Positions 1 to 64,000 of a DNA stretch of 64,000 nucleotides are shown piece by piece (the first letter of the stretch is position 1; each line of letters opens with the position of its first letter). The stretch covers positions 1 to 64,000 of the forward strand of contig NZ_MUNZ01000131.1 in assembly GCF_002001205.1 (NCBI RefSeq), written 5' to 3'. The DNA is from Hydrogenophaga sp. A37 (GTDB lineage: Bacteria; Pseudomonadota; Gammaproteobacteria; Burkholderiales; Burkholderiaceae_C). The notes beneath the pieces are model-generated. The model was not told where the DNA came from. It was given only the letters and a program-made list of their open reading frames with translations, and ran no database searches. Position numbers and translations under genes: made by a program.

Positions 1-307
1 TCGGCGTGGATGGCGCGGATGTGTGCCAGCAGAGCTTCATCGCTGTGGCGCCCGCCGGGCCTGCCAGCGATGTCCTGCGGACGGCGCAGCCAGTTGAAGT
101 AACCGCTGGCGCTGACCTCCAGCACGCTCTCCCCCGGCGCCGCTCAATACCCCTGGCTGCCTGGCGAACCCAGTTACCCAGGCTGGCCTTGGGGATGCCC
201 AAGACCTTGGCCACCACCGCAATGGCCTGACCGGCGCTCACTTGACGGACCGCCTCCAACTTGAACTCCTGCGTGTACTGCGCACGCACCTGCTTTGCTG
301 CTGTCAT
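1..307 (-). pseudogene. IS3-family transposase remnant (orfA start joined to an orfB piece)
   Basis: Reading leftward from the ATG at 307, the first ~48 residues are a typical IS3-family OrfA N-terminus, with YTQEFKLEAVRQV and the helix-turn-helix segment LGIPKASLGNWVR. Around position 150 the match moves to another frame that looks like internal OrfB (SASGYFNWLRRP, SDEALLAHIRAIHA). The rest of OrfA and the start of OrfB are missing, so this is an internally deleted, inactive copy. It runs off the left edge of the window; terminal inverted repeats cannot be checked. Confidence 0.75.
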
Positions 308-369
308 TCCTTGACTCCTTGTCGGTATTTTCAACAAGGCCAACAACTCCACTTTTCAGGGGCAAGGTC

Positions 370-666
370 ATGACCGGTCACAGCAGCGCCCTGCTCTTCC
401 CCGGTGAGCACGATCATCAAAAGTCGATGAACAACAACACGATCCTAGGCGCGCTGGATCTCATGGGCTACGCGGAGCGCATGACCGGTCATGGCTTCCG
501 GGGCATAGCTTCCACCCTCCTGCATGAACAGGGCTGACCACATGAGCACATCGAATTTCAGCTGGCCCATCAGGAGCGCAACCAGGTCAGCGCTTCATAC
601 AACCACGCGATGTACATGCAGCCGCGACACTCAAGTTCAGTCCCAGTTCGGCTTGTTTCTTCATGA
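370..666 (+). pseudogene. Tyrosine recombinase (phage/island integrase) C-terminal remnant
   Basis: One frame encodes the end of a P4-type integrase: LLFPGEHDHQKSMNNNTILG, then MTGHGFRGIASTLLHEQG, then after a TGA at 535-537 the same frame continues PHEHIEFQLAHQERNQVSA and SYNHAMYM. MTGHGFR carries the catalytic H-x-x-R, and SYNHAMYM the tyrosine region. In relatives a Trp (TGG) usually sits where this TGA is, so a nonsense change is likely. The N-terminal two thirds is absent and the end diverges. It lies beside the 3' end of tRNA-Lys, a common integration target. The rest of 308-799 shows no gene. Confidence 0.75.
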
Positions 667-799
667 CGCCATTGTTCCTTGCCTCGCACCTTCGGACCAT
701 CAGAACTGCGCGGGGTTTTGAAAACAGTCCTTAGGGGAAAGGCCAACTTTTCAGCATCCGCCAAAACTGTCACCAGACTGTCACCGACAACAGAAACGA

Positions 800-832
800 A
801 AAAGCCCGCTACGTTTTGTGTAGCGGGCTTTT
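800..832 (-). terminator. Rho-independent terminator downstream of the tRNA-Lys pair
   Basis: A perfect 13-bp inverted repeat (AAAAGCCCGCTAC / GTAGCGGGCTTTT) around a 7-nt loop. It sits about 20 nt past the 3' end of tRNA-Lys(TTT) and has a T-run on the leftward side. The symmetry allows it to work in both directions. Confidence 0.85.
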
Positions 833-852
833 CAGCCCCCGTGAGGGAAACT

Positions 853-928
853 TGGTGGGACGTGCGGGGGTCGAACCCACGACAAACGGATTAAAAGTCC
901 GCTGCTCTACCAACTGAGCTAACGTCCC
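853..928 (-). tRNA. tRNA-Lys (anticodon TTT)
   Basis: The reverse complement gives a 76-nt tRNA with acceptor GGGACGT pairing the 3' end, a D-loop with AGCTCAGTTGGTAGAGC, anticodon loop CTTTTAA (anticodon TTT, reads AAA/AAG), T-arm GGTTCGAACCC and an encoded CCA. It is in tandem with a second tRNA-Lys upstream, probably in one transcript ending at the 800-832 hairpin. Confidence 0.97.
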
Positions 929-1001
929 ATCAACTGGGTGTTCCAGCAGACAGATATCTGCCGGAATCAATGTGCAACTGCGAGACCCGCCCATGATTTC
1001 A

Positions 1002-1077
1002 TGGTGGGGCGTGAGTGACTCGAACACTCGACCTACGGATTAAGAGTCCGCTGCTCTACCAACTGAGCTAACGCCCC
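1002..1077 (-). tRNA. tRNA-Lys (anticodon CTT)
   Basis: 76-nt cloverleaf on the minus strand with acceptor GGGGCGT, D-arm as in the neighbouring tRNA-Lys, anticodon loop CTCTTAA (anticodon CTT, reads AAG), T-arm TGTTCGAGTCA and an encoded CCA. The body is close to the TTT tRNA 73 nt downstream, so the pair probably arose by duplication. Confidence 0.97.
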
Positions 1078-1117
1078 TGGTCTCGCGGTGTCAGGCTGCT
1101 TCCTGCGAAGCCTCAAA

Positions 1118-1924
1118 TTATAGCGTCGTTTTTGTTTGATTTGATGTGGCCACCAAAGCTTTTCCAGAATTCGCCAGGGCGTTCATCACGCACCCAGCTG
1201 CGCAAAGTCCGAACGTGGCCGTCACGCTGACCACGGACCCATATCCGTGGCAATTCAGTGATCCATCACCGATTTCGATGTCACAGGACGCATCGGGTGG
1301 TGCGACCGCTTCACGGCTGAACACACAGGAGGTTCCCATGCGCCCACTGCGCGAAGCGCCGTGCGCTTTTCGCAAGTTGTAACGAAGCTGAGCCAGCAAA
1401 GGGTCGTGGGTGACATCGGCCAGATCCGCCGCCTCCACGGCCTGGGCAAGGCGTTTGCCGCCGGCTGCACCGACCGTCACAAACGGCACGCGTTCACGCA
1501 GTGCCCAGGCGGCCAGCGCTGTCTTCGCGCGCACTTGGTCACAAGCGTCGATCAAGGCAGAAGGCAAACCGGCGGCGGATGGCAACAGCTTTGGCCAGTT
1601 GTCTGCAGTGACGAAGTCGTCGATCACATCCACTTGACAATGGGGGTGAAATTGCGCGATCCGTTCGCGCATGGCCTCTGCCTTGGATTGACCCAGCGTG
1701 GGTTCCAGCGCATGTATCTGGCGGTTGATGTTGGATTCAGACACATGGTCCATATCGATCAAGGTGAGGCGGCTCACACCGCTGCGCGCCAGCGCTTCAA
1801 CAGCCCAGGATCCCACGCCACCGATCCCGACCACCACCACATGGGCGTCAAAGATGGCCTGTGCGCCGGGCACGCCGTAGAGGCGCCGCAGTCCGCCAAA
1901 GCGACGTTCGAATTCAACGGTCAT
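1118..1924 (-). CDS. tcdA: tRNA threonylcarbamoyladenosine dehydratase (TcdA/CsdL)
   Basis: E1/ThiF-like ATP-dependent enzyme that cyclises the t6A modification at tRNA position 37 to ct6A. It shows the family N-terminus (RRFGGLRRLYG), the nucleotide-binding glycine motif VVVGIGGVGSWAVEALARSG, and the conserved ESNINRQ segment. The start is taken at 1924 because the ATG overlaps the stop of the upstream permease gene by 4 nt (ATGA), a sign of translational coupling; an ATG at 1942 would add six residues. The resulting 268 residues are normal for the family. Confidence 0.93.
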   Translation of the reverse strand: MTVEFERRFGGLRRLYGVPGAQAIFDAHVVVVGIGGVGSWAVEALARSGVSRLTLIDMDHVSESNINRQIHALEPTLGQSKAEAMRERIAQFHPHCQVDVIDDFVTADNWPKLLPSAAGLPSALIDACDQVRAKTALAAWALRERVPFVTVGAAGGKRLAQAVEAADLADVTHDPLLAQLRYNLRKAHGASRSGRMGTSCVFSREAVAPPDASCDIEIGDGSLNCHGYGSVVSVTATFGLCAAGCVMNALANSGKALVATSNQTKTTL

Positions 1925-3033
1925 TCGCGCTCCAACAACCATATCTGGAAACGGAATCCCAGCCAGGCGCCGGCCATGATGCCGGCCACAGCGATCACAC
2001 TGGTGAGGCTAAGCGTTGAAAGGCCAGACAAGCCTTGGCCGACGGTACACCCGAGGGCCGTGACCCCGCCCACACCCATGCAGGCTGCGCCGACGAGGTG
2101 CAGCGCCGTGTCCTGGGTGTTGCGAAAACCTTCCCATCGAAAGCTGCGGGACATCAGCGCTTCAACGAACGCACCCACCACCACGCCAGCGACAGAGACA
2201 ACGCCGAGTGTCAGCACCTTGGAGGTATCGCTGAAATGGATCAGCCAGTCGAGCGTGTAAGCCATGGGTGCGGTGAAGGTCAGCGACTCCATGCGACCGC
2301 TGTTGGTGGCCAGGTACACCGCGTCGAGCGTCTCAGGATGCTCAGGCACAAAGCCCAGATGACCACTGATCCACCACATCAAAACGATCACCGATCCCAG
2401 GCCCAGCCCAGCCAAGAGGTTGTTGGTGTTCCGAAAATCAGCACTGGCCAACGCCCACGCCATCAATGCGCCACCGATCAGCAAGGCCGCCCACAAGCCC
2501 GTGGTGATCGGCGCCATGCCGGTGGCCTGCGCGAGCCACATGGGCAGCGTCCCGCCCGATACAAGGTCGAACGCCACGAGGTCGACTGTGTTGACACGCA
2601 GCACTGCGAGAAAACCGCGCAAGGTCGCAAAAGCTGCGAACCCCATGACAAAAAACACAACCAGCGATTTCAGGCTGCCCGTGCCGATGCGCACCAGCGT
2701 CTTGCTGCCACAGCCGGAGGCCAATACCATGCCAAAACCAAACAGCATGCCACCGACGGTGGCTGAAAGCCAGACGATGCGGCCGGAGGCGTAAATGGTT
2801 TTTCCTGTGTCGATCCAGCCCAGCCAGCCCATGCTGTAGAACCCGATCATGGCCACACCGACCGCCATGCCCCACATGCGCATGCGGGTCCACGAGCCCA
2901 TGTTGACGATGTCGCTGACCGCACCCATCGTGCAAAACTGGGTGCGCTGAGCGATGAAGCCAAAAAGCAATGAGGCCGCGAAAGCGGCCCACAGCACAAG
3001 CGTTTGTAATTTTTGAAAGTCGGCGATGTCCAT
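1921..3033 (-). CDS. YeeE/YedE-family sulfur-compound permease
   Basis: A 370-residue integral membrane protein with about nine or ten hydrophobic helices. It carries the conserved cysteine motifs of the YeeE/YedE (TsuA-type) family: TQFCTMGA near the N-terminus, ASGCGSKTL around residue 107 and ALGCTVGQGLSGLS near the C-terminus. In characterised members these cysteines relay thiosulfate across the inner membrane. The substrate here is inferred from the family only. It is translationally coupled to tcdA, an E1-like enzyme that does not obviously need it. Confidence 0.88.
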   Translation of the reverse strand: MDIADFQKLQTLVLWAAFAASLLFGFIAQRTQFCTMGAVSDIVNMGSWTRMRMWGMAVGVAMIGFYSMGWLGWIDTGKTIYASGRIVWLSATVGGMLFGFGMVLASGCGSKTLVRIGTGSLKSLVVFFVMGFAAFATLRGFLAVLRVNTVDLVAFDLVSGGTLPMWLAQATGMAPITTGLWAALLIGGALMAWALASADFRNTNNLLAGLGLGSVIVLMWWISGHLGFVPEHPETLDAVYLATNSGRMESLTFTAPMAYTLDWLIHFSDTSKVLTLGVVSVAGVVVGAFVEALMSRSFRWEGFRNTQDTALHLVGAACMGVGGVTALGCTVGQGLSGLSTLSLTSVIAVAGIMAGAWLGFRFQIWLLERE

Positions 3034-3100
3034 GCCGGCATTGTAGAAGCTGCCCCTCTCCTGACGGACGGGAACGGAGAGGCAGCTTCAACCAGCGCGC

Positions 3101-3898
3101 TCAGCGCAGACGCGCAAGCCGCTCACGCCCGGCCGCTGCGGCCTCCGACTGCGGGTAGCCCTTCACCAGCGCTTCCAGGGTGCGCTGAGCGGCCTTGCCG
3201 TCCTTCAGTTCCACCTGGCTGTTGGCCATGGCCAACATGGCCTCGGGTGCACGCAGATGCGTCGGAAACTGGGTCACCAATCGACGGTGGCTGTCGATCG
3301 AATCTTTGTAGGCGCGGGTGGCGTACTGAGCATTCCCCAGCCAGTAAAGAGCGGAAGCCGTGTAACCACTGCTGGGAAACCGGCGCAGCAGACCGCTGTA
3401 AGCGGCCGTGGCCGCACCGAATTCGGCCTTGCGCAACAGCTCCATCGCCGCGTCGAAGTCACGCTTCTCTTCAGGTGTGACACCAAACTCCACCCCATCG
3501 AGTGCCACGCGCACGGGCTCCACCTGCTTCAGACGCGCATCGACACCGGCCTGCGCATCCTTTTGTTGGCGCTGCAATTCCGACACATCGCGTGCCAGCT
3601 GCTCGTTCTGACCACGCAGGCGGGCCATTTCGGCACGCAACTGCTCGTTCTGATTGGACAACTCCAACAGGCTTCGCTGGCTGGTGGCGCTGTTTTCACG
3701 CGCTTCGTTGATGAGGCGACTCAGGGCGGCATCGTTCGATTGCTTGTAAGCATCGAATTTTTGCCGCACATCCAGAATGGCCTTGCGTGCTTCATCGTCG
3801 TCAAAGAGCGCATGGGCTTGCAAGGGCCACAAACAGGCACCCACCAGCGCCAATGCGCCCCACCAAGGTGCCAAAGATGCAGGTGAGCGCAAGGTCAT
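3101..3898 (-). CDS. cpoB: Cell division coordinator CpoB (Tol-Pal system protein YbgF)
   Basis: Periplasmic protein that links peptidoglycan synthesis to Tol-Pal constriction of the outer membrane. Residues 1-30 form a signal peptide ending near QAHALFDDD. Residues ~40-115 are a coiled coil (NEQLRAEMARLRGQNEQLA), followed by three TPR units (LLRKAEFGAATAAYSGLLRR, ALYWLGNAQYATRAYKDS, PEAMLAMANSQVELKDGKAA). The length of 265 fits the family. It begins 2 nt after the pal stop, in the usual tolB-pal-cpoB order. Confidence 0.95.
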   Translation of the reverse strand: MTLRSPASLAPWWGALALVGACLWPLQAHALFDDDEARKAILDVRQKFDAYKQSNDAALSRLINEARENSATSQRSLLELSNQNEQLRAEMARLRGQNEQLARDVSELQRQQKDAQAGVDARLKQVEPVRVALDGVEFGVTPEEKRDFDAAMELLRKAEFGAATAAYSGLLRRFPSSGYTASALYWLGNAQYATRAYKDSIDSHRRLVTQFPTHLRAPEAMLAMANSQVELKDGKAAQRTLEALVKGYPQSEAAAAGRERLARLR

Positions 3899-3900
3899 GT

Positions 3901-4476
3901 TCAGCGGTAGGTCACTTCAACGCGGCGGTTCTTGCCGTAGGCGGTTTCGTCCATGCCCATCGCGGCCGGCCGTTCCTCGCCGAAGCTCACGGGCTCCATC
4001 TGCGATTCGGCCACCCCGAGCAGCGCCAAAGCGCGGCGCACGGCTTCGGCACGCTTCTGTCCCAATGCGATGTTGTACTCGCGGCTACCGCGCTCGTCGG
4101 TATGACCCTCGAGTCCCACCCTGCGGTTCGGATTGGCCTTGAGGAAGCGCGCATTGGCTTCCAGGACAGCGGTGGAGTCCGCACGAACGGCGAAACTGTC
4201 GTAGTCGAAATACACCACACGGGACAGCGCGGCCGGCTGCGGGACATCAATGCCGGGGACCTGGACTTCGGCCACGTTGCGAGGGTCGACGCCTGTTGTG
4301 CCATCCCCAGCCTGCCCGGTGCTGGTGTTGCGGTCTTCCACCGGCGCATCTTCAAGCTTCACACTCGAACCGCAGGCGGCCAGAGCTGATACAAGGAGCA
4401 GGCCTGCGAGCCGAGTCGCCCAGGTACAGCCGGTGGTTGCTTGAAGTTGTGGCATCGAAGTCGGGTTTTTGAACAT
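3901..4476 (-). CDS. pal: Peptidoglycan-associated lipoprotein Pal
   Basis: Outer-membrane lipoprotein that binds peptidoglycan through a C-terminal OmpA-like domain and is recruited by TolB. The N-terminus ends in a lipobox (VSALAAC, lipidated Cys about residue 35). The OmpA_C domain has VVYFDYDSFAVRADS and the diaminopimelate-binding region LEGHTDERGSREYNIALGQ. The start at 4476 has a plausible AAGGGA ribosome-binding site; an internal ATG at 4455 would still keep the lipobox. Lies between tolB and cpoB. Confidence 0.96.
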   Translation of the reverse strand: MFKNPTSMPQLQATTGCTWATRLAGLLLVSALAACGSSVKLEDAPVEDRNTSTGQAGDGTTGVDPRNVAEVQVPGIDVPQPAALSRVVYFDYDSFAVRADSTAVLEANARFLKANPNRRVGLEGHTDERGSREYNIALGQKRAEAVRRALALLGVAESQMEPVSFGEERPAAMGMDETAYGKNRRVEVTYR

Positions 4477-4539
4477 GAAGCGTCCCTTTCTGGATCGGTG
4501 TAAGAGTAAAAGTTGAGAGCGTGAGTTTTGAGACAGGCT

Positions 4540-5850
4540 TCAGCGCACGAAGGGGCCCCAGTCGGGTTCCCTGATATCGCCTTGAGGGGTTGCCAAGCGG
4601 GTCTTGACACGCCCATCGACGGTGGTGGTCATCAGGGCCTCGCGACCACCGGACCGCGTCGCATAAAGAATCAAGCGGCTGTTGGGTGCAAAACTCGGAT
4701 TTTCATCGGCACTTGTGTCGCTGACCGCAGTCACCTTGCCACTGGCAAGCTCCATGACGTGCACACGATCACCGCCGCCGACCCTGGAAATGAACGCCAG
4801 CCAACGGCCATCGGGACTGGGGGCCGGAGAGGTGCTTTCGCTGCCCACAAAGGTCAGTCGCTGAGGGTTGTCTCCCTGCGCACCCATCCGATAGATTTGC
4901 GGAGAACCGCCCCGATCGCTCACAAAGTAGATGGATCGACCGTCAGGGCTGAAAACCGGTTCGGTGTCGATGCTGGCGGACTGGGTAAGGCGCCTTGGCG
5001 CACCGCCATTGGCGTCTAAAACGTGGATCTGCGTGCTGCCCGTGATGGCCAATGCGGCCACCACCTGGCGGCCATCAGGTGACCATGAAGGTGCGCTGTT
5101 GGAACCTCGAAAGTTGGCCAGCAACCGTCTTTTGCCCGAAGCCACATCGTGCGAGTAAATCACCGCCTTGCGCGCTTCAAACGACACGTAGGCCAACTGG
5201 GCACCGTTGGGCGCCCAATTGGGCGATGACAGCGGCATATTTGAAGAGAAGGCCGATTGCGCACCCTCGCCATCGGAATCGGCCACGTTCAAGACGTGCC
5301 GCTGGCCGACTTTGGTGATGTACGCGATGCGTGTGGCAAAAACGCCCTTCTCTCCTGTCAGCTTTTCGTACACGTAGTCGGCGACTTTGTGGGCCGCAAA
5401 ACGCAGTTCACGGGCCGAAGCCGGAAAACTCAGCCCGCCCATGTCTTGGGTGCGCACCACGTCCCACAACCGGAAACGCACATCAAAGCGCCCGTCGGCC
5501 AGGCGCGTCACGCTGCCCGTCAACAAGGCATCGGAGCCCTTCTCGCGCCATGGCGCCAAATCGGGCCGCGTGTTTTCGTCGAGCTGGACGGGCAAAGGCT
5601 CCACAAACCGAAACTGTCCACTGCGCTCCAGATCGGCCCGGACGATGGCCGCGATGTCCTGATCAACCTGGCTATTGCCTTTGAAAGCGGCTGTCGAGAT
5701 CGGGATCTGGGTCATGCCGGCGCCACCAACTTCTACCCTGAACTGGGCCAGCGCGTCTTTCAGGGGCAGTGCCATCAGCGGGAGTGCTGCAGCCTGGGTC
5801 AACAGATGCCGCCGGGAAGGCAGCCATTCGGGTCGATTCAAATCCAGCAT
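4540..5850 (-). CDS. tolB: Tol-Pal system beta-propeller protein TolB
   Basis: Periplasmic protein of the Tol envelope-division machine. An N-terminal signal sequence (RRHLLTQAAALPLMALP) is followed by the TolB N-domain and a six-bladed propeller with repeated YVSFEARK, WSPDGRQ, FSPDGRSIYFVSDRGG and PSPDGRWLAFIS blades. The start at 5850 gives 436 residues, normal for TolB; upstream in-frame codons would put 28 unlikely residues before the signal. The signal carries an RR pair, so Tat export is possible, but Sec is the family norm. tolQRA are not adjacent: the next gene upstream is the divergent msbA. Confidence 0.95.
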   Translation of the reverse strand: MLDLNRPEWLPSRRHLLTQAAALPLMALPLKDALAQFRVEVGGAGMTQIPISTAAFKGNSQVDQDIAAIVRADLERSGQFRFVEPLPVQLDENTRPDLAPWREKGSDALLTGSVTRLADGRFDVRFRLWDVVRTQDMGGLSFPASARELRFAAHKVADYVYEKLTGEKGVFATRIAYITKVGQRHVLNVADSDGEGAQSAFSSNMPLSSPNWAPNGAQLAYVSFEARKAVIYSHDVASGKRRLLANFRGSNSAPSWSPDGRQVVAALAITGSTQIHVLDANGGAPRRLTQSASIDTEPVFSPDGRSIYFVSDRGGSPQIYRMGAQGDNPQRLTFVGSESTSPAPSPDGRWLAFISRVGGGDRVHVMELASGKVTAVSDTSADENPSFAPNSRLILYATRSGGREALMTTTVDGRVKTRLATPQGDIREPDWGPFVR

Positions 5851-6024
5851 GCGTCGTTTGTGGGTGGTGATGCCTGTGCAAGCGCTGAGGCAGCGCCGCT
5901 TCAAAAGGGCCATCGGATAATACCGGATGAGCACACCGCTGCCGTGACAAGATGTGCATATCCTTGTCGCCCGGCGCCGTGCGCTTCAGACCGCTTATTT
6001 CAGTTGACCCCAGACCACGCTGTT

Positions 6025-7842
6025 TTGACCTCCACCCAAGCCCCTCCGTCTCTTCCCGAGTCCAGCATCCGGCAGCGCTTGTTGCGTTTCTGGCCATATT
6101 TCCGCTCGGCCAAAACGGGCATCGTGATGGCGGCCATGTGCACGCTGGTGGGTGCATTGACCGAACCCATGATCCCGGCACTGCTGAAGACACTGCTGGA
6201 TCGCGGATTCGCCCAGGGCAACGTGGCGCTCTGGATGGTGCCTGCGGCATTGCTGGGCCTGTTTGGTGTGCGTGGTCTGGCGGGGTTTCTGGCGCAGTAC
6301 GCGCTCTCGTATACAGCCAACCTGGGTTTGCTCAACCTGCGGCGCGCCATGTTCGCCAAGCTCAACGACGCACAGATGACGCTGTTCGCACGGCAAAGCG
6401 CGAGCAAGCTGTCCAACACGCTGGTCTATGAGGTCCAAACGGGATCGACCATGCTGGTCAATGCCCTGCTCACGCTGACCAAGGACAGCCTGACGCTGCT
6501 GGCCCTTCTCGGCTACCTGATGTACCTGAACTGGAAGCTCACCTTGATCGTGCTGCTGCTGTTCCCGGGCCTGATTGTGGTGATGCGGGTGCTTTCGCGC
6601 AGGCTCTACCGTCTCACGCGCTCCAGCCAGCAAGCCACCGACGAGCTGGCTTACGTGGTGGAAGAAAACGCGCTGGCCCACCGCATGGTGCGTCTGCATG
6701 GTGCCCAGCAGCGCCAGTCAGAGCGGTTTGAAGTGCTCAGCGTGGGCCTGCGGCGGCTAGCGCTCAAATCCACCATCGCGCAGGCGGCCATGACCCCACT
6801 GACTCAGATGCTGGCGGCCGTCGCCCTGTCTGCCGTGATCGCTGTGGCTTTGTGGCAAAGCAGCAGCAGCGGCGTCACCGTGGGCAACTTCGTTGCGTTT
6901 GTGACCGCCATGCTGATGCTGGTCGCACCGATCCGCCATCTCGCCGAGATCGCCGGCCCCATCACGCGCGGCCTGGCGGCACTCGAGCGTGGACTGGTGC
7001 TGATCGAAGAGACTCCCGAACAATCCAGTGGGGCCCACCAAGCCCTGCGGGTTCAAGGCGCCATCGAACTGAAGGACGTGTGGGTCCGCTACCCCTCTCG
7101 CGACGACACCCCTGAATCCGAAGGCGACGATCTCAACCGCACCGCCCTGCGGGGTATCTCCTTGACCGTGCGTCCAGGCGAAGTGCTGGCACTGGTCGGT
7201 CCCTCTGGCTCGGGCAAGACGACACTGGCCAACCTGATGCCCCGTTTTGTCGAGGTGTTGCGCGGCGAGGTGTTGCTTGATGGGGTGGCCCTGCCCTCTT
7301 GGGACCTGAAGTGCCTTCGACGGCAGTTCGCCATGGTCAGCCAGGACGTGATCATGCTGAACGACAGCCTGGCCGCCAACGTGGCCCTGGGTACGGCCGA
7401 TGGCTCGCTGGATGAAAACCGTGTGCAGGCGGCGCTGTCATCGGCCAACCTGGGGGACCTCATTGCGCGCCTGCCCAGGGGCATCCACAGCAACGTGGGG
7501 CACAACGCGGCCGAGCTCTCTGGCGGTCAGCGCCAAAGGCTGGCCATCGCCCGCGCCATCTACAAGGACGCGCCTGTCCTCATCCTGGACGAAGCGACTT
7601 CGGCGCTGGACAACGAGTCCGAGCGACTGGTTCAGGAAGCACTGGCCCGGCTCATGAAAGGGAGAACCACGCTCGTGATCGCCCACCGGCTCTCCACGAT
7701 CGAACACGCGGACCGTGTCGTGGTGCTGGCCAATGGGCAGATTTCGGAACAGGGATCGCACAGTGAGCTGCTCAAGGCCAATGGGCTGTACGCGCGGCTG
7801 CATGCGCAAGGGTTCAAAAGCGATGCTGCAACGCCCACCTGA
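6025..7842 (+). CDS. msbA: Lipid A export ATP-binding/permease MsbA
   Basis: Half-size ABC exporter that flips lipid A-core across the inner membrane. A six-helix transmembrane domain (residues ~20-310) precedes an ATPase domain with Walker A LVGPSGSGKTT, signature AELSGGQRQR, Walker B VLILDEATSALDN and H-loop IAHRLSTIEHAD. No ATG lies at a suitable position: the first ones fall inside helix 1. TTG at 6025 gives 605 residues with a normal N-terminus and is proposed as the start, although no strong ribosome-binding site precedes it. The frame is open further upstream, across the tolB promoter region. Confidence 0.88.
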   Translation: MTSTQAPPSLPESSIRQRLLRFWPYFRSAKTGIVMAAMCTLVGALTEPMIPALLKTLLDRGFAQGNVALWMVPAALLGLFGVRGLAGFLAQYALSYTANLGLLNLRRAMFAKLNDAQMTLFARQSASKLSNTLVYEVQTGSTMLVNALLTLTKDSLTLLALLGYLMYLNWKLTLIVLLLFPGLIVVMRVLSRRLYRLTRSSQQATDELAYVVEENALAHRMVRLHGAQQRQSERFEVLSVGLRRLALKSTIAQAAMTPLTQMLAAVALSAVIAVALWQSSSSGVTVGNFVAFVTAMLMLVAPIRHLAEIAGPITRGLAALERGLVLIEETPEQSSGAHQALRVQGAIELKDVWVRYPSRDDTPESEGDDLNRTALRGISLTVRPGEVLALVGPSGSGKTTLANLMPRFVEVLRGEVLLDGVALPSWDLKCLRRQFAMVSQDVIMLNDSLAANVALGTADGSLDENRVQAALSSANLGDLIARLPRGIHSNVGHNAAELSGGQRQRLAIARAIYKDAPVLILDEATSALDNESERLVQEALARLMKGRTTLVIAHRLSTIEHADRVVVLANGQISEQGSHSELLKANGLYARLHAQGFKSDAATPT

Positions 7843-7854
7843 CCCGGCCTCGGC

Positions 7855-8499
7855 TCAGTAGCTGTACTGCAGCCCCAGACCGAAAAAGTCGAGGTTCCCC
7901 CACCCGGTGTTTTTGTCGTTGCGCCGCTGGAAGATGTGATCGGCATCGGCCCGCAAGGCCAGGCGATCTGTGAGCCGATAGCTCATGCCAAAACCGATCA
8001 GCGATCGGGTCTGGCGGTTGCTGTAGGCCTGGTCTTCTGCCACGGCGCCCCATTGGGCTCGACCACTGTGGATCACACGGGCCAGTCCGGCTTTGCCAAA
8101 CAGGCGCAATCGATCCGTGATCTCGCCGCCCAGTGTCAGGCGTGCGCCGAAGGTCCGCACGGCTTGGACATACGTCTGCCCATTGGCCGCGATGTACCCG
8201 TGGCGCTGGCCGCCCTGAACGAACCCTTCTGCACCCAGCATCTCGTTGAACTGCATGCCGGCACCCAGCTGCAGGCCCGTCTGGCTGTCGCTGGCGCCCA
8301 TGCTTTGCCCCGGGTCACCGGCGATGTGGATCACGCTGTCGTGCGCGGCGCCCAAAGACCCGAAGAGATACGGCACCATGAGGGCCGCCGTCGGCACCAA
8401 GTTGGGCGTGCTTAAGGGTTGCGCATGGGCTGTCAGCGCCAGCATGGCGCTGCCGAGCAGCAGCAACAGGAAATCGGTTTTGACCATGGACATCCCCAT
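7855..8499 (-). CDS. Predicted outer-membrane beta-barrel protein
   Basis: A 214-residue protein with a clear Sec signal peptide (LLLLLGSAMLALTAHAQ) and alternating amphipathic strands (TFGARLTLGGEITDRLRLFG, RSLIGFGMSYRLTDRLALRA), ending in an aromatic C-terminus (GLGLQYSY) as BAM substrates do. This resembles small OmpA/OmpW-like eight-strand barrels. No peptidoglycan-binding domain is present. The specific role is unknown. It converges with msbA, 12 nt away. Confidence 0.7.
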   Translation of the reverse strand: MGMSMVKTDFLLLLLGSAMLALTAHAQPLSTPNLVPTAALMVPYLFGSLGAAHDSVIHIAGDPGQSMGASDSQTGLQLGAGMQFNEMLGAEGFVQGGQRHGYIAANGQTYVQAVRTFGARLTLGGEITDRLRLFGKAGLARVIHSGRAQWGAVAEDQAYSNRQTRSLIGFGMSYRLTDRLALRADADHIFQRRNDKNTGWGNLDFFGLGLQYSY

Positions 8500-8545
8500 C
8501 TTCCCTTAAACACCCGCCAACGCGGCAAGGCCAGACCAGCCCCGT

Positions 8546-10096
8546 TCACAGCAGCACGATGTCGTACTGCTCCTGCGTCATCGAACCCTCGGCCTGCAGC
8601 GAGATCGGCTTGCCGATGAAGTCAGACAAACCAGCCAGGTGCTGACTTTCTTCGTCCAGGAACAACTCCACCACCTGTGCCGACGCCACCACCCGAAATT
8701 CCCTGGGGTTGAAAGCGCGCGCCTCCCGCAGAATTTCTCGAAGAATGTCGTAGCAAACGCTGCGAGCCGTCTTCACCACGCCTTTGCCGCTGCAAGCCGG
8801 ACAGACCTCGCTGAGCATGTGAGCCAGCGATTCGCGTGTGCGCTTGCGCGTCATCTCCAGCAGGCCCAGCTGGGAGAAGCCACCTGTCATGGTTTTCACC
8901 CGATCACGGGCCAACTGCTTGCGGAACTCGGTGAGCACGGCGTCTCGGTGGTCTTCCCGCACCATGTCGATGAAATCCACGATGACGATGCCGCCCAGGT
9001 TGCGCAAACGCAGCTGGCGCGCGATCGCCTGGGCCGCTTCAAGGTTGGTGCGGAACACCGTGTCATCGAAATTGCGGGCACCGACAAAACCCCCGGTGTT
9101 CACATCGACCGTGGTCAGGGCTTCGGTCTGGTCGATCACCAGGTAGCCGCCCGACTTCAGGTCCACCCTGCGGCTGAGCGCACGAACGATGTCTTCGTCG
9201 ATGTTGAACAGATCGAAGATGGGGCGTTCGCCGGTGTACAGCTGCAGCTTCTTCGCGGTGTCCGGCATGAATTCCGCGGCAAAGGTTTGCAGCAGGCCAA
9301 ACTGCTCCTTCGAGTCGATGCGAATGGACTGGGTCTGCGCGCTCACCAGGTCGCGCAACACGCGTTGCATCAGGTTCAGGTCTTCGTGCAGCAGAGAGGC
9401 GGGTGGCTGGCGCGAGCCGGCCTCCTTGATGCGCTGCCAGGTCTTGCGGAGGTATGCAATGTCTTCCGCCAGCTCTTCGTCGCTCGCGTCCTCGGCGTTG
9501 GTGCGGAGGATGAAACCCCCAGTGGCGCTGCCGTCCTTGGGCGCAGCCAGCCCCATCACGCGCTGGCGCAATGACTCGCGCTGGGCGGGTGGGATCTTCT
9601 GTGACACGCCGATGTGGTTGTCTTGCGGCAGGAACACGAGCAAGCGGCCGGCAATGCTGATCTGCGCCGTCAGGCGCGCGCCCTTGGTCCCGATGGGGTC
9701 CTTGAGCACCTGAACCATCAGCGCCTGGCCTTCAAAAATCTGGCGTTCGATGGGCTGGACAGGATCGGGCGCCAGCACGCGGTTGTTGCGCCCGTTGGAA
9801 GCATCTCCAGCGCTCTCGGCGGGCGGCATGGGGGCCTTGTCGCGCGGTGCAGCGTGCTTGGCCGCGATGTTGGGCATGAGATCCGCGACGTGCAGAAAGG
9901 CCGCCCGGTCAAGGCCGATGTCGATGAAAGCCGATTGCATGCCAGGCAGCACACGGGACACCTTGCCCAGGTAGATGTTGCCCACCAGGCCGCGCTCCAG
10001 CGTGCGCTCAAGGTGCACCTCCTGGACGGCTCCCTGCTCCACCACCGCCACCCGGGTTTCCTGGGGCGCCCAATTGATCAAGATGTCCTGGCTCAT
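8546..10096 (-). CDS. rng: Ribonuclease G
   Basis: RNase E/G-family endoribonuclease acting on the 16S rRNA 5' end and on mRNA. It has an S1 domain with a long insertion at residues ~35-130 (RTLERGLVGNIYLGKVSRVL), the metal-binding catalytic region (DVNTGGFVG, VIVDFIDM) and the zinc-link CPACSGKG at ~residue 435. The length of 516 suits RNase G and excludes the long RNase E C-terminal scaffold. It is the last gene of the leftward purD-hemF-nadD-rsfS-rlmH-maf run. Confidence 0.95.
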   Translation of the reverse strand: MSQDILINWAPQETRVAVVEQGAVQEVHLERTLERGLVGNIYLGKVSRVLPGMQSAFIDIGLDRAAFLHVADLMPNIAAKHAAPRDKAPMPPAESAGDASNGRNNRVLAPDPVQPIERQIFEGQALMVQVLKDPIGTKGARLTAQISIAGRLLVFLPQDNHIGVSQKIPPAQRESLRQRVMGLAAPKDGSATGGFILRTNAEDASDEELAEDIAYLRKTWQRIKEAGSRQPPASLLHEDLNLMQRVLRDLVSAQTQSIRIDSKEQFGLLQTFAAEFMPDTAKKLQLYTGERPIFDLFNIDEDIVRALSRRVDLKSGGYLVIDQTEALTTVDVNTGGFVGARNFDDTVFRTNLEAAQAIARQLRLRNLGGIVIVDFIDMVREDHRDAVLTEFRKQLARDRVKTMTGGFSQLGLLEMTRKRTRESLAHMLSEVCPACSGKGVVKTARSVCYDILREILREARAFNPREFRVVASAQVVELFLDEESQHLAGLSDFIGKPISLQAEGSMTQEQYDIVLL

Positions 10097-10133
10097 GACG
10101 TCGAGGCTCTCCGTTTTTGTTGTTGCCGAGACG

Positions 10134-10751
10134 TCACAGCAGCTTCACGCCAGCAGCGCCCAGCACCTGTGCCGTCTCGTGCGCGGGCAAACCCATGATG
10201 CCCGAATAGCTGCCACTGATGTGCTGGGTCCACAGCGCGGCCTGTCCCTGGATGGCATAGGCCCCGGCCTTGCCCATGGGTTCGCCGCTGTCCACGTAAC
10301 GACGAATCTGTGCGGTGGAAAGCGGCATAAACGTCACCAATGAGGTGGACAGCGCTGCCCATTGCCGATCTTTGCGTGCCCCAGGCCGGCCCACGGCCAC
10401 GGCGGTGAGCACCCGGTGGCGGCGCCCCGCCAGATCGGCCAGCATGGCGCAGGCATCGGCAGCGTCGGCCGGCTTGCCCAGGATGCGCCGACCCAGGGCC
10501 ACCGTGGTATCCGCGCACAACACAGGGGCCGCCGGCAAGCCCCGCCGTTTGAGCCGCGCCAGCGAAGCCAGCAGTTTGAGCCCCGTCACGCGCTGCACGT
10601 AAACGGCGGGCGCCTCGCCGGGCAGCACCGCTTCCAGCGACTCGGCATCCTCTTCGGCGTCGGGCAAGAGCAACTCGCAGCGCACGCCCCACTGCTCCAG
10701 CAACTGTTTGCGTCGTGGGCTCTGGGAGGCCAGGTAAACGAATTCACTCAC
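10134..10751 (-). CDS. maf: Maf-family nucleotide pyrophosphatase
   Basis: A 205-residue Maf/YhdE-like protein. These enzymes hydrolyse non-canonical or pyrimidine nucleoside triphosphates and affect septation when overproduced. The signature [12 protein letters not shown] lies at the N-terminus, with the catalytic-region motif [16 protein letters not shown] and the substrate segment [18 protein letters not shown]. Gene order rlmH-maf-rng is common in betaproteobacteria. Substrate (dTTP/UTP type or the 7-methyl-GTP type) is not resolved here. Confidence 0.93.
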
Positions 10752-10757
10752 GGTGTG

Positions 10758-11225
10758 TCACTCGCGGTGGTAAGGGTGGTTGGCATTGATCGACCAGGCG
10801 CGGTAGAGCTGCTCGATCAGCAGCACCCGCACCATGGCGTGGGGCAGCGTCAGGTCGGAGAGCCGGATGCGCTGGTGTGCCGCTGCGCGGAACGCAGGCT
10901 CCAGGCCGTCAGGCCCACCGATGACCAGGGCCACATCGTCCCCACCCAATTGCCACTGCTGCAGCTGCAGTGCCAGGGCCTTGGTCGTGAGCGTGGTGCC
11001 GCGCTCGTCCAGCACCACGGTGCGGCAGCCTTTGGGCAACGCCGCCACGATGCGCTCGCGCTCGGCGGCCATGACCGTTTCCACGGTCTTGGAGCCGCGC
11101 GGTTCGGTCTTGACGGTTTTGATCTCCACCCGCAACTCGGGCGGGAAGCGCTTGGCGTAATCGTCGTAGGCGCTCTGGGCCCAGTCGGGCATGCGCTGCC
11201 CGACCGCGACGATCACCAGCTTCAT
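10758..11225 (-). CDS. rlmH: 23S rRNA (pseudouridine-1915-N3)-methyltransferase RlmH
   Basis: SPOUT-fold methyltransferase modifying pseudouridine 1915 of 23S rRNA helix 69. The 155 residues show the N-terminus [15 protein letters not shown], the SAM-binding knot region [16 protein letters not shown] and the C-terminal [18 protein letters not shown]. The length matches the family exactly. The start codon overlaps the rsfS stop by 4 nt, and the pairing with rsfS is near-universal. Confidence 0.97.
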
Positions 11226-12004
11226 GTCCTTTTCTTGGGAGCCGACTTGGCCGCGACCTTGGTCGCTGGTGCAGCGCGCTTGGCAGCGGGCTTGGCTGCC
11301 GATTTGGCGGCTGGGCGGGTGGCCGATTTCGGCTTGACAACCACCGTCTTCAAGGGTGCCTTTGTGGGCGCTGCCTTGGCGGCAGGCTTGCGCGTGGCAA
11401 TGGGGGCGGCGGTTTTTGCGGAGGTCTTTGCAGCGGACTTGGCCACGGCCTTCACGCCGGTCTTGGTACCAGGCTTGGCAGCGGTTTTCGCTGGTGCGGC
11501 CGCGGCGGAAATTGCCTTGGCGGCCTTGCGGGCCACCGACTTCGCGTCGACCGGCTTCACCTCTTTGACCACGCCTTTTTTGGTCGTCTTGGCGGCGGCC
11601 TTCTTGGTCACTGGCTTGATTTCAACGACCTTTTCGTCGCCATGCTTCAGGCGCACCGGCTTGGCGCCCCAGATTTCTTCGAGGCGGTAGTACTGGCGGA
11701 TCACGGGCTGCATCACGTGCGCCACGGCGGCACCGCAGTCCACGATGATCCATTCGCCGTTGTCTTCGCCTTCAATGCGGGGTTTGTCAAAACCGGCCTC
11801 CCGCACGGCGTCGCGCACGCTGGCGGCGAGTGCCTTGGTCTGGCGGTTGGAGGTGCCGCTGGCGATGATCACGCGCTCAAACAGGGGGGACATCGACTCG
11901 GTATTGAAGACCACGATGTCTTGGCCTTTGACGTCTTCCAGGCCATCCACGATGGCCCGCTGGAGTTTCTGGATGTCTTTTTTGGCGGTGGTTTCGCTGG
12001 TCAT
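11222..12004 (-). CDS. rsfS: Ribosomal silencing factor RsfS with a long Lys/Ala-rich tail
   Basis: RsfS binds L14 (uL14) of the large ribosomal subunit and blocks subunit joining during starvation. Residues 1-~120 are the complete domain ([54 protein letters not shown]). The remaining ~135 residues are a low-complexity tail of KKAAAK/KPAAK-type repeats resembling histone H1-like proteins, which most RsfS proteins lack. The tail is basic and predicted disordered; it may bind RNA or DNA (inference). Overlaps nadD and rlmH by 4 nt each. Confidence 0.95.
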
Positions 12005-12675
12005 GAAGGCTTTTGATAGAGGGAATGTTGTGAAATATAGCTTGCGACGGCTTCGGGCACCAGAACCCCCAGCGCATTGTCATGACCGGCAGGCTGACCC
12101 GCACGGGCGCGCACGGCGGTGGCGCTGATGTTTTTGAGCTGCATGTCCAGCCGCTCGAAAGGCAGGTCAATGCCCGACAGGTCCATCTCGTCGCCCTGAT
12201 CATGCACGCCATCGACACCGATCTGGGTGGCACGGTTGGCCACCGCGAGCGTGGCCTGCGCCAGCACTTCAGGCCAGCGCACCCAACTCTTGAAGGCGAG
12301 CAACTGGTCGGCACCCAACACCAGAAAGAGCTCGGCACCGGGGTACTCGGCTACCAATGCTTGCAGGGTGTCGGCGGTGTAGCTGGGGCCTTGACGGCGG
12401 ATTTCCCGGGTGTCAATGCGCGTGTTCGGCAGATCCCCGAAGGCCAGCAGGCACATGGACAAGCGGTGCTCTGCCGGCGTCAGCACGCGCGATTTGTGCC
12501 AGGCCTGTCCGGTGGGCAGGATGTGCAGCACATCCAGGCCAAGCTGGGTGAGCGCCGCTTCGGCCAGCGTGCGGTGCGCCCTGTGCGGTGGGTCGAAGGC
12601 ACCGCCAAACATGCCCACCCGCTGCGGCCTGTCCGACCGTGCAGCACCGGGCGGTGTCTCGATGTGCTGCGTCAA
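12001..12675 (-). CDS. nadD: Nicotinate-nucleotide adenylyltransferase
   Basis: Makes deamido-NAD from nicotinate mononucleotide and ATP in NAD synthesis. The N-terminus has the nucleotidyltransferase motif [11 protein letters not shown] (family form GGTFDPIHxGH), and the C-terminus has the ISAT-x-x-R signature as [11 protein letters not shown]. The length of 224 fits. It lies in an overlapping operon between hemF and rsfS; the nadD-rsfS-rlmH order is widely conserved. Confidence 0.95.
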
Positions 12676-13604
12676 ATCCAGTCCTTGCGCACCAGGAAGT
12701 CGGTGTTCAGCCGAGCTTCAGGCGAACCCGTGGCACTCTGGCGCTGATAAGACCAGCTCACCAGGGGCGGCATGGACAGCAGAATGGATTCACTGCGCCC
12801 GCCTGACTGCAGGCCGAAGTGCGTGCCCCGGTCCCAGACCAGGTTGAACTCGACATAGCGGCCACGGCGGTAGAGCTGAAAATCACGTTCGCGCTCGCCG
12901 TGGGCCGTGGGCTGGCGCCGGTCTACGATGGGCAGGTACGCATCCAGGAACGCATCGCCCACCGAGCGCAACATGGCAAAACTGCCATCGAAACCCAGCT
13001 CAGCAAAGTCGTCGAAGAAGACGCCGCCCACACCGCGCTGCTCGTCCCGGTGCTTGAGATAGAAGTACTCGTCGCACCAGGTCTTGAAGCGCGGGTATTT
13101 GTCCACGCCGAACGGGTCGAGCGCGTTCTTGCAAGTGCGGTGAAAGTGGACCGCGTCTTCTTCGAAGCCGTAGTACGGCGTGAGGTCCATGCCGCCACCG
13201 AACCAGCACACCGGTTCGCCACCTTTCGGTGTGGCGGCGATCATGCGCACGTTCATGTGCACCGTGGGCACATAGGGATTGCGGGGATGAAACACCAACG
13301 AAACACCCATGGCTTCAAACGGCGCGCCCGAAAGCTCGGGGCGGTGCTGCGTGGCCGAGGGTGGCAGGCGCGGGCCGGTCACGTGCGAAAAGCCGCAGCC
13401 GGCACGTTCGAACACCGCGCCACCTTCCAGGATCTGTGTGATGCCCTGTCCCTGCAGCATTTCACCGGAAGGCTTCTCCCAGTGGTCCACCACGAACTGG
13501 CCACCATCGACCAAGGCCACGGTGGAGGTGATGCGGTCTTGCAGGCCGGTCAGGTAATCGCGCACGCGCTGCGTCTGTGGGCTCATGGTGGCGGGGGTGC
13601 TCAA
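12672..13604 (-). CDS. hemF: Oxygen-dependent coproporphyrinogen III oxidase
   Basis: Aerobic haem-synthesis enzyme converting coproporphyrinogen III to protoporphyrinogen IX. The 310 residues include conserved blocks [41 protein letters not shown] and [20 protein letters not shown]. Length and all blocks are intact. Its stop overlaps nadD and its start overlaps the purD stop, so the purD-hemF-nadD-rsfS-rlmH set is probably translationally coupled. Confidence 0.97.
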
Positions 13605-14887
13605 AGGGCTCTAAAGCCGATGTCGCGGCGGCACTGCAGGCCGTCGAACCGGATGCCATCCACCACGCTGTACGCGCGCTGCTGCGCGGCAGCCACGGAA
13701 TCGGCCAGCACGGTGACGCACAACACCCGGCCGCCCGAGACCAGCACCTGCCCGTCGGTGTCGGTCGTTCCGGCGTGGAACACCATGGCATCGGCCGCGT
13801 CGGCCGGCAGTCCGGAGATGGCATCGCCCTTGCGCGGATTCAACGGGTAGCCGGCAGCAGCCAGCACAACGCCGAGCGCCACGCGCGCATCCCAGTCCAG
13901 GGTCACCTGATCCAGCTCAGCGCGGGTGGCCGCCAACAGCACCTGAGCCAGGTTGCTCTTGAGCCGCATCATGATGGGCTGCGTCTCTGGGTCGCCCATG
14001 CGGCAGTTGAACTCCAGCGTTTTCACGCGGCCGTCGGGCGTGATCATCAACCCGGCATAGAGGAAGCCTGTGTAGGGAAATCCATCCGCTGCCATGCCAC
14101 GCAGCGTGGGCAAGATCACCTCGTCCATCGCGCGCTGGTGCACCGCAGGTGTGACCACCGGTGCGGGCGAGTACGCGCCCATGCCGCCGGTGTTGGGGCC
14201 CTGGTCGGCGTCGAGCAGGCGTTTGTGGTCCTGGCTGGTGGCGAGCGCGAGCGCATTCACACCGTCGCACAGCACGATGAAACTGGCCTCTTCGCCTTCA
14301 AGGAACTCTTCGATCACCACGCGCGCGCCGCCTTCGTTGTGCGCCACGCCCAGGGTGTTGTCCAGCAGCATGAAGTCAATCGCTTCGTGCGCCTCGGCCA
14401 GCGACATCGCCACCACCACGCCCTTACCCGCCGCCAGTCCGTCGGCCTTGATGACAATGGGCGCGCCTTTGGCATCCACGTAGGCGTGCGCCTGTACGGG
14501 GTCGGTGAAGGTCTGGTACTCGGCCGTGGGAATGCCATGGCGCTGCATGAAGGCCTTGGAGAAAGCCTTGGAGCTTTCCAGTTGTGCGGCGGCCTTGGTC
14601 GGGCCGAAGATCGGCAGGCCGTGGGCGCGGAATTCGTCCACCACGCCAGCCGCCAACGGCGCTTCAGGGCCTACCACGGTCAGGCCGATGCCGTTGGCCT
14701 GCGCCCATTCTCGTAGCGCCACCTTGTCGGCGATGGGCAGGTTGATCAGCTGCGCATCGCGGGCCGTGCCGGCGTTGCCGGGGGCCACAAAAACCTGGCT
14801 CACGCCTTCGGACTGCTTCAGTTTCCACGCCAGCGCGTGCTCGCGGCCACCGCCGCCAATCACCAATACTTTCAAACCATTCTCCAA
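13601..14887 (-). CDS. purD: Phosphoribosylamine-glycine ligase
   Basis: ATP-grasp enzyme of purine synthesis making GAR from phosphoribosylamine and glycine. The N-terminus [26 protein letters not shown] is typical; the ATP-grasp part has [18 protein letters not shown] and [14 protein letters not shown], and the C-terminus has [18 protein letters not shown]. 428 residues, normal. First gene of the leftward operon, 67 nt after yebC, which is likely co-transcribed. Confidence 0.97.
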
Positions 14888-14954
14888 AAATGCGACTCAG
14901 TGCCCGGAAATAACCTCAACCTGGGTGACGCGCGAAGCGCGGCGCGGGGGTGTG

Positions 14955-15674
14955 TCAAATCTCAGCGTTGTGGAAGACTTCCTGCACGTCGTCCAGGTCC
15001 TCCAGGACATCCAGCAGCTTCTGCATGCGGGCCGCGTCTTCACCGGTCAGTTCGATGGTGTTCTCGGCGCGCATCGTCACCTCGGCCACCTCGGGCTTGA
15101 GGCCGGCGGCTTCCAGAGCGTTCTTCACCGCTTCGAAATCCGTGTAAGCGGTCAGCACCTCGATGGCACCGTCGCCATCGGTGATCACATCTTCGGCGCC
15201 CGCTTCCAGCGCCACCTCCATCACCTTGTCTTCCGAGGTCCCGGGGGCAAAGATGATCTGGCCGCAGTGCTTGAACTGGAACGCCACCGAGCCGTCGGTG
15301 CCCAGATTGCCGCCGTACTTGCTGAAAGCGTGGCGCACTTCGGCCACGGTGCGCACCTTGTTGTCCGTCATGGTGTCCACGATGATGGCTGCGCCGCCGA
15401 TGCCGTAGCCCTCATACCGGATCTCTTCCAGCGCCTGGCCTTCGAGGTTGCCCGAGGCTTTGTCCACGTTGTACTTGATGCGGTCGGCCGGCATGTTGGC
15501 GGCCTTGGCCTTGTCGATCGCCAGGCGCAGGCGCGGGTTCATGAGCGGGTCACCACCGCCCGTGCGTGCGGCCACGGTGATCTCACGGATGACGCGTGTC
15601 CAGATCTTTCCCCGCTTTTCGTCTTGACGGCCCTTGCGGTGTTGAATGTTGGCCCATTTGCTGTGTCCCGCCAC
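14955..15674 (-). CDS. yebC: YebC/PmpR-family protein (DNA-binding regulator or translation factor)
   Basis: A 239-residue YebC-family protein with the hallmark start [18 protein letters not shown] and the block [20 protein letters not shown]. Relatives have been described as transcriptional repressors (PmpR) and, for some members, as factors relieving ribosome stalling; sequence alone does not separate these. Usually found near ruvC; here it precedes purD and is divergent from the HerA-like gene, with about 80 nt between the starts. Confidence 0.93.
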
Positions 15675-15754
15675 GAGTGAGTCCTTTTTCTTGACCAGAA
15701 TTTGGTCTAATGACCGGCGATTTTACGATTCCCCACTCACCGCACCCGACGAAG

Positions 15755-17305
15755 ATGACCACCATGGCCGAACCGATGCTGATTGCCCAGAACCAGAACG
15801 TCCAATGTCACCTGCTGCCCGGGCTGGCCAACCGCCACGGCCTGATCACTGGCGCGACCGGTACGGGCAAGACGGTCACGCTGCAAACCCTGGCCGAGCA
15901 GTTCTCCAACATCGGCGTGCCGGTGTTCATGGCCGACGTCAAAGGCGACCTCACCGGCATCAGCCAGGCTGGCAACCTGCCGGAGAAGATCGTCAAGGTG
16001 CTGGCCGATCGCGGCCTCACGCCCACCCCGACCCAGTCCTGCCCCACCATGCTGTGGGACGTGTTCGGCGAGCAGGGCCATCCGGTGCGCGCCACCATCT
16101 CCGACATGGGCCCGCTGCTGATCGCGCGCATGCTCGACCTCAACGACACCCAGGCCGGCGTGCTGAACCTCGTGTTCAAGATTGCCGACGACAACGGCCT
16201 GTTGCTGCTGGACATGAAGGACCTGCGCTCCATGCTGCAGCATGTGGGTGACAACGCCAAACAGTTCACCACCGAGTACGGCAACATCAGCGCGGCCAGC
16301 ATCGGCGCCATTCAGCGCGGGATGATGCAAATCGAACAGCAAGGCGGCGACAAGTTCTTTGGCGAGCCCATGCTCGACATCAACGACTTCATGCAGACCG
16401 AGCGCGGCAAAGGTGTGATCAACATCCTCGCGGCCGACAAGCTGCTCAACGCGCCCCGCCTGTACGCGACCTTCCTGCTGTGGATGCTCTCCGAACTCTT
16501 TGAGAGCCTGCCCGAGATTGGTGACCCGGAAAAACCCAAGCTGGTGTTCTTCTTCGACGAGGCCCACCTGCTGTTTGACGAAGCACCCAAGGTGCTGGTC
16601 GAGCGCATCGAACTGGTGGTGCGCCTGGTGCGCTCCAAGGGCGTGGGCGTCTATTTCGTGACGCAGAACCCGCTGGACATTCCCGACAGCGTGCTCGGCC
16701 AACTGGGCAACCGGGTACAGCACGCCCTGCGCGCATTCACGCCGCGTGACCAGAAGGCGGTGAGATCCACCGCTCAGACCATGCGTCCCAAAGCCGGGTT
16801 GGACATTGAAGCAGCCATCACCGAACTCGCCGTCGGCGAAGCGCTGATCAGCCTCCTGGACACCAAGGGTCGCCCGAGCGAAACCGAGCGGGTGTTTGTG
16901 CTGCCGCCGGGCAGCCAGTTGGGCCCGATCACCCCCGCGCAACGCCAGGCCCTGCTGCAGAACTCGCTGGTGGCCGGCGTGTACGAAAAGGTGGTGGACC
17001 GGGAAAGTGCCTACGAGATGTTCCGCCAGCACGCGGGCGCCACCGAAGAAGCCCCAACCAACGCGGATGGGGCTCCCAAGGCACCGCGCATTCCGGGCGC
17101 AGCCAAGAAGGAGGCTGAGGCCGAAGGTGGGGGCATCGGCGGCATGCTCAACGAAGCCTTGTTCGGCCGCACCGGCCCACGCGGTGGCCAGTACGACGGT
17201 CTGGTGCAGACCATGGCCAAAACAGCAGCGCGCAGCGTGGCCAGCGGCATCGGCCGCCAGATCGTGCGCGGCGTGCTGGGCAGCCTGCTGGGTGGCAAGC
17301 GTTGA
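15755..17305 (+). CDS. HerA-like DUF853 ATPase
   Basis: A cytosolic FtsK/HerA-superfamily ATPase of the DUF853 group. Walker A is [20 protein letters not shown] near residue 35, Walker [18 protein letters not shown] around residue 265. An Ala/Gly-rich linker precedes a conserved C-terminal [20 protein letters not shown]. Family members (YjgR) have unknown function; a DNA-translocation role is inferred. Start chosen at the ATG at 15755 (the second, at 15764, is also possible); the frame is open upstream to 15710. The stop overlaps the DUF1499 gene. Confidence 0.85.
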
Positions 17306-17805
17306 AGGTCGTCAAAATGCTGGTCTACGTTCTGCTGGCCCTGATCGTGGCCGCGGTGGCGGCGGCACAGATGGGCATGTTGTCGGGCCGGCAGCCTCCC
17401 GACCTGGGGGTGAAACAAGGGCGGCTGAAAGCCCCATCGAACACGCCCAACAGTGTGTCCAGCCAGGCCGACCTGTACCCCGATCATCCACAGCAGGCCT
17501 ACGCGTTCATCGAGGCGCTGCCGCTCAAGCATGGTGACGCGTCAGTCTCTGTCCAGGCACTGGTCGCTGCGCTGTCGACCCTTTCCGGCGTGACCGTCGT
17601 CGAACAGCGGCACGACTACGTGCGAGTCGAGGCTCAGACACCCTGGCTGAAATTCGTCGACGACCTGGAGTTCTGGGTGAACCCGGAGCGCCAGGTCATT
17701 GACATCCGCAGCGCCAGCCGGTTGGGGCGCAAAGACTTTGGTGTCAACCGCCAGCGCATCGAGGCCCTGCGGAAGGCCTATCTGGCGGGTCAAGCGGCCT
17801 CCTGA
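17302..17805 (+). CDS. DUF1499 family protein
   Basis: A 167-residue protein with one N-terminal membrane helix ([17 protein letters not shown]) and a DUF1499 domain: [30 protein letters not shown] and [20 protein letters not shown]. The function of the family is unknown. The start is uncertain: TTG at 17302 overlaps the stop of the previous gene (a coupling arrangement), whereas ATG at 17317 gives a more usual start just before the helix. Confidence 0.82.
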
Positions 17806-17845
17806 ATCACTTCTCTCAAATTCAAATACAAGGCAAGGACTTCAC

Positions 17846-18619
17846 ATGCCCATGCACCGCCCTCTCCTTCCATCCGGCCTGCTGGCGGTGGCCGCCTTGT
17901 TGTCCGCTTGCGGTGGTGGCAGCAGCAGCGACGACGCTGGCAGCGGAACGACCGCTCAGAAAGTGGCGAGTTGCGGCACCGACGGCGGCAGCTTGCGAAT
18001 CATGTCGTTGGGCGACTCGATCACTGAAGCAGAGGCCGGCCACAACAGCTACCGCCGCGTGCTCTGGCAACGACTGAACGGCGCAGGCTGTTCGATCGAT
18101 CTCGTGGGCAGCAAGTCGGGCGTGTCCCGTGGTTTCAGAGACAGCGGCTCCACGGCGCCGCCCAACGCCGACTTCGATCAGGACCACGAGGGGTACTGGG
18201 ACTATTCGGTGAACGAACTCCTGCCCCGAATATCCGGTCTCGTGGGTCAATCCAACCCCGATGTGGTTTTGATCCACCTGGGCACCAACGACGTGCTGGC
18301 TGGGCAAGGCGCCAGCGGCATTGCCCAGGAGCTGGGCGGTGTGATCGACGCCATCCGCGCCAGCAAGGCCGATACCCACATCCTGCTGGCGAAGATCATT
18401 CCCGCCAGTCCAGACCCGTCGGGCACGGCCGCCCTGAACAAGCTCGTGGACGGCATCGCCACAGCACGTTCCAACGCCACCTCGCCGATTGCGGTGGTCA
18501 ATCAGGCCGCGGGGTACTCGGTTGGCGACAACTACGATGGCGTTCACCCCAACCCGACGGGTGAGGCCAAGCTGGGCAACAAATGGGCGGACGCGGTGCT
18601 GGCCTGGCGCACACGTTGA
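17846..18619 (+). CDS. SGNH/GDSL-family hydrolase, predicted lipoprotein
   Basis: A 257-residue secreted lipoprotein with a signal peptide and lipobox (AVAALLSACGGG). The SGNH fold is shown by block I MSLGDSITE (catalytic Ser), block III HLGTNDVL and block V YDGVHPNPTGEAKLG (Asp/His of the triad). These enzymes are esterases or polysaccharide deacetylases/acetylesterases; the substrate is not evident. The start at 17846 is preceded by an AAGGCAAGGA-like ribosome-binding region. A strong terminator follows. Confidence 0.88.
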   Translation: MPMHRPLLPSGLLAVAALLSACGGGSSSDDAGSGTTAQKVASCGTDGGSLRIMSLGDSITEAEAGHNSYRRVLWQRLNGAGCSIDLVGSKSGVSRGFRDSGSTAPPNADFDQDHEGYWDYSVNELLPRISGLVGQSNPDVVLIHLGTNDVLAGQGASGIAQELGGVIDAIRASKADTHILLAKIIPASPDPSGTAALNKLVDGIATARSNATSPIAVVNQAAGYSVGDNYDGVHPNPTGEAKLGNKWADAVLAWRTR

Positions 18620-18641
18620 CGCCGTCATTGATCAGCCCATG

Positions 18642-18671
18642 AAGAAAGCCCGGCATGCCGGGCTTTCTTTT
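18642..18671. terminator. Bidirectional terminator between the SGNH hydrolase and clpA
   Basis: Perfect 28-nt palindrome AAGAAAGCCCGGCA/TGCCGGGCTTTCTT followed by T residues, placed 23 nt after the SGNH stop and 24 nt from the clpA stop. Suitable for ending both converging transcripts. Confidence 0.9.
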
Positions 18672-18694
18672 GATCAAGCGAGAGGGAAGACCAT

Positions 18695-21031
<2,337 letters not shown>

Positions 21032-21123
21032 GGACGCTTCCTTTGGGCTGGGGGTGGTCTGAAACGCGAACGTCTACGGAGTGATATGAAGGGAAGAGAC
21101 CATCAGGTGGGGTAGATCACACT

Positions 21124-21480
21124 TTATTCAACTGGTTCACTCAAGCATTGCAGTGGGTGGCCTGCGCCACGGGCCGCCGCCAACACCTGATCAACCTTGG
21201 TGCCGGCCACATCGCGGGAATACACCCCGCAGATGCCTTTGCCCTCAAGGTGGATCTTCAGCATGATTTGCGTCGCGGTCTCGCGGTCTTTGCTAAAAAA
21301 TTCCTGGATCACATGCACAACGAACTCCATGGGCGTGAAATCGTCGTTGAGCAAAACCACCTGAAACATCTGAGGTGGCTTGGTGCGCTGTGTTCGGCGC
21401 TCAAGCACCACCGAGTCATCGCTCCCTGCGTCAGGAGGCAAGACAGGATTGGGCGGTTTTTTCGGGTTCTGGGTAGCCAT
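21124..21480 (-). CDS. clpS: ATP-dependent Clp protease adaptor ClpS
   Basis: Small adaptor that binds N-degron substrates and delivers them to ClpA. 118 residues: a Pro-rich disordered N-terminus, then [20 protein letters not shown] (family signature), [20 protein letters not shown] and the C-terminal end of the fold. The start at 21480 ([10 protein letters not shown]) gives a normal length; the frame is open further upstream but without family similarity. Adjacent to clpA in the conserved order. Confidence 0.96.
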
Positions 21481-21628
21481 GAAAACCATTCTAGCGGTCC
21501 CGCCCGCGCACCGTCGCGTCGGGGGCAATTGGTGGGGCGAATCGCAACGGATGGGTTGAGATGGGCCCGAAGTGGGGAATGGCAAGTGCTGAGTGGCATG
21601 GACCGATTGTGGGCCGCCGGAAAATGGC

Positions 21629-21662
21629 AAAACCGCCGAGGAAGCAGACTTCCAGGCGGTTT
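21629..21662 (-). terminator. Probable terminator of the leftward nif operon
   Basis: On the minus strand, AAACCGCC and GGCGGTTTT enclose an inner GGAAG/CTTCC stem, giving a two-part hairpin followed by TTTTGCC. It lies 44 nt past the nifQ stop and separates the nif operon from clpS. Confidence 0.75.
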
Positions 21663-21705
21663 ATGTGATTTTTAAGGCATTGAAGGCGGTGGCTCGCCAA
21701 GTGAT

Positions 21706-22188
21706 TCATCTTGGCTCCCTCAAGGTGAATGAGGTCTTTTCCATCCATTCGCCGTTGCCAGAGACACGGCCAGCCCCCGTCATCGTCGCCAGCTCGGGTC
21801 CGAAGCACAACCCGTGGTCGGAACAGTCGCCGCAAGTGGGCGATTTGCAGATCAATATCTCTTCGCGCTCGCAGAGCTGACGGTAGAAAAACTTCTTCCA
21901 TTTCATGTTCTGCGTGTTGCGCGCGGCCAGCGATGGGAACGCTTGGGCGATCAGCGCCGACAAAGCCTCACGCGACGGCAGACCGAGGTCTTGCCACAGG
22001 TGGCGGTCGCCGAGCGTCGCGCAGGCCAGTGTCCAGGTGAGTTCCTGGCGCTCGGCCGAGGTCGTTGCCGACAGGTCGGCATGATCCAGCAGCAGGCTTT
22101 GCACCTCGTCCACCTCGTCGCGCCGCACGCGAATCAGCGGCTCCAGGGCGGCCCAGTCAGGAGCGGGTTTCACCAGCAACTTGGCCAT
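21706..22188 (-). CDS. nifQ: Nitrogen fixation protein NifQ (molybdenum donor)
   Basis: NifQ supplies molybdenum, probably as a Mo-Fe-S cluster, for FeMo-cofactor assembly on NifEN/NifH. The C-terminal half holds the defining C-x4-C-x2-C-x5-C motif in CKSPTCGDCSDHGLC, preceded by MKWKKFFYRQLCEREE. 160 residues, family-typical. It is the last gene of the nifE operon, 6 nt after fdxB. Confidence 0.95.
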   Translation of the reverse strand: MAKLLVKPAPDWAALEPLIRVRRDEVDEVQSLLLDHADLSATTSAERQELTWTLACATLGDRHLWQDLGLPSREALSALIAQAFPSLAARNTQNMKWKKFFYRQLCEREEILICKSPTCGDCSDHGLCFGPELATMTGAGRVSGNGEWMEKTSFTLREPR

Positions 22189-22194
22189 GGCCGT

Positions 22195-22509
22195 TCACAC
22201 CGCCGGTGCGGCCGCGTGCGTGTAGCACTTCTTCGGGCAGATCTTCGAGCAGGCCGTGCAGCCGATGCACAGCTCCTGGTGCGCGATGGTCATGACCTTC
22301 TTTTCGTATTCCTCGTCGTCGTCATCGTCGTCGAGGCTCACCGAGATGCGCTCGCCTTCGTCGGTCAGGCCCACGAGTTCGAGCACGCCGCGCGGGCAGA
22401 CCTTGAAGCAGCGGCCGCAGCCGATGCATTTGTTCTCGTCCAGGGCGGAAACGAAGGTCGGCGTCCAGGTGGCGCCGCTGGGCAGGGTGACGCTGAAATG
22501 TTCGCTCAT
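22195..22509 (-). CDS. fdxB: Nif-specific ferredoxin III (FdxB type), two [4Fe-4S] sites
   Basis: A 103-residue ferredoxin with two cysteine clusters: [12 protein letters not shown] and [12 protein letters not shown]. Between them is an acidic insert ([13 protein letters not shown]), as in the nif-specific ferredoxin III group encoded beside nifX/nifQ. Probably donates electrons during cofactor assembly or to nitrogenase. The start at 22509 ([12 protein letters not shown]) is chosen because it begins the family-like region; the frame is open upstream through the intergenic repeat. Confidence 0.92.
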
Positions 22510-22554
22510 GAAACAAACTCCTTGGCGGTGTGAGCGGCTTCGTGCAATGCACCC

Positions 22555-22620
22555 GTGGAACCGGCTGTGCCGGGCCACCAGGTGCGCCCCCCTGGGGGGA
22601 TGCGAAGCGGCGCAGGGGGG
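22555..22620. repeat. Comamonadaceae-type intergenic repeat, copy 1
   Basis: About 66 bp beginning GTGGAACCGGCT-TGCCGGGCCAC and ending CGAAGCGGCGCAGGGG, with internal CCCCCTGGGGGG. It matches 30877-30942 over its whole length with a few changes. Both copies sit between leftward nif genes and can fold into hairpins (GGCTNTGCC, CCCCCTGGGGGG). Confidence 0.85.
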
Positions 22621-22621
22621 A

Positions 22622-22819
22622 TCAGGTTATTGCGGCTACGGCCTTGCGCAGGTCCATCAGCGTGGCGTGGGTGTCGTGGCAACGCTGGGCCACGGACAGG
22701 ATGTTTTCCCAGCCCGTGGGCAGGTCTTCAGACAGGTCGTGCAGGTCCATCTTGGCCTGCGTGGCCTGGGCGTTGGCCTTCTTCAGGCGCGCTTTCAGTT
22801 CATCGGTTTCGGTGCTCAT
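22622..22819 (-). CDS. DUF683 / CCE_0567-family nif-associated protein
   Basis: A 65-residue helical protein: an N-terminal coiled-coil stretch ([20 protein letters not shown]), LPTGWENI, and a C-terminal helix [15 protein letters not shown]. This matches the small DUF683 metalloprotein family encoded after nifX and its DUF269 partner in many nif clusters. A metal (Fe/Ni) binding role is reported for the cyanobacterial relative; function in cofactor assembly is not settled. Starts 2 nt after the DUF269 gene. Confidence 0.88.
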
Positions 22820-22821
22820 GG

Positions 22822-23310
22822 TCAGGCTCCGTATTGAGCGACGGCGGGAAATTCGCGGATCATGGCCACGGCTTCGGTCAGGAATTTGGTGCCGGCGTCG
22901 GACAGCTTGGCCAGCGAAGAGAAACCGAAGCGGTGCACGTCGCGCAGCTGCTTGTTGACGACCACCAGGCGGCCGGCGATCAGCACCATGCGGCCAAAGC
23001 CTTCGTGGCTCATCTTCATCATGGGCGAGACCATCTGCCCGGTCTCGCGTTCGATCGCCACCGCGATCGCGTTGTAAAAGATCTCCAGGTGCCACAGGGT
23101 CTCGGGGTCCGGGTCGCCGAGGATGGGCAGAGCGCGGCGTTCTTCGGCGGTGTGGATGAAGGGCTTGAGCAACTGCAGGTCGGTCTTGCCTTCCCAGCTG
23201 CCGTGCGTGTCCTGCGCGCGCATCTGTTTGATCAGCTGCTGCACAAAGGGCGTGGAGAGAAAAGTCTCGTCGCTCTCGGGCGCGAGTTCGGGGGTGGCAG
23301 TGGCGTTCAT
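22822..23310 (-). CDS. NifX-associated protein (DUF269)
   Basis: A 162-residue protein found directly after nifX in most diazotrophs. Recognisable segments: [39 protein letters not shown] and [18 protein letters not shown]. Its biochemical role is undefined; position suggests FeMo-cofactor maturation. The start overlaps the nifX stop by 4 nt. Confidence 0.92.
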
Positions 23311-23717
23311 GGGGTGACCTCGTCGTCTTCAAAATCGAATGCGGGCTCGTTGTCCTTGGCCAGGGCCTTGCGCAACCAGGGCGGTGGCGTGCCCTGCAAC
23401 ACGGCCTGCAGCTTGTCCAGGATCTCGGCGATGTTCTCGGGTTGCGGTACCTTGATCGGGTGGATCTTCATGGCCACGACACGTGCCGCACCCGAGCCAC
23501 CGATGGCGGCCACATAGAGGATGGCGCAGTCCTTGATGGCTTCGAGCTTGGGTGCGAGCTTGTCCTCGTCGCCGTCTTCTTCGAGCTTGTCGCCGAACTC
23601 GAAGCTCTCGATGAAGTGGTGGCCGGTGGCAGATATCTCGTAGACATCAATGCTCTTGGCCCAGCCGAAGTGCGCGTCCACGCGCTCCTTGTCCTGGGTG
23701 GCGAAGGCGATCTTCAT
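23307..23717 (-). CDS. nifX: Nitrogen fixation protein NifX
   Basis: FeMo-cofactor/NifB-cofactor carrier. 136 residues with the dinitrogenase iron-molybdenum cofactor-binding fold: [20 protein letters not shown] and [20 protein letters not shown]. The C-terminus is acidic (FDFEDDE). It sits in the canonical nifE-nifN-nifX order, 14 nt after nifN. Confidence 0.95.
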
Positions 23718-23731
23718 GGTGGACTCCTGGG

Positions 23732-25132
23732 TCAGGCGCTGGCGGCTGCCAGCGGGGTGGGTGGGAAGGCGTCGTTGGGCCTGTCGAGGCGGCGCGTGGC
23801 GAGCTGCGCTTCTGGCGTGAGCGGCCAGTCGCCCGCGTGGTGGTGGGCGATGCGTTGAATCATCAGGTTCGAGACTTCAAAGATCAGGTTCATCGTGCCG
23901 CGGTAGCCCACCGACACCTTGTGCGCGTTGCCGATGCGGTCGAACACCGGAAAGCCCACGCGCAGCAGCGGCTTGTTCAGGCGCTCGGCGGCCTGGCGGC
24001 CATGCGAATGCGTCACCAGCAGATCGCAGTCCTTGCCCGCGATTTCCAGGTCTTCGAGATCGCCCAGCAGCACCTGCTCGGCCGGCAGCAGCGCATGGGC
24101 CTTGGACTGCGTGGTGCTGATGCAGCACGTCAGCTCGGCGCCCATTTCGTGCAGCAGACCGCCCAGGGCCAGCATCAGGTCGGGCTCGGCGGCGATGGCG
24201 ACCTTCATGCCGCCGGTGTAGAAATGGCCGTCGAGCATGGCGTCAAGCAACTGGCTGCGCTGGCGCCGGTACTTGGCCGGCACGGGCTTGCCCGAGAGCA
24301 ACGAGAGGCGCTGCAAAAAGCGGTCGTTGCTGGCCAGGCCGGTCAGGCGCTCGAAGATCTCCAGCGGCGTGCCGGCGATCTTTTCCAGCGCCTCGGCGCC
24401 TTCGCGCGTCTGCTCGCCGATGCCCAGCGTGAAGGCCGAGGCGCCCGCAGCGCGGATCTGCTCCAGCGTGGTACCGCCAAGCGTGGTGCCGCGCCAGTCT
24501 GGCGCGATGTGGCCGTCGAGCGAGCCCGAGATGTCGGGCAGCACGATGGGGTTCAGGCCGAAGGCTTGGATGGTCTCGCGCAGTTCGTCGATGTCGCTCG
24601 GCGTGAGGTGGCTGCCGGGCAGCAGCGTGACCTGGTCGGCCACCACCGGCAACGGCTTGACCTGCGACTTCACGATGGCGGTGATGGCGTGTTTGAAGCC
24701 GTCTTCAAACGCGCCCACGTAGTCGGGCGTGGAGACGTAGATGATCTCGGTGTCGGCCAGCTCGGGGTGGCGCTTGCGCGCGGTGACCAGGTAGCCGTCG
24801 ACGTCGTCACCCTTGGTTTCGGTCAGGCCGGTGGAGCAGATCGCGATCACCTTGGGCGCAGCGCGCTTGCGGATGTTGAGCAGCGCCGCCTCGATGTTCT
24901 CGTAGCCGCCGAGGATGGTGGTCACCTCGTTCATGGCCGTGGTCTGCAGCGGGATCGCTTCCTTGAAGTGGCGCACCAGCAGCACCAGACCAAACGAGGT
25001 GCAACCCTGCGAGCCGTGCATCACCGGCATGCAGGCGTCCAAGCCCAGGAACGCGAAGCTCGCGCCCAGCGGCTGGCTCATCTTGAGCGGGTTGACGGTG
25101 CAGGCTTTTTTGGATTCGACGACGCGTGCCAT
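23732..25132 (-). CDS. nifN: Nitrogenase cofactor biosynthesis protein NifN
   Basis: Beta subunit of the NifEN scaffold on which FeMo-cofactor is completed. 466 residues, homologous to NifK; N-terminal KACTVNPLKMSQPLGASFAF, then MPVMHGSQGCTSFGLVLLVR and LGGYENIEAALLNI. The cluster-ligand cysteine (MHGSQGC) is present. Encoded 24 nt after nifE. Confidence 0.97.
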   Translation of the reverse strand: MARVVESKKACTVNPLKMSQPLGASFAFLGLDACMPVMHGSQGCTSFGLVLLVRHFKEAIPLQTTAMNEVTTILGGYENIEAALLNIRKRAAPKVIAICSTGLTETKGDDVDGYLVTARKRHPELADTEIIYVSTPDYVGAFEDGFKHAITAIVKSQVKPLPVVADQVTLLPGSHLTPSDIDELRETIQAFGLNPIVLPDISGSLDGHIAPDWRGTTLGGTTLEQIRAAGASAFTLGIGEQTREGAEALEKIAGTPLEIFERLTGLASNDRFLQRLSLLSGKPVPAKYRRQRSQLLDAMLDGHFYTGGMKVAIAAEPDLMLALGGLLHEMGAELTCCISTTQSKAHALLPAEQVLLGDLEDLEIAGKDCDLLVTHSHGRQAAERLNKPLLRVGFPVFDRIGNAHKVSVGYRGTMNLIFEVSNLMIQRIAHHHAGDWPLTPEAQLATRRLDRPNDAFPPTPLAAASA

Positions 25133-25156
25133 GGCTGTGCTTTCGGTGCGGGTGAA

Positions 25157-26659
25157 TCAGACGGGGATTTCTTCGGGCTCCAAGCCCATGGCGTTCGCTG
25201 CCACCGCACTGAGATGGTCGGTCGAGGTGCCTGTCACGGTGGGTGTGACCGCGCCCAGGGTTTCGCCGTCGTCGCCCCAGGGCGCGGGGATGCGCACCTG
25301 CTGCCACACCGGGTTGAAGATGGCGCGGTCGATCTCGTGCACCAGCTCGACCATGCCTTCGTAGCCACCGTAGGGGTGGTGGCGTTCCTGGTTGATGTCC
25401 AGCCAGGGCATGCGCGCCTTGAGCGCGACGAACTGTGAGCGGCCGCCGCTGAGCATGATGTCGGCGCGCGCTTCTTTCAGCATCGCGTACATCTCGCGCG
25501 GTGTCATGTCATCGATCATGTGGGCGTCGGCGCCCTCGCCCATGATCTCCTTGATCTTTTCCTTGTCTTCCTTGGTGCTCTTCTTGACGCTGGTGCCGAC
25601 GATTTCCATGCCGCCTTCCTGCAGCGCCGCCACCACCGACCACGACTTCACACCGCCCGTGATCAGCAGCACGCGTTTGCCCTGCAGGCGCTTCTTGTAT
25701 TCGGCGATGCGCTTGTAGGCGCGCGCTTCTTCCACCTCGATCAGGCGCTCGGTGCGTTCGATGAGCTCGGCGTCGGCGCCCTGCTTCACCAGCAGGCTGG
25801 CGATCTGGCGCAGCGTCTCGCTCATGTCGCTGATGCCGTAGAACGAACCTTCGAAATACGGGATGCCGTAGCGCTGCTCCATCTTGGTCGCGATGTTGAT
25901 CATCGACTTGGAGCAGACCATCATGTTGACCTTGGCGCGGTGGGCGCTGGCGATCTCGTTGTAGCGGCCGTCGCCCGAGATGCACGAGAGGATGCGGATG
26001 CCCAGCGCGTCGAGCAGCGGCTTGACCTGCCAGAGTTCACCGACCAGGTTGTATTCGCCAATGATGTTGATGTCGTAGGCGGTGGTGTACTCGGGCTCGA
26101 CGGTGCCGATCACGTAGTCCAGCAGGGCTTCGGCGCCGAGCTTGTTGCCCAGGTTCTTGGGGCCGGCGAAGCCGGGCGCGTTGACCGGGATCACCGGCTT
26201 GCCGAACTTTTCGGCGGCGCGCTTGCAGACGGCTTCGATGTCGTCGCCGGTCAGCGCGGTGACGCAGGTCTGGTAGACGAAGACCGCGGGCGGATCGTAC
26301 TTTTCAATGATCTCTCGGATGGACTTGAAGAGGCGCTTTTCACCGCCGTAGATCACGTCGAGTTCGTTGATGTCGGTGGTGAAACCGCTGCGGTAGATGG
26401 TGGAGCCGCTGGACGCGCTGTGGCGGTTGTCCCAGGAGTTGCCTTCGCAGGCGATCGGGCCGTGCACCAGGTGGGCCACGTCGACCACCGGTTGCAGCGC
26501 AATCTTTGCGCCGTCGAAGGCGCAGCCACCCGCCGCCGCGCCGGGCGAGAGCTGCTTGGTGCAACCCTTCTTGCGCTCCTTCTCGCTCTTGCCCTGGTTG
26601 ATGTCGCAGCCGGGCTCCTCGAACACTTCAGCGATCTTGGCCTTGAGCGATACAGACAT
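25157..26659 (-). CDS. nifE: Nitrogenase cofactor biosynthesis protein NifE
   Basis: Alpha subunit of the NifEN scaffold. 500 residues; KKGCTKQLSPGAAAGGCAFD and HLVHGPIACEGNSWDNRHS carry the cysteines that bind the interfacial cluster. The C-terminal region has MLSGGRSQFVALKARMPWLD and INQERHHPYGGYEGMVELV. The ATG is preceded by GGAG at proper spacing and by a strong sigma-54 promoter at 26693-26708, so nifE starts its own transcription unit. Confidence 0.97.
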   Translation of the reverse strand: MSVSLKAKIAEVFEEPGCDINQGKSEKERKKGCTKQLSPGAAAGGCAFDGAKIALQPVVDVAHLVHGPIACEGNSWDNRHSASSGSTIYRSGFTTDINELDVIYGGEKRLFKSIREIIEKYDPPAVFVYQTCVTALTGDDIEAVCKRAAEKFGKPVIPVNAPGFAGPKNLGNKLGAEALLDYVIGTVEPEYTTAYDINIIGEYNLVGELWQVKPLLDALGIRILSCISGDGRYNEIASAHRAKVNMMVCSKSMINIATKMEQRYGIPYFEGSFYGISDMSETLRQIASLLVKQGADAELIERTERLIEVEEARAYKRIAEYKKRLQGKRVLLITGGVKSWSVVAALQEGGMEIVGTSVKKSTKEDKEKIKEIMGEGADAHMIDDMTPREMYAMLKEARADIMLSGGRSQFVALKARMPWLDINQERHHPYGGYEGMVELVHEIDRAIFNPVWQQVRIPAPWGDDGETLGAVTPTVTGTSTDHLSAVAANAMGLEPEEIPV

Positions 26660-26692
26660 GGCGGACTCCAGACGGTGGGTTGAGAGTCCCTT

Positions 26693-26708
26693 TGCAAGTT
26701 GGGTGCCA
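26693..26708 (-). promoter_or_regulatory. Sigma-54 promoter of nifENX-DUF269-DUF683-fdxB-nifQ
   Basis: Minus strand reads TGGCACCCAACTTGCA, a full match to the sigma-54 consensus (GG-N10-GC). The predicted start is near 26682, giving a ~23-nt leader. Upstream, a dyad TGTCGC...GCGACA (26767-26787) has TGT and ACA separated by 15 rather than 10, so it is not a standard NifA site. Confidence 0.88.
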
Positions 26709-26804
26709 GGCCTTTTTCAGGCTTTTGGACCGGTTTTGTGGCCGTCTGTGGCGGGTTTGAAGGGAATGTCGCGGGCGCTTTGCGACAGGCCTCCCGACCA
26801 CGGA

Positions 26805-27284
26805 CTACTTCTGCATCGGGAGCTTCTCGCCACTGCGGTGCAGAACGATCCAGCGCTCCAGCTCGGCCACGTGCTGCGCCTCTTCTTCCACAAACTCTTT
26901 CGCCAGCACCTTGATCTCGGGGTCGGTCGTGGTCTGCAGCACGTTGTCGTAAAACGCCAGGCCGGCGCTCTCGGCGTCGAGCGCCACTTGCAGCGCCTGC
27001 TCGATGCCGATGAAGGGGTCGGCGGCCCAGATCGCCGCGGCCTCGGGGCTTTCGATGTCGGGCCACTGGTAGTCGGCCTCGGCCAGCGTAGGCAGGTTCC
27101 GGTAGCCGGCCCGTTCGCGCGCGTCGCCCAGGTGCAGCAACGAATAGTCGGCGAGCTGGCGGAACAGCTGGGCCACCTCGGTGTTGCCGGCGGTGCGCAT
27201 GGCGTCGGCGAGCTGTCCAAAGCGCAGCGCGGCTTCGTTTTCCAACTGGATGGTGTGGGCCAGAAATTCTTCTACGGAGTCCAT
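26805..27284 (-). CDS. Ferritin-like (rubrerythrin-type) protein of the nif cluster
   Basis: A 159-residue, almost fully helical protein with ferritin-like di-iron features: LAHTIQLENEAALRFGQLAD (Glu), LLHLGDAR, ALDAESAGLAFYDN (Glu) and EFVEEEAQHVAELERWI (E-x-x-H). No rubredoxin domain. Such proteins bind iron or reduce peroxide; here a role in iron supply or oxygen/peroxide defence for nitrogenase is inferred from location. It follows the 118-residue gene by 16 nt and is the last gene before the nifE promoter. Confidence 0.8.
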   Translation of the reverse strand: MDSVEEFLAHTIQLENEAALRFGQLADAMRTAGNTEVAQLFRQLADYSLLHLGDARERAGYRNLPTLAEADYQWPDIESPEAAAIWAADPFIGIEQALQVALDAESAGLAFYDNVLQTTTDPEIKVLAKEFVEEEAQHVAELERWIVLHRSGEKLPMQK

Positions 27285-27300
27285 GTCAATCTTCCTTCGG

Positions 27301-27657
27301 TCAAAAATCCAGTTCGAACCAGGCCGGCTCTTTCTGGCGCAGCTGGGCGATCAGTTCCAGCGTGGCCGGCACCAGGGCGTGGATGCCGTACCAGACGGCT
27401 TCGCGCCGCGGCTGGCCGTCGCTCTCCAGCAGGCCCTGCAGGCGCGCCCAGCCGTGCCAGTCGAGCTGGACCAGGCGCAGGCGCAGCGGCTCGGGCCAGT
27501 GCGCCAGGGTCTGCGCCATGCGCAGCAAATGCATCTCCACACAGGCCAGGGTGTTGGCGCTGGCGAACAGCTCCTCTTCACCCTGCAGCTCGGCGAGCAG
27601 GCTCGTCATGACCTCGCCGCTGTTCTGCAGGATCAGGTATTGCATGCGGGCGATCAT
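27301..27657 (-). CDS. Unrecognised 118-residue protein, nif-cluster partner of the AAA ATPase
   Basis: Not recognised. The start (MIARMQYLILQNSGEVMTSL) overlaps the AAA ATPase stop by 4 nt, so the two are probably co-translated. It is helical, with leucine-rich amphipathic segments (LACVEMHLLRMAQTLAHW, LVPATLELIAQLRQ) and no signal peptide, cysteine motif or membrane helix. The frame is open upstream inside the ATPase gene, but the coupling position favours 27657. A role as an adaptor or regulator of the ATPase is only an inference. Confidence 0.7.
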   Translation of the reverse strand: MIARMQYLILQNSGEVMTSLLAELQGEEELFASANTLACVEMHLLRMAQTLAHWPEPLRLRLVQLDWHGWARLQGLLESDGQPRREAVWYGIHALVPATLELIAQLRQKEPAWFELDF

Positions 27658-29360
27658 GGTGTGCTCACCGGGTCGAGGCCACGGAACATGGCGCAGCGAA
27701 GAAACACCTCGCGGCTCGCGTCCACCTGCTTGTGGCGGCAGTACTTGGCGACCAGCTTGGCCAGGCCCTTGATGTCGCGCCCGGTCGCGGCCGGGAACAG
27801 CTCGGCCAGCATGCGCGGCATGTCGTTGCCCAGGGCCAGACCGAACTGCTCGCCCATCACGCCCCAGATGCGCGCGCGGGCGGCTGCGTCGGGCGGGTGG
27901 TAGCGGATCAGCGCGATGCAGCGCGAGACGATGGCCTCGTCGATGTCGTCGACCCGGTTGGTGGTCAGGAACAGCAGGCCGTTGAAGTACTCCAGCACGC
28001 GCAGGAAGACGCCGACCACGGCGTTCATGGTCAGGTTGTCGTCGCGCTTCTTGATGTAGACGTCGGCCTCGTCGATCAGCAGCACCGCGCCCCAGCGCTG
28101 GGCGCGCTGCAGCACGTCCTTCAGCGCCGTCTCCATGGTGGCCACGTTCAGGCCGAGCTGGCCCGAGTGCACGCGGTAGAGCGGGCGCTGAATGATCTCG
28201 GCATAGACCTCGGCGGTGAGCGTCTTGCCCACCCCAGGCGGGCCGGCGCAGAGCACCGTGGTGCCGCCGGACTTGCCGGCGATGATGTCGTCCATCAGCA
28301 CGTCCATCTCGGCGGTGAGGATGTCGATCAGGTCGGTCTGCTCGGGCGGCAGCACCAGCAGCTGCTTGAGCTGGGGCTTGTACGCATAGGGTTCGAGGTC
28401 GTCCACATGCACCCACACATGGTGGTGCAACTCCAGGTGGAACATCAGGATCAGCGGGTGCACCGGCAGCTGGCGGAACAGCCGGGGTCGGTCCTGCAAA
28501 GAGGCCTTCAGCGCCAGCACGTCCTGTTCGGCGTCGTACTGGCTGCTCTTGGCGGCCTTGATCAGGTAGTTGGTGAGCAGCTCGCCTGGGGTTTCCAGGC
28601 TGGTGTCGCGCTGCTGCAGCACGGCCTCGTCGTTCACCAGGCGCGCCGCTTCGCCCTGCGCCGAGAGGATCACGATGTCCTTGCGTTGCCAGTCGTTGTC
28701 GCGGTGGGTGGCGCTCGGGTCGGGCGCGTGAAAGGCCAGGCCACGGCCGAGGAACTGGGCGCCGCTCTGCGCGCGCCAGTCGAAGTACGTGGCCACCGAA
28801 GCTTCATACGCGCGCAGCAGCTCGGGCGTTTCGCGCACCAGGCCGCGCGCGAGCAGCAGCTCGGCCACGCTGCGGCCGATCACGTCGTTGCCCGAGAGGC
28901 GCAGTGTCTGGCTGACCAGTCCGCCCTTGGCATTGGCCTTGAGGTCGACCAGCACCTTGCCGGTTTCGTCGTGGGAAGGCGGCGTGTAGTCGATGCGCGT
29001 CGGGCACCAGGCCAGCGGCACGCCGTCGGTGTCGGCGCTGAACAGCCAGCCGTGCGTGCTGCCCTCGGCCAAGTAGGCCACCAGGGCGGGCACCGCGTCT
29101 TCCAGCGTGTCGGCCGTGAAGCGCTGGGCACCGGGCACGCCGAGCAAGCCCCGCAGCGAACGCAGCTGCACGGCGCGGCGCTGCTGGGCCGGGCCGCCCG
29201 CGTCCCAGAGCTGGTCGAGCCGGTCCAGCACCGGCGCGCTCAGCAGGCGCAGCCGGGTCTCGGCGTGTTGGCCGAAACGCAGCTGGTCCGTCAGGCCGGC
29301 GAGCTCGGGGAATTCCCCTGCCAGGGTCTGGGCATGGGGGCGTTCAATGCGCAGCTTCAT
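27654..29360 (-). CDS. AAA ATPase of the nif cluster, unknown role
   Basis: 568 residues. The first ~365 form an uncharacterised domain without clear family match; then a single AAA module has Walker A AGPPGVGKTLTAEVYAE, Walker B GAVLLIDEADVYIKK, sensor 1 LLFLTTNRVDDIDEAIVSRC and an arginine-finger region. This is the arrangement of a protein-remodelling ATPase, probably hexameric (family inference). It lies between nifK/FeSII and nifE, coupled to the 118-residue gene, 20 nt after the 161-residue gene. Remodelling or activating a nitrogenase component is a hypothesis. Confidence 0.82.
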   Translation of the reverse strand: MKLRIERPHAQTLAGEFPELAGLTDQLRFGQHAETRLRLLSAPVLDRLDQLWDAGGPAQQRRAVQLRSLRGLLGVPGAQRFTADTLEDAVPALVAYLAEGSTHGWLFSADTDGVPLAWCPTRIDYTPPSHDETGKVLVDLKANAKGGLVSQTLRLSGNDVIGRSVAELLLARGLVRETPELLRAYEASVATYFDWRAQSGAQFLGRGLAFHAPDPSATHRDNDWQRKDIVILSAQGEAARLVNDEAVLQQRDTSLETPGELLTNYLIKAAKSSQYDAEQDVLALKASLQDRPRLFRQLPVHPLILMFHLELHHHVWVHVDDLEPYAYKPQLKQLLVLPPEQTDLIDILTAEMDVLMDDIIAGKSGGTTVLCAGPPGVGKTLTAEVYAEIIQRPLYRVHSGQLGLNVATMETALKDVLQRAQRWGAVLLIDEADVYIKKRDDNLTMNAVVGVFLRVLEYFNGLLFLTTNRVDDIDEAIVSRCIALIRYHPPDAAARARIWGVMGEQFGLALGNDMPRMLAELFPAATGRDIKGLAKLVAKYCRHKQVDASREVFLRCAMFRGLDPVSTP

Positions 29361-29380
29361 GGCCGTGGATCGGTTGGGGA

Positions 29381-29866
29381 TCAGTTGTCGTCGGCCAGCA
29401 CTTCCAGCGCCACCAGCTGCTCGTACAGCGCGCGCCGCGCGTGCCAGTTGTCCTTGCCGGCGATGCGCGGGTCAGCACCTTCAAACGCGCCGATGGCGTC
29501 GCGGTCGCCGCGGTAGACGCAGGTGAGCCCGCCGCGTGCGGCCAGCGCGGCCTCCAGCGCCTCGGCCTCACTCACCGGTTCGGCGCTCAGCACGCCGCTG
29601 CCGAGCAGGTGGTCGGCGCGGTAGAGCGGCGCGTCCCAGCCGTGGCTGTCGCCGAGCGCACAGATGGCCGGGTAGCGTTCACGTGCGGTCGCGTCCACCG
29701 ATTCGTGGCCGATGTCGCTGAGCAGATCACGCGCACTCAGCGTGTCAAAAATTTCCCAAGGCTGCAGCGGATCGCCAGCCTCGACCTTGCGCGCGAAGTC
29801 GGCCTCGTCGTAGGCGAACCACGCGCGCGGTGCGGCTTGTTCGGGCACTTCCACCACATAGATCAT
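29381..29866 (-). CDS. Unrecognised 161-residue nif-cluster protein
   Basis: Not recognised. Begins MIYVVEVPEQAAPRAWFAYD, is acidic overall, has no signal peptide, membrane helix or metal-binding cysteine cluster, and ends with helices (WHARRALYEQLVALEVLADD). It is co-directional with and 20 nt upstream of the AAA ATPase gene, so a functional link with that protein is likely by position. Confidence 0.68.
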   Translation of the reverse strand: MIYVVEVPEQAAPRAWFAYDEADFARKVEAGDPLQPWEIFDTLSARDLLSDIGHESVDATARERYPAICALGDSHGWDAPLYRADHLLGSGVLSAEPVSEAEALEAALAARGGLTCVYRGDRDAIGAFEGADPRIAGKDNWHARRALYEQLVALEVLADDN

Positions 29867-29948
29867 GGTTCTCTCTCCGATGGCTATGGCCGATCAGCGC
29901 CCATTGCGTGGACGCCCCGTTTGCAACAAGGTCTGTTGGCTTTGAGTT

Positions 29949-30023
29949 CCGTTCGCCCTGAGCCTGTCGAAGGGTTCGACATGCCGGCACCGCGCAAGGC
30001 TTCGACAAGCTCAGCCCGAACGG
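29949..30023. repeat. Inverted-repeat (REP-like) element GTTCGCCCTGAGC..GCTCAGCCCGAAC
   Basis: Two ~24-nt arms (29949-29972 and 30000-30023) are near-perfect inverted repeats: CCGTTCGCCCTGAGCCTGTC... and its complement ending GCTCAGCCCGAACGG, followed by TTTTT on the + side. Elements with this sequence are common between genes in Comamonadaceae. It sits between the 126- and 161-residue nif genes and could attenuate transcription or protect mRNA ends. Confidence 0.88.
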
Positions 30024-30051
30024 TTTTTGTGGCATCGAACGCACAGTGGGG

Positions 30052-30432
30052 TCATTCCACGCCTTCAGCTGCTGTCTTGGCCCAGACGGCTTTTCGCAAC
30101 CGTTGCGTGATGCCGGCCGGGCTGGCATCGAACTGCCGCTGCGCAATCGACAGAGCGCCCTGGGCCACAGCGGCCTCGGGCAGGGTCAGGGGCAGCCGGC
30201 CCGCCACATGGGAGGCACCAGGCACCGCCTTGGCAATCGCCTGGCGGTTCGGGTGCTCGTCCATGGCGATCAGGTTGTCGGCCTCGCGCACGCCACCGAG
30301 ACACACCCAACCGTCGATCACCTCGACCTTGCGGCCGTCCAGCGTGGTCTTGATGTAGACCGCTTCAACTGCTGCGGTTCCCGAGCCGTCTTGGGCCACG
30401 TCGAGTGCGGTGGTGGTGGCGGGCGTGTTCAT
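30052..30432 (-). CDS. Unrecognised 126-residue nif-cluster protein
   Basis: Not recognised. The start at 30432 (MNTPATTTALDVAQDGSGTA) lies 2 nt after the FeSII gene. The middle, IKTTLDGRKVEVIDGWVCLG and NLIAMDEHPNRQAIAKAV, has alternating strands and a helix suggesting a small globular protein; there is one conserved-looking Cys (GWVCLGG). No signal peptide or known domain. Close linkage to the FeSII gene suggests a related role in nitrogenase protection or electron transfer. Confidence 0.7.
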   Translation of the reverse strand: MNTPATTTALDVAQDGSGTAAVEAVYIKTTLDGRKVEVIDGWVCLGGVREADNLIAMDEHPNRQAIAKAVPGASHVAGRLPLTLPEAAVAQGALSIAQRQFDASPAGITQRLRKAVWAKTAAEGVE

Positions 30433-30434
30433 GG

Positions 30435-30782
30435 TCAGAACTTCACAACGATGTCTTCGTTGCGCACGATGAACTGGCAGGCCAGGCGCCACGGTGGCGG
30501 CAGGTCCTTGGTCTCGGCGTCGGCGATCTGCTGCGCCGTGATCTTGCCGGCCAGCTTCAACACCGTCTTCTCTTTTTCGGTCAGCGCCACGCCATGCGGC
30601 GTGTTGCCCGACAGCACGGTCACCTGCAACTGGCAGGAGCCGCACTCGCCGTTCTCGCACTCGAAATCCAGCGGAATGTCGTTGGCCTTCGCCACCGCCA
30701 GCAGGGTCTTGGTGTCACCCGCGATGGCATAGACCGTGAGGTCCTTCTTCATGCGCGGAGAACTGAATGTCACGTTGGCCAT
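30435..30782 (-). CDS. FeSII (Shethna-type) [2Fe-2S] ferredoxin for nitrogenase protection
   Basis: 115 residues. The cluster ligands are C-x4-C-x2-C in FECENGECGSCQ plus the later Cys in WRLACQFIV. Beyond the ferredoxin fold, the sequence follows Azotobacter FeSII closely as I recall it: the FSSP start, AGDTKTLLAVAKANDIPLDF, LTEKEKTVLKLAGKI, DLPPPWRLACQ and NEDIVVKF. FeSII binds oxidised nitrogenase to form an inactive oxygen-tolerant complex (conformational protection). A plain electron-carrying ferredoxin is the alternative. Lies directly downstream of nifHDK. Confidence 0.85.
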   Translation of the reverse strand: MANVTFSSPRMKKDLTVYAIAGDTKTLLAVAKANDIPLDFECENGECGSCQLQVTVLSGNTPHGVALTEKEKTVLKLAGKITAQQIADAETKDLPPPWRLACQFIVRNEDIVVKF

Positions 30783-30876
30783 AGGGCACCTCTAGAAATT
30801 TGATAGGTCCCGCCAGCGAGCGGGGAGCCGACCTGGGCGTCCACCGAAGACCAGGGGGAGTTCAACTCAGGATGCG

Positions 30877-30942
30877 GTGGAACCGGCTCCGCCGGGCCAC
30901 TCGCATCGCCCCCTGGGGGGTGACGCGAAGCGGCGCAGGGGG
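30877..30942. repeat. Comamonadaceae-type intergenic repeat, copy 2
   Basis: Second copy of the GTGGAACCGGCT...GCGCAGGGGG element seen at 22555-22620. It lies between nifK and the FeSII gene, where its hairpins could reduce read-through or stabilise the nifHDK message. Confidence 0.85.
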
Positions 30943-30947
30943 AACCA

Positions 30948-32507
30948 TCACCTAATGATGTCGTACGAGTAGTCCGTCTTGCCCGGAACAATCGTGTTCG
31001 CATCCAGGGCTTCAAAGAACTCGTCAAGCAGGGTGACCAGCACGCGCATACCGCCTTCGTAGCCCCAGGTGGGGAAACGGTGGTAGTGGTGGCGATCGAA
31101 GATCGGGAACACCATGCGCACCAGCGGCGTCTTGGTGTCGCGTTCCAGGTACTTGCCGTAGGTGTTGCCGATCAGGAAGTCCACCGGCTCGGTGAACAGC
31201 AGCGAACGCAGGTGCCACAGATCGCGCTTGGGGTAGACCTTGCAACCGGCGCCGTAGGGCGAGCTGTCGAACAGGGCCTGGACCTTGATCTCCCACTCTT
31301 TGCCGCCGTTGGTGGCGAGCACGTGCGAGGGTTCGGCACCGAGTTCGAGCAGGAAGCCGGCATAACCCAGCATCTGGTCCGGGTCGCCGTAGAGGGCGAA
31401 GCGTTTGCCGTGCAGGTGGGCCTGGCTGTCGGCCATGGCGTCGACCAGTTCGCCGCGCTCTTTCTCCAGCTCGGCCGGGATCGGCTTGCCGGTCAGGCGC
31501 GAGATTTCCATCAAGAACTTGTCGGTGCCGGCCACGCCCACGGGGGCGTTCAGCGTGACGACTTCCTGGCCGTGTTCGGCGATGAACTTGCTGGTCTTCT
31601 CGCAGCAGAACTCCTGGAACACGATGGTCGCTTTGGCGTGCAGCGCGGCGACCACTTCTTCTTTCGAGGTGCCACCGGCGTACATGCGGAACTCGCCATC
31701 GGTGGGCGTGTTCCAGTTGCCGGACGGGTCACAGATGATGTTCACCTGCACACCGAACAGATCGAAGATGCGGCGGATTTCCTTCATGTTGCCGACGACG
31801 AAGCCGTCGAAGCCACCGATGAAGTTGATGCTCTCGTTGGGCACGCGCACCAGGGGTTCGGTGGTCTTGGCCTTGCCGTCCCAGAAGTGGCGCAGGATGC
31901 CCAGCAGCGCGTTGTCGTAGCCGGTGATGTGGCTGCCCACAAACGCCGGGGTGTGGGCGAACGGCACGTCGAACTCGTCGGGCACGCTGCCTTTTTGCTT
32001 GCTGGTCTTGATGAAGGCGTCGACGTCGTCACCGATCACTTCGGCCATGCAGGTGGTCGAGACGGCGATCATGTCGGGCTTGTACAGGCTGTAGGCGTTG
32101 GCCAGGCCGTCGACCATGTTGTTCAGGCCACCGAACACGGCGGCGTCTTCCGTCATCGAGGAGCTCACGCAGGACGTGGGTTCCTTGAAGTGGCGGCTGA
32201 AGTGCGAGCGGTAGTAGGCCACGCAGCCCTGGCTGCCGTGCACGAAGCTCAGCGTCTTCTGGAAACCGTTGGCCACGTAGACCGCGCCCAGCGGCTGGCA
32301 GGCCTTGGCCGGGTTCACCGACAGGGAATCACGGGCGAAGTTCTTCTGTTTGTAGTCTTCGGTCTTGGTCCACTCGACGATCTGCTTGACCGTTTCGTCG
32401 CTGTGGTTGAACTCGAATTCCGCTTTCTTGTTGCGGAAGATGTCCTGGTACTCGGGCTCACGGAACAGCAGTTCGTGGTCGAGGATCTTGTCGGCTGATT
32501 GGGGCAT
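30948..32507 (-). CDS. nifK: Nitrogenase molybdenum-iron protein beta chain
   Basis: 519 residues. P-cluster cysteines are visible in [30 protein letters not shown] and the downstream [12 protein letters not shown] segment. Also typical: [20 protein letters not shown] and the C-terminus with YDIIR. The start at 32507 ([15 protein letters not shown]) matches NifK; upstream in-frame codons back to 32597 are intergenic. 71 nt after nifD. Confidence 0.98.
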
Positions 32508-32578
32508 GGTGCTCTCCAGAGGATGTTGAAATTCAAGGAGCGGACGACCGGCAGAGGCCAGGCCGCCCGCAGTCTTCT

Positions 32579-34042
32579 TCAGGCGGCTTTTTTCCACGGA
32601 GCCTTGGTCAGGCTCCAGATGGGCGAGCTGATTGCCATGTCCATGTCACGGGCGAAGATGGCGAAGCCGTCGTAGCCGTGGTACGGGCCGGAGTAGTCCC
32701 AGCTGTGCATCTGGCGGAAGGGCACGCCCATCTTCTGGAACACGTACTTTTCCTTGATGCCCGAGCCCACCAGGTCGGGTTGCACTTGCTCGACGAACTT
32801 CTCGAACTCGTAGCCGGTCACGTCGTCATAGATCAGCGTGCCGTCTTTCACGTAATGCGTGGTGCGCTGGTAGTCGTCGCCGTGGCCGAATTCGTATCCG
32901 GTGCCGACCACGTCCATGCCCAAATCTTCGTAAGCGCCGATCACGTGGCGCGGACGCAGACCGCCCACGAACAGCATGACCTTCTTGCCCTGCAGGCGCG
33001 GCTTGAACTTGTCGATCACGGCCTGCATCAGCGGCTTGTACTTGTTGATCACCTCTTCGGCCTTGGCCTTGATGCTGTCGTCGAAGTGGCTGGCGATTTC
33101 GCGCAGGCTCTTCTCGATCATGGTCGGGCCGAAGAAGTTGTATTCCACCCATGGAATGCCGTACTTCTCTTCCATGTGCCGGCTGATGTAGTTCATCGAG
33201 CGGTAGCAGTGCAGCACGTTGAGCTTGGCCTTGGGCGTGTTTTCGATCTCGGCGATGGTGCCGTCGCCGGACCACTGGGAGATCACGCGCAGACCCATTT
33301 CTTCGAGCAGGATGCGGCTGGACCAGGCGTCACCACCGATGTTGTAGTCGCCGATGATGGCCACGTCGTAGGGCGTGGAGACGAACTCGGGGCGCTTGTT
33401 CGGATCGGTGCGGTCGAACACCCAGTCGCGGATCGCGTCGTTGGCCAGGTGGTGGCCGAGCGACTGGCTCACGCCGCGGAAACCTTCGCAGCGCACGGGC
33501 ACGATGGTCTTGCCTTCGTATTCCTTGCTCTTCTTCTTCGACACGGCTTCGATGTCGTCACCGATCAGGCCGATCGGGCACTCGGACTGGATCGAGATGC
33601 CCTTGTTGAGCGGGAACAACTCTTGAATCTCATCAATGATCTTGTCGAGCTTTTTGTCACCACCGAAGACGATGTCCTTTTCCTGGAAATCGCTGGTGAA
33701 CTGCATCGTCACGAAGGTGTCGATGCCGGTGGTGCCGATGTAGTAGTTGCGGCGTGCAGCCCAGGAGTACTGGCCACAGCCCACGGGACCGTGGCTGATG
33801 TGGACCATGTCCTTGATGGGGCCCCACACCACGCCCTTGGAACCGGCGTAGGCACAACCGCGGATGGTCATGACGCCCGGCAGGGACTTGATGTTGGATT
33901 TGACGCCGCAGTCCGGCTTGCCTTCTTCGAACGAGCCCAGGTGCTTCGCCCTGCGCTTGGCCATCTTTTCGGGATAGGCCTTCAGCACTTCATCGATCAA
34001 GGCTTTGTTCGTGGCCTTGCGGTCTTCAACTGTGGCAGTCAT
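32579..34042 (-). CDS. nifD: Nitrogenase molybdenum-iron protein alpha chain
   Basis: 487 residues binding FeMo-cofactor and sharing the P-cluster. Key segments: [20 protein letters not shown] and [18 protein letters not shown] (P-cluster cysteines), [33 protein letters not shown] (FeMo-co Cys region uses LHCYRS) and [19 protein letters not shown] (His ligand region). This is the Mo form: no vnf/anf-type features. Start at 34042 ([13 protein letters not shown]). Confidence 0.98.
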
Positions 34043-34132
34043 GGGTAACTCCAATGGATATTTGGTTTTGCTTGGGATTCAAGACCGACCCGCCGGCACA
34101 CGCCAGGCGGATCGGACTTGGGGGCCGGCCGT

Positions 34133-35104
<972 letters not shown>

Positions 35105-35156
35105 TTATTGCTCTAGGTTCACGTCGGCCGGACTGGTGTCCGCGCATCCTCCTCTT

Positions 35157-35172
35157 TGCAGCTTCCGTGCCA
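35157..35172 (-). promoter_or_regulatory. Sigma-54 promoter of nifHDK
   Basis: Minus strand TGGCACGGAAGCTGCA: GG and GC separated by 10 nt, with TGGCACG identical to consensus and one change in the -12 box (CTGCA for TTGCA). Predicted start near 35146, leaving a leader of ~120 nt before nifH. Confidence 0.88.
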
Positions 35173-35191
35173 TGTGGTTTGGCCCCTGTTT

Positions 35192-35207
35192 TGTCGCCCT
35201 TGAAACA
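35192..35207. promoter_or_regulatory. NifA upstream activator site 1 (TGT-N10-ACA)
   Basis: TGTCGCCCTTGAAACA fits the NifA consensus TGT-N10-ACA exactly. It is within a longer dyad (CCTGTTT...AAACAGG). It lies only ~54 nt upstream of the predicted nifH start but ~200 nt from the globin-side start. Confidence 0.7.
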
Positions 35208-35267
35208 GGGCCTCTACAGAGGGAAAAGTGCACTTTTCAGGGCGCGCAACGGCTTCCGAAAGGGCTT

Positions 35268-35288
35268 TGTCCTGTTCCCGACAAAACA
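35268..35288. promoter_or_regulatory. NifA upstream activator site 2 (two overlapping TGT-N10-ACA)
   Basis: TGTCCTGTTCCCGACA (35268-35283) and TGTTCCCGACAAAACA (35273-35288) both fit TGT-N10-ACA. The centre is ~130 nt upstream of the nifH start and ~127 nt upstream of the opposite predicted start, the usual distance for NifA looping, so one site could serve both promoters. Confidence 0.72.
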
Positions 35289-35375
35289 GCGAAATTGTTC
35301 GCACACACACCGCGTCGGCGGGTCGCTGCGGCGGCTTTGTGTCGCATTTGATGGCCGTCGCGCGGCAAATGCGCC

Positions 35376-35391
35376 TGGTACGTTGATTGCT
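35376..35391 (+). promoter_or_regulatory. Sigma-54 promoter for the globin-draTG unit
   Basis: TGGTACGTTGATTGCT has GG-N10-GC spacing and matches the -24/-12 consensus at all key bases. The predicted start would be near 35402, one base before the globin ATG, so the message would be leaderless or the start lies slightly further upstream. A weak AGAGAG ribosome-binding-like run at 35395-35400 would then be untranscribed. Confidence 0.7.
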
Positions 35392-35402
35392 CTTAGAGAG
35401 CC

Positions 35403-35861
35403 ATGAACCTGCCTCACGCGCTCATCCCCGCACCGCTGGCGCCGCCCTCGCACTTTGAAGCGATCGGTGGCCAGGCGGCGGTGGACCGCCTGGTGAATGC
35501 CTTCTATGCGCAGATGGACAGCCGGGCCGATGCCCAGGGCATCCGCGCCATGCACGAGCCCGATCTGGGCCATACCAAAGCCGTGCTGCGGCTGTACCTG
35601 GCCGAGTGGCTGGGTGGCCCCAAGGACTACACCGCGCAGCGCGGCCACCCGCGCCTGCGCATGCGCCACGCGGCCTTTGCCATCGGCGTGCCCGAGCGCG
35701 ACGCCTGGCTCGCCTGCATGGCCGCCGCGATACAGCAGACCGGCGTGCCCCCCGGTTTGCACAGCGTGCTGATGGCGGCCTTCTTCAAGACCGCCGACTT
35801 CATGCGCAACACCCCACACCCCCCGGCAACCCCTGCCAACAACCCGAAGGAAGCTTCATGA
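35403..35861 (+). CDS. glbO: Truncated haemoglobin, group II (TrHbO) type
   Basis: 152 residues with the 2-on-2 globin pattern: FEAIGGQAAVDRLVNAFYAQ (B-helix Tyr), YLAEWLGGPKDYTAQRGHPR, proximal His in LRMRHAAFAIG and the group II G8 Trp in DAWLACMAAAI. Binds O2 or NO. Location opposite nifH and ahead of draT suggests oxygen scavenging, delivery or NO detoxification during nitrogen fixation (inference). The stop overlaps the next start (ATGA). Confidence 0.92.
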   Translation: MNLPHALIPAPLAPPSHFEAIGGQAAVDRLVNAFYAQMDSRADAQGIRAMHEPDLGHTKAVLRLYLAEWLGGPKDYTAQRGHPRLRMRHAAFAIGVPERDAWLACMAAAIQQTGVPPGLHSVLMAAFFKTADFMRNTPHPPATPANNPKEAS

Positions 35862-36463
35862 CCACCCTGGCCACCAAAGAGATCGACGACACCGGGCTTG
35901 CCCGCCTGGAGAGCGAGGGCCGCCTGCTCAACCCGCTGCTCAAGGCCCCCACCAGCAAGTTCGGCCGGGTCGGCTTTCGCGGCGAACTCGCCTTGCGTTT
36001 TGCGCCCAAGCTGGCCGACGAAGCGCGCCCACCCGAACTGATGTGCCCACAGGTCATGGCCATCGGCACCGTGGGTGAAAAGACCCTGCCCTTCTTCGCC
36101 GGTTACCTGCTCAGCTTCGAGAACCTGAAGGACGTGGCCGAGGTGCTGGGCGACTCGCTGAGCGCGGGCGGCAAGTACTTCCTGTTCTGCAACAACATCG
36201 ACCTGTCCAAGAAGTACCAGGTGCCGTACAAGGGCGCGATGTTCTATGTGCTGCCCATCGACGAGTCCACGGTCTACAACGAGATGCTCGATCTGCTGTA
36301 CCTCGAAAAGAACGACCTGAAGAAAAAGGACACCGCCGGCAAGCTCGACGCCGTGGCCGACGCTGCGCTGAAGTTCGACGTCACCTTCGACACCATCACC
36401 TACGCAGAAGGCCTGACGCTTATGGGTCCCGTGCGGAATCCCAACGAAAACCGCCCCGTTTGA
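35858..36463 (+). CDS. Unrecognised 201-residue protein between globin and draT
   Basis: Not recognised. Coupled to the globin (4-nt overlap). Apparently globular and soluble: GRVGFRGELALRFAPKLADE, CPQVMAIGTVGEKTLPFFAG and YFLFCNNIDLSKKYQVPYKG. It has no signal, membrane helix or metal-binding motif. By operon position it may help nitrogenase regulation or oxygen response. Its stop codon lies in the left end of the 36459-36580 repeat. Confidence 0.75.
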   Translation: MTTLATKEIDDTGLARLESEGRLLNPLLKAPTSKFGRVGFRGELALRFAPKLADEARPPELMCPQVMAIGTVGEKTLPFFAGYLLSFENLKDVAEVLGDSLSAGGKYFLFCNNIDLSKKYQVPYKGAMFYVLPIDESTVYNEMLDLLYLEKNDLKKKDTAGKLDAVADAALKFDVTFDTITYAEGLTLMGPVRNPNENRPV

Positions 36464-36580
36464 TCGGTGTCTTCCTGCTGCGCGAACCGATGCTGCATCT
36501 GCGGTGCTCGCCGTACGTGAGTACGGCTCCGCTCCTCAACGCAGCCTCGGTCCGCTCGCGACGGAATCCATCCGATCAAA
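36459..36580. repeat. 122-nt imperfect palindrome with terminal TTTGATCGG/CCGATCAAA
   Basis: The ends are exact inverted repeats and the two halves stay similar toward the centre, where GCCGTAC-GTGA-GTACGGC forms a perfect hairpin. The element begins in the stop codon of the 201-residue gene and ends 16 nt before draT. Size and symmetry resemble a MITE- or REP-type miniature element. It could fold as a long stem-loop in the mRNA and uncouple draTG from the upstream genes. Confidence 0.75.
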
Positions 36581-36596
36581 CCCTCAGGCCGTTGAG

Positions 36597-37442
36597 ATGG
36601 ACGACGATGAGCGCGACCAACCCCCACGCTGGACCAGCACCAACCTGGTGGGTGTGCCCACGGCCTGGCTGGCCAGCACGGGCTTCAATGAGCGCGCGCC
36701 CGAGCTGCACATCGCCGGCACGCGCGAGACCCAGCCGGGTCTCTTCGCGCTGCTGGACCGCTGTAGCGACCTGAGCGAAGCGCGCGAGGTCTTTGTGCAC
36801 TACCTGTCCATCGCCTTCGGCCTGCAAGCGCCCGAGAAACCCGCCAACGGCAGCGCGGCATCGGCCGAGCCACGGCGCTGGCGCGGCAGCTGGCGCCGCC
36901 TGCTGCAGGGCTGGGGCATGGACGCCAACGGCGCGGCGGGCGCCGTGCTCAAGGGCTGGGTAGAGAGCCGCTTCGGCCTCGTGCCCACGTTCCACAAGGC
37001 GCCGCTGGCGCGCTTCCCTTCACCGGCCTGGGTGGCCTACCTGGAAGAAAAAACCAGCAGCCGCCACCACAGCAACAACATCCACCAGCAGCTCGACCTG
37101 TTGTACGAGTTCTGCCAGTGGGCACTGGCCCGCTTCCCACTGCCCCCGCCCCAGATGCAAGGCCGCCACGTGCGGCTCTGGCGCGGCAGCAACCGCGTGG
37201 AAGAGCAGTTGCTGCAGGGCTCACTGCGCGAACGCCAGTGCCGTGTGCGGCTCAACAACATCGTGTCCTTCAGCCTCAGCCCCGAAGAAGCCTCATGTTT
37301 TGGCGACTGGGTGTTCGAGCTGCTGGTGCCCGCCAGCAAGCTGCTGGTGTTCCCCGGCCTGCTGCCGGGCCATGTGTTGCAAGGCGAGCAAGAGGTGATC
37401 GCCCTGGGTGGCGACTACGACGTGGTGGCGCGCTATGACTGA
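36597..37442 (+). CDS. draT: NAD(+)-dinitrogen-reductase ADP-ribosyltransferase DraT
   Basis: 281 residues. Inactivates nitrogenase by ADP-ribosylating the NifH Arg when ammonium rises or energy falls. Family start STNLVGVPTAWLASTGFNE; the R-S-E triad of ADP-ribosyltransferases appears as LWRGSNRVEE, NNIVSFSLSPEEA and GEQEVIALGGDYDV. The start at 36597 is the first ATG after the repeat in this frame. Overlaps draG by 8 nt. Confidence 0.96.
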   Translation: MDDDERDQPPRWTSTNLVGVPTAWLASTGFNERAPELHIAGTRETQPGLFALLDRCSDLSEAREVFVHYLSIAFGLQAPEKPANGSAASAEPRRWRGSWRRLLQGWGMDANGAAGAVLKGWVESRFGLVPTFHKAPLARFPSPAWVAYLEEKTSSRHHSNNIHQQLDLLYEFCQWALARFPLPPPQMQGRHVRLWRGSNRVEEQLLQGSLRERQCRVRLNNIVSFSLSPEEASCFGDWVFELLVPASKLLVFPGLLPGHVLQGEQEVIALGGDYDVVARYD

Positions 37443-38364
37443 TCGCTTCGACCGCGTGCTCGGCGCCTACCTGGGTCTGGCCATCGGCGACGCGCTGGGC
37501 GCGACGGTGGAGTTCATGCGCCCGCGCGAGATCGCGCTGCAATACGGCGTGCACCGCGACATCGTGGGCGGCGGCTGGCTCAAGCTCGCGCGCGGCCAGG
37601 TCACCGACGACACCACCATGAGCCTGGCCCTGGGCGCGGCCCTTCTGCAGGGCGGCCCACAGGCCCTGCAAAGCCACGCCCTCGGCGACGACGCGCTGGT
37701 GCACACCATCGGCCTGGCCTTTGTGAAGTGGTTCCAGGCCAAGCCGGTGGACATCGGCAACACCTGCCGGCGCGGCATCTTGCGTTACCTCCACGAGCGC
37801 AGCCTCGCAGGCCCCTACAACACCGGCGACGGCGGCAACGGCGCGCTGATGCGCAACCTGCCCGTGGCCCTGGCCACGCTGGGCGACGACGCGGCCTTCG
37901 AGCGCCTGTCCCTCGCTCAGGCGCGCCTGACGCACCACCACCCGCTGTCCGACGCCGCCACGCTGGGCTTCGGCCACCTCGTGCGCCGCCTCATCGATGG
38001 CGCCAGCCACGCGGACAGCCTGGTCTGGATGGACCGCTGGATCGAACAGAACCCGGCCTTCAACTTCGTGCCCTACCGCGGCCACGCCACCGCCTATGTG
38101 GTGGACACGGTGCAGACCGTCTTGCACTTCTACACATTGCACAACGACTTCGAAGAAGCCCTGATCAGCACCGTGAACCAGGGCGACGACGCCGACACCA
38201 CGGGCGCGCTGATCGGCATGCTGGCCGGTGCGCGCTGCGGCGCCGCCGCCCTGCCCCGGCGCTGGCTGCAGCGCCTGCAGCCGCAGACCGTGATGGCCAT
38301 CACCGACCAGTGCAGCGGCCTGCTCGCGCTCTCGCGCGGCCCGGCGGAGGCGCCCCATGGCTGA
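37435..38364 (+). CDS. draG: ADP-ribosyl-[dinitrogen reductase] hydrolase DraG
   Basis: 309 residues. Removes ADP-ribose from NifH and restores activity; a binuclear-metal ADP-ribosylglycohydrolase. Motifs: LGAYLGLAIGDALGATVEFM, metal ligands in QVTDDTTMSLALG and NQGDDADTTGALIGMLAGA. The start overlaps draT and the stop overlaps the next gene, so the set is one coupled operon. Confidence 0.96.
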   Translation: MTDRFDRVLGAYLGLAIGDALGATVEFMRPREIALQYGVHRDIVGGGWLKLARGQVTDDTTMSLALGAALLQGGPQALQSHALGDDALVHTIGLAFVKWFQAKPVDIGNTCRRGILRYLHERSLAGPYNTGDGGNGALMRNLPVALATLGDDAAFERLSLAQARLTHHHPLSDAATLGFGHLVRRLIDGASHADSLVWMDRWIEQNPAFNFVPYRGHATAYVVDTVQTVLHFYTLHNDFEEALISTVNQGDDADTTGALIGMLAGARCGAAALPRRWLQRLQPQTVMAITDQCSGLLALSRGPAEAPHG

Positions 38365-39970
38365 AACCGTCACTCAGGTCAGCGCGCTGGCTCACGTTCA
38401 GTCCTACCACGAGCGCAGCAAGCACCGGCTGGGCGCCTACGCCGCCGGCCCGGAAACGCTGGACTGGGACGCCCAGCCCGACCCGTTCCGCCGCTTCGCT
38501 GGCGCGCCGCTCACGCCCCTGCCGCTGGACGCCGCCGAAGAATCCATCGGCTGGAATCAACTCTTCGAGCCCGGGCGCGAGGCCCGCTCAGCGAACCTGG
38601 CCCAGATCGGCCGCCTGTTCGAGCTCTCGTTCGCGCTCTCGGCCTGGAAAGAGCTTGGCCCAGACCGCTGGGCGCTGCGCATCAACCCCTCCAGCGGCAA
38701 CCTGCACCCGACCGAGGTCTACCTCGTGACGCAAGGCCTGCCCGACCTGACCGATGGCGTGTACCACTACGCGCCCAAGGAACACGCGCTGGAGCTGCGC
38801 GCCGCCTTCGATGGGCCAGCCACCGCGCCGCGCCTGCTGGTGGGCTTCAGCTCGATCCACTGGCGCGAGGCCTGGAAATACGGCGAGCGCGCTTTTCGCT
38901 ACTGCCAGCTCGACATGGGCCACGCCATCGGCGCCCTGCGCTACGCCGCCGCCCTGCTGGGCTGGCGTGTGCGCGAGCTGGGCCTGGGCCACGTCGAACT
39001 GGCCGCGCTCATGGGCCTGGACCGTGCGGGCGATTTTCTGCACGCGGAGGGCGAAGAGGACGAGGCCGTGTTCGAGCTGTGTTTTGAAGCGATCAACACG
39101 CCGCCGCTGGACTTGCCCGAGGTGCTGGCCGGTGCCAGCTGGTTCGGACAAGCCAACCGCCTCGATGCCCACCCGATGTACCGCTGGCCGGTGATCGACG
39201 CCGTGGCCCAGGCCTCGCGCCGCCTCACCGCCAAGCCCACCCCGGCGCTGCCCGCGCAGGCCCGCCGCACGCTGCTGCCCAGCAGCACAGCCAAGGCCTC
39301 GCAACTGATCCGCCAGCGCCGCAGCGCCCAGCGCTTCGACCGCAGCGCCCGCACTCACACCGCCACCCTCTGGCCCCTGCTCACCGCGCTCATGCCCGCG
39401 GGCCAGCTGCCCTGGGACATGGGCCAGGACGGCGCCCAGGTGCACGCGGTGCTGTTCGCCCACCGGGTGGACGGCCTCGCGCCCGGCGCCTACCTGCTGC
39501 CGCGCAACATCACGGCCCAGGCGCGGCTGCAAGCCGCCCTGCCCCAACTCACCTGGAAGCCGGTCGACCGCTGCCCCGCCGACATCCCGCTGGTCGAACT
39601 CGCCCCGAACCCCGCACTGGCCGGCACGCTGCGCGCCCTCTCCTGCCACCAGGCCATCGCCGCCGACGCGGTGTTCGTGATCGCCTTGCTGGCCGAGCTG
39701 CCGTCGATCAAAAGCGAACAAGCCTGGCTGTACAGTGACCGCCTGCGCGAAGCCGGCCTGATCGGCCAGGTGCTTTACCTCGAAGCCGAAGCCGCCGGCC
39801 TGCGCGGCACCGGCATCGGCTGCTTTTTCGACGACCCGGTGCGCGAGCTGCTCGGCCTGGGCGCCCCCGGCACCGAAGCCTGGCAGGTGCTCTACCACTT
39901 CAGCGTCGGCCTGCCGGTGGCGGACGCGCGCATTGCCAGCACACCCCCCTACCCGGAGCCCCGCCCATGA
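38357..39970 (+). CDS. SagB/ThcOx-family dehydrogenase with two nitroreductase domains
   Basis: 537 residues. Two copies of the flavin (FMN) nitroreductase-like SagB fold: first ~90-260 (LRINPSSGNLHPTEVYLV, YCQLDMGHAIGALRYAAALL), second ~310-530 (LIRQRRSAQRFDRSARTHTA, EAGLIGQVLYLEAEAAGLRG, IGCFFDDPVRELLGLG). SagB proteins oxidise azolines in RiPP toxins, but there is no YcaO cyclase or precursor peptide nearby. In this operon a redox or flavin-dependent role tied to nitrogen fixation is more likely, though unproven. Confidence 0.85.
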   Translation: MAETVTQVSALAHVQSYHERSKHRLGAYAAGPETLDWDAQPDPFRRFAGAPLTPLPLDAAEESIGWNQLFEPGREARSANLAQIGRLFELSFALSAWKELGPDRWALRINPSSGNLHPTEVYLVTQGLPDLTDGVYHYAPKEHALELRAAFDGPATAPRLLVGFSSIHWREAWKYGERAFRYCQLDMGHAIGALRYAAALLGWRVRELGLGHVELAALMGLDRAGDFLHAEGEEDEAVFELCFEAINTPPLDLPEVLAGASWFGQANRLDAHPMYRWPVIDAVAQASRRLTAKPTPALPAQARRTLLPSSTAKASQLIRQRRSAQRFDRSARTHTATLWPLLTALMPAGQLPWDMGQDGAQVHAVLFAHRVDGLAPGAYLLPRNITAQARLQAALPQLTWKPVDRCPADIPLVELAPNPALAGTLRALSCHQAIAADAVFVIALLAELPSIKSEQAWLYSDRLREAGLIGQVLYLEAEAAGLRGTGIGCFFDDPVRELLGLGAPGTEAWQVLYHFSVGLPVADARIASTPPYPEPRP

Positions 39971-40791
39971 AAGGCCAACGCGTCTTCCGCCGTCTCACCG
40001 TGGCCGAGCTCGGCCCCTGGTGCGCGGCCCACCCCAATGCCCTGCTGCTCGATACGCGCGACGCCGCCAGCCATGCACGCGACGGCTGGCCCGGTGCCGT
40101 GCGGCTCTGCAGCGACAACCAGGACGACCTGTTGCTGCGCACTGCCCGCGCGCGCCCGGTGCTGATCTACTGCTACCACGGCAACGCCAGCCAGCCCTGG
40201 GCTCAAACCTTCGCCGACTTCGGCTTCACCCAGGTGTTTGACCTCATCGGCGGCCAGACAGCCTGGGTCGCGGCGCAGAACGCGCCCGCACCGGCGGCGC
40301 CCGCCACGCCGCCCGCGCCGCCGCGCAAACCACCGACGCAAGCCCTGTCCGACTGGCTGCGCGCCGAAGGCTTCGACGACCCCGATGCGCGCGGCCCCCA
40401 CGGCAACACGCCCCTGATGCTCGCGGCCTGGCGCGGCGACGCCGCCATCGTGAGCGCCCTGCTTCACCACGGCGTGACCCTGGACGCGGTCAACCGCGAC
40501 GGCAACAACGCGCTCTGGCTGGCCTGCGTGCACGGCGATCTGTCGGGCATCGAACGCCTGGTGCGCGCAGGCGTGCCGATCGACCAGACCAACACCACCG
40601 GTGCCACCGCGCTGATGTACGCGTCCAGCAGCGGCAAGGCCACCGTGCTGCGCCAGCTGCTCGCGCTCGGTGCCGACGCCAGCCTGCGCACGCAGGACGA
40701 CTTCAGCGCGCTCGACATGGCCGCCAGCGTGGAATGCCTGCGCCTGTTGCGCCCAGCCCGCCAACCCATCCCCAGCGAAAGCCCCCCATGA
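39967..40791 (+). CDS. Rhodanese-ankyrin fusion protein
   Basis: 274 residues. N-terminal rhodanese domain (1-105) with catalytic Cys in VLIYCYHGNAS and LIGGQTAWVAAQ; an Ala/Pro linker; then ankyrin repeats from ~130 (GNTPLMLAAWRGDAAIVSAL, GNNALWLACVHGDLSGIERL, GATALMYASSSGKATVLRQL). Suggests sulfur transfer directed to a protein partner. Overlaps SagB and the ArsC-like gene by 4 nt each. A role in Fe-S or sulfur handling for nitrogenase is inferred. Confidence 0.88.
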   Translation: MKGQRVFRRLTVAELGPWCAAHPNALLLDTRDAASHARDGWPGAVRLCSDNQDDLLLRTARARPVLIYCYHGNASQPWAQTFADFGFTQVFDLIGGQTAWVAAQNAPAPAAPATPPAPPRKPPTQALSDWLRAEGFDDPDARGPHGNTPLMLAAWRGDAAIVSALLHHGVTLDAVNRDGNNALWLACVHGDLSGIERLVRAGVPIDQTNTTGATALMYASSSGKATVLRQLLALGADASLRTQDDFSALDMAASVECLRLLRPARQPIPSESPP

Positions 40792-41237
40792 GCCACCTCG
40801 TCTTCTTTGAAAAGCCCGGCTGCGGCGGCAACGCGCGCCAGCGCGCCGCGCTGCAGGCCGCCGGCCACACGCTGGAGCGGCGCAACCTGCTGACCGCGCA
40901 CTGGACCACCGAGGCCCTGCTTGAATTCCTCGCGCCGCTGCCCGTGCCCGAGTGGTTCAACCGCGCCGCGCCGCGCATCAAGAGTGGCGAGGTCGTGCCC
41001 GAGGCACTGGACGCCGAAGCCGCCCTGGCCCTGCTGATCGCTGAGCCGCTGCTGATCCGCCGCCCGCTGATGCTGAACGCCGAAAACGGCAGCCGCCACG
41101 TCGGCTTCGACACCGCCGCGGTCACGGCCTGGATCGGCCTCGAACCCTCGGCGCAACGCCCGCGCTCGCTCGAAGGCTGCAGCTCGCCCACCACTTCCTG
41201 TACCACCCCCACCGGAGGCCAACATGCCCATGTTTGA
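40788..41237 (+). CDS. ArsC-like nitrogenase-associated protein
   Basis: 149 residues of the ArsC/Spx thioredoxin-fold family, in the branch commonly labelled nitrogenase-associated protein. MSHLVFFEKPGCGGNARQRA places a single redox Cys at the arsenate-reductase-like position; also LEFLAPLPVPEWFNRAAPRI and LLIRRPLMLN. The C-terminus adds a short Cys-containing tail (LEGCSSPTTSC). Function unknown. Starts in the stop of the rhodanese-ankyrin gene and overlaps fmdB by 14 nt. Confidence 0.88.
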   Translation: MSHLVFFEKPGCGGNARQRAALQAAGHTLERRNLLTAHWTTEALLEFLAPLPVPEWFNRAAPRIKSGEVVPEALDAEAALALLIAEPLLIRRPLMLNAENGSRHVGFDTAAVTAWIGLEPSAQRPRSLEGCSSPTTSCTTPTGGQHAHV

Positions 41238-41472
41238 CTACCACTGCAAGGCCTGCCAGGCCGAGTTCGAGCTGCTGGTGCGAGCCAGCACCGTGCCCGC
41301 CTGCCCGCACTGCGCGAGCACCGAGCTGGAGAAGTGCGTCTCGCGCATCGCCCCGGCCGGCAAGATCGAAGCCATCCGCATGGCGCACCGGCGCGTGGCC
41401 CACGCGCAGGGTCATTTCAACAACTACAGCCAGTCGGATCAAGCCAAGATCCTCAAAGGAAAGCGAGTCTGA
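41224..41472 (+). CDS. FmdB-family zinc-ribbon protein
   Basis: 82 residues. The N-terminal zinc ribbon has C-x2-C (YHCKACQAEF) and C-x2-C (ACPHCASTELEKCVS), typical of the FmdB putative regulatory family. The C-terminal part is basic and may bind nucleic acid. Function of the family is unclear; the name derives from formamidase/amidase operons. In this unit it lies between the ArsC-like and OsmC genes. Confidence 0.88.
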   Translation: MPMFDYHCKACQAEFELLVRASTVPACPHCASTELEKCVSRIAPAGKIEAIRMAHRRVAHAQGHFNNYSQSDQAKILKGKRV

Positions 41473-41473
41473 T

Positions 41474-41911
41474 ATGGACCTCGTCTACAAAACAACCATG
41501 CTGACCCAGGGCGGTCGCGGCGGTCAGGTGCAGAGCGAAGACGGCAGCTTCAAGCTCAAGCTCGCCGTGCCCAAAGAGATGGGCGGCAGCGGCGAGGGGC
41601 CGAACCCCGAGATGCTGTTCGCAGCCGCCTTCGCGGCCTGTTTCGAACACTCCATCCGCCACATCGCCAAGGCCGACAAGCTGCCGCTGCGCGGCTGCTA
41701 CGTCGAGGCCACGCTCTCGATGTACGTGAACTTCGAAGGCGCCTACCGCATGGCGCTCAGCCTCACCGCCACGCTGGCCGGCCCGCTGGACCAGACCACG
41801 GCCGACAGCCTGATGGAACGCGCCAAGGGCATCTGCCCCTATGCCGACGCGACCAAGACCAACATGAGCCTCAACCTCAAGGCGGTGCTCGACACGCCGG
41901 TGACCGCTTGA
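41474..41911 (+). CDS. OsmC/Ohr-family peroxiredoxin
   Basis: 145 residues; the two reactive cysteines of the family are in FAAAFAACFEHSIRHIA and AKGICPYADATK. N-terminal GGRGGQVQSEDGSFKLKLAV is typical of Ohr-type organic hydroperoxide reductases. Starts 1 nt after fmdB stops. Removal of organic peroxides would suit nitrogen-fixing cells exposed to oxygen (inference). Confidence 0.9.
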   Translation: MDLVYKTTMLTQGGRGGQVQSEDGSFKLKLAVPKEMGGSGEGPNPEMLFAAAFAACFEHSIRHIAKADKLPLRGCYVEATLSMYVNFEGAYRMALSLTATLAGPLDQTTADSLMERAKGICPYADATKTNMSLNLKAVLDTPVTA

Positions 41912-41931
41912 CCGCTTGAGAGGTTTCGCCC

Positions 41932-42666
41932 ATGCCAGAACAGACCGCCCCTGAAGACCACGGCGCCGAAGCCTTCTTCCGCCAGCAGCGCGGCGCCTTT
42001 GAACACACGCTCGCCACCGCCGGCCCCGAGGCGGCGCTGCTGCAGGCCTGGGACAGCTTCGACGGCAACGTGGCGATCCAGTGCGAGGGCCAACCGCCCG
42101 TGGCCTGCGGCAAAGGCTGCGCCAGCTGCTGCGAACTGCGCGTGACCGCGCTCGCGCCCGAGGTGTTCGTGCTGGCCAACTACCTGCGCGCCACCGCGCC
42201 CACGCTGGCGAGCCACGGCATCGACCTCATCACCGCCGTGCGCGAGATCGACGCCGCCACCCGGGGGCAAGACGAAACGGCGCGCGTGGCGATGCACCGG
42301 CGCTGCGCCTTCGTGGTGAAGGGCGTGTGCCTGATCCACCGCGCGCGGCCACTGGCCTGCCGTGGCCACGCCTCGCACGACCGGCGCGCCTGCGTGGACG
42401 CCGCGGCCGGGCGCGCAAGCGAAGTGCCGTTTTCCGGGCCGCACCAGATGGTGCGCATGCTGCTGCAGTCGGCCCTGCAGGCCGCCCTGCGCCAGCAGGG
42501 CCTGGCCTGGGGAGCTTACGAACTGAACCACGCGCTGGTGCTGGCGCTGGACGCACCGGACGCGCAAGCCGCCTGGCTAAAGGGTGCCGACCCATTGGCC
42601 GAGGCGGCGGTGGATCTGGATCAGCGCGAGGCCATGGCGCCGGGGTTTGACGACATCCCGCGGTGA
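41932..42666 (+). CDS. YkgJ-family cysteine-cluster protein
   Basis: 244 residues with the YkgJ CxxxCxxCC-type cluster (ACGKGCASCCELRV) and later cysteines in RRCAFVVKGVCLIHRARPLA and ACRGHASHDRRACVDAA; probably binds zinc or Fe-S. Function unknown. Last gene of the rightward unit and left border of the accessory zone; its 3' end is repeated at 48662-48772 and 51618-51657. Confidence 0.88.
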   Translation: MPEQTAPEDHGAEAFFRQQRGAFEHTLATAGPEAALLQAWDSFDGNVAIQCEGQPPVACGKGCASCCELRVTALAPEVFVLANYLRATAPTLASHGIDLITAVREIDAATRGQDETARVAMHRRCAFVVKGVCLIHRARPLACRGHASHDRRACVDAAAGRASEVPFSGPHQMVRMLLQSALQAALRQQGLAWGAYELNHALVLALDAPDAQAAWLKGADPLAEAAVDLDQREAMAPGFDDIPR

Positions 42667-42929
42667 TTGCGCTAGGCGGGTGATCAACGTGCGGGTGGTC
42701 CGGCAGGCTGGGACAGCTTTATGTCAATCCTGAAGCAGCATCTGTGGTCCTGACCTAATTTCCTATGACTTGCCGGCCAAAGCCGCTCATAGCCACCTGA
42801 AAGAAGCCTGTCAGCAAAGGGCACACACAACCAGCGCAATCGAGGCACCACGCAGGGTTTGAGACCGCGTGCGAACCAACTCCTTCTGAAGCCCACTGGC
42901 AAGCAATCAAACGAGTGCGCTTCATCGCT

Positions 42930-45900
42930 TCAAGGTGGGTCGGAAGCGTCAGGATTGGGAGTCGTGATTTCGCTCGCTGAGGAAGCCTCGCGACTGATGA
43001 AGTACCGCAGTTCCCGGTCCGCTGCCAAGATGCTCTTAGACAAGCGACTGCCCAAGATTGCTGTCAATGAATTTCGGTACTTCTGTTCCGTCTCTGTTTT
43101 CCTACGGAGACGCCAAACAAGGGAGCTGTAACGGTAAAGGGTCAAGAGATTCTGTTCATCCTCTCGGGCTTTGAACACATCCCAGAGAATCTGGTGGCAA
43201 GACTCGAACAACCCATAGATTCTTTGGTTATACAAGTAGCTGTATGCGCGAGCGCAGTCGTCGAAATTCCGCCGAGTTAGAGTTCCTGACTCATCGATGG
43301 AAAGCCTGCAGGTACGAAGCAAAGCACGTACAAAGTTGTAGTGGTCGTTATCCGACCGACCTGACAAAAGGACTTCATTCAAAAGCAGATTCTTCTGCTC
43401 GGTATTGGGTGCTACGCGTGCTAAATCAAGCGCGATATTGTTGGCAACGACCTTGCAATGCCTCTTTCGCGCTTCGGCGTAGAGCGTACGCAGTCGCGCC
43501 GTCTTGTCCGGTGATTGCTCGTTGGACACGATGACGTATCGAGCGTTGACTGCAATCTTGCCTCTGGGATTTACGCTACGGCACGCCTCAGCAGCGGCAA
43601 TGATTTCTTCAGGGGGCACCTTAAGCGCCTGCTTGCACATCGCGATGGTCAGTAGCGTGCTTTCCTTGAACGAGTTGCTCTGTCCCACCAAATTTATGTC
43701 CGTGGCGATCTGATGGGCTCGCTCGACCTGACCGATCATCCTGAGCGCACTAGCGTGCGAACTGAGCAAGGACGCCAAGCTCAATGGCTCTATCACCGCC
43801 TGCTCGGTCGGCATGGCCGACACGTAGTCCTCGAAAATCTTCACAGCGCCGTCCAGAAACTGCGCCACGCCACGGAAATGGTCCCCCTGTGTGAGTAGCC
43901 CCACAAAGGATTCCGCCAGAGCCATAGCGACCTTCACGCGACCGTATTTCTGGGATTCCGTCGCGGCTCGGGCTTCGCGCAGGATAAGTGTGCTCGCATT
44001 GTCAATCGCCAGGGCGCCGCAGTTCGAACTCGAGAACTTCAGATCGGAAGGCGATTGGATGCCTCGCAGAGCCCAGTTGTCGCCAAAGTACAGCGCCAAC
44101 GCCTTCGAATTCAGCGTCTTCAATTCCGCCGCGGACAGGCTCTGCACAAGGTACTCGCGCACCGGACGGCATACGGTGAGTGCATTGCCTTGTTCTTGAG
44201 GAGCCGTTCCGCCCTCCAGCGACGTCATTATTGGATTTGAGTCGATCAAACCACGCTCTAGCAGAAGCGTGGCGTGACTGGGGTAGAAAGCCTTCGCGTT
44301 GAAGAATCGACGCACCCGGACCAGAGGTTCGCCTTGAGGGAATAGCGACAGGACTTTAAGCAACATGGCCGCTCGGCGACTATGCTCATCTTCGGATCCA
44401 TTCAACTCTTGAATGGCTTCGACAAGTGCATGGGGAATGTCATCTGGCCGAGCCGCGGCCTTGCCCGCGATGTCAACGTCCAAGTCGTACAGCGCCTGGG
44501 TGCCAACGACCTCCATGGCTCGAAGGATCGCGTCGATGCGCGTAGCAAGTCCTCCGCTATGGCGAAAGATGCGTGTGATTGCCTCCTGCGGTAGGTTCGA
44601 CGCTTGCTTGTGACTTGTCACGTACGCCGTCACGTCGGCCTCATCCAGAGGGCGCAGTTGGGTGAAGGATCCGAGATCGGCGCGCCGCGACCGCGATCGG
44701 ATGATGACGTGCAGGTGCTCTGAGAATTCGAGCAAGGTGTTAACAATGAAGAGCAGCTCTTGCTCAAGTTGGGCTCGGTTCCCACCTTCAATATTCACGT
44801 CGTCCAAAACGAGCATGCAGGAGCGTTGATCAAGCGCTTGGCACAACTCTTCCAAGCTACAGCCCACGCGCGGCCGCACATTTGCCAAGAACGACTCTTG
44901 TCCATCAAAAGTCCCAACGGGCAAGTAATAGATCTCTGCTGTGGTTCCCAGCAGGCGTGTAGAAACGACATTTATGAACTCGTCGCCACCGGTGCCCCAG
45001 GTGTCAACAAGCCACCCCTGCCGTCCGCTGGACAACGCGGCAAGGAGAAACTGCTGTTCTTCCTTGCGCACATTTGCCGCAGCAAGCGAATAGGCATTCG
45101 TCTTTCTTAGGCTCCCCAAGATGCGCCTTGCACCTGCATTGTCGACCAGGGATACCTCGGGCGCTTTGTCGGGACCAAGAAGTGGCCCGGGGGGCAACCA
45201 CGTGGCAGCCCGAGTCTGCAAGGCTAGTTCGAAGGCGTCGTCTATTAGGACCCAATTCGGATCCGCGATGAGCCGCCGGGCGCCATCCTTGAGCGGGAAC
45301 GCGAGTCGCGGCCAGATCTTCAGAGTCCTCTCGTCAGCGCTTTTTACCAACCGCAAGAACGAGTAGCCGTGATTGCGCTGTAGACCATCGGCGACAGTCT
45401 CCAAGCCGAAGATCGACGGCGCTTGAATTGCGATCTTCGTGGCGCCACCATTGAAGCTAGACAGACCAGTGACGCTATCGTGCATGTGCCCGAACAAATG
45501 GGCACAAAAGCGCGCGTTCACATGGATCTCCGAGTTCCAATGCGCAGCCGCCTTTGAATTCAACCAAGTTACCGGGTGATGAGTGACGACAAGGTTGAAT
45601 TGATTGCTCGCAGCCCATGCATCTGGATCATCGCCAGTCACGCTCTGCAGCTGGCGTACGTGAATGTTGAGATCCCCGATCCGGTTCTTTTCGCTCAGTT
45701 GTAGCCAAGCGGAATTTAGCCCGACAAGTCCGAGCGAGGCTCCGTCCTTGTGAATACGAGCCGATACATCACCCGGCAATAAGCCGGCCTCGTCGCCAAT
45801 CAGCGAAATGGGGGTACCGGCAAGGCTCGATGTCCACTTCGTGTATGCGGCAAAAGCATTCGAGACAGTAGCCCGGTACGGTGATTCGCCGTTCTCCCAG

Positions 45901-46283
45901 AAGTCTTGATGAATGTCCGGTGTTTGCCACCAGCTCCCAAGTGCAAGAGCACATGGGTCGATCTTGGAAGGACGCTGAAGATCATGATTGCCTGGTACCA
46001 CGAACAGCTTTGGCGAGCACCCTAGCGAGTTGAATACGGCCCAAAGTTCCATCAGAGCAGCATTGAGGGCGACATACTCTTGCGGTGACGATTCTTGCGT
46101 CAGATCACCCGAAAAGATGACCAGATCCCACGCCCCCGTCTTTTCATGCTGCTGTCTAAGGTCGTTAAAGAAGACAGTTTTGAACGTCGGCCACATCCAT
46201 TTTTGGCCGGTCATTCCCATGTGGAGATCACTGAGGTGAATGACGTTGAATTGAACGCCGCGACGCACTTCTCGCTGTGACAT
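42930..46283 (-). CDS. Metallophosphoesterase-STAND-like-TPR protein, candidate defence gene
   Basis: 1117 residues. Residues ~12-300 are a calcineurin-like phosphoesterase with all metal motifs: SDLH (D19, H21), GDLT (D60), GNHD (N99, H100), THHP (H235/H236) and GHMH (H266, H268). Residues ~400-640 look like a STAND/NACHT-type ATPase: Walker B MLVLDDV (D494, D495) and a sensor-like IIRSRSRRAD, but the P-loop place reads DTWGTGGDE and lacks GK[ST]. The rest is helical, TPR-like. The start at 46283 has an AGGGA ribosome-binding site. GC is visibly lower than in neighbours. Stand-alone gene; the architecture resembles effector-plus-sensor antiphage proteins, but function is inferred. Confidence 0.75.
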   Translation of the reverse strand: MSQREVRRGVQFNVIHLSDLHMGMTGQKWMWPTFKTVFFNDLRQQHEKTGAWDLVIFSGDLTQESSPQEYVALNAALMELWAVFNSLGCSPKLFVVPGNHDLQRPSKIDPCALALGSWWQTPDIHQDFWENGESPYRATVSNAFAAYTKWTSSLAGTPISLIGDEAGLLPGDVSARIHKDGASLGLVGLNSAWLQLSEKNRIGDLNIHVRQLQSVTGDDPDAWAASNQFNLVVTHHPVTWLNSKAAAHWNSEIHVNARFCAHLFGHMHDSVTGLSSFNGGATKIAIQAPSIFGLETVADGLQRNHGYSFLRLVKSADERTLKIWPRLAFPLKDGARRLIADPNWVLIDDAFELALQTRAATWLPPGPLLGPDKAPEVSLVDNAGARRILGSLRKTNAYSLAAANVRKEEQQFLLAALSSGRQGWLVDTWGTGGDEFINVVSTRLLGTTAEIYYLPVGTFDGQESFLANVRPRVGCSLEELCQALDQRSCMLVLDDVNIEGGNRAQLEQELLFIVNTLLEFSEHLHVIIRSRSRRADLGSFTQLRPLDEADVTAYVTSHKQASNLPQEAITRIFRHSGGLATRIDAILRAMEVVGTQALYDLDVDIAGKAAARPDDIPHALVEAIQELNGSEDEHSRRAAMLLKVLSLFPQGEPLVRVRRFFNAKAFYPSHATLLLERGLIDSNPIMTSLEGGTAPQEQGNALTVCRPVREYLVQSLSAAELKTLNSKALALYFGDNWALRGIQSPSDLKFSSSNCGALAIDNASTLILREARAATESQKYGRVKVAMALAESFVGLLTQGDHFRGVAQFLDGAVKIFEDYVSAMPTEQAVIEPLSLASLLSSHASALRMIGQVERAHQIATDINLVGQSNSFKESTLLTIAMCKQALKVPPEEIIAAAEACRSVNPRGKIAVNARYVIVSNEQSPDKTARLRTLYAEARKRHCKVVANNIALDLARVAPNTEQKNLLLNEVLLSGRSDNDHYNFVRALLRTCRLSIDESGTLTRRNFDDCARAYSYLYNQRIYGLFESCHQILWDVFKAREDEQNLLTLYRYSSLVWRLRRKTETEQKYRNSLTAILGSRLSKSILAADRELRYFISREASSASEITTPNPDASDPP

Positions 46284-46540
46284 AAAGATCCCTGAAGGTG
46301 GCGGGGAGCTTCGCCGCGAGCTCCGCCTAGTGTCAATCAAGTGTACGCTCGGGACGACAAGCGGACGACTGCCGTCGCTGTTGGATACCCTCAATCTTTG
46401 CGGCATCGCATCGATCCCTCTTGGCCAATAGCGGAAGACGCTATCAACGTACAACTCGCACCCGTTAGCGCTTGATCGCTAGCGTCCAAGAGCCCGCCAT
46501 CTTTCGCCAAGCGCAACCCTTTGACAGCCCCCGATCATCG

Positions 46541-46738
46541 TCGGCGAATCTGCTGTACAGGATGGCCGTATGAAGACCCCCAAGCTCAGCCGCAGCACTT
46601 CTTGAACTTCTTCGCACTCCCGCAAGGGCAAGCATCGTTGCGACCCGCCACAGCAAGGGCGGCATCTCGACGCGCGGGCCCAGGCCCTTCCAGGTTTCGC
46701 GCAGGTTGTAGACCGTCCAGATCGCATCGCCCACGGCC
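46541..46738 (-). pseudogene. Truncated copy of the yecA/SEC-C gene 3' end
   Basis: About 198 bp matching 52985-53192, the 3' end and downstream flank of the SEC-C gene at 53032-53736. It retains AIWTVYNLRETWK and the zinc-binding SEC-C motif GRNDACPCGSAKKFKKCCG, with frame damage between them. No start. It abuts the eamA stop and marks one edge of the metallophosphoesterase insertion. Confidence 0.85.
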
Positions 46739-46740
46739 TT

Positions 46741-47664
46741 TCAGCTGCTTTGCACACCACGGGCCGCCAGCGGCCGGACCGCATCGGTTCGGCCGGCCCA
46801 CCACAGCGCCGCGCCCATCAGCAGCACGCCCGCCCACTGCGTGCCATCCAGCGCCCGGCCATAGATCGCCACATCGAGCGCGATCGCGGCAATGGGGTAG
46901 ACGAACTGCAGCAGCGCAATCCGCCCGACCTCCAGCCGCTGCATGCCGGCATAGATCAGCGCATAGGCCAAGCCGGTGTGCAGCACACCCAGCCCCACCA
47001 GCCAGCCCCAGGTGGCGGCAGGCCAACCGCCCCACTGCGCTGGCAGCCCATGCCAGGCGGGCCACCAGGCCAGCAGCAGCGTTCCGGTGGCGCACTGCCA
47101 AAACGTCAAACCCAGGGAGCTGAGCGCGCGCTGCCGTCTGGCCAGCAGCGACACGGCCGCGTAGCACACCGACCCCATCACAGCCAACGCCAGGCCCCAG
47201 GCGAACAGTTGCTGCCCTGCCGGCAGGCCGGAGCGAAGCAGCCCGGTGGCCATCGTCAACCCCGCAAAGGCACCGAAGACGCCCAGCGCCCGCGCGAGAC
47301 CCAGCCGCTCGCCGAACAGCCAGGTTCCGGCCAGCAACAACCACAAGGGCTGCAAGTGAAAAGTCACCGTCGCCAACGCGATCGAGGTCCACTGGATGGC
47401 GGCAAAGAAGCTGGCCCACATCACCACCATCAGGCTGCCCGTCAGCATTGCCACGGCCATGCCTTGGCGTGTCGGACGCAGTTCCTTGAGCCTGCCGGTC
47501 GCCAACGCATAGGCCAGCAATGCCGCGCCGCCAAAGAGGCAGCGGAAGAACACCGCGGTCAGTGGGTGCTGGCCGGCCTGCTCAAGGAACAGCCCGAGCG
47601 TTCCCATCAGCAGGCCGCCGGCCACCATCAGCCCAGCACCGGAAGAGCGTTGTGTGTCTGTCAT
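46741..47664 (-). CDS. EamA-family (DMT superfamily) transporter
   Basis: 307 residues with ten predicted membrane helices in two EamA repeats: GLMVAGGLLMGTLGLFLEQ, LQPLWLLLAGTWLFGERLGL and LQFVYPIAAIALDVAIYG. Likely a metabolite exporter; substrate unknown. The start at 47664 (MTDTQRSSGAG) precedes the first helix. It is divergent from a LysR regulator 97 nt away, which probably controls it. Confidence 0.88.
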   Translation of the reverse strand: MTDTQRSSGAGLMVAGGLLMGTLGLFLEQAGQHPLTAVFFRCLFGGAALLAYALATGRLKELRPTRQGMAVAMLTGSLMVVMWASFFAAIQWTSIALATVTFHLQPLWLLLAGTWLFGERLGLARALGVFGAFAGLTMATGLLRSGLPAGQQLFAWGLALAVMGSVCYAAVSLLARRQRALSSLGLTFWQCATGTLLLAWWPAWHGLPAQWGGWPAATWGWLVGLGVLHTGLAYALIYAGMQRLEVGRIALLQFVYPIAAIALDVAIYGRALDGTQWAGVLLMGAALWWAGRTDAVRPLAARGVQSS

Positions 47665-47761
47665 GGCAGGACTGTCAGCTGGTTCCTGAAATTCGCAAAG
47701 CGCGATATTCTTGTGTGATTGATTCGATAAACGAAACCATCTCTGTTGCAGCCAACCCGAC

Positions 47762-48628
47762 ATGACGAACCGTTCCCGTGACTTGCAGTTGGACTGGCTG
47801 CGTGCTTTCGTCGCCGCGGTCGACGGCGGTTCGCTGTCGGCGGCCTGCCGTGTGGTGCACCGCTCGCCAGCGGCACTGAGCATGCAGATCAAGAAGCTGG
47901 AGCAAGCCGCGGCGGTGCCGCTGTTGCTGCGCGATGCGCGGCGCTTTGCGCTCACACCCGCTGGCGAGCGGCTGCTACCGAAGGCGCGCGAGGTGCTGTT
48001 GGCGCACGCGGCGGCGCAGTCGGCGCTGGAGACGGTGCCCGTGACGGGCCATGTGCGTTTCGGGTTTCCCGAGGACTACGCTGCGGCCCACCTGGGGCCG
48101 GCGTTGCGGCGCTTTGCGCAGACGCACCCCGAGGTTGAGGTGGAGATGGTCTGCGCCCAGTCCACGGTGCTGATCCCGGCGCTGACGTCCGGCGATCTGG
48201 ACGTGGCCCTGGTCACACAGGACCGACCTTCGCGAGGCACCCGCCTGTTCGATGAGGCGTATGTCTGGGTGGGCCTGGCCAGCAGCCCGGTGTGGCAACG
48301 GGACCCACTGCCGCTGGCGGTGTTCGAACCGGGTTCGATGGCCCGCAAGATGCCCGAGCAGGCCCTGCGCCGCGCCGGGCGCCGCTACCGCATCGCCTAC
48401 CAAAGCCCCAGCACCGTGGGCCTGCTTGCCGTGGTTCAAAGCGGCTTGGCGGTGGCCGCCGTCAAACGCAGCTCATGCCCACCCGAGCTGGTGCAGCTGG
48501 ACGCCCGACACGGCTTGCCGCCGCTGAGCCGGCTGCAGGTCGCGGCCGTGATCGCCTCGTCTGCCCGCAAGGATGCCGCGGCGCAGGCGCTCCACGACCA
48601 TGTTGTTGATGAATTGCGGCGAGGGTGA
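47762..48628 (+). CDS. LysR-family transcriptional regulator
   Basis: 288 residues. N-terminal winged HTH (LDWLRAFVAAVDGGSLSAAC, HRSPAALSMQIKKLEQ), then a substrate-binding domain (VRFGFPEDYAAAHLGPALRR). Divergent from eamA, the usual sign of a LysR target. Its 3' 447 bp are repeated almost exactly at 51167-51613. Confidence 0.92.
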   Translation: MTNRSRDLQLDWLRAFVAAVDGGSLSAACRVVHRSPAALSMQIKKLEQAAAVPLLLRDARRFALTPAGERLLPKAREVLLAHAAAQSALETVPVTGHVRFGFPEDYAAAHLGPALRRFAQTHPEVEVEMVCAQSTVLIPALTSGDLDVALVTQDRPSRGTRLFDEAYVWVGLASSPVWQRDPLPLAVFEPGSMARKMPEQALRRAGRRYRIAYQSPSTVGLLAVVQSGLAVAAVKRSSCPPELVQLDARHGLPPLSRLQVAAVIASSARKDAAAQALHDHVVDELRRG

Positions 48629-48632
48629 GGTC
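48182..48632. repeat. Direct repeat B, copy 1 (3' half of the LysR gene)
   Basis: The same ~450 bp occur at 51167-51617 in the same orientation without gaps (constant offset 2985) and with few substitutions. Both copies are followed by a piece of ykgJ 3' end. The pair brackets the second LysR gene and the methyltransferase, so recombination between the copies could excise that segment. Confidence 0.9.
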
Positions 48633-48661
48633 GTCCTCCGCTGCTGTCTGCGCCGACGCGG

Positions 48662-48772
48662 CCGAGCGCGCAAGCCGCCTGGCTGCAAGGCGCTGACCCG
48701 CTCGCGGAGGCGGCGCTGAGTCTGGAACAACGCGAGGCCACGGCAGCGGGGTTTGACGAGATACTGCAGTGA
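48662..48772 (+). pseudogene. ykgJ 3'-end remnant
   Basis: Encodes SAQAAWLQGADPLAEAALSL and EQREATAAGFDEILQ then stop, close to the last 36 residues of the YkgJ protein at 41932-42666 (AQAAWLKGADPLAEAAVDL). No start and no cysteine cluster. Divergence is greater than for repeat B, so it is older or came from a paralogue. Confidence 0.85.
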
Positions 48773-48957
48773 GTTGGCTGCCTCGGCTTCAGCGCCAAAG
48801 CGGTCAATGTCCGGTTGATGTCCGGTTCGAAGAGGTCAGGCCCGGATGAAGCCGCCTGCACCTGCCCAGTAAGCGAGGAAAATCAAGCACTTAGCGACAG
48901 CTGGAGGGCCCAAGGTTGGCGTCAGCGATGTCCGGATCATGTCCGATTCAGTGTTCC

Positions 48958-49125
48958 TCATGTCCGGTTTGTCCGTACGTAGGCAGTAGAAGCCCCAGCA
49001 CCATCCACTCGCAACAGGCCCAGTTCTTCCATCGCCACCAAGTCGCGGCGGGCCTGCCGCTCACCCACTTCGGCGGCAAACCGATCGCGGTACTCTGATG
49101 GCCGAATGCGTTCATCGACCTTCAT
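48958..49125 (-). pseudogene. Winged-helix C-terminal remnant (Fic/DeoR-like)
   Basis: Open minus-strand frame reading RPSEYRDRFAAEVGERQARR then DLVAMEELGLLRVDGAGAST and AYVRT, which resembles the C-terminal winged helix of Fic-domain proteins or DeoR-type regulators. No Fic core is present. The stop region and 48809-48970 contain five or six copies of TGTCCGG, a short repeat of unknown meaning. Confidence 0.5.
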
Positions 49126-49146
49126 CGACCCCAGAGCAGCCGGTTG

Positions 49147-50097
49147 CTACGAAAGAAGCGCGTTGTGCCCAGCCACAACGCGTTGCCCGAGGGGACCGAA
49201 CGTTGCACTCCGCGACAACGAAGCCACGCAGCGACGCAGGCACTGACTGGCTGGCTCGGCATCAACGCGGGGATGCCACGCCTGGACCACCTGCTCAACG
49301 GGAATGGCCACGGGCAGCTTGAAGATCTCCAGCCCCAATCCGCTGGCCACCGTGCGCGCCAAGGGCTCGGGCACGCAAGCGATCAATGAAGAACGTGCAG
49401 CGGCCATCAGCGCACCGTAGGCGCTCGGCACGGTCAACACGATGCGTCTTGCACAGCCGATATCAGCGAGCAAGACATCTACCGCTTCCTTGTTCCGCCC
49501 TCGCTGGGCGATGCTCACATGCTGCTCGGCAGAAAACCGCTTCGGTGTCACACGAGCGGCCAACAAACGGTGCCCGGCCTTCGCGACGCCGACGATGCGC
49601 TGCTCGTACAGCGGCGCGGTCTTCACCTCGGGACCTGCGTCCCGCACGATGCCGACATCGAGATCAATGCGGCCTTCCCGCAAGGCCATCGAGTCACTGT
49701 CGCTTTCAGGAATGAAACGCAGCGTTGCCAGCGGAATCTCACGTTGAATTTCCGCTAACAATGCAGCCCCATAGACGATCCCCATCCCCTCGGGTGCCCG
49801 GACGATGAATTCACGCTGCATCCGAGTCAGGTCCAGCCCTCCACCTGGTTGCATCAGGACGAACGCTTCGCTGATCAGGCGCCGCACCGGCGCGCGCATC
49901 TCCTCCGCGCGAGGCGTGGGAATCAGTTTTTGGCCGGCACGCACAAGGATGGGATCGTCCAGCGCTTCGCGGATTCTGGCCAGTTTGTGGCTCATCGCCG
50001 GAGCGCTCAGGTGCATGCGTTGCGCTGCTGCGGCAACGCTGCCAGTCGTCAACAGGGCATCCAGCGCAGCAAGGAGGTTGAGATCCAACGAGTTCAT
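49147..50097 (-). CDS. LysR-family transcriptional regulator (NodD/NahR-like)
   Basis: 316 residues. N-terminal HTH LDLNLLAALDALLTTGSVAA and HLSAPAMSHKLARIREALDD, DDPILVRAGQKLIPTPRAEE as in the NodD/NahR branch, then an inducer-binding domain. Divergent from the methyltransferase gene with an ~87-nt gap, so that gene is its likely target. No close similarity to the other LysR gene at 47762. Confidence 0.9.
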   Translation of the reverse strand: MNSLDLNLLAALDALLTTGSVAAAAQRMHLSAPAMSHKLARIREALDDPILVRAGQKLIPTPRAEEMRAPVRRLISEAFVLMQPGGGLDLTRMQREFIVRAPEGMGIVYGAALLAEIQREIPLATLRFIPESDSDSMALREGRIDLDVGIVRDAGPEVKTAPLYEQRIVGVAKAGHRLLAARVTPKRFSAEQHVSIAQRGRNKEAVDVLLADIGCARRIVLTVPSAYGALMAAARSSLIACVPEPLARTVASGLGLEIFKLPVAIPVEQVVQAWHPRVDAEPASQCLRRCVASLSRSATFGPLGQRVVAGHNALLS

Positions 50098-50184
50098 TTT
50101 TTACAGGTATTCGTTCAGAACAATGCACTGTACAGAATGATCTTCAGATCGGACACTGCGCACCCCTGATCTTTGGAGACCCCT

Positions 50185-51240
50185 TTGAACCCACTCGACG
50201 CCAGCCGCACAGCCCTCGCCACGTCACTGATGCGCGCACTGCATTCGCGCCACGACCCCGCTCCTCTGCTTGAAGACCATTGGGGTGATCGACTGGTTCC
50301 CGATGCCGTTCGCACGGCGCTGTGCCAACGTGTTCTCGGCAGCATGCCGCCGACCGCGCGAGCCATGGCAGCGGCGGACCCTGCCGAACTGCTCGCCCAG
50401 TCGTTGCGTTCGAATGCCGCCTATGCCGATGTGATCACCCGGGCGCGCTATGCGGAGGACGCGCTGGAAGCCGCTGTGGAACGGGGCGTCACGCAGTACG
50501 TGATCATCGGCGCTGGCTTCGACAGCTTTGCGTATCGGCGACCTGCCTGGGCCACCAAACTGAAGGTCTACGAGGTAGACCATCCCGCGACACAAGCGAT
50601 GAAGCGACAACGTTTGGCGGAATGCGGCGTCGATGCGTCGGTGTCCGTCGAATTCATCGCCGCAGACCTTTCGGCAGAGACATTGGACTCGGCCCTGGCT
50701 CGCTCTTCATTCCAACCCAGTCGATTGACGTTCTTTTCATGGCTCGGCGTGACCATGTACCTGACCCGGGAGGCGAATCTCTCTGCCCTCGCGGCGATCG
50801 CATCGTCCACTCCGGCGGGAAGCGAACTGGTGTTCAACTACGTTGACCAAGAGGCCCTTGATCCTGGAACCCTCGTGGCGGAAGCGTTCCGCAAGCTGAA
50901 GTCGGAGGTGTCTTCCGCAGGTGAGGCGTTCTTGTCGGGCTTCGATCCGGCATTGCTCAGGGAGCAGCTGCAAACGGCGGGTTTGTTGCTCCTTGAAGAC
51001 TTGAACGGAGATCAAGCAGTCGCTCGATACGATGCTTCTGGTCTGAACGGCCTGCGGTCGGCTGCTGCCGCGCACATCGCACGCGCCCGCGTTGCGCGCC
51101 CGCGTTGCGCGCCCTTCTCCGGCGCGGATGTCTGCCTGATCCGTGCCCGAACCGGATGTCCAAGCATTGACATCTGGCGATCTGGATGTGGCCCTGGTCA
51201 CACAAGACCGGCCTTCGCGAGGCACCCGCCTGTTCGATGA
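50185..51240 (+). CDS. Class I SAM methyltransferase, LCMT/PPM1-like, with a fused C-terminal end
   Basis: 351 residues. The SAM-binding region shows YVIIGAGFDSFAYRRPAW and VYEVDHPATQAMKRQRLAEC, then FISADL-like VEFIAADLSAETLDSAL and FFSWLGVTMYLTREA, typical of the leucine carboxyl methyltransferase-like family that methylates small molecules. No ATG: TTG at 50185 has GGAG six bases upstream. The last ~24 residues are read out of frame from the LysR repeat (from 51167), so the natural end was probably replaced. Confidence 0.8.
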   Translation: MNPLDASRTALATSLMRALHSRHDPAPLLEDHWGDRLVPDAVRTALCQRVLGSMPPTARAMAAADPAELLAQSLRSNAAYADVITRARYAEDALEAAVERGVTQYVIIGAGFDSFAYRRPAWATKLKVYEVDHPATQAMKRQRLAECGVDASVSVEFIAADLSAETLDSALARSSFQPSRLTFFSWLGVTMYLTREANLSALAAIASSTPAGSELVFNYVDQEALDPGTLVAEAFRKLKSEVSSAGEAFLSGFDPALLREQLQTAGLLLLEDLNGDQAVARYDASGLNGLRSAAAAHIARARVARPRCAPFSGADVCLIRARTGCPSIDIWRSGCGPGHTRPAFARHPPVR

Positions 51241-51613
51241 GGCGTATGTCTGGGTGGGCCTGGCCAGCAGCCCGGTGTGGCAACGGGACCCGCTGCCGCT
51301 GGCGGTGTTCGAACCGGGTTCGATGGCGCGCAAGATGCCCGAGCAGGCGTTGCGCCGCGCCGGGCGCCGCTACCGCATCGCCTACCAAAGCCCCAGCACC
51401 GTGGGCCTGCTTGCCGTGGTTCAAAGCGGGTTGGCGGTGGCCGCCGTCAAGCGCAGCTCATGCCCACCCGAGCTGGTGCAGCTGGACGCCCGGCACGGCT
51501 TGCCGCCACTGACCCGCCTGCAGGTCGCGGCCGTGATCGCCTCGTCTGCCCGCAAGGATGCCGCGGCGCAGGCGCTCCACGACCATGTTGTTGATGAATT
51601 GCGGCGAGGGTGA
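51167..51613 (+). pseudogene. LysR substrate-binding-domain fragment (repeat B copy 2)
   Basis: Encodes the last ~148 residues of the LysR protein at 47762-48628 (SGDLDVALVTQDRPSRGTRL through HVVDELRRG) almost unchanged. The HTH is missing, so it cannot act as a DNA-binding regulator. In-frame codons run back to 51143 inside the methyltransferase gene. A 40-bp piece of ykgJ 3' end follows at 51618-51657. Confidence 0.9.
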
Positions 51614-51617
51614 GGTC

Positions 51618-51657
51618 GGTCCCTGGTGCTGGCGCTGGACGCGCAAGCCGCCTGACT
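51618..51657 (+). pseudogene. Second ykgJ 3' fragment
   Basis: Forty bases containing CTGGTGCTGGCGCTGGACGC and GCGCAAGCCGCCTG, matching the ykgJ segment near 42535-42580 with a deletion. It follows the LysR fragment exactly as the longer ykgJ remnant follows the complete LysR gene. Confidence 0.7.
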
Positions 51658-51720
51658 GCATGGCAGGCAGTGAAATAGCTTGGCCAAGAAATTTTGAAAT
51701 GTCTTTCGCTCGGTCATCGT

Positions 51721-52053
51721 TCACTCGGACTGCCGCCCGAGCACGATGATCATCATCCCCAATAGGCTTACCGCCACACCGACCCAGTCCAATGGCGTGG
51801 GGCGTACTTTGTCCACAAGCATCAGCCAAACCATCGCGACGCCGATGTACACGCCGCCATAGGCCGCGTAGACCCGACCGGCTGCGGTCGGATGCAGTGT
51901 GAGCAACCATGCAAACAGCGCCAGACTGAATGCCGCCGGAACGAGCAGCCAAGCTGACCTGTCTTGTTTGAGCCAGAGATACGGCAGGTAGCAGCCGACG
52001 ATTTCGGCCACTGCAGTAAAGACGAACAGGAGGAATGTTTTAAGGAGTTCCAT
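51721..52053 (-). CDS. YnfA family small membrane protein
   Basis: 110 residues, four predicted helices: [60 protein letters not shown] and [16 protein letters not shown]. Full-length YnfA (UPF0060), an SMR-like family with reported drug or cation efflux activity in some bacteria. Divergent from the MerR-linked pair; the shared gap holds a MerR-type promoter. Confidence 0.92.
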
Positions 52054-52074
52054 GCGGAGATTGTCAATGGCCTC

Positions 52075-52105
52075 TTGACCCTCAAGCCACTTGAGGTCCT
52101 ACCGT
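52075..52105 (+). promoter_or_regulatory. MerR-type promoter with 19-bp spacer and operator dyad
   Basis: -35 TTGACC (52075-52080) and -10 TACCGT (52100-52105) are separated by 19 bp, as in metal- or drug-responsive MerR promoters. The spacer holds the perfect dyad CCTCAAG-CCA-CTTGAGG (52080-52096). It lies 40 bp upstream of the small membrane protein gene, which is followed by merR. Confidence 0.75.
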
Positions 52106-52144
52106 ATCGGTGTGGGCGTTGTGCCCTCGCATCGGAGATACGAC

Positions 52145-52498
52145 ATGAAACTTTGGAAAGCGGCTCTCGGCGTTGGCGCAGCATGTGCGGCCTGCTGTGC
52201 AGTTCCCTTGCTCGGCGGTGCTGCCGCTCTGACCATTGGCTCTGCCTCGATGGCTGCGACCGGATCTGCTTTGCTCGCCTACGCAGATGAGTTTGCGCCT
52301 TTGGCGTTCGTGCTGCTGGCGCTTGCGTCCGTAGGCGGCGGCCTCATTTTTTGGCGCAGGCACCAACAACGCGCAGAACCACCGCATCGGGTTGCTCAGG
52401 ACCATGAAATGCAAAACCCAGCCTGCGCGTTGCCCATCGGCGCCACGCAAGATGCCGAGCAAAAAGCTTGCGGCTGCGCACCCGGCGCATGCAGATGA
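52145..52498 (+). CDS. Small Cys-rich membrane protein linked to MerR (MerT-like)
   Basis: 117 residues, two hydrophobic segments: GVGAACAACCAVPLLGGAAA and FAPLAFVLLALASVGGGLIF. The vicinal cysteines in the first helix and the C-terminal CGCAPGACR recall mercuric-ion transporters (MerT/MerC), though it is not a clear family member. GGAG precedes the ATG. It probably handles a soft metal ion and is controlled by the MerR encoded 14 nt downstream. Confidence 0.7.
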   Translation: MKLWKAALGVGAACAACCAVPLLGGAAALTIGSASMAATGSALLAYADEFAPLAFVLLALASVGGGLIFWRRHQQRAEPPHRVAQDHEMQNPACALPIGATQDAEQKACGCAPGACR

Positions 52499-52511
52499 CT
52501 AGGATGGCGGC

Positions 52512-52976
52512 ATGAACGCAAGACTTTCGATTGGCTTCGTTGCCCGCCAGACCGGTTGCACGGTACCCACCATCCGTTACTACGAGGACATTGGGCTTAT
52601 GCAGCCGGCCGACCGGACGGAGGCTGGTCAGCGGCAGTTCAATGAGGGAACGATTCGCCGCCTTGCTTTCATCCGGCGTTGCCGGGACCTCGGCTTCTCG
52701 ATCGATCAGGTGCGCGAATTGGTTGGACTTGTTGATGAGCCTGATCGGCCCTGTGCAGAGGTGCGTGACATCGCGGCGCTGCACCTCGTCGAGGTGCGGC
52801 GCAAGCTGGACGAACTGAAGGCGCTGGAAGCCAGCCTCTGCGCCTTCGTGTGCAGTTGCGAATCGGCGTGCGTTGGCGGACCCGCAGTCGATTGCACGAT
52901 CCTCGAAAGCTTGGCCATTCCAGCGGACCAAGCGCAACGAGTTCGACAAGGCGGAGACGGTTGTTGCGGATTCTAG
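52512..52976 (+). CDS. MerR-family regulator
   Basis: 154 residues. N-terminal HTH with TVPTIRYYEDIGLMQPADRT and LAFIRRCRDLGFSIDQVREL, a dimerisation helix, then a Cys-rich C-terminus (CAFVCSCESACVGGPAVDC and GGDGCCGF) suited to metal sensing. The MerR-type operator upstream is its likely binding site. Which metal is sensed cannot be told; Zn/Cd/Pb or Hg types are plausible. Confidence 0.9.
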   Translation: MNARLSIGFVARQTGCTVPTIRYYEDIGLMQPADRTEAGQRQFNEGTIRRLAFIRRCRDLGFSIDQVRELVGLVDEPDRPCAEVRDIAALHLVEVRRKLDELKALEASLCAFVCSCESACVGGPAVDCTILESLAIPADQAQRVRQGGDGCCGF

Positions 52977-53031
52977 GAACCGACTTCGGCGAATCTCCTG
53001 CGCAGGATGGCTGTGTGAACCCCTCCCGCAC

Positions 53032-53736
53032 TCAGCCGCAGCACTTCTTGAACTTCTTCCCGCTCCCGCAAGGGCAAGCATCGTTGCGGCCCGGCGCAGC
53101 CGCAGCGTGTTTCACCGTCTTCACGCGCGCGCCCAGGCGCTTCCAGGTTTCGCGCAGGTTGTAGACCGCCCAGATCGCATCGCCCACGGCCTGCATGCGC
53201 GCTGCGCTCACGCGGGGTGGGCCTTGCTGGTCTTCGTAGGCATGCAGGGTGGGTGCGCCGGTGTCGGGCAGGGTGAGCGCGCGCAAGAGCTTGAGCGCCG
53301 CCTCGCGCCACTGCTGCGCCTGGGCGTTGCGTGGGCCAGCCCATTCTTCGGGCCAGGCGACCACGGCGGCCATGAAGCCTTGCGCCCAGCGCTGGGCGAA
53401 GGACCCGGCGCCTTCGCTCAGTTCGGGTTGGTAGGCGGCCGGGTCGTCGAGCGCGCTCACCCGGGTGTCCAGCGCCTGCTCCACCAGCGTCCAGCGCCGC
53501 GCCCACAGATCACACACATCGCCGGGCACGGCCTCGGCCGCCAGGCCGAGCAGGCGGGGCCAGTATTCGGCGGGTGCGATGGCGCGGCGGCAGCAGACCA
53601 GGGCCGCCATGAAGCCTTCGCAGAATTCCCAGGCGGGCGTCTCGGGGAAGGCCTTTCGCCGCGCCTTGAGCCAGGCCTCCAGCGCGGCAAAGTCTTCGGC
53701 GCTCAGGGGCATCAGTTCGGTGGTGACGGTGTTCAT
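53032..53736 (-). CDS. YecA/UPF0149-family protein with SEC-C zinc motif
   Basis: 234 residues. N-terminal UPF0149/YgfB-like helical domain (LEAWLKARRKAFPETPAWEF, LLGLAAEAVPGDVCDLWARR) and a C-terminal SEC-C motif GRNDACPCGSGKKFKKCCG that binds zinc and, in SecA, SecB or ribosomes. Start overlaps the DUF2779 stop by 4 nt. Right border of the accessory zone; its 3' end is duplicated at 46541-46738. Confidence 0.88.
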   Translation of the reverse strand: MNTVTTELMPLSAEDFAALEAWLKARRKAFPETPAWEFCEGFMAALVCCRRAIAPAEYWPRLLGLAAEAVPGDVCDLWARRWTLVEQALDTRVSALDDPAAYQPELSEGAGSFAQRWAQGFMAAVVAWPEEWAGPRNAQAQQWREAALKLLRALTLPDTGAPTLHAYEDQQGPPRVSAARMQAVGDAIWAVYNLRETWKRLGARVKTVKHAAAAPGRNDACPCGSGKKFKKCCG

Positions 53737-55259
53737 GGTGCGGTTCCCGCTTGTTCAAACAAGGCCAGCAGACTGCGCAACACCGCCGTCTCGCGCTGGC
53801 CATGGGCTTGCAGAGCGGCCCGGCAGGCCGCGCGCACGGTGGCGTTTTGCCCGGGCTTCTGCATCAGCGCAAACACCGCCTGCGCCGAGCGCCCGGTGCC
53901 CGCGTCCAGCGCGGGGTCGAGCGCGATGTCCATCGCCAGCCCGGGCGCCACGGCGCGCGCTATGGAACGGAACGACCACGAGCCGGCCATGACCGGGTGG
54001 TAGTAGTGGCTGCGCGCGATCTGGAACAGGTCGACGATGCGCGGCAGCAGCGAGTCGAGCGCGGGCGCGAGGTCGTCGAACCACTGCGCGAGCTCGCGGA
54101 TGCGGTTGCGTTCGAAGCCGGCGTTGTAGGCCAGCACCGCGCCCGTTGTGCCGAGCACGCCCAGCAGCGACAGCGCAAACGCCCGGCGCGGGTCACCGCC
54201 CTGCCCCTCGGCCAGAAAGTGGTGGTCGCTCCACGCGCCGTCCGCCGTCTGCACCGCGCAGCTCCACTGGAACGGCAGCGTCTGGTAGGGCCGGGTGCCG
54301 GGCCAGATGGGCACGGCCAGGCCGATGGTGTCGAAGCGCAGGCAGTGGCGCGGGTAGGGCCAGGCTTGCGCCAGCGCGCCCACCTCGGGCTCCAGCAGCG
54401 GCGCACCCTGCTGCACCGCGCGCACGGCACGGCGCTGGCGCGGCGGCACGATGTCTTCGGGGCGCAGGCTCATCACGTCGTGGTGGCCGGGGGCGCGCCA
54501 TTCGGCCGCGGCCTCGCGCCCGAGGATGTCGAGGCTGGTCTCTGAATGTTCGGCCGTGGCCGGCACCGCGCAGGCCTTGCAGCTCGCCGCGAACTCGCAG
54601 CCGCTGCCCTCATGGCAATGCGGCCCGGGCGTGGCCTCGGGTTCCGAGCCGCGTTCGCACTGGCGCATTGCGTGCAGCCAGTCGGCCACCGGGCGCGAGC
54701 CGAGCACGGGGCCCAGGTCCACCTCGCGGAACAGGCCGGCGTAGCAGCCGTGGCCGGGGTAGACGAAGTCGGTGTCCACCAGCAACAGGCCCACGCTCTG
54801 CACCGCGAAGCCGCAGCGTGCGGCCACGTGGGTCCAGAGCGCGACATCGTCCACGTCGGTGTCGTCGCCCACGGTGGCGTAGCGCAGCTTGAAGAGGCGC
54901 AGGCCGTGTTCACCCGCGGTCAACACGTCGATGCGCACCTGGGCGCGGTCTTCGCTGGTCAAGCAGGCGCCGAGGATGGCCCAGCCCTCGGGCGGCTCGG
55001 CGTCGCTGTCGAGGCAGTTGAGGGTGTGGCGCACGGCCTGCAGCCACTGCGCGGGGCTTTGCGGCGCGGCCACCGTGTCGGCGTGCGGGAACGAGGCGCG
55101 CAGGGCCGCGTCGAGGCCCGTGGCGGGTTCTGGTTCAGCGGGCGTTGGCCCTGAGACGGGCACGCCGCGTTGCAGCTCGCGGCGCGCGAGCCAGAAGCGG
55201 CGCTCGCAGTTGCGCCAGCGGCGCAGGTCGTCGGTGTTGAGGGGCGGAGCAAAAACCAT
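53733..55259 (-). CDS. DUF2779-containing protein (predicted nuclease-like)
   Basis: 508 residues. N-terminal TDDLRRWRNCERRFWLARRE resembles PD-(D/E)XK/RecB-type entry segments, the middle has Cys-rich CEFAASCKACAVP, and the C-terminal DUF2779 domain shows LRFDTIGLAVPIWPGTRPYQ, LAYNAGFERNRIRELAQ and VDLFQIARSHYYHPVMAGSW, an exonuclease-like (RNase H-fold) pattern. Function uncharacterised. Start at 55259 preferred over the ATG at 55265. Confidence 0.82.
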   Translation of the reverse strand: MVFAPPLNTDDLRRWRNCERRFWLARRELQRGVPVSGPTPAEPEPATGLDAALRASFPHADTVAAPQSPAQWLQAVRHTLNCLDSDAEPPEGWAILGACLTSEDRAQVRIDVLTAGEHGLRLFKLRYATVGDDTDVDDVALWTHVAARCGFAVQSVGLLLVDTDFVYPGHGCYAGLFREVDLGPVLGSRPVADWLHAMRQCERGSEPEATPGPHCHEGSGCEFAASCKACAVPATAEHSETSLDILGREAAAEWRAPGHHDVMSLRPEDIVPPRQRRAVRAVQQGAPLLEPEVGALAQAWPYPRHCLRFDTIGLAVPIWPGTRPYQTLPFQWSCAVQTADGAWSDHHFLAEGQGGDPRRAFALSLLGVLGTTGAVLAYNAGFERNRIRELAQWFDDLAPALDSLLPRIVDLFQIARSHYYHPVMAGSWSFRSIARAVAPGLAMDIALDPALDAGTGRSAQAVFALMQKPGQNATVRAACRAALQAHGQRETAVLRSLLALFEQAGTAP

Positions 55260-55419
55260 GGGCACTATCAGACAAAGCCGACACAGGACCGGACACGAAC
55301 CGGCACAAAGACCACAGGCGCGAGTGCGCGGCAGGCCTTTGCACCGGTGGACTGCTCCTGATTAGCAAGGCCCGTGCAAGCCCGGCCGCATGGCGCGCGT
55401 CTTGCAAACCGGCCGGGCC

Positions 55420-56064
55420 ATGACGCTCAAGTTCCACATGACCCCCGGCTCCTGCACGACCGGCATCCACATCCTGCTGGAAGAGCTGGAGCTGCCGTTT
55501 GTGGTGACCATCGTCAACCTGCAGGCGGGCGACCACCGAAAGCCCGCTTACCTGGCGATCAACCCCAAGGGCACGATCCCGACCCTGGTGCTCGACGACG
55601 TGGCCGCGCTCACCAGCTTCCCGTCCATCGCGTATTGGTTGGCGCGGCGCTACCCGCGCAAGCGCCTGCTGAGCGACGACCCGTTTTTGGCGGCGCGAAC
55701 GCTGGAGTTGTTGGATTACGCGGTGAACACGGTGCACGGCCAGGGCTTCACGCGCATCTTCACCACCGACCGCTATTTGCCTGAAGGGTTGGACACGGCC
55801 GACAAGGCCCGATGGACAGCAGCCATCACGGCGGAAGGCCAGCGCATCGTCCGCGAAGCCTTCGACGTGATCGAGATCCGCCTGACCGAGACCGGCTACG
55901 CCATGGACGCCGACTTCACGATTGCCGACGCGGCCCTCTTCTACGTGTTCTTCTGGGCCAGCAAGACCGACATAGAAATGCCGCCGCGCTGCCAGGCCCT
56001 GTTCGAGCGCATCCGCGCGCGCCCGGTGGTGCACCAGGTGCTGCGCGAAGAAGGTTACCGCTGA
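55420..56064 (+). CDS. Glutathione S-transferase family protein
   Basis: 214 residues from the ATG at 55420. N-terminal thioredoxin-fold domain with MTPGSCTTGIHILLEELELP, LAINPKGTIPTLVLDD and the Pro/Ser glutathione site SFPSIAYWLARRYP; helical C-terminal domain with DADFTIADAALFYVFFWA. Earlier ATG at 55390 would add ten residues. Substrate unknown. Confidence 0.9.
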   Translation: MTLKFHMTPGSCTTGIHILLEELELPFVVTIVNLQAGDHRKPAYLAINPKGTIPTLVLDDVAALTSFPSIAYWLARRYPRKRLLSDDPFLAARTLELLDYAVNTVHGQGFTRIFTTDRYLPEGLDTADKARWTAAITAEGQRIVREAFDVIEIRLTETGYAMDADFTIADAALFYVFFWASKTDIEMPPRCQALFERIRARPVVHQVLREEGYR

Positions 56065-56094
56065 AGGTTTCTGCCATCACACCACCACAACACC

Positions 56095-56535
56095 ATGACC
56101 ACCCCCGCCAACATCTCACGCCACCACCGCGTCATCCTCTGCCACTTCGACGACTACAGCCACGCACTGGTGTTCCCGCGCTGGGCGCACGGCATGCTCT
56201 GGCCGCAGGCGCTGCCCGAGGGCGCACAAGCCCTGAGCAGCCCGCCCGAGCCAGCGCCCGCCGCCATCGACAGCGCCGCCCTGATCGCCGCCGTGCTGCA
56301 AGGCAGCGAGCTGAGCCCCGACGACGTGGAAGAAGTGACCGCCTTCCAGCCCTGGTTCCAGACCCCCGACGGCCCCTTGCGCGTGCACCTGCTGCGCTTC
56401 ACCACGCCCGACGCACCCAAGCCCGCCATCGCGGCCATGGGCGGCAACTTCAAGGCCCTGAGCGAACTGCGCGGCGGCCACATGGCGGAACTGCTGTTGC
56501 TGCGCGAGGCCTTTGGCCTGGTGGGGGGCGGCTGA
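56095..56535 (+). CDS. Unrecognised 146-residue protein
   Basis: Not recognised. Soluble, no signal or membrane helix; conserved-looking blocks VILCHFDDYSHALVFPRWAH, AFQPWFQTPDGPLRVHLLRF and ELRGGHMAELLLLREAFGL. It follows the GST by 30 nt in the same direction and may be co-transcribed. Codon use matches the chromosome, so it is probably a real gene. Confidence 0.65.
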   Translation: MTTPANISRHHRVILCHFDDYSHALVFPRWAHGMLWPQALPEGAQALSSPPEPAPAAIDSAALIAAVLQGSELSPDDVEEVTAFQPWFQTPDGPLRVHLLRFTTPDAPKPAIAAMGGNFKALSELRGGHMAELLLLREAFGLVGGG

Positions 56536-57072
56536 TCACGGCCATGGGTTGGGCCTAGGCGCTGGCCAGCACGATGAGTTGTGCGGCACGCAGAACCAGA
56601 GGATGAAGGTCAAGGCCAGGACGATCGGCCCATCGATGCGATCGGGCAGTTGGTCGTTGGCCAGACGGTGCAGACCCCGCCACAGCCAGATGGCATGCAA
56701 TGAGCCGCCCGCGACGCTCCATGCGAGCAGCGCCGACAGGTCCGTTCGCGTCAGCGCCAGCAGCGCGCCCGCGGCGGCCAGGAGCGCCCCGAGGGTGTAG
56801 GCGATCCACGTCATCGGATAGAACTGCAGCCGCAGCGCGGCGAGCCATGCGGTAACACGCTGCGTGCGGCGCTGCGCAGTCGACAGCGCGCCCGCGGCCA
56901 GGCGCGAGCCGACGGACCGGGCACAGTCCAGCCATTGCTGGCGTTGGCCGGCATCGGAGGCGATCACCGGCCCGAAGGTCTCGGTGCGCACGCTGCGGAT
57001 GCCGCAGTAGCCGAGCGTCGCGCGCGTCAGCGCCTGCTGGCCGGGCGCGCGGTAGATGAAGCGTCGGGCCAC
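56536..57072 (-). pseudogene. C-terminal remnant of an NAD(P)H oxidoreductase joined to a UbiA-like membrane segment
   Basis: The 178-codon frame begins with FIYRAPGQQALTRATLGYCG and IRSVRTETFGPV, which fits the C-terminal part of flavodoxin-fold NAD(P)H oxidoreductases, then continues into RLQFYPMTWIAYTLGALLAA, a UbiA-like helix, and ends in unrelated-looking residues. It lacks the NAD(P)H/FMN-binding core. The matching N-terminal part lies at 62604-62858, beyond the kinase gene. Possibly a split gene; expression doubtful. Confidence 0.5.
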
Positions 57073-57146
57073 AGGATCTTGCGGAAGTCGGCGTGGATCG
57101 CGGGCATGTCGTCGACCAGCAGGACGCGCCGGTTCGGGGTCTTCAT
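57027..57146 (-). pseudogene. Truncated response-regulator receiver domain
   Basis: Starts in the kinase stop (ATGA overlap) with MKTPNRRVLLVDDMPAIHAD and FRKIL, the first strand and acidic pocket of a receiver domain, but after ~27 residues runs into the oxidoreductase remnant and stops at 57027. The phospho-acceptor Asp and the rest of the domain are missing. The natural partner of the kinase has thus been cut off here. Confidence 0.85.
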
Positions 57147-60100
57147 GGCTGGCCTTGTGCGGTGTCGACGGGCAGCTCGAGGGTGAAGCGCGCGCCCAGG
57201 CCCGGGCCGTCGCTGTGCGCGCTCAGCCGTCCGCCCATTTCCTGCGCCGCCAGCACGCAGCTGTGCAGGCCGAAGCCGTTTCCGTCTTTGCGCGTCGTGA
57301 AGCCGTGTGCGAAGACGCGCGTCAGGTTCTCCGGCGCAATGCCCTCGCCGTTGTCGGCCACGCTGATGCGCAGCGTGCCTGCGTCGGCGAGTGCAGCAAC
57401 CAGACGGATGCATGGGCTTCGATCGGTGACGTCGTTCAACGCGTGTTTGGCGTTGCTGATCAGGTTGACGAAGATCTGCAGCAGGCGGTGGCGGTCTAGC
57501 GGCAGGTCCGGCAACTCGGCGATGTCCGTCACCACCTCGACCTTGCGGCGCGTCAGTGCGCCGGCGTTCATGCGCAGCGCGTCGTTCAGCAGTTCGTTGA
57601 GCTTGACCGATTCGACCATGTACGCCGTGCCCGCATACGCCTGCTGGGTGGCGACGATCACCTTGATGTGGTCGACGCTCTGGGACAGGCCAGCCAGTTC
57701 CTCGGCCATGCCGATGTGCTCGGCCTCCAGCGCCTGTGCCAGCTCGCCCAGGTAGCCGGGCAGCAGTTTGCCGCGGGCGTCCTGCGTGAGGAACGGGCCC
57801 AGGTCGCCGGCGTGTTCGGCCATCAGGCGCGCGGCGCGACCGACGCCCTTGACCTTGGACGTGCGCAGGCGGGTGCCGACCAGGCCGGCCGACACGTTGA
57901 CGCTGTTGAGCACGTTGCCCACGTTGTGCAGCACGTTGGTGGCGATCTCGGCCATGCCGGCCAGGCGCGCGGCGGACAGCAGCTGGGCCTGCGCCTGCTG
58001 CAGTTCCTGCGTGCGTTCCTGCACCCGCCGCTCCAGCTGCTCATACAGCTGCGCGTTGGCCAGCGACACGGCCAGCTGGCCGGTGATCAGCATCACCGCG
58101 TCGAGCCGGTCGACAGTGAACGCGCCGCGGCCAAGCCGGTTCTCGAGCAGCAGCATCGCGCGCGTCACGCCGTGATGGAGGATGGGCACCACCAGCAGCG
58201 AGCAGCGCTCGGCACCGCGCAGTGCGGGGTCGCCGGCGAAGCGGTCGTCGCGCGTCGCGTCGTCCAGCAGCAGGGGCTCGCGGGTGCGCTCGACATAGCG
58301 GAAGGCCGACAGCGGCAGCAACCCGCGCGCACCGGCGTCGGCCAGCGTGGTGCGGTTCGTGCCGTCGCCCGACTGCGGCAGCAGCCACTGCTGCGCGTCG
58401 TCGTCCCACAGCGCGAGCTGCACCGTGGTGGCGCCGCTCAATTCGGCCAGCAGTTCGACCACCCGCAGCCGCAGCCGCTCCAGACTGGTCTCGGAGCTGA
58501 GCGCCTGCGCCGCGCGCAGGATGCCGAGCTGGTCGATGGCGTCGGCCGACACGTTCTCGCGCAATGCCGGCGCGCTGCCGGCTGCCGCAGCGGGCAGCGC
58601 ACCCAGGAACGCATGGTCGCGCTGCAGCTGGCGCACCTTGGCGCTGGCGCCCCAGGCCGCGTAGCGCTGCTGCGCCACGGCCATCATGCGTTGCCCGGCG
58701 AACTGCATGCCGTTGGCCAGCAGGCAACGCGCGGCGCGCTCGGCGATGAGCGCGTTGTGCCACGGCCGCTGCAGCGGCGCGGCTTCGCGCAGCGCGGTGT
58801 CGAAGGCGTTGAGGGCCGCGAGCGGCTCGCCGCAGGCCCAGGCGCGTTCGGCCGCGATCCAGTGCACCAGGTGCGAGAAGTTGAACGGCGCATCGACCGC
58901 GCGCAGGCGCAGCCAGTCGACGCAGGCATCGAGTTCGGCCAGCAGCGCAAGGTGCTCGGCTGGCGCCGCCGTCTTCAGACGCTCGGCCAGCGCCAGCGCA
59001 TGCAGCAATTGCGCCAGTGCGCACGGGTAGATGCCCGGAAGAGCGGCGGTCAGTGGCATTGCCGCAGCGGCGTGCCGGATCAGCGCCGGGCCGTCGCCGG
59101 CCAACGCGGCGCCGATCCCGCGTGCGACATGGAAGTTGACCTCTGCCACCGGGTTCGGCCCCAGTCGGGCGAGGTGGGCGGCTTCGCTGAAGGAGGCTTC
59201 GTCAAAGCTTTCCAGCCCCGCAGTCTCGCCGCGCAACATGCGCGCGAGCTGGCGGTGCGCCACATAGGCGGCGGCCGCGTAGTCGTTGCCGGTGCGGGCG
59301 CTGAAGGCCAGTGCGGCGGCGCTCTCGGCGGCGTAGCGCTCGAGCGTCGTGGCACAGTCCATCAGCGGGTACAGCGAGGCGTAGTAGGTGTAGCAGGCGT
59401 TGTTCAGGTCGCCGCCCTGTACCAGGCCTTCGTGAGCGCGTTCAGCTTCGGCCGCGTTGCCTTCGAGCGGGATCGACCAAGGGCCGGAACCGAGCGCGAA
59501 CAGGAACCGCGACTGCGAGGCCTCGGGGTGAAAGCCGCGCGCATCGCTGGCCGCCAGCACGCGGCGCACGATCGCGAGGCCGGTGCGGTAGTCCTGCCAG
59601 GCGCCGATGGTGATGAAGGCGGCGTGGCTCAGCGTCCCGACGAACGGTGCCGCCGGCCCATGCTCGATCCACAGCCGCTGACCGGTCAGCACCAGGCCGG
59701 CGAGGATGGCCGGATCGCAGAAGAAGCTGGGCGGCGTCATCCGGTTGAGCAGCCGCCCGGCAGCCAGGGCGCGGGGGTCGCTGGCGATCGGGCGTTGCAA
59801 GTCGGCGGCTTCGGTGTCGGGATCCAGCCAGCGGTTGAACACGCCGTGGGCCGGATTCATCTGCACGCCGAGTTGCTCGGGTGTCGGCAACGCCAGGCCC
59901 AGACGGCCCAACAGGGTTTCGCCGAGCGCAACCGCCGCACGCGCTTGCCCCTGGTTGGTCAGGCTGCAGATCTGCACGCATGCCGGCTCGGCCAGCTGCA
60001 GCGCATCGGTGCAGTCGCGTTCGATGGTGACGTACAGCGCATCGACCTCGGCCAGGCGCCCAAGGCTGTACAGCACGGCGTGGCGCTCGATCTGCAAGGG

Positions 60101-62377
60101 CAGCAGCGCCGTCCCGCACAGGCCCGAGCGGGCAAGCAGTTCGAGCGCGCCCGCCAACAGGTGTTCGGCCATTGCCGGGTTGAACGCACGCAGCGGCTGC
60201 GCGGTGCGGCGCAGCAGTTCGGCCACACGCAGGCACTCGGACGGGGCATCAATGGCGGCCAGCGCCGGCAGGTATTGGTGCGCGGCGGTGGCCGCAAAAT
60301 CGGGCAGCGCCTCCAGTCGCCGCGCCAGCGTCAGGTGCAGCCGCCCACGCTCGGCCGGGGCGAGCCGTTCCAGGCAGGCCTGTTGCACGCGGTCGTGGCG
60401 AAAGCGCATCGCCGGCAGGCCATCGTGCTGCATCGCCAGCAGGTGGTCTTCCAGGGCCGGAGCGAGCCGTTGTTCGAGCGCCTCGGCCGATGCGCCGCAG
60501 GCGGCCTGCAGCAGCGGCAACTCGACCTCGCCGCCGAGACAGGCCATCACATCCAGCACTTGCCGGGTCTCGGGTGCCAGCGCGGCAACCCGCCGCGTCA
60601 GCAGGTCGATCACATTGCCTTGCCCGATGTGGCGGGCGATGGCCTTGGCATCCCAGACCCAGCCCTCATCGCCCAGCATCAGCGCGCCGTCACGGCGCAG
60701 CGCGTCAACCAACTGCACGGTGTCGAATGGGTTGCCGTCGGTGTGTGCGCGCAAGGCCTGGGCCAGCAGCGCGGCCTGCGTTGGCGCCAGCCTGAGCATC
60801 TCGGCCAGCAGCGTTGCCAGGTCGGCGGGCGGCAGATTCTGCAGGCTCAGCGACAGCGGCGGCGACTCCAGCCGGGCCCAGCGTGGCAGCATCGGCGCGA
60901 GCGGGCGCAGCGCGTCCACCTCGCCGTCGCGATAGGCGCCCACGAGCAACAAGCCGCTCAAGGAATCGTCGGTCAGCACGGCATGGACGATGGCGATCGG
61001 AAGCGCCGAAGCCCACTGCAGATCGTCCACCACCATCACCACCGGGCGCGCCGGCGAGGCGACGGCGCGCAACAGGTCGAGCGTGACCTCGACCAGGCGA
61101 TCCTTGGCGGTGAGCGGATCGATGTCGCCCGGCACCGGCTGCTCACCCAGCAGCAGCCCGATCTCGGGCACCCCCGCCATCAGTTGGCAGCCGGCGCGGC
61201 CGATGGTCCGCACGATGCGCTTGCGCAGCGCCTGCAGTTCGGTCTCGGGTCCGGCCAGCAGCATCCGGCCCAGCGCGCGCAGCGCCTGGAAGACGCCGTC
61301 CGACGCAAGGTCCTGACGCTGGCTGTCAAACTTGCCAGCGACGAACCAGCCGTGGCGTGCCGCGACCATGGGCCTGAGCTCATTGATCAGTGCGGTCTTG
61401 CCGACGCCCGGCGTGCCGCTCACCAGCACGCCGCGCGCGCCGCCGTTCAGCGCGTTCTCGAAGGCCCGCTTCAGGCCCGCGATCTCGGCGTCGCGGCCGA
61501 CCAGCCGTGACGGCGCCGACAGGCGCTGCGCGAAGTCGTGCCCGCCCAGCGCGAAGCTGCCGGTCGCGCCGGCCGCCAGATGCTGGCTCAGCAGCGTCAG
61601 GTCGCGTGCCAGCCCCTCGGCGCTCTGGTAGCGCCGGTCGGGCTCTTTCTCGAGCAGGCGCATGACGATGTCGGACAGCGCCACCGGCGTGCCGGGCACC
61701 AGTTCGTCCGGCCGCGTCGGCAGCTGGGCGAGCAGGTTGTGGATCAGCTGCAGCGGGTCGCTGTTCTCGAACGGCGCGCGGCCGGTGACCAGCTCGTAGA
61801 GCGTCGCGCCGAGGGAATACAGGTCGGCACGCTGGTCGACCGAGTGGCCGGTGCGGCCGGTCTGCTCCGGCGCCAGATAGGCCAGCGAGCCGGCGATGTC
61901 GCGGTGGTGGCCGCAGGCCGGCTGCTGCTCGGCCACCGTCGTCGCCAGCTCGAAGCCGACCAGCATGGCCTGCCGGTCCGGGCCGGTGAGCACGATGCTG
62001 GACGGGTTGATGTTGCGGTGCGAGACGCCCAGGCGGTGCACGTCGGCGAGGATGCGCGCCAGCTGCAAGCCGATGTCGAGCAGCGTCGGCAGCGATGACG
62101 GCAAGGGCAGTGCTTGCGCCTGAAGCGCATCGCGCAGCGACACGCCGTCGATGTGCCGGATGGCTGGCGCGTCCTCCGGGTGCGCGCCCGGCGTCGGCTG
62201 CGCCAGGCGCGGCACGCCCGCCACGCCGGACAGGCGCTCGAGGATGTGCCGTTCGGTGCCCAGCCGCACGGTTGACGCGCGGCTCCCTGAGGCGATGAGT
62301 GACGGTACTGCCGCTGGTAATGCGGACACCGTGCTCAGCCCGACCCATTCACTCGTCGTCAGCGGCAGGGCACTCAT
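57143..62377 (-). CDS. Giant pseudokinase-ATPase-GAF-histidine kinase
   Basis: 1744 residues. Architecture of the trifunctional Ser/Thr kinase-ATPase-sensor kinase family: kinase-like domain ~30-270 (SLAYLAPEQTGRTGHSVDQR), AAA ATPase from ~290 with Walker A GTPGVGKTA (321-329) and Walker B VVMVVDDLQWAS, a long helical TPR-like region, GAF ~1270-1440, and a histidine kinase (VLHNVGNVLNSV; HATPase ISVADNGEGIAPENL, GFGLHSCVLAAQEMGG). In the kinase part the catalytic HRD is HRN (N122), DFG is GFE and the ATP Lys is not evident, so it is a likely pseudokinase. Start at 62377. Confidence 0.85.
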   Translation of the reverse strand: MSALPLTTSEWVGLSTVSALPAAVPSLIASGSRASTVRLGTERHILERLSGVAGVPRLAQPTPGAHPEDAPAIRHIDGVSLRDALQAQALPLPSSLPTLLDIGLQLARILADVHRLGVSHRNINPSSIVLTGPDRQAMLVGFELATTVAEQQPACGHHRDIAGSLAYLAPEQTGRTGHSVDQRADLYSLGATLYELVTGRAPFENSDPLQLIHNLLAQLPTRPDELVPGTPVALSDIVMRLLEKEPDRRYQSAEGLARDLTLLSQHLAAGATGSFALGGHDFAQRLSAPSRLVGRDAEIAGLKRAFENALNGGARGVLVSGTPGVGKTALINELRPMVAARHGWFVAGKFDSQRQDLASDGVFQALRALGRMLLAGPETELQALRKRIVRTIGRAGCQLMAGVPEIGLLLGEQPVPGDIDPLTAKDRLVEVTLDLLRAVASPARPVVMVVDDLQWASALPIAIVHAVLTDDSLSGLLLVGAYRDGEVDALRPLAPMLPRWARLESPPLSLSLQNLPPADLATLLAEMLRLAPTQAALLAQALRAHTDGNPFDTVQLVDALRRDGALMLGDEGWVWDAKAIARHIGQGNVIDLLTRRVAALAPETRQVLDVMACLGGEVELPLLQAACGASAEALEQRLAPALEDHLLAMQHDGLPAMRFRHDRVQQACLERLAPAERGRLHLTLARRLEALPDFAATAAHQYLPALAAIDAPSECLRVAELLRRTAQPLRAFNPAMAEHLLAGALELLARSGLCGTALLPLQIERHAVLYSLGRLAEVDALYVTIERDCTDALQLAEPACVQICSLTNQGQARAAVALGETLLGRLGLALPTPEQLGVQMNPAHGVFNRWLDPDTEAADLQRPIASDPRALAAGRLLNRMTPPSFFCDPAILAGLVLTGQRLWIEHGPAAPFVGTLSHAAFITIGAWQDYRTGLAIVRRVLAASDARGFHPEASQSRFLFALGSGPWSIPLEGNAAEAERAHEGLVQGGDLNNACYTYYASLYPLMDCATTLERYAAESAAALAFSARTGNDYAAAAYVAHRQLARMLRGETAGLESFDEASFSEAAHLARLGPNPVAEVNFHVARGIGAALAGDGPALIRHAAAAMPLTAALPGIYPCALAQLLHALALAERLKTAAPAEHLALLAELDACVDWLRLRAVDAPFNFSHLVHWIAAERAWACGEPLAALNAFDTALREAAPLQRPWHNALIAERAARCLLANGMQFAGQRMMAVAQQRYAAWGASAKVRQLQRDHAFLGALPAAAAGSAPALRENVSADAIDQLGILRAAQALSSETSLERLRLRVVELLAELSGATTVQLALWDDDAQQWLLPQSGDGTNRTTLADAGARGLLPLSAFRYVERTREPLLLDDATRDDRFAGDPALRGAERCSLLVVPILHHGVTRAMLLLENRLGRGAFTVDRLDAVMLITGQLAVSLANAQLYEQLERRVQERTQELQQAQAQLLSAARLAGMAEIATNVLHNVGNVLNSVNVSAGLVGTRLRTSKVKGVGRAARLMAEHAGDLGPFLTQDARGKLLPGYLGELAQALEAEHIGMAEELAGLSQSVDHIKVIVATQQAYAGTAYMVESVKLNELLNDALRMNAGALTRRKVEVVTDIAELPDLPLDRHRLLQIFVNLISNAKHALNDVTDRSPCIRLVAALADAGTLRISVADNGEGIAPENLTRVFAHGFTTRKDGNGFGLHSCVLAAQEMGGRLSAHSDGPGLGARFTLELPVDTAQGQP

Positions 62378-62603
62378 GGCGTTGAACTCCGGTCTCACGT
62401 CTGTCGTCTGGCGGATTCGCAGCAACACAAGGGATGGCCGCGAAGAAACAAGTCTTCTTCGGCATAGCCGGTGAATTCTTGAGCCACGCCGCGTGCGCGG
62501 CCTTGCGCCGGCGCAAATGCACCGCCCGGCACGCCAGCGTGCTCAAGACCGCGACCCGACCCGAAGGCGTTTCGCGCGCTGATGGAGCATTGCCTTCAGA
62601 AGA

Positions 62604-62858
62604 TCAGGCGCTTCGCCGAACCTGGCATCGCAGCGCCGCCATGCCGTCGCTGCCGGTGACCGTCACGATGTTCAGCCAGGCGAGGACGGCTTTCACGGCC
62701 GTTCGACCGTTTTCACGCCGGCCGGGAAGGTGCCCCACCAGGTGGGGTAGACCAAAACCAGGTGTTCCGCCCATTGGCGCGCCATCGACACAGGCATCAA
62801 AGAGCGCGCCGCACAGGCTGTCGCGGCGGGGGTGGGCCAGGATCAGCAGGCAGCACAT
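62604..62858 (-). pseudogene. N-terminal remnant of an NAD(P)H oxidoreductase (flavodoxin fold)
   Basis: MCCLLILAHPRRDSLCGALF begins like NQO-type NAD(P)H oxidoreductases. After ~28 residues the match shifts frame and skips a segment: AEHLVLVYPTWWGTFPAG is readable in another frame at ~62710-62765. So it is internally deleted and frameshifted. Starts 4 nt after the alternative oxidase stop, suggesting an original operon. 62378-62603 shows no gene. Confidence 0.6.
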
Positions 62859-62861
62859 GGC

Positions 62862-63515
62862 TCATTGGGTGGTGTCGGCGTGGTCGGGGTACGGCGCGAC
62901 CGGCTCCGTGTCGGCGGGCCGACCGGACAGCTGGTTGGCCAATCCGTGGTTGACATCGCGGTGGTGTGCCTCGTCGGCGCGAACCACGAGCACCACGTCG
63001 CGCAGCGTCGCGTCGTCCGCCAGCTTCCAGTAGCTTTTTGCGATCGCCGGTGCGGCGACGTTGGGCACGCGACCGGCGTCGATTTCCGCCAGGTACAGCG
63101 TGTAGCTGAGCACCGCCTCCTCCTCGAAATAGCCGACCAGGCGGTGCGCCGTGCGACGCGAAATGAGGTACAGGAGGAAGAAGCCGAGGTAGAACACCCA
63201 CTGCGCGACCAGGATGAGGAGCCGCTCCAGCGTGGTGGGCCGGGCAACCGCAATGAAGGTCATGAGGTGCATGCGCTCGTTCTCCGCCTCCTCCATCAGC
63301 TTGCGGATCCAGCCGTCGTCGTCGACCATGCGGCGCAGGCACTGCAGGTGGGTGGCCATCGCGCCCACCATGCCGGGAACGGCCGCCACCGTCTCCAGCA
63401 CGATCGCCCGGTGGCCATACCGTTTGGCGAAAAAGGTGTCGGCAAAGAAGCGCAGCAGCCGGGTCACGCCCAGCGCGAAACGGTCCGCCAGATCGCTGGG
63501 CTCACGGTGGTTCAT
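62862..63515 (-). CDS. aox: Alternative oxidase (ubiquinol oxidase, non-electrogenic)
   Basis: 217 residues. Di-iron carboxylate oxidase that passes ubiquinol electrons to oxygen without proton pumping. All motifs are visible: ETVAAVPGMVGAMATHLQCL, EEAENERMHLMTF, YFEEEAVLSYTLYL and RADEAHHRDVNH, supplying the Glu/His ligands. Interfacial membrane helix LERLLILVAQWVFYLGFFLL. The N-terminus is short, as in bacterial forms. Oxygen removal or cyanide/NO-resistant respiration is the expected role. Confidence 0.95.
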   Translation of the reverse strand: MNHREPSDLADRFALGVTRLLRFFADTFFAKRYGHRAIVLETVAAVPGMVGAMATHLQCLRRMVDDDGWIRKLMEEAENERMHLMTFIAVARPTTLERLLILVAQWVFYLGFFLLYLISRRTAHRLVGYFEEEAVLSYTLYLAEIDAGRVPNVAAPAIAKSYWKLADDATLRDVVLVVRADEAHHRDVNHGLANQLSGRPADTEPVAPYPDHADTTQ

Positions 63516-63627
63516 GGTGTCTTTCCCGATGCGATCAGGGGCAACCGCATGGCGTCGCCATCTTTGACGACACGGCGCGGGCTGTCAGTACGCAAGCGCA
63601 CGGACCCTCCCGGTGCGGGGCCCGCGC

Positions 63628-64000
63628 TCAGCGCGGCGCCGGCAGCGGCTGCTCGGCGCAAAACGCCGCCACCGCCGCCGCCAGTTGCATGGCTGCCGCC
63701 TGCGCAGCTGCGGCGCCGGCCACCGGGTCTTCGCCGGTCGCGTTCACGCTGATGTTGAACTCGCGCCAAGCCACGGCCTCGCGGGTGCGGTTGTTGAGCA
63801 GCACCGCGCGCAGGCCCAGTTGCACCTGGCTGGGCTGCTGGGCAAAGCTCTGGTGCAGGCGCACCAGCTCGGTCTCCAGCCGCCAGCCGGTGGTGACGGC
63901 CGAGGGCGCTTGCAGCACCGCGCCGAAGGCACCGCTGCCCTGCAGGGCGCGCACCAGCATCGGCGTGAGCATCTGGGCCGGCGGCTCCACCCATTCGTTG
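63628..64000 (-). CDS. ABC-transport auxiliary lipoprotein (PqiC-like), partial
   Basis: Only the C-terminal part is inside the window; the gene continues past 64000. WVEPPAQMLTPMLVRALQGS, ETELVRLHQSFAQQPSQVQL and AVAWREFNISVNATGEDPVA fit the PqiC/YmbA-type lipoproteins that work with MCE-domain (MlaD/PqiB) lipid transporters at the outer membrane. The lipobox and partners lie outside. Confidence 0.82.
   Translation of the reverse strand, partial: NEWVEPPAQMLTPMLVRALQGSGAFGAVLQAPSAVTTGWRLETELVRLHQSFAQQPSQVQLGLRAVLLNNRTREAVAWREFNISVNATGEDPVAGAAAAQAAAMQLAAAVAAFCAEQPLPAPR

What the first reader, a model, noticed from the sequence alone, without database searches (positions are those of the whole stretch)
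42930..46283. Stand-alone metallophosphoesterase-STAND-like-TPR protein, candidate new antiphage system
A complete calcineurin-like phosphoesterase (all five metal motifs) is fused to a NACHT/STAND-like centre and a long TPR-like C-terminus. Known Avs/bNACHT antiphage proteins share the plan effector-NTPase-sensor with other effectors. The gene is alone, lower in GC than its surroundings, and sits in a zone of repeated insertions. The P-loop seems degenerate (DTWGTGGDE with no GK[ST]) while the Walker B acidic pair is kept, so activation might not need ATP hydrolysis. Defence is an inference.
Basis: partly seen in the sequence, partly recalled or inferred. Interest (0 to 1): 0.87.

Follow-up and report, generated by a model that had tools for sequence, protein, structure and literature searches.

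The report
Lysine-less STAND-like defence protein with phosphoesterase
A bacterial gene encodes what looks like a single-protein phage alarm: a phosphoesterase weapon joined to a broken-ATPase switch and a long helical sensor, and distant relatives carry the same switch and sensor with a different weapon.

Summary
The ORF is real: 46283..42930 (-), 1117 aa, with all five metallophosphoesterase (MPE) motifs, GC 56% against 65% for the window. Residues ~405-1117 look like a STAND-like core, winged-helix region and alpha-solenoid; no Pfam, PADLOC or NCBIfam hit has its best stretch there. The same chassis occurs in plasmid proteins with a SIR2 effector instead. The P-loop is lysine-less here, and GK[ST] is absent from 15 of 18 readable members, 8 of 8 MPE members among them. 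The model's best PDB matches, at low TM-scores, are a STAND-TPR protein and human SAMD9, whose published P-loop also has K to G. Five of 19 loci of the family sit beside recognised defence genes; the gene is patchy and lies in a variable site. MPE-NACHT defence is already published (DS-8), but this protein matches DS-8 only in the MPE. Unexpectedly, 8 relatives have effector and chassis in two frames that meet at an A8-A11 tract (7) or at A_AAA_AAG (1), a candidate recoding site. Defence function is inferred, not shown.

The parts
42930..46283 (-). whole gene, 1117 aa, MPE - STAND-like - winged-helix-like - alpha-solenoid
46289..46293 (-). AGGGA, Shine-Dalgarno-like, just upstream of the ATG
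   Evidence: read output; not tested
45477..46247 (-). calcineurin-like phosphoesterase domain, residues 13-269
   Evidence: Pfam PF00149 4.5e-12; fold matches Rv0805, SMPDL3A, purple acid phosphatase
45189..45194 (-). C6 run in the effector-chassis linker; the gene has one homopolymer of 6 or more. Some relatives have an A-tract at the junction
   Evidence: count; position read
44484..45071 (-). STAND-like NTPase core, residues 405-600 (limits approximate)
   Evidence: hhalign to NACHT and NB-ARC proteins; alpha/beta elements in model
44976..45005 (-). degenerate P-loop DTWGTGGDEF, residues 427-436, no GK[ST]
44796..44816 (-). Walker-B-like MLVLDDV, residues 490-496
44136..44432 (-). winged-helix-like region, residues 618-716
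   Evidence: secondary structure of the model; named by position after the core, not tested separately
42978..44015 (-). alpha-solenoid, TPR-like, residues 757-1102, with the conserved C-terminal stretch of the chassis
42674..46584 (.). inferred 3.9 kb cassette holding only this gene
   Evidence: bounded by ends of the flanking genes that recur elsewhere in the zone; inference
46585..46739 (.). copy of the 3' end of the right flanking gene (53031-53192), 93% identical in two blocks
   Evidence: families D3 and D4
48639..48779 (.). copy of the 3' end of the left flanking gene (42533-42673), 74%
   Evidence: family D2

Best explanation
A single-protein, STAND-like phage-defence switch with a phosphoesterase effector. 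Shown by sequence: an intact set of di-metal MPE motifs; a STAND-like core whose P-loop lacks the lysine while the acidic Walker B remains; a long helical C-terminus; the same chassis in relatives with SIR2 effectors; patchy presence and a variable site. Inferred: at rest the solenoid holds the protein off; it recognises a phage protein; the core, binding nucleotide weakly or only as a structural ligand, opens and assembles without a normal ATP hydrolysis cycle, as has been considered for SAMD9; this activates the MPE, which hydrolyses a phosphodiester or nucleotide substrate and stops phage growth, probably together with the cell. That SIR2 replaces MPE on this chassis suggests that the effector consumes a vital small molecule or nucleic acid.
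For: MPE motifs. Effector swap: tblastn of P0001 in plasmids gave 14 records: 2 cover at least 80% of it, 1 matches the MPE only, 11 match only a stretch within residues 906-1081, 4 of these 11 annotated SIR2 family; the chassis aligns throughout. STAND-like core: hhalign to a SIR2-NB-ARC protein E 1.9e-4 over 339 columns and to a TIR-NACHT protein E 0.002, the degenerate P-loop lying on the canonical one; Foldseek best hit 6mfv, a STAND-TPR protein, E 8e-7, then SAMD9 E 4.2e-6. Neighbours in relatives: HsdR, HsdS and PDC-S18 (6.7e-143) in L002, KAP NTPase in L073, TrlF/Ppl-like in L023, annotated type III CBASS genes in L076. Patchy: 2 of 399 family genomes; 1 of 25, the centre itself, in the genus of G1262. 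MPE and NACHT residues are both needed in DS-8 (PMC13092281, passages).
Against: No phage test exists. The window's own neighbourhood holds no defence gene that I recognised, and congeners hold apparently metabolic genes at the site (read by eye). Defence neighbours were seen in 5 of 19 loci, 7 if two HEPN neighbours count; no background rate was measured. Models are of moderate or low confidence (pLDDT 62 and 53.5), and the fold matches of the core have low TM-scores (0.13-0.24) and large rmsd. The pairwise hhalign results have low probabilities (14% and 47%). GK[ST] survives in 3 of 18 members, so ATP use may persist in part of the family. The window protein lacks the P of GxP.
Confidence: 0.72

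Rival explanations
1. A divergent member of the DS-8 MPE-NACHT system.
For: The MPE part matches DS8_antiphage at 3e-13 and PADLOC PDC-S60 at 2.4e-16; same general plan (PMC13092281, passages).
Against: 48.4 bits against a cut-off of 790; the match ends at residue 276 of 1117. The DS-8 profile beyond its MPE hits a protein of G360 at 568 bits, to which our chassis profile relates only weakly (E 0.002). DS-8 needs a residue likely critical for NACHT ATPase activity; here the lysine is missing.
Confidence: 0.1
2. A STAND-like signalling or regulatory protein with no role in phage defence, for example nucleotide or stress signalling.
For: No function tested; the site holds metabolic-looking cargo in a congener (by eye); many STAND proteins are regulators (recalled).
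Against: SIR2 in place of MPE in relatives, defence neighbours in several relatives, plasmid carriage, patchy presence.
Confidence: 0.18
3. The two-frame relatives are sequencing errors or decayed genes, and the A-tract means nothing beyond AT-rich linker DNA.
For: Long A-runs are error- and mutation-prone (recalled); two near-identical K. pneumoniae copies differ in tract length and in one-frame versus two-frame reading; in 8 of 8 two-frame loci the gene is AT-richer than its flanks; the tract of L095 is unremarkable in shuffles (121 of 1000).
Against: Seven of 8 tracts are reached in the last 90 nt by at most 12 of 1000 codon shuffles of the same ORF; the 8 lie in three separate parts of the tree; both halves are under purifying selection, dN/dS 0.068 and 0.069, between two members that are both two-frame; in 5 of 8 the zero-frame stop follows the tract at once.
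Confidence: 0.35
4. In the two-frame relatives effector and chassis are two separately translated proteins that meet as a complex.
For: Annotators place a separate chassis start downstream of the effector stop in four records and overlapping it in one.
Against: Both open frames overlap across the tract, and in G852 and HR96 no ATG is seen in the chassis frame within about 30 codons after it.
Confidence: 0.25

Closest known systems
DS-8 (NCBIfam NF053861, DefensePredictor)
   Same: single protein, N-terminal MPE with a P-loop NTPase core; MPE parts are homologous (3e-13)
   Different: match stops at residue 276; 48 of 790 bits; a NACHT ATPase residue is essential in DS-8 (PMC13092281, passages), whereas this family mostly lacks the lysine
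SAMD9 family (human antiviral STAND-like proteins)
   Same: SIR2-like, lysine-less STAND-like NTPase and TPR in the same order as in the SIR2 relatives; published K to G change in the P-loop (PMC5445408, passages); second-best Foldseek match of our model, E 4.2e-6
   Different: the window protein has MPE in place of AlbA and SIR2; GGD rather than GG[TS]; OB fold and sequence homology not tested; TM-scores low
Avs5 (AVAST type 5, SIR2-nSTAND3-repeats)
   Same: same plan as the SIR2-bearing relatives; Avs5 also resembles SAMD9 by structure (PMC12931631, passages)
   Different: Avs5 has an essential canonical Walker A (GPAGSGKT); no family named Avs or AVAST is in the PADLOC hit list of 8 family proteins (PADLOC's naming of Avs5 not checked)
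SIR2-bearing NB-ARC protein of Granulicella (L080)
   Same: chassis profile aligns over 339 columns, E 1.9e-4; its N-terminus matches the SIR2 relative P0003
   Different: annotated only as NB-ARC; function untested; the aligned part starts after the P-loop

Membership tests
DS-8 antiphage | whole-protein score over the NCBIfam cut-off (790 bits) | tested here: not met
   48.4 bits, residues 16-276 only
DS-8 antiphage | MPE effector domain | tested here: met
   Pfam 4.5e-12 and all five motifs
STAND NTPases (canonical) | Walker A with GK[ST] | tested here: not met
   DTWGTGGDE in the window protein; GK[ST] absent in 15 of 18 family members
STAND NTPases (canonical) | acidic Walker B | tested here: met
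   MLVLDDV at 490; an acidic residue there in 16 of 18 members, a DD pair in 6 of 18 (read)
STAND NTPases (canonical) | GxP motif, then winged helix | tested here: inconclusive
   GxP in 13 of 18 members but GGLA in the window protein (read); winged helix only from a moderate model
SAMD9 family | glycine for the Walker A lysine | tested here: met
   G-G-D in window, G133 and G1262; other residues in other members
SAMD9 family | sequence homology and OB-fold C-terminus | not tested
   only Foldseek similarity of a pLDDT 62 model
Avs5 / AVAST | match to a PADLOC AVAST model | tested here: inconclusive
   none so named among hits of 8 proteins at E 0.1; model names not checked
Avs5 / AVAST | canonical, essential Walker A | tested here: not met
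   lysine absent in the window protein; requirement in Avs5 from PMC12931631, passages
Calcineurin-like phosphoesterases | five metal-binding motifs and MPE fold | tested here: met

The most novel reading that the evidence does not exclude
A bacterial family of SAMD9-like, lysine-less STAND immune proteins that swaps effectors (MPE, SIR2) and in which many members use a slippery A-tract at the effector-chassis junction to make two products from one gene: free effector that ends at or soon after the tract, and the effector-STAND-sensor fusion. The ratio of the two would set the threshold or stoichiometry of the immune complex, as dnaX recoding does for the clamp loader (recalled). The window gene would be a fixed fusion without the site.
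Probability: 0.42. Interest if true: 0.85.

Novelty: new variant of a known kind. Interest (0 to 1): 0.68.

Why it matters
The two STAND-type defence systems whose passages I read, DS-8 and Avs5, lose defence when their NTP-binding residues are changed. A family that mostly lost the lysine yet kept Walker B, a sensor-like C-terminus and swappable effectors would show how such a switch can work without ordinary ATP hydrolysis, and would give a tractable bacterial model for human SAMD9, whose P-loop has a similar change. The A-tract junction makes a second question testable: whether recoding sets effector dose in a defence system. Of my three searches that joined frameshifting or slippage with phage defence, two listed one and the same paper (PMC10986495, passages read: recoding in unrelated genes) and one listed 8 papers that I did not open.

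Tried and rejected
Rejected: DS-8 membership (score); Avs5 as a family label (no canonical Walker A). phmmer of the protein against PDB sequences found nothing and hmmsearch of the chassis gave three matches, the best at E 0.07, taken as chance. No match in 50,697 phage records with P0001 or the SIR2 relative P0003; none in E. coli genomes by distant blastn with the Citrobacter gene; IMG/VR gave one MPE-only relative for P0001 and none for three other queries. The class-wide chassis search hit 34 of 369 genomes at E <= 1e-3, but apart from the own gene the best was 35 bits. Eleven of those loci were read by eye: 10 have a canonical Walker A and look ExeA-like or otherwise AAA; they support an NTPase-derived core but are not family members. 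In one search, 6 of 9 matching genomes hold MPE-only matches and one a short piece. Sub-threshold hits in relatives (DUF2802 in P0006, TPR_8 in P0004, BREX_PglW in P0002) were not used. A second model, chassis alone, was poor (pLDDT 53.5) and was not searched. VIA-align rows do not cover the NTPase core, which that tool calls barely tested, not absent. Rows dropped: L025 and the L077-L024 chassis pair, because my script read a wrong frame; L097, left out as cut by an IS; NZ_CP046050 (second Proteus record), not opened. Toxin-antitoxin neighbours (L022, L024, L078, L096) were not counted as defence. Papers: PMC13092281, PMC12931631, PMC5445408 and PMC10986495 were read as passages only; all others only as search listings.
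Full report
Observation. The ORF at 46283..42930 (-) encodes 1117 aa, starts at an ATG preceded by AGGGA and gave the only DNA match in its own genome. The five MPE motifs are present (SDLH18, SGDLT58, GNHD98, VTHHP233, LFGHMH263) and Pfam finds Metallophos at 4.5e-12, its only hit at E <= 1. All best stretches in PADLOC and NCBIfam lie in the MPE. GC is 0.557 against 0.649 for the window.

Site. Two genes bound the zone: a cysteine-cluster gene ending at 42666 and a SEC-C/YecA-like gene starting at 53032 (both named by eye). A search with the left flank in 25 genus genomes, own included, gave short or long matches in 13; three congeners gave long ones (89%, 83%, 82%). In two of these (L091, L093) both flanks resume around different DNA; the third contig (L092) ends before the right flank. 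By eye the other contents are transporter and carboxylase genes, HipA-like and radical-SAM-like genes, and a 745-aa gene. Inside the window zone the 3' end of the right flanking gene recurs at 46585-46739, that of the left gene at 48639-48779 with short pieces at 51623-51664, and a 300-nt LysR piece is duplicated. I read this as repeated cassette capture, with the MPE gene alone in a 3.9 kb cassette.

Family. Full-length relatives: G133, 43%; Puniceibacterium L002, 30%; a Rhizobium plasmid, 34%; G719. Two-frame MPE members: a Pseudomonas sp. HR96 plasmid, G852, G1262. Prevalence at E <= 1e-10: 2 of 399 in the family, 3 of 398 in the phylum, 3 of 198 in the family of G852, and only the centre genome itself in 111 and 25 genomes of two further groups; these draws overlap and include the centre genomes.

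Effector swap. tblastn of P0001 in 72,556 plasmid records gave 14 with a match: 2 cover at least 80% of it, 1 matches the MPE only, 11 match a stretch within residues 906-1081, 4 of the 11 annotated SIR2 family. The SIR2 relatives share the whole chassis; P0003 as query gave 16 records. G1327 carries a diverged SIR2_2 effector (2.8e-15). In a tree of 19 chassis the SIR2 rows form one group (100/100), the MPE rows one weakly supported group (73/64), and the least number of label changes is 2 for three labels. So the swap is visible but few events are needed.

P-loop. In 18 readable members (L025 dropped) GK[ST] remains in 3 (L078, L094, L096, two of them near-identical), GKF stands in 2, and 13 lack the lysine; 0 of 8 MPE members keep GK[ST], and 4 of 8 read WGxG[GS]DEF. 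An acidic Walker B residue is kept in 16 of 18, a DD pair in 6 (read). Ancestry from a working NTPase is supported by hhalign against a TIR-NACHT protein (E 0.002, P-loops superposed) and a SIR2-bearing NB-ARC protein (E 1.9e-4, 339 columns, starting after the P-loop). Both are pairwise E-values with single-sequence templates and low HH probabilities (14% and 47%). Weak hits to ATPases with canonical Walker A point the same way.

Neighbourhoods. Of 19 loci looked at (relatives with flanks of up to 12 kb, some cut by contig ends, one record without annotation), recognised defence genes lie near five: L002 (HsdR, HsdS, PDC-S18), L073 (KAP NTPase), L076 (annotated type III CBASS genes), L023 and L079 (annotated TrlF; that of L023 scores as Ppl 4.3e-35). 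L094 and L096 have a HEPN gene. The other 12, the window among them, show none that I recognised. No background rate was computed.

Recoding site. In 8 relatives effector and chassis occupy two overlapping frames. The overlap holds an A-run: A8 to A11 in seven, and in L095 an A6 that forms the zero-frame heptamer A_AAA_AAG. Six need a -1 shift and two, both MPE, +1. In 5 of 8 the zero-frame stop follows the tract at once, in one after one more codon, in two after 6 and 12 codons (recounted; the notebook's 15 was a miscount). Control 1: 76 neighbouring ORFs, 91,456 nt, hold 2 A-runs of 8 or more and none of 9 or more; 12 family genes, 37,300 nt, hold 15 and 7, but the family genes are AT-richer than their flanks (8 of 8 two-frame loci). 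Control 2: codon shuffles of each effector ORF reach the observed tract in the last 90 nt in 0 to 12 of 1000 for seven members and in 121 of 1000 for L095. L078 and L094, both two-frame and 16.5% apart in chassis protein, have dN/dS 0.068 (effector) and 0.069 (chassis). Against: two near-identical K. pneumoniae copies differ in tract length and reading; mixed shift directions fit slippage or phase variation better than one ribosomal mechanism; no expression data; L002 loses frame near its end, not at the linker. Ten family members read in one frame through the linker, some with A-runs there. The window gene has no homopolymer of 7 or more.

Literature. DS-8: MPE plus NACHT, both needed for defence (PMC13092281, passages). 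Avs5: SIR2-STAND with essential Walker A, structurally like SAMD9 (PMC12931631, passages). SAMD9: K to G in the P-loop, SIR2-like, TPR (PMC5445408, passages). So effector plan and SAMD9 likeness each have precedent. I did not see a lysine-less, effector-swapping family with a recoding junction in the listings of my ten searches, which cover open-licence PMC papers only and of which I opened four papers.

Verdict. A real gene in a variable site, STAND-like effector switch, most likely antiphage; a new variant of a known kind. The most surprising parts are the widespread lysine loss and the junction tract in relatives.

Noticed in passing
L022, L073, L076, L077, L078, L094, L095, L100 (relatives): Effector and chassis in two frames, meeting at an A8-A11 tract, or at A_AAA_AAG in L095, in 5 of 8 directly before the effector stop codon; candidate recoding or phase-variable site.
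   Followed up: yes
window 42533-53192: Mosaic insertion zone: 3' ends of both flanking genes recur as direct repeats between cargo blocks; congeners hold different DNA there.
   Followed up: partly
window 48174-48473 and 51159-51458: 300-nt segment of a LysR-like gene duplicated at 95% identity.
   Followed up: no
L004-L010 and L020: A second family of MPE proteins, mostly about 1063 aa, in Alphaproteobacteria and one IMG/VR contig; no GxxxxGK[ST] in 8 of 8; they match the window protein in the MPE only.
   Followed up: no
L075 9334-11886 (G360): An 850-aa protein with a TIR-like N-terminus (read by eye) that matches DS-8 positions 289-994 at 568 bits: DS-8's chassis also seems to swap effectors.
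   Followed up: partly
L092 5966-8203: 745-aa low-GC gene at the same variable site in a congener; only weak PADLOC hits to about its last 30 residues.
   Followed up: no
L101 (G1327): Chassis with a diverged SIR2_2 effector beside genes that look like conjugative-element genes by eye.
   Followed up: partly
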